From the NCBI GenBank assembly GCA_020350865.1, contig CP070726.1:2057834-2066111 (forward strand): DNA of 8,278 nt, given 5' to 3'. The stretch is from Thermoplasmata archaeon (GTDB lineage Archaea > Thermoplasmatota > Thermoplasmata > GCA-020350865). The notes under the pieces are model-generated. The model was not told the origin of the DNA and searched no databases. It saw only the letters and a list, made by a program, of their open reading frames with translations. The position numbers were made by a program, and so were the translations under genes. How positions within the stretch are numbered: the stretch's first letter is position 1; each line of letters starts with the position of its first letter. Shown here in pieces: positions 1-8,278 of this stretch.

Positions 1-1364
1 AATCGCTGGCCAAAAGGGATAGGGCCCAACTGCAGGGGTTTGTCCGGGCCAGCCTGTTCTTGGAGCTTGTTGTGGGAACCTTTCTGTCCGTGACCCTTTT
101 TGTCTTCTCAGATATTATTGCAATTGAAGTATTTAACAAACCCGATCTCGGATTCTTTCTGAGGATCACATCGCCCATGATCTTTCTGGCCGCCTTATCG
201 AATACATACATGAGCACCCTTGTTGGCTACCACAAGATGAAGGATTTTGCAGCAATCAACATCTGTAATTTCGTTGTGAAGCTGGGCTTGGCCGTGTATC
301 TCGTGGCCAGTGGATACGGAGTGGCAGGGGCCCTCCTTGGTTTCGTGGTCGGGTGGCTGGTGGGCTCTGTTCTCTCGGTTATTTTTTACATCGTGAAAAT
401 CAGACCGCATCTGCGAGGCGTTTCCCCGCATGATTTAGTGATTCAATCCAAGAAGATGCTGGCATTCGGGGTTCCCATGGCCGTATCAATGGCAAGCATC
501 CTTATATACGAGGGGGTGGGTCCGCTCATCCTTGCTGCATTTTCCGAGGAAATAGAGCCTGTCAGCCTTTACGCCATCGCTTTTGGCATGGTGGCCCTTC
601 CCCTCATTATCTCCCGCTCCATCAACACATCCTTTTTCCCCATAGTTTCGGCCCTGGATGCCCGGAAGAAGATGAAGAAACTCAGGGAGACATACCAGAG
701 TATCGTGAGGCTGACCATGCTCCTTTTAAATCCACTGCTCGTGGGCATGGTGGTGCTATCACCCCAGATCATCGAGCTCCTGTACGGGGTGGAGTTCAAG
801 GGAGCGGTGTACCCCTTCGTCATCCTGGCGCTCTGGGGCTTTCTGCGCCCGACCTACACCTTCGCGGGCTCTGTGCTGGCGGGCACGGGTACCCCCAAAA
901 CCAACGCCAAGATCGACGGTTTCACGGCCGTCCTGAACTTCTGCCTCAACCTGGTGCTGATACCGCTTTTCATCGCAGTCGACCAGGGATACGGACCCAT
1001 TGGAGCCGCCATTGCCACCTCCTTCTCCTACATCATCGGGATGAGCGTTCTCATTCATCTGGCAAACAAGAGAATCGGGGCCAGGCTGCCATTGAGCCAC
1101 ATCTCCAAATCCCTGGGGGCCGCGGTTTTGAGTGGGGCGGTGATGTACATCGTCATGCACGGCCTGATGATGTCGGAGCTCCTCTACGGGATACCCGGTC
1201 TTTTCACCGCCATTGCAGTGACCTTTTTCCTCGGTCTCTGTCTTTACGTTGCCCTGCTCTCCGCACTGCGCGCTTTCAAGGATGAGGATATAGATATAAT
1301 TCAAAATCTTCAGATACCACTTAAAGACAGGGTCATAAGGATCGTGACGATACTCAAAAGATGA
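1..1364 (+). CDS. Polysaccharide/lipid-linked oligosaccharide flippase (Wzx-like, MATE/MOP superfamily), 5' partial
   Basis: The reading frame is open from base 3 to a TGA at 1362-1364 (453 codons visible) and runs off the left edge without a stop. The TTG at 60 is therefore an internal codon rather than the start. The protein is almost entirely alternating hydrophobic helices, about 11-12, separated by short basic loops. The first visible stretch (SLAKRDRAQLQGFVRASL) resembles the cytoplasmic loop after helix 2 of polysaccharide-biosynthesis flippases, so roughly 70-80 N-terminal residues are probably missing. Typical family features are the mid-protein loop with paired Arg/Lys before helix 7 and the motif LYGVEFKGAVYPFVILALWGF. 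Members move lipid-linked glycans across the membrane for surface polysaccharide or protein glycosylation. The convergent glycosyltransferase next door supports a glycan role. The substrate cannot be read from sequence. The family call is firm; the exact role is inferred. Confidence 0.88.
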   Translation, partial: SLAKRDRAQLQGFVRASLFLELVVGTFLSVTLFVFSDIIAIEVFNKPDLGFFLRITSPMIFLAALSNTYMSTLVGYHKMKDFAAINICNFVVKLGLAVYLVASGYGVAGALLGFVVGWLVGSVLSVIFYIVKIRPHLRGVSPHDLVIQSKKMLAFGVPMAVSMASILIYEGVGPLILAAFSEEIEPVSLYAIAFGMVALPLIISRSINTSFFPIVSALDARKKMKKLRETYQSIVRLTMLLLNPLLVGMVVLSPQIIELLYGVEFKGAVYPFVILALWGFLRPTYTFAGSVLAGTGTPKTNAKIDGFTAVLNFCLNLVLIPLFIAVDQGYGPIGAAIATSFSYIIGMSVLIHLANKRIGARLPLSHISKSLGAAVLSGAVMYIVMHGLMMSELLYGIPGLFTAIAVTFFLGLCLYVALLSALRAFKDEDIDIIQNLQIPLKDRVIRIVTILKR

Positions 1365-1371
1365 GGAATGC

Positions 1372-1376
1372 TTTTT
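1372..1376 (+). terminator. Possible oligo-T terminator of the flippase gene
   Basis: Five T residues lie eight bases after the flippase stop codon, within the 10-base convergent gap and the stop codon of the opposing gene. A second T5 follows at 1407-1411. Archaeal termination can use short T tracts without a hairpin, but both runs are short, so the call is weak. Confidence 0.25.
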
Positions 1377-2520
1377 AAACAAGCTCCTGGTAGATTTCGA
1401 CCATCCTTTTTGCTGCGCTCTCCCAAGTATAGTTGTATGCAATCTGTCTTGAACGGGAACCGAACTCCTTTCTATGTGATCCGTCCCTTAAAAGCCCGAG
1501 AATAACCTCCTTCATTTGGTCATGATCTACTAAATAACCGTTCTTGCCCTCCTCCACTACACTGCCCGCAATTCCCGTATCCGTGGCAACTATGGGCAAT
1601 CCGGAAGCCAGGGCTTCAAGCAATGTTATCCCAAATCCCTCGTAGCGGGACGGGGATACGAAAATCGATGCCTTGGAGTACTGCCTCCGCATCTCTTGAT
1701 CGGGAAGATATCCTAGAAATTCGACATGTTCTCCAATACCCAATCGTGCAACCTGCTGTCTCAGGGCCTTTTCCTTCTCTCCACTGCCCACAATTTTCAA
1801 CACTGCCTCCTGCTCCTTTGATATCTCTTTAAAAACTGGAAGGAAAAGATCAAGACCCTTTCGCTGATGAAGCCTTCCAACGAAGAGGATTGTATTTGAT
1901 TCACAGGAACTCTGGGTGAACTGCTCGACGTTGACGCCCTCCTTAACAATAATCCTGATTTTGTTCCCTTCAACACCGTACCTCTCCACAACTGTTCTCT
2001 TAGCCTCCTCGCTGTCTGCAATGAGCATGTCGGCCTTCCTGGCAGCATAGGACTCCATGAGGACTGCGGCCGCGTCAGTGATCTTGTGGTTCAATGTGGC
2101 CTTGGAGCTGAGCTCTGTTTTGTACTCCAATATCTGTGGGCCCTGTATTGTCAACACCATGGGAAATCTCTTTTTGAGAGCACAGCCAAAGGAGTACATT
2201 GATTGCCCGTGGATCAGGTCCAAATCAAATCCCTTGACTCTCCTTGCCGCATTGAGCGAATAGGAAAGATACTCACCCAGGGTTAATTTCGGAGTGGGCA
2301 GCACTGTAATGGGATGAATGTGGATTCCTTCTTCCAATTGTGTATCCTCTAGAGGTGTTCCTGGATATAGTACCCTGTTCATTCCCAGGGCCTTACCCAC
2401 AAGAAAAAGATGCACCTCCACACCCTCCCTGCTCAGAGCCCTTGAAATCTCTGCCACGTGTCTCTGTATCCCGCCCCTGTCAAAAGGAGATATCGTGCGC
2501 GTAATCATCCCGATTCTCAT
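1375..2520 (-). CDS. Glycosyltransferase family 4 (GT-B fold), 381 aa
   Basis: This retaining GT-B glycosyltransferase transfers a sugar from a nucleotide-sugar donor to a glycan or lipid acceptor on the cytoplasmic face. The N-terminal acceptor domain opens with the typical glycine-rich loop (MRIGMITRTISPFDRGGIQR). The C-terminal donor domain begins near residue 211 with FVGRLHQRKGLDLF, and the E-x7-E motif lies in RYEGFGITLLEALASG (Glu about 294 and 302). The conserved GLPIVATDTG and NGYLV segments follow. Length is normal for the family. An upstream in-frame ATG at 2532 would add four residues (MQIA). The ATG at 2520 is preferred because the TATA box at 2550-2559 predicts a transcript start near 2528, inside or after the first ATG, and because the family usually starts with M-[KR]-I. 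No Shine-Dalgarno precedes either ATG, consistent with a near-leaderless mRNA. It ends 10 bases from the convergent flippase, suggesting a shared glycan pathway, but sugar specificity is unknown. Confidence 0.93.
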   Translation of the reverse strand: MRIGMITRTISPFDRGGIQRHVAEISRALSREGVEVHLFLVGKALGMNRVLYPGTPLEDTQLEEGIHIHPITVLPTPKLTLGEYLSYSLNAARRVKGFDLDLIHGQSMYSFGCALKKRFPMVLTIQGPQILEYKTELSSKATLNHKITDAAAVLMESYAARKADMLIADSEEAKRTVVERYGVEGNKIRIIVKEGVNVEQFTQSSCESNTILFVGRLHQRKGLDLFLPVFKEISKEQEAVLKIVGSGEKEKALRQQVARLGIGEHVEFLGYLPDQEMRRQYSKASIFVSPSRYEGFGITLLEALASGLPIVATDTGIAGSVVEEGKNGYLVDHDQMKEVILGLLRDGSHRKEFGSRSRQIAYNYTWESAAKRMVEIYQELV

Positions 2521-2549
2521 CGCTATCTGCATGGTATATGTATGCCAAG

Positions 2550-2559
2550 TTATTTAATT
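2550..2559 (-). promoter_or_regulatory. TATA box of the glycosyltransferase gene
   Basis: On the minus strand this reads AATTAAATAA. It is the same 10-mer found before the small gene at 6855-7043. Its centre lies about 26 bases from a predicted transcript start near 2528, giving a leader of only about 8 bases before the ATG at 2520. Confidence 0.6.
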
Positions 2560-2579
2560 TAAGTCGTATCGAACTTCTC

Positions 2580-2600
2580 GGTGGGGGAGACCAGCCCACC
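2580..2600. repeat. Inverted repeat between divergent promoters
   Basis: GGTGGG (2580-2585) and CCCACC (2595-2600) form a perfect 6-base dyad with a 9-base spacer, followed by TCTTTT. It sits between the two divergent TATA boxes, upstream of both, so it could be a shared regulator site. Read on the plus strand it also resembles a hairpin plus T tract, but no plus-strand gene ends just before it. Confidence 0.35.
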
Positions 2601-2628
2601 TCTTTTAATCAAATCCAACATAGTTAAC

Positions 2629-2636
2629 TTTATATT
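2629..2636 (+). promoter_or_regulatory. TATA box of the CARDB-type membrane protein gene
   Basis: TTTATATT matches the archaeal TATA consensus. It predicts a transcript start near 2658-2660, leaving a leader of about 25 bases that contains the Shine-Dalgarno at 2669-2673. Confidence 0.6.
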
Positions 2637-2668
2637 CCTACATTCTTATACGATTACAGCATCTGAAC

Positions 2669-2673
2669 GGAGG
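2669..2673 (+). promoter_or_regulatory. Ribosome binding site fixing the ATG at 2684
   Basis: GGAGG ends 10 bases before the ATG. It supports this start, which is immediately followed by a basic residue pair and a hydrophobic signal segment. Confidence 0.6.
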
Positions 2674-2683
2674 CAATCCCGGG

Positions 2684-4948
2684 ATGAGAAAGGCACAATT
2701 TTTACTTATTGGGATGCTGCTAATTTCGGTAATCGCGGTCAACCTGCTCACCTCGATTGGTGCTGACGGGCCGAACGGAACAAGGAGCCCCGGTGCAGGC
2801 ATCGAGATCACCCCCTCTGCGAACAAAACGGGCAAACCCACCGATACCGTGAGCTATCAGTTTACAGTAAAAAACGTGGGTGACATCATCGATAATTTCA
2901 CTTTTTATGCAGAATCTCAACTATCTTGGCCTGTAAACCTATCCAAAAATATCGAGGGCCCCCTGGCCATCAATGCAACCACAACCGTTTGGGTTAACGT
3001 TACTATACCCATGGGTGTGCCAGCCGATACCGTAGACAATCTCACCTTCAGAGCCAGATCTGAAAACCAAACGTGGATTGTGGAGATGGTGAAGGTGAAC
3101 ACCACCGTAATCGAGGCCTTCATCCTTAGCATAGATATCGAAGGGGTATATGCGAAGACCTCCAGCATAGACCCACCTGGTGTGGCCAACTACACCCTAA
3201 CCGTAAAAAACAAGGGTAATGTCAATGTGACTATCACACTGAAGCATTCCTTGCCTGTAGCGGGTTGGCAGGTTGAATTCCCCAAATTTCCCAACGGGAA
3301 AGTTGCCATCGATGAAGCCAATCTCACCCATGAGGGTATAGAGAATGTTAATTTAACCATAACTGCCCCATCATCAGCACAACCAGATGATCAAATGACA
3401 ATCACTGTTTGGGGAGAGAAAACGGATACACCGCCTACCTGGTCCTCAAGGGATTATCAAGACGACATAACCATAACCACAATAGTCCAATCAAGACTGG
3501 GTGTGATATTTAATCAGGAGGAGATAGAGGGTAAGGTGGATTTCTATGATACTCTCTTCAACTTCACCATTGAGAACTCAGGGAACAAAGATATAATGAT
3601 AGATTTGACTTTGGATAAAGACCTAATTCTCGATGCGACCCTTGATCTCTATAAATTGATCGTCCGCGTGGGAGAACAACCCGTTCGCAACACCTTAAGA
3701 GTGAGCACAGCGGCCAATGCCCCGCTGGGTAATTATACGATAAATGTCTCTGCCACTGATAACGCCACAGGTGTACCTGTGGGTGGCGCGGATTTCTACT
3801 TCATTATCACTCCCAAGCTGAATGTAACCGATATCAAGGTATCGAAGGACGAGCCGATGCAGTATAAGGAAGTTACCCTGACCGCCACCATTACAAACAT
3901 CGGCTATGTCGCCGCCACTGAAATCACGGTCAAATTTTACGATGGCTCTAAGAAAATCGGGGAGTATCAGTTTGACCCTGAGTTTGTTCTCAACGCCACT
4001 GAAACCGCTGAGGCGGATATCAAATGGTCGCCCTCTGAACATGGCAACAGGACCATCAGGGTGGCTGTGGACGTGGAGGGGATAGGGAACTTCTCTTCTC
4101 ACGGTCACGGTACCGATATCGCCGAGGGGGACGTAATCATACCCGTGGAAATCAACTGGCAACCGTACTATTTCGTGATTTACATTATAATCGTGATAAT
4201 CCTGGGAATAGCCGTCATTGCCAGCCTTCTCGAACTCAGGTTCTACACAGGTGTTCCCGCAGGGGCGGGATACGATGAAATGGGTGAAGGATACGAAGAG
4301 GGTGAACTGCCCACTGAGGAGCATCCGGGTGAGGATAAACCGTTTTCATTGGAAGGCAAGGAGGAGGAAGACGAGAGGACCATAGCCCCGTTCGGTATGG
4401 AAGGCAGGGACGAGGAGTTCAAGGAGGAGCTCCCGCCCGAAAGAACGGATAGGGAGATGTTCAGACCACCCCGCAAACCCGAGAGAAAACCTTACGACAG
4501 ACCTGTTTCAAGAGCACCACCTCCACCACGTGAGCCTGCAGCCATAAGCAGGGAAAACGAGCTGAGGGATGAGATATCTGATGTGAGGGACAAGCTATAC
4601 AAGACCAAATCCATGGGAGTTGACACCAATAACATCGACAATCTCCTGACAATGGCCAAAAAGAGCCTGGACTCTGGTGATACCGACAAGGCAAAGCAGT
4701 ACATCAACTACGCGAACGATCGCCTGGGGAGCCTCATGGCAAAGCGCGAGGAAGCCGTGAGAGTGATAAGGGAGGCCAAGGAGGTTCTCTCGGGCATGAG
4801 GGACGCAGCGGATGTAACCATCGTTGAGAACTTCATTGTTAAGGCGGATTCCCTCCTGGAGAAAGGTGATTTCAGGGAGGCCATCAACTACGCAAACAAG
4901 GCAAAGGAAAGGGCCCTGAGGCTCCAGAGAAGGGAGATGCGGTTGTAA
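2684..4948 (+). CDS. Cell-surface protein with NEW3/CARDB-type Ig-like repeats, one membrane helix and a cytoplasmic helical-repeat domain
   Basis: The 754-residue protein starts with a Sec-type signal (MRK, then hydrophobic residues about 5-24). Residues about 40-378 contain three beta-sandwich repeats, each marked by a segment such as SYQFTVKNVGD, NYTLTVKNKGN or NFTIENSGN, as in the NEW3/COG1470 type. Residues about 380-475 form a CARDB-like domain (LTATITNIGYVAATEITVKF). A single strong membrane helix lies at about 496-518. The inner part has an acidic low-complexity linker (530-580), a Pro/Arg-rich stretch (580-620), and a helical region holding two TPR-like hairpins (about 651-681 and 714-745, each with a DSGDTDKA or EKGDFREA turn). 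About 21 N-x-S/T sequons occur, all before the membrane helix and none after it, which supports this topology. The protein probably mediates surface contacts or signals inward, but no enzyme domain is visible and the function is unknown. It has its own promoter and converges on the aminomutase gene. Confidence 0.85.
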   Translation: MRKAQFLLIGMLLISVIAVNLLTSIGADGPNGTRSPGAGIEITPSANKTGKPTDTVSYQFTVKNVGDIIDNFTFYAESQLSWPVNLSKNIEGPLAINATTTVWVNVTIPMGVPADTVDNLTFRARSENQTWIVEMVKVNTTVIEAFILSIDIEGVYAKTSSIDPPGVANYTLTVKNKGNVNVTITLKHSLPVAGWQVEFPKFPNGKVAIDEANLTHEGIENVNLTITAPSSAQPDDQMTITVWGEKTDTPPTWSSRDYQDDITITTIVQSRLGVIFNQEEIEGKVDFYDTLFNFTIENSGNKDIMIDLTLDKDLILDATLDLYKLIVRVGEQPVRNTLRVSTAANAPLGNYTINVSATDNATGVPVGGADFYFIITPKLNVTDIKVSKDEPMQYKEVTLTATITNIGYVAATEITVKFYDGSKKIGEYQFDPEFVLNATETAEADIKWSPSEHGNRTIRVAVDVEGIGNFSSHGHGTDIAEGDVIIPVEINWQPYYFVIYIIIVIILGIAVIASLLELRFYTGVPAGAGYDEMGEGYEEGELPTEEHPGEDKPFSLEGKEEEDERTIAPFGMEGRDEEFKEELPPERTDREMFRPPRKPERKPYDRPVSRAPPPPREPAAISRENELRDEISDVRDKLYKTKSMGVDTNNIDNLLTMAKKSLDSGDTDKAKQYINYANDRLGSLMAKREEAVRVIREAKEVLSGMRDAADVTIVENFIVKADSLLEKGDFREAINYANKAKERALRLQRREMRL

Positions 4949-4953
4949 AAAAA
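4947..4953 (-). terminator. Oligo-T terminator of the aminomutase gene
   Basis: Seven T residues on the minus strand directly follow the TGA stop of the aminomutase gene, with no hairpin, as in archaeal U-tract termination. The same bases include part of the TAA stop of the convergent surface-protein gene. Confidence 0.5.
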
Positions 4954-6750
4954 TCAATAATAATACCATATGCTCCTGTAGTCCCTTAAGTTCTCCCCTC
5001 TTTCCTCCAGTTTTTTAAGGTAGCTTCCGATGGGGACATCCTCGTAGATGTAGGGTGCAACCCTGTTGAGGTTCTTCTCCCAAGGATGGAAGGAATAGGC
5101 CCTTCTGCCATCCGGCAATATCGATATCAATTCATGGTCCTGCCAGGCCCGGAGGTGGTTCTTGCCGAGGAAAGGCACGTTGAAAACAGGTTCATCCGAG
5201 CGGAAGATCCCGGGCAGAAGCCGTGCCTCCTCCTTGCGCTCCTGTAGTATCCTGGCCACAGGTACAGCATAGTCAATTATCTCGGATTTCCCCTTCATGT
5301 TGAAATTGTAATAGGGGTCCACTCCGATCTGTTTGATTGCGATCCTTAAAGCCACGGTTTCGAATCGCCTGGAACCTGCAAAGGTGTACACCTGCTGATT
5401 GTAGATATGGAGACCCTGTTTTTTTACCATCTGAACGGCCCTGGCGGTTTCTGGTGTAACCTCGTAGGCGTGCGAAAAATGCGTAACCATGCATAGCGTC
5501 TGTTTGCCAACCTCGTAATAGCTGCCGAGGATTTCGGCCAGCTCCGGGGTGATCCTCTGGGGCACGGTTATGGGTATGCGTGTGGCTATCCTGATACTTC
5601 GGAGATGAGGCAATTCACTCAGTCTCGAAAGAACATAATCCATCTTGCTGTCGCTCATAACCAACGGATCTCCGCCGGTAATAAGGACATCCATCATCTG
5701 CTCATGTTCAGCGAACCAGTCCAACGCCGAATCGAGTTTCTGCTTGGGCGCCTCCGCAGTCTCCATTAAAGGGGATGTTATCTCCCAGTTGCGCTGGCAG
5801 TACACACAGATCTGGGGACATGAATCGTACGGTTTGATAATGGCCACTCTGGGGTAGCGTCTGGTGACAAGACCGACGGGGGATGTATCGTGCTCGCGCA
5901 TGAAGTCAAAGGCAATCTCTCTATCATCCTTGTGGGCCACCATGTTCTCACAGTAGGTTTTCGGCGGGAATACCTGCCTCCTCACTGTAAAATCGTTACC
6001 ATCGGGCTCAAAATCCATGACATGAAGGTAATGGGGTGTGACGCCGAAGGGCACACCGTTTTCAACAGCGAGTTTTATCCCTTCTTCCTCCTCCGGCCTC
6101 AATTTTATGAGCTTCTTGATGTTTTCTAATCCCTTTTCGTCCTTGAAAATATGCCTGAACTGCCATCTCCAGTCGTTCCAGTCATCCTGGGTGGCATCAA
6201 ACAACTGCATGATGCGCTTTTTATTCTCATCTCGCCTCTCGATTATTTCGGGCTCAAGGCCGCTTCTATACCGGGAAACATACTCGTTCATCTGCTGACC
6301 CATGATGTCCAAGAAATTTGAACGCATGATCCCTGCTTCCCTGCCTTTATACCGCTCAAAATCAGGGTATTCTATGCCGTTCATGAGTGTGGATGGGTAC
6401 ACATCAGCCTGTCCCTTTATGGCCTTGAAGAGGTGCTCGAACTCAGAGATAAAATCATCGGCAACATCGGTATCGCCCTCAACCGCAGCAGCCCAGAGAT
6501 GCTCCAAGGCCGAAAATCCCACATAGCGCTCGTTTCTCGGTGAAATAATGTTTTTGAAACAGCGCACAGCCTCCTTGAGTATGATGTAATCCCATGATCT
6601 GATCTGTACAACGTCCCTCCGGTAAGACCATTCCATTGCTTCAAGATGATGGATGAGCTTTTCCCTCGCCCCCTCGAGGGTATTGCTTTCCTTGAGCATA
6701 GCATATATCTCGGGACTCGCGTCCCAGCAGTTCTCCCATCTGCTCGTCAT
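4954..6750 (-). CDS. eam: Radical SAM, PLP-dependent aminomutase of the KamA family; probable glutamate 2,3-aminomutase
   Basis: This cytoplasmic enzyme would move an alpha-amino group to the beta carbon using a [4Fe-4S] cluster, SAM and PLP. The cluster motif CPQICVYC gives Cys311, Cys315 and Cys318. The GGDPL motif follows at 359-363, and the PLP lysine is probably Lys530 in VPFLGK, equivalent to Lys337 of Clostridium subterminale lysine 2,3-aminomutase (LAM). By hand alignment, the two LAM aspartates that hold the lysine side chain (Asp293 and Asp330) are Lys486 (in PYYNFNMKGK) and Asn524 (in VFNVP). The published glutamate 2,3-aminomutase of Clostridioides difficile has this same Lys/Asn pair, so beta-glutamate is the likely product. 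Arg320 matches the carboxylate-binding Arg134. The protein is about 180 residues longer than LAM, nearly all at the N-terminus. No ablB-like acetyltransferase is adjacent, which argues against N-acetyl-beta-lysine synthesis. The ATG at 6750 has a GGGGGAG ribosome site nine bases before it. The family call is firm; the substrate is inferred. Confidence 0.9.
   Translation of the reverse strand: MTSRWENCWDASPEIYAMLKESNTLEGAREKLIHHLEAMEWSYRRDVVQIRSWDYIILKEAVRCFKNIISPRNERYVGFSALEHLWAAAVEGDTDVADDFISEFEHLFKAIKGQADVYPSTLMNGIEYPDFERYKGREAGIMRSNFLDIMGQQMNEYVSRYRSGLEPEIIERRDENKKRIMQLFDATQDDWNDWRWQFRHIFKDEKGLENIKKLIKLRPEEEEGIKLAVENGVPFGVTPHYLHVMDFEPDGNDFTVRRQVFPPKTYCENMVAHKDDREIAFDFMREHDTSPVGLVTRRYPRVAIIKPYDSCPQICVYCQRNWEITSPLMETAEAPKQKLDSALDWFAEHEQMMDVLITGGDPLVMSDSKMDYVLSRLSELPHLRSIRIATRIPITVPQRITPELAEILGSYYEVGKQTLCMVTHFSHAYEVTPETARAVQMVKKQGLHIYNQQVYTFAGSRRFETVALRIAIKQIGVDPYYNFNMKGKSEIIDYAVPVARILQERKEEARLLPGIFRSDEPVFNVPFLGKNHLRAWQDHELISILPDGRRAYSFHPWEKNLNRVAPYIYEDVPIGSYLKKLEERGENLRDYRSIWYYY
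5011..5016 (+). terminator. Possible T-tract terminator for the surface-protein transcript
   Basis: A T6 run preceded by a pyrimidine-rich stretch lies about 60 bases after the surface-protein stop, inside the 3' end of the convergent aminomutase gene. No other plus-strand T tract occurs between the stop and this point. The call is weak because the position is coding on the other strand. Confidence 0.25.
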
Positions 6751-6759
6751 TGTATCACT

Positions 6760-6766
6760 CTCCCCC
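6760..6766 (-). promoter_or_regulatory. Ribosome binding site of the aminomutase gene
   Basis: On the minus strand this reads GGGGGAG, nine bases before the ATG at 6750. It supports that start codon. Confidence 0.6.
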
Positions 6767-6776
6767 GTGCTAAGAA

Positions 6777-6797
6777 ATCAGTACTGGTTCTACTGAT
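6777..6797. promoter_or_regulatory. Dyad-symmetric candidate operator over the aminomutase core promoter
   Basis: ATCAGTA (6777-6783) and TACTGAT (6791-6797) are perfect 7-base inverted arms with a 7-base spacer. The element lies between the weak TATA-like box (6795-6804) and the predicted transcript start near 6773. A dimeric regulator bound here would block promoter access, so it is best read as a repressor site. The dyad is seen directly; its role is inferred. Confidence 0.5.
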
Positions 6798-6804
6798 ATG
6801 TTTG
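6795..6804 (-). promoter_or_regulatory. Weak TATA-like box of the aminomutase gene
   Basis: On the minus strand this reads CAAACATATC, a poor match to the archaeal TATA consensus. Its spacing predicts a start near 6773 and a leader of about 22 bases that contains the ribosome site. A weak box flanked by dyads suits a regulated promoter. Confidence 0.4.
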
Positions 6805-6832
6805 GACCTCATTGGAAAATTTCGAGGTCAAA
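6802..6832. promoter_or_regulatory. Second imperfect dyad upstream of the aminomutase promoter
   Basis: GACCTC (6805-6810) and GAGGTC (6824-6829) are perfect inverted arms, and outer TT/AA pairs extend them past one mismatch. It abuts the TATA-like box on the upstream side, where archaeal activators or additional repressor dimers bind. A related motif, CATT[GC]GAAA(A)TTTCG, occurs twice nearby, at 6810-6824 and 6840-6853. Confidence 0.35.
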
Positions 6833-6854
6833 TGCTGATCATTCGAAATTTCGT

Positions 6855-7043
6855 CTACAATTTCTGCCCTCCTACCTCCAATTCGGTGTTAAGTTTCCTT
6901 GCATCCTTTGGAGGAATTCGCCCCTTGGCAACCTGTTTCTCTTCGAATTTCTGGTGAAGGTCATCATTGGGTGTGGAGGCCATTACCTCCTCTTTCCACA
7001 TCTCTATCCACATTCTTATTTTAGCGGGTGCTAATATTGACAT
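6855..7043 (-). CDS. Small protein of unknown function, 62 aa
   Basis: The family is not recognised. The gene is accepted because AAGGAGG sits seven bases before the ATG at 7043, one of the best ribosome sites in the window, and a TATA box lies further upstream at 7114-7123. The protein is soluble and mostly helical in character, with an amphipathic N-terminus (MWIEMWKEEVM) and a charged middle with many Lys, Glu and Asp. It has no cysteine, signal peptide or membrane segment, so a zinc ribbon is excluded. It ends with TAG. It lies 104 bases upstream of the aminomutase gene on the same strand, but the aminomutase has its own promoter-like region, so co-transcription is possible but not required. 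A regulatory or accessory role for the neighbour is only a guess from position. Confidence 0.65.
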   Translation of the reverse strand: MSILAPAKIRMWIEMWKEEVMASTPNDDLHQKFEEKQVAKGRIPPKDARKLNTELEVGGQKL

Positions 7044-7050
7044 ATATCAA

Positions 7051-7057
7051 CCTCCTT
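7051..7057 (-). promoter_or_regulatory. Strong Shine-Dalgarno of the 62-aa gene
   Basis: On the minus strand this reads AAGGAGG, seven bases before the ATG at 7043. It is the main evidence that this short gene is real. Confidence 0.75.
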
Positions 7058-7113
7058 GTGTTTTCAGTTGCTTGTGAATTAGAAGCCAGATTACTCAACT
7101 GTAGAGCAGTGGT

Positions 7114-7123
7114 TTATTTAATT
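7114..7123 (-). promoter_or_regulatory. TATA box of the 62-aa gene
   Basis: On the minus strand this reads AATTAAATAA, identical to the box of the glycosyltransferase gene at 2550-2559. It predicts a transcript start near 7091 and a leader of about 45 bases. Confidence 0.55.
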
Positions 7124-7140
7124 CGAATTTGAATCGATAA

Positions 7141-7177
7141 AGCTTTGAGCTCTGCTCGAGTCTGATTGTGCAAAGCT
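7141..7177. repeat. Inverted repeat with nested hairpin
   Basis: AGCTTTG (7141-7147) and CAAAGCT (7171-7177) are perfect 7-base arms. The loop contains a smaller GAGC/GCTC dyad (7147-7150 and 7154-7157). It could fold in RNA from either strand, or serve as an upstream protein-binding region for the promoter at 7114-7123. Confidence 0.35.
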
Positions 7178-7183
7178 ACCCAA

Positions 7184-7206
7184 CACTGCTTCTACGATAA
7201 GTAGTG
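7184..7206. repeat. Hairpin-forming inverted repeat
   Basis: CACTGCTT (7184-7191) can pair with AAGTAGTG (7199-7206) through eight pairs, including one G-U wobble on the plus strand, with a 7-base loop. An alternative pairing of AACAC (7182-7186) with GTGTT (7212-7216) competes with it. It may belong to a small RNA, but no partner or family was recognised. Confidence 0.3.
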
Positions 7207-7248
7207 CCTTCGTGTTCTCAACTGCGCTGATTAATAGATGCTCCTAGC

Positions 7249-7258
7249 ATATATAATT
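7249..7258. promoter_or_regulatory. Orphan TATA-like element
   Basis: The plus strand reads ATATATAATT, a strong TATA match. In the plus direction it predicts a start near 7280 with no convincing gene downstream. In the minus direction it predicts a start near 7226, which would give the 62-residue gene a leader of about 180 bases or make a separate small RNA. Confidence 0.35.
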
Positions 7259-7407
7259 TTCGGCAGAACCTTCGACGATTGACGAATTACGGTTCATCGT
7301 GAAAATATGGAAAATCGTTTTCTTTTCTTCTATATGGCTGAGTGGAAAAAGTGGGCATGGGGAGACAAAATCTTGTGAAACGCAGCCAAAGAGGACAATC
7401 AAGAAGT

Positions 7408-7414
7408 AAAAAAA
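7408..7414 (-). terminator. Oligo-T terminator of the aromatic-tailed protein gene
   Basis: On the minus strand a T7 run lies in a T-rich stretch (7405-7422) about 65 bases after the TAA stop. It resembles the T7 tract ending the aminomutase gene. Confidence 0.45.
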
Positions 7415-7479
7415 TAGAAAAGAAGGTTTTTAGAGAAACTATAATAATTTCCCTAAGTTCGTCCTGTGTTCCGTTTTAT

Positions 7480-8278
7480 TTACCTGATATAGTAGTAATA
7501 CGGCCAATAGGTCGACCAGTATCCCCAGTAGCGCCAGTAGTACCAGCCGCCCCACCACCATGTGAACCACGGATACCATATGTAGTGGTAGTAGAAATGG
7601 TATCTCCAATACCAGAAGTACCATCCGTAGAACCAGTTCGGGTGATGATGCGAGTCGTACCACCATATTCGCCAGTATACGGGTATATGTCGTATGATCA
7701 CATAGCAATGGATATAGTATACCTGCTTCTCAAGGCCCTCGTCGTCTATTGTTCCGTAGTTGTTGGTAACCATACCCGCCACGATAACTTCGTCCTGTCC
7801 GTCCCCGAAAGCGAACGTCATATGAATATCATTGTCGTTGACCGATCTGAACTTCAGGGTCAGCATTGTAATATGGGAGATGTCCGTGCGGCCGCCGGTT
7901 GATTTACGGTCGAGATTCCCATTGTCAAAGCTCGCTGTCATCACATCTGGCCCCATATTTATCAGGTTGTATTGCGTCTCGTTGAAGCGGTAGTCGTATC
8001 GGCCGGTTGCCTCCATATCTTTGTTCGCCAGTTCCCCGCCGAGTATATGCCAGTCTATATTTTCCTGAATTGTGAATATTATCTTTTCTCGCTGTCCCTG
8101 ATCCTCCACATCCTCCATTTGGACTCCGTCCACATTGTATGTGACCAAATCGCCCTGTGTCTCAACGTAGCCTATCTTTTGTGTGCCCGGCTTCTGGGTT
8201 CCTCCAAGAACGTGGCTGAACGTGGCGGTAACCATTACAAAGATTAGAAGCACGGTTACCAAGCATATATACCCCTTC
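7480..8278 (-). CDS. Secreted protein of unknown family with a Trp/Tyr-rich C-terminal tail, 5' partial
   Basis: The frame is open to the right window edge (265 codons visible). The first TTG, at 8262, is probably not the start: the codons before it read KGYIC and continue the basic-then-hydrophobic pattern of a signal peptide (to about VTATFSHVLGG), so the true start is likely just beyond 8278. A polar segment of about 170 residues with alternating beta-type patterns follows (KIIFTIQENIDWHILGG, ITMLTLKFRSVNDNDIHMTF). It has one or two sequons and matches no family I know. The last 66 residues hold about 17 Trp, 19 Tyr, 4 Phe and 5 His, ending in WPYYYYIR before TAA. Tyr codons in the tail mix TAC and TAT, and the signal peptide and ordinary N-terminal domain argue that this strand is coding. 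The tail may act at the membrane interface or in adhesion. No function is assigned. Confidence 0.75.
   Translation of the reverse strand, partial: KGYICLVTVLLIFVMVTATFSHVLGGTQKPGTQKIGYVETQGDLVTYNVDGVQMEDVEDQGQREKIIFTIQENIDWHILGGELANKDMEATGRYDYRFNETQYNLINMGPDVMTASFDNGNLDRKSTGGRTDISHITMLTLKFRSVNDNDIHMTFAFGDGQDEVIVAGMVTNNYGTIDDEGLEKQVYYIHCYVIIRHIPVYWRIWWYDSHHHPNWFYGWYFWYWRYHFYYHYIWYPWFTWWWGGWYYWRYWGYWSTYWPYYYYIR

Follow-up and report, generated by a model that had tools for sequence, protein, structure and literature searches.

The DNA analysed here, referred to as the window, is a stretch of 8,278 nucleotides from a Thermoplasmata archaeon (contig CP070726.1, positions 2,057,834 to 2,066,111). 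Its last part carries, on the minus strand, an open frame encoding 265 residues of a protein whose 5' end lies beyond the window edge, with about 8 N-terminal residues falling outside (Table 1). The last 66 residues of this protein (residues 200-265, window 7483-7680), which include WWWGGWYYWRYW, comprise 17 Trp, 19 Tyr, 4 Phe, and 5 His; these counts had been given in a reading made from the letters alone (the sequence-only reading) and were reproduced exactly on recounting. Trp, Tyr, and Phe make up more than half of the tail stretch, against a background of 1.1% Trp, 3.9% Tyr, and 4.3% Phe when the window's other four long proteins are pooled (2190 residues). Trp is as a rule one of the least abundant residues in proteins and one of the most expensive to make.

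Table 1: Features of the aromatic-tail protein gene, in window coordinates.
Feature	Position	Strand	Basis
Aromatic-tail protein gene	7480..8277	-	Open frame and four closely related proteins (259-279 aa)
Incomplete hydrophobic leader at the N terminus, either a signal peptide or a membrane anchor (residues 1-26)	8200..8277	-	Aligned to the complete leaders of P0002, P0003, and P0005
Core domain, residues 27-201, helices then antiparallel beta sheet (predicted)	7675..8199	-	AlphaFold2
Thr171-Asn172 of the core, invariant in 98/98 aligned members	7762..7767	-	Alignment A3
Aromatic tail domain, residues 202-265	7483..7674	-	Alignments; ten invariant columns
DSHHHPNW loop, residues 208-215	7633..7656	-	Last His and Trp in 107/107 motif-bearing members; HHH in 73
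Predicted aromatic helix 1, residues 215-229	7591..7635	-	Aligned (A3) to AlphaFold2 helix 200-214 of P0017
Predicted aromatic helix 2, residues 238-251	7525..7566	-	Aligned to AlphaFold2 helix 223-235 of P0017

The tail DNA was base-shuffled 20,000 times, and the maximum obtained was 16 aromatic residues compared with the 40 observed; this null is crude, and conservation provides the better argument for a real tail. A P/V-rich ORF of 186 aa on the plus strand (window 7342-7902) overlaps the tail gene in antisense, and the tail would be an artefact of the wrong frame if this ORF were the true gene. When the 69 tail codons were compared with those of a located relative (L001; CP070739.1, Methanomassiliicoccales MAG bin396), 5, 6, and 24 differences were found at minus-frame codon positions 1, 2, and 3, respectively, and the antisense frame of the relative contained three stops within the tail stretch. 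The minus frame is also supported by 107 homologues. The plus-strand reading was rejected on the basis of these stops and of the concentration of substitutions at minus-frame position 3, and it is almost certainly wrong; the claim that the tail is not random frame noise therefore stands. The P/V-rich ORF, broken in the relative, is a side effect of the Trp and Tyr codons of the opposite strand. Low-complexity noise was likewise ruled out by the shuffle test together with the invariant positions and low dN of the tail described below. A ribosome-binding-site-like stretch, GGAGGGAGG, was found upstream of the gene in the relative.

Homologues were searched for using words from the N-terminal 195 residues only against 5.8 billion proteins. 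Beyond the window's own protein, four relatives were recovered, namely P0002 (Methanomassiliicoccales archaeon MAG), P0005 (Thermoplasmata archaeon MAG), and two JGI proteins, and all four carried the tail; no tail-less protein was returned by this search, which could detect those of at least 146 residues. Profile searches enlarged the family to 42 and then to 108 proteins, the window protein counted, a number to be read as a biased rate because such searches favour tail-bearing members. The tail motif H-[PK]-[NDY]-W was present in 107 of the 108 members, and the exception, P0106, is labelled partial by its source. Loss of the tail in homologues, which would have told against the sequence-only reading, was thus seen in a single, incomplete entry. 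That reading had also described the protein as archaeal. This is true of the window protein, but the family is bacterial as well: P0021, P0089, and P0106 are named Anaerolineae. The identifiers of the named Anaerolineae members are JXA93_00345, P8129_21245, and PVI63_09885. Taxon names are absent for most members, and we infer a bacterial origin for the remaining distant members from their similarity and their place in the tree.

A tree was built from the C-terminal parts in 98 rows, with 129 columns retained and 31 forks unresolved. One of its branches, with support of 100/98, had the eight archaeal-type members on one side. Proteins in which an F-L-P-L-like motif occurs internally (type B) fell within a 46-row group (96/100), in which three rows had an A label under the motif rule. 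The motif itself, a hydrophobic F-L-P-L-[VI]-like string in the middle of the core, was seen in 43 of these 46 rows (e.g., P0037 and P0063), and P0101 has a similar string after a Thr/Pro-rich stretch. P0107 (382 aa) carries an extra N-terminal domain before the core and tail, which is weakly cohesin-like (Pfam E 0.2, under the cut-off), and its later part matches the type-A core profile with a probability of 96%. These two features suggest that fusions of the module with additional surface domains may occur.

The gene was detected in one of 389 genomes from the phylum and one of 400 from the class, in both cases the same genome (G001), which was the centre of both draws. A scan of one genome per species across 84,980 species with two short peptide patterns of archaeal form returned only the locus of the located relative. 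These results indicate that few of these archaea have the gene and that its distribution among them is patchy; P0005 shows that carriers exist outside the phylum and class draws. An origin from phages or plasmids was considered and dropped: a tblastn search of phages and plasmids with one member, P0009, gave no match, and none of the 28 and 206 pattern matches from two viral-contig scans was confirmed as a relative.

Conservation was examined in alignment A3, which contains 98 of the 108 members. Ten tail columns were invariant in all 98 rows (W202, W205, H212, W215, W237, W240, W245, W251, W254, and S255), as were T171 and N172 of the core. Trp was found at positions 206, 224, 234, and 248 in 97, 92, 94, and 96 of the 98 rows, respectively, and Tyr, Phe, His, and Trp frequently interchanged at other tail positions. 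The mean column entropy was 1.21 bits for columns 197-265 (68 columns) and 1.94 bits for columns 40-196 (128 columns), and the Trp, Tyr, and Phe share of the tail ranged from 42% to 67% (median 54%) across 107 members. Comparison with the located relative, the only one on which the dN values rest, gave the same picture: identity was 61/69 in residues 197-265 and 90/168 in residues 27-196, and dN amounted to 0.067 for the tail (residues 201-265) and 0.40 for the core (residues 27-196). The pS was 0.73 in tail and core alike and thus saturated, so that the corresponding dN/dS values of 0.02 (tail) and 0.15 (core) are only rough. The suggestion that the tail is under selection was therefore borne out. 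Judged from these alignments, the tail is the most conserved part of the family protein, suggesting that it is probably the working part.

This finding amends the sequence-only reading, in which an unusual tail was attached to an ordinary secreted domain; what has been kept across archaea and bacteria is the tail rather than the N-terminal domain. In comparisons of core-only profiles, types A and B matched each other with a probability of 100%, whereas the archaeal type matched type A with a probability of 61% (E 8e-5, 34 columns, same position in the chain) and type B with a probability of 12% (E 0.0025). On this evidence, the cores of the archaeal and bacterial proteins are probably remote homologues whose sequences have diverged until hardly any likeness is left, whereas the tail was retained; alternatively, one tail could have been passed between unlike cores. 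A low-complexity adhesive or cross-linking tail, in which composition matters and order does not, would account for the extreme composition. However, the fixed Trp positions argue against a merely sticky tail, as does the fold predicted below, and we regard this explanation as very improbable. The retention of fixed positions, and not of composition alone, points instead to a folded domain.

Structure predictions were obtained for the window protein and for P0017, a bacterial-type relative. With 42 sequences, AlphaFold2 modelled the window protein with a pLDDT of 69-97 for residues 51-170 and 58-60 for residues 171-190, whereas most of the tail was below 50; in this low-confidence part, a helix spans residues 214-228, and the helix-2 region contains only a short helix at 237-240. 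With 98 sequences, the tail of P0017 reached a pLDDT of about 72-91 up to residue 240 and comprised a last beta hairpin (169-192), two helices (200-214 and 223-235), and an uncertain end, following a core of a strand, two helices, four strands, and the final hairpin. The order of secondary structure elements was nearly the same in the two models. The structure prediction called for in the sequence-only reading thus yielded a folded tail for the bacterial-type relative and a low-confidence one for the window protein itself, and the tail is predicted from the P0017 model to be a folded helical hairpin beside a beta sheet. An aromatic zipper was also sought in the periodicity of conservation, but one-sidedness was not significant for either predicted helix (P 0.18 and 0.19 at 100 degrees; 0.12 and 0.26 at 120 degrees); an extended helix-2 stretch gave an uncorrected P of 0.042 at 120 degrees and 0.68 at 100 degrees. 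Structure searches with the models (three Foldseek and two VIA-align) returned nothing above background, which does not imply a new fold.

The protein is probably exported through its N-terminal leader, as judged by a simple hydropathy rule: an N-terminal hydrophobic stretch was found in 97 of the 108 members, and the other 11 include fragments truncated at the 5' end as well as proteins whose leader is preceded by an N-terminal extension. The window copy itself is cut at its 5' end. The secreted nature proposed in the sequence-only reading is in line with this result. Since the tail has a median net charge of 0 and a median of 8% aliphatic residues and is rich in Trp and Tyr, it might act as a membrane-interface anchor, with these residues in the headgroup layer keeping the protein, once exported, attached to the cytoplasmic membrane on its outer side; the two short helices of the P0017 model would suit this role. 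Against it, P0104 and P0105 carry a lipobox-like motif and would already be anchored, yet they retain the tail. Moreover, membrane lipids differ between archaea and bacteria, and Trp positions fixed across both exceed the needs of an interfacial belt. We therefore consider such an anchor unlikely, though it deserves some weight.

The genomic context was inspected in the window and in related genomes. As judged by eye, the neighbours of the tail gene in the window are a small ORF and a radical-SAM gene, and those in the located relative are methyltransferase-like and acetyltransferase-like ORFs, with a DsbD/thioredoxin-like ORF about 6 kb away. The small ORF of the window (62 residues, 6855-7043, minus strand) lies upstream of a lysine 2,3-aminomutase-like radical SAM gene, shows 61-63% identity to ORFs in the corresponding position in two genomes of one order (L006 and L007), and has no Pfam match. 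Positions 2684-6750 of the window hold the genes for a CARDB-domain membrane protein and a KamA-like protein, a block kept in G001 and G390, two of the three genomes covered from the same order, where KamA, the small ORF (orf62), and CARDB remain together; the KamA-like protein shows 77% identity in G001 and 79% in G390. G001 also contains a second KamA-like stretch (C1:258172-259956) with 50% identity and two in-frame TAA codons, representing a pseudogene or assembly errors. The tail gene was not found beside the block in these genomes: no aromatic-rich ORF of at least 90 aa was present in the roughly 9-10 kb on the tail-gene side, a search in which L015 has a masked stretch. In G001, the tail gene lies about 2.2 Mb from the KamA block in contig coordinates, or about 1 Mb by the short way if the chromosome is circular. 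G390 and G391 gave no match to the tail gene; when WWYDS was sought as a DNA pattern, each of the two had one match, in both cases in another gene. No conserved neighbourhood was seen, and the archaeal tail gene stands alone.

A redox or metal-binding module, in which electrons or radicals would pass along stacked Trp and Tyr residues and the His cluster, or a metal would be bound by them, would be consistent with the density of Trp and Tyr and with the His-rich loop, in which HHH is kept in 73 of the 108 members. However, at least one of the first two His residues is missing in 34 of the 107 motif-bearing members, and both are missing in 11, which argues against a strict three-His metal site. 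The CxxCH haem motif of c-type cytochromes was found in none of the 108 members, and the nearest neighbour genes listed above also tell against such a module, the DsbD/thioredoxin-like ORF lying about 6 kb off in the relative. We judge this explanation to be distinctly improbable.

In the distant group, each of five contig sizes (2,890 to 12,681 bases) was recorded for a type-A protein and a type-B protein, one apiece. For 43 contigs of 2,800-20,000 bases, a limit chosen after seeing the data, 0.14 such coincidences would be expected by chance, and none of 5000 simulations reached five. Two tail-bearing paralogues, one of each type, thus seem to share contigs, a pairing that rests on equal contig sizes and not on sequence. 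Further coincidences at 1,367 and 1,496 bases paired type B with type B, and the latter was discounted because the summed coding sequence exceeds the contig. G001, the one genome searched whole that has the tail gene, contains a single copy of it, implying that a complex of two paralogues is not general.

These observations can be drawn together in a tentative mechanism. The leader would carry the protein out of the cell, where it would be surface-located or released as a member of an undescribed family. Its small alpha/beta core, as predicted, ends in a beta hairpin, and the C-terminal 65 residues would follow as the two short helices, mostly of Trp and Tyr, that were predicted for P0017. A functional face may then be formed by the H-P-N-W loop together with the invariant Trp residues and serve as a binding module, docking the protein onto a surface that favours contacts with aromatic residues. 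Candidate partners are an envelope glycan, the headgroups of lipids, or this hairpin on a second protein, and the last would fit because two tail-bearing paralogues seem to share contigs. We tentatively favour this reading, that the exported proteins of a new family use a folded aromatic hairpin as a surface docking module, at a level a little short of an even chance.

The invariant Thr, Asn, His, and Ser residues would equally suit an active site. In an enzyme or cofactor-binding protein, the aromatic residues would form the walls of a pocket holding a hydrophobic or flat ligand on which T171, N172, H212, and S255, all unchanged in the 98 rows, would act. This explanation appears rather improbable, as no significant match was obtained in Pfam or NCBIfam for the members scanned and the polar invariants could equally be helix caps and turns.

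In a bolder reading, the tail could be a new type of extracellular aromatic helical hairpin, common to archaea and Anaerolineae, in which Trp, Tyr, and Phe make up about half of some 65 residues and in many cases occupy fixed positions. Its stacked aromatic residues would either zip tail-bearing paralogues together in an assembly at the surface or relay holes or electrons; this proposal has, in our view, a low probability. Eight tryptophans have remained unchanged in 98 aligned archaeal and bacterial members while the attached core diverged almost beyond profile recognition, and the domain requires a function that no searched family supplies. Being small and modular, it makes both fold and ligand directly testable. 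It would add an aromatic-dominated domain to the known principles of protein building and perhaps reveal a surface system of little-known archaea and Anaerolineae.

The family was compared with known proteins through family libraries and the literature. The window protein matched no Pfam-A family at E<=1 and no NCBIfam family. Among the 42 members, the best E values were 0.052 in Pfam, with seven weak families only, and 0.042 in NCBIfam; a further Pfam search with seven proteins, five of them outside the 42, gave UBR1-like_wing (E 0.13, P0003) as the best match, followed by the Cohesin match of P0107. PHROGs gave one match of unknown function for five proteins (E 0.043), and PADLOC gave none at E<=0.1 for three proteins. 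In PDB sequence searches, the profile reached a best E of 0.65, and the last 80 residues alone had no match. No description of the tail family was found in the opening parts of abstracts from open-licence papers, in agreement with the statement of the sequence-only reading that no family with such a layout had been described. As neither the libraries, the structure searches, nor the literature so covered describe it, we call the aromatic-tail family a categorically new protein domain family, the mode of action of which may still be familiar.

Three kinds of known proteins come closest to the family. YXWGXW/WXXGXW repeat proteins, a Pfam family, are exported and have Trp-rich stretches; a loose [YW]xWGxW string was present in five of the 108 members (P0001-P0005), but the Pfam family was found neither for the window protein nor among the seven weak families of the 42 members. 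Choline-binding repeats and other aromatic carbohydrate-binding modules belong to surface proteins that bind ligands through exposed aromatic residues. The tail is far denser in aromatic residues and has no match to these families, and the choline-binding pattern GWx(3-7)GxWYY occurred in none of the 108 members; choline-binding repeat proteins were absent from the Pfam matches as well. Trp-rich antimicrobial peptides and tryptophan-rich antigens, as far as they are described in the abstract openings covered, likewise combine a high Trp content with membrane or cell-surface roles; compared with those descriptions, the Trp-rich part of the present family is a conserved domain joined to a core.
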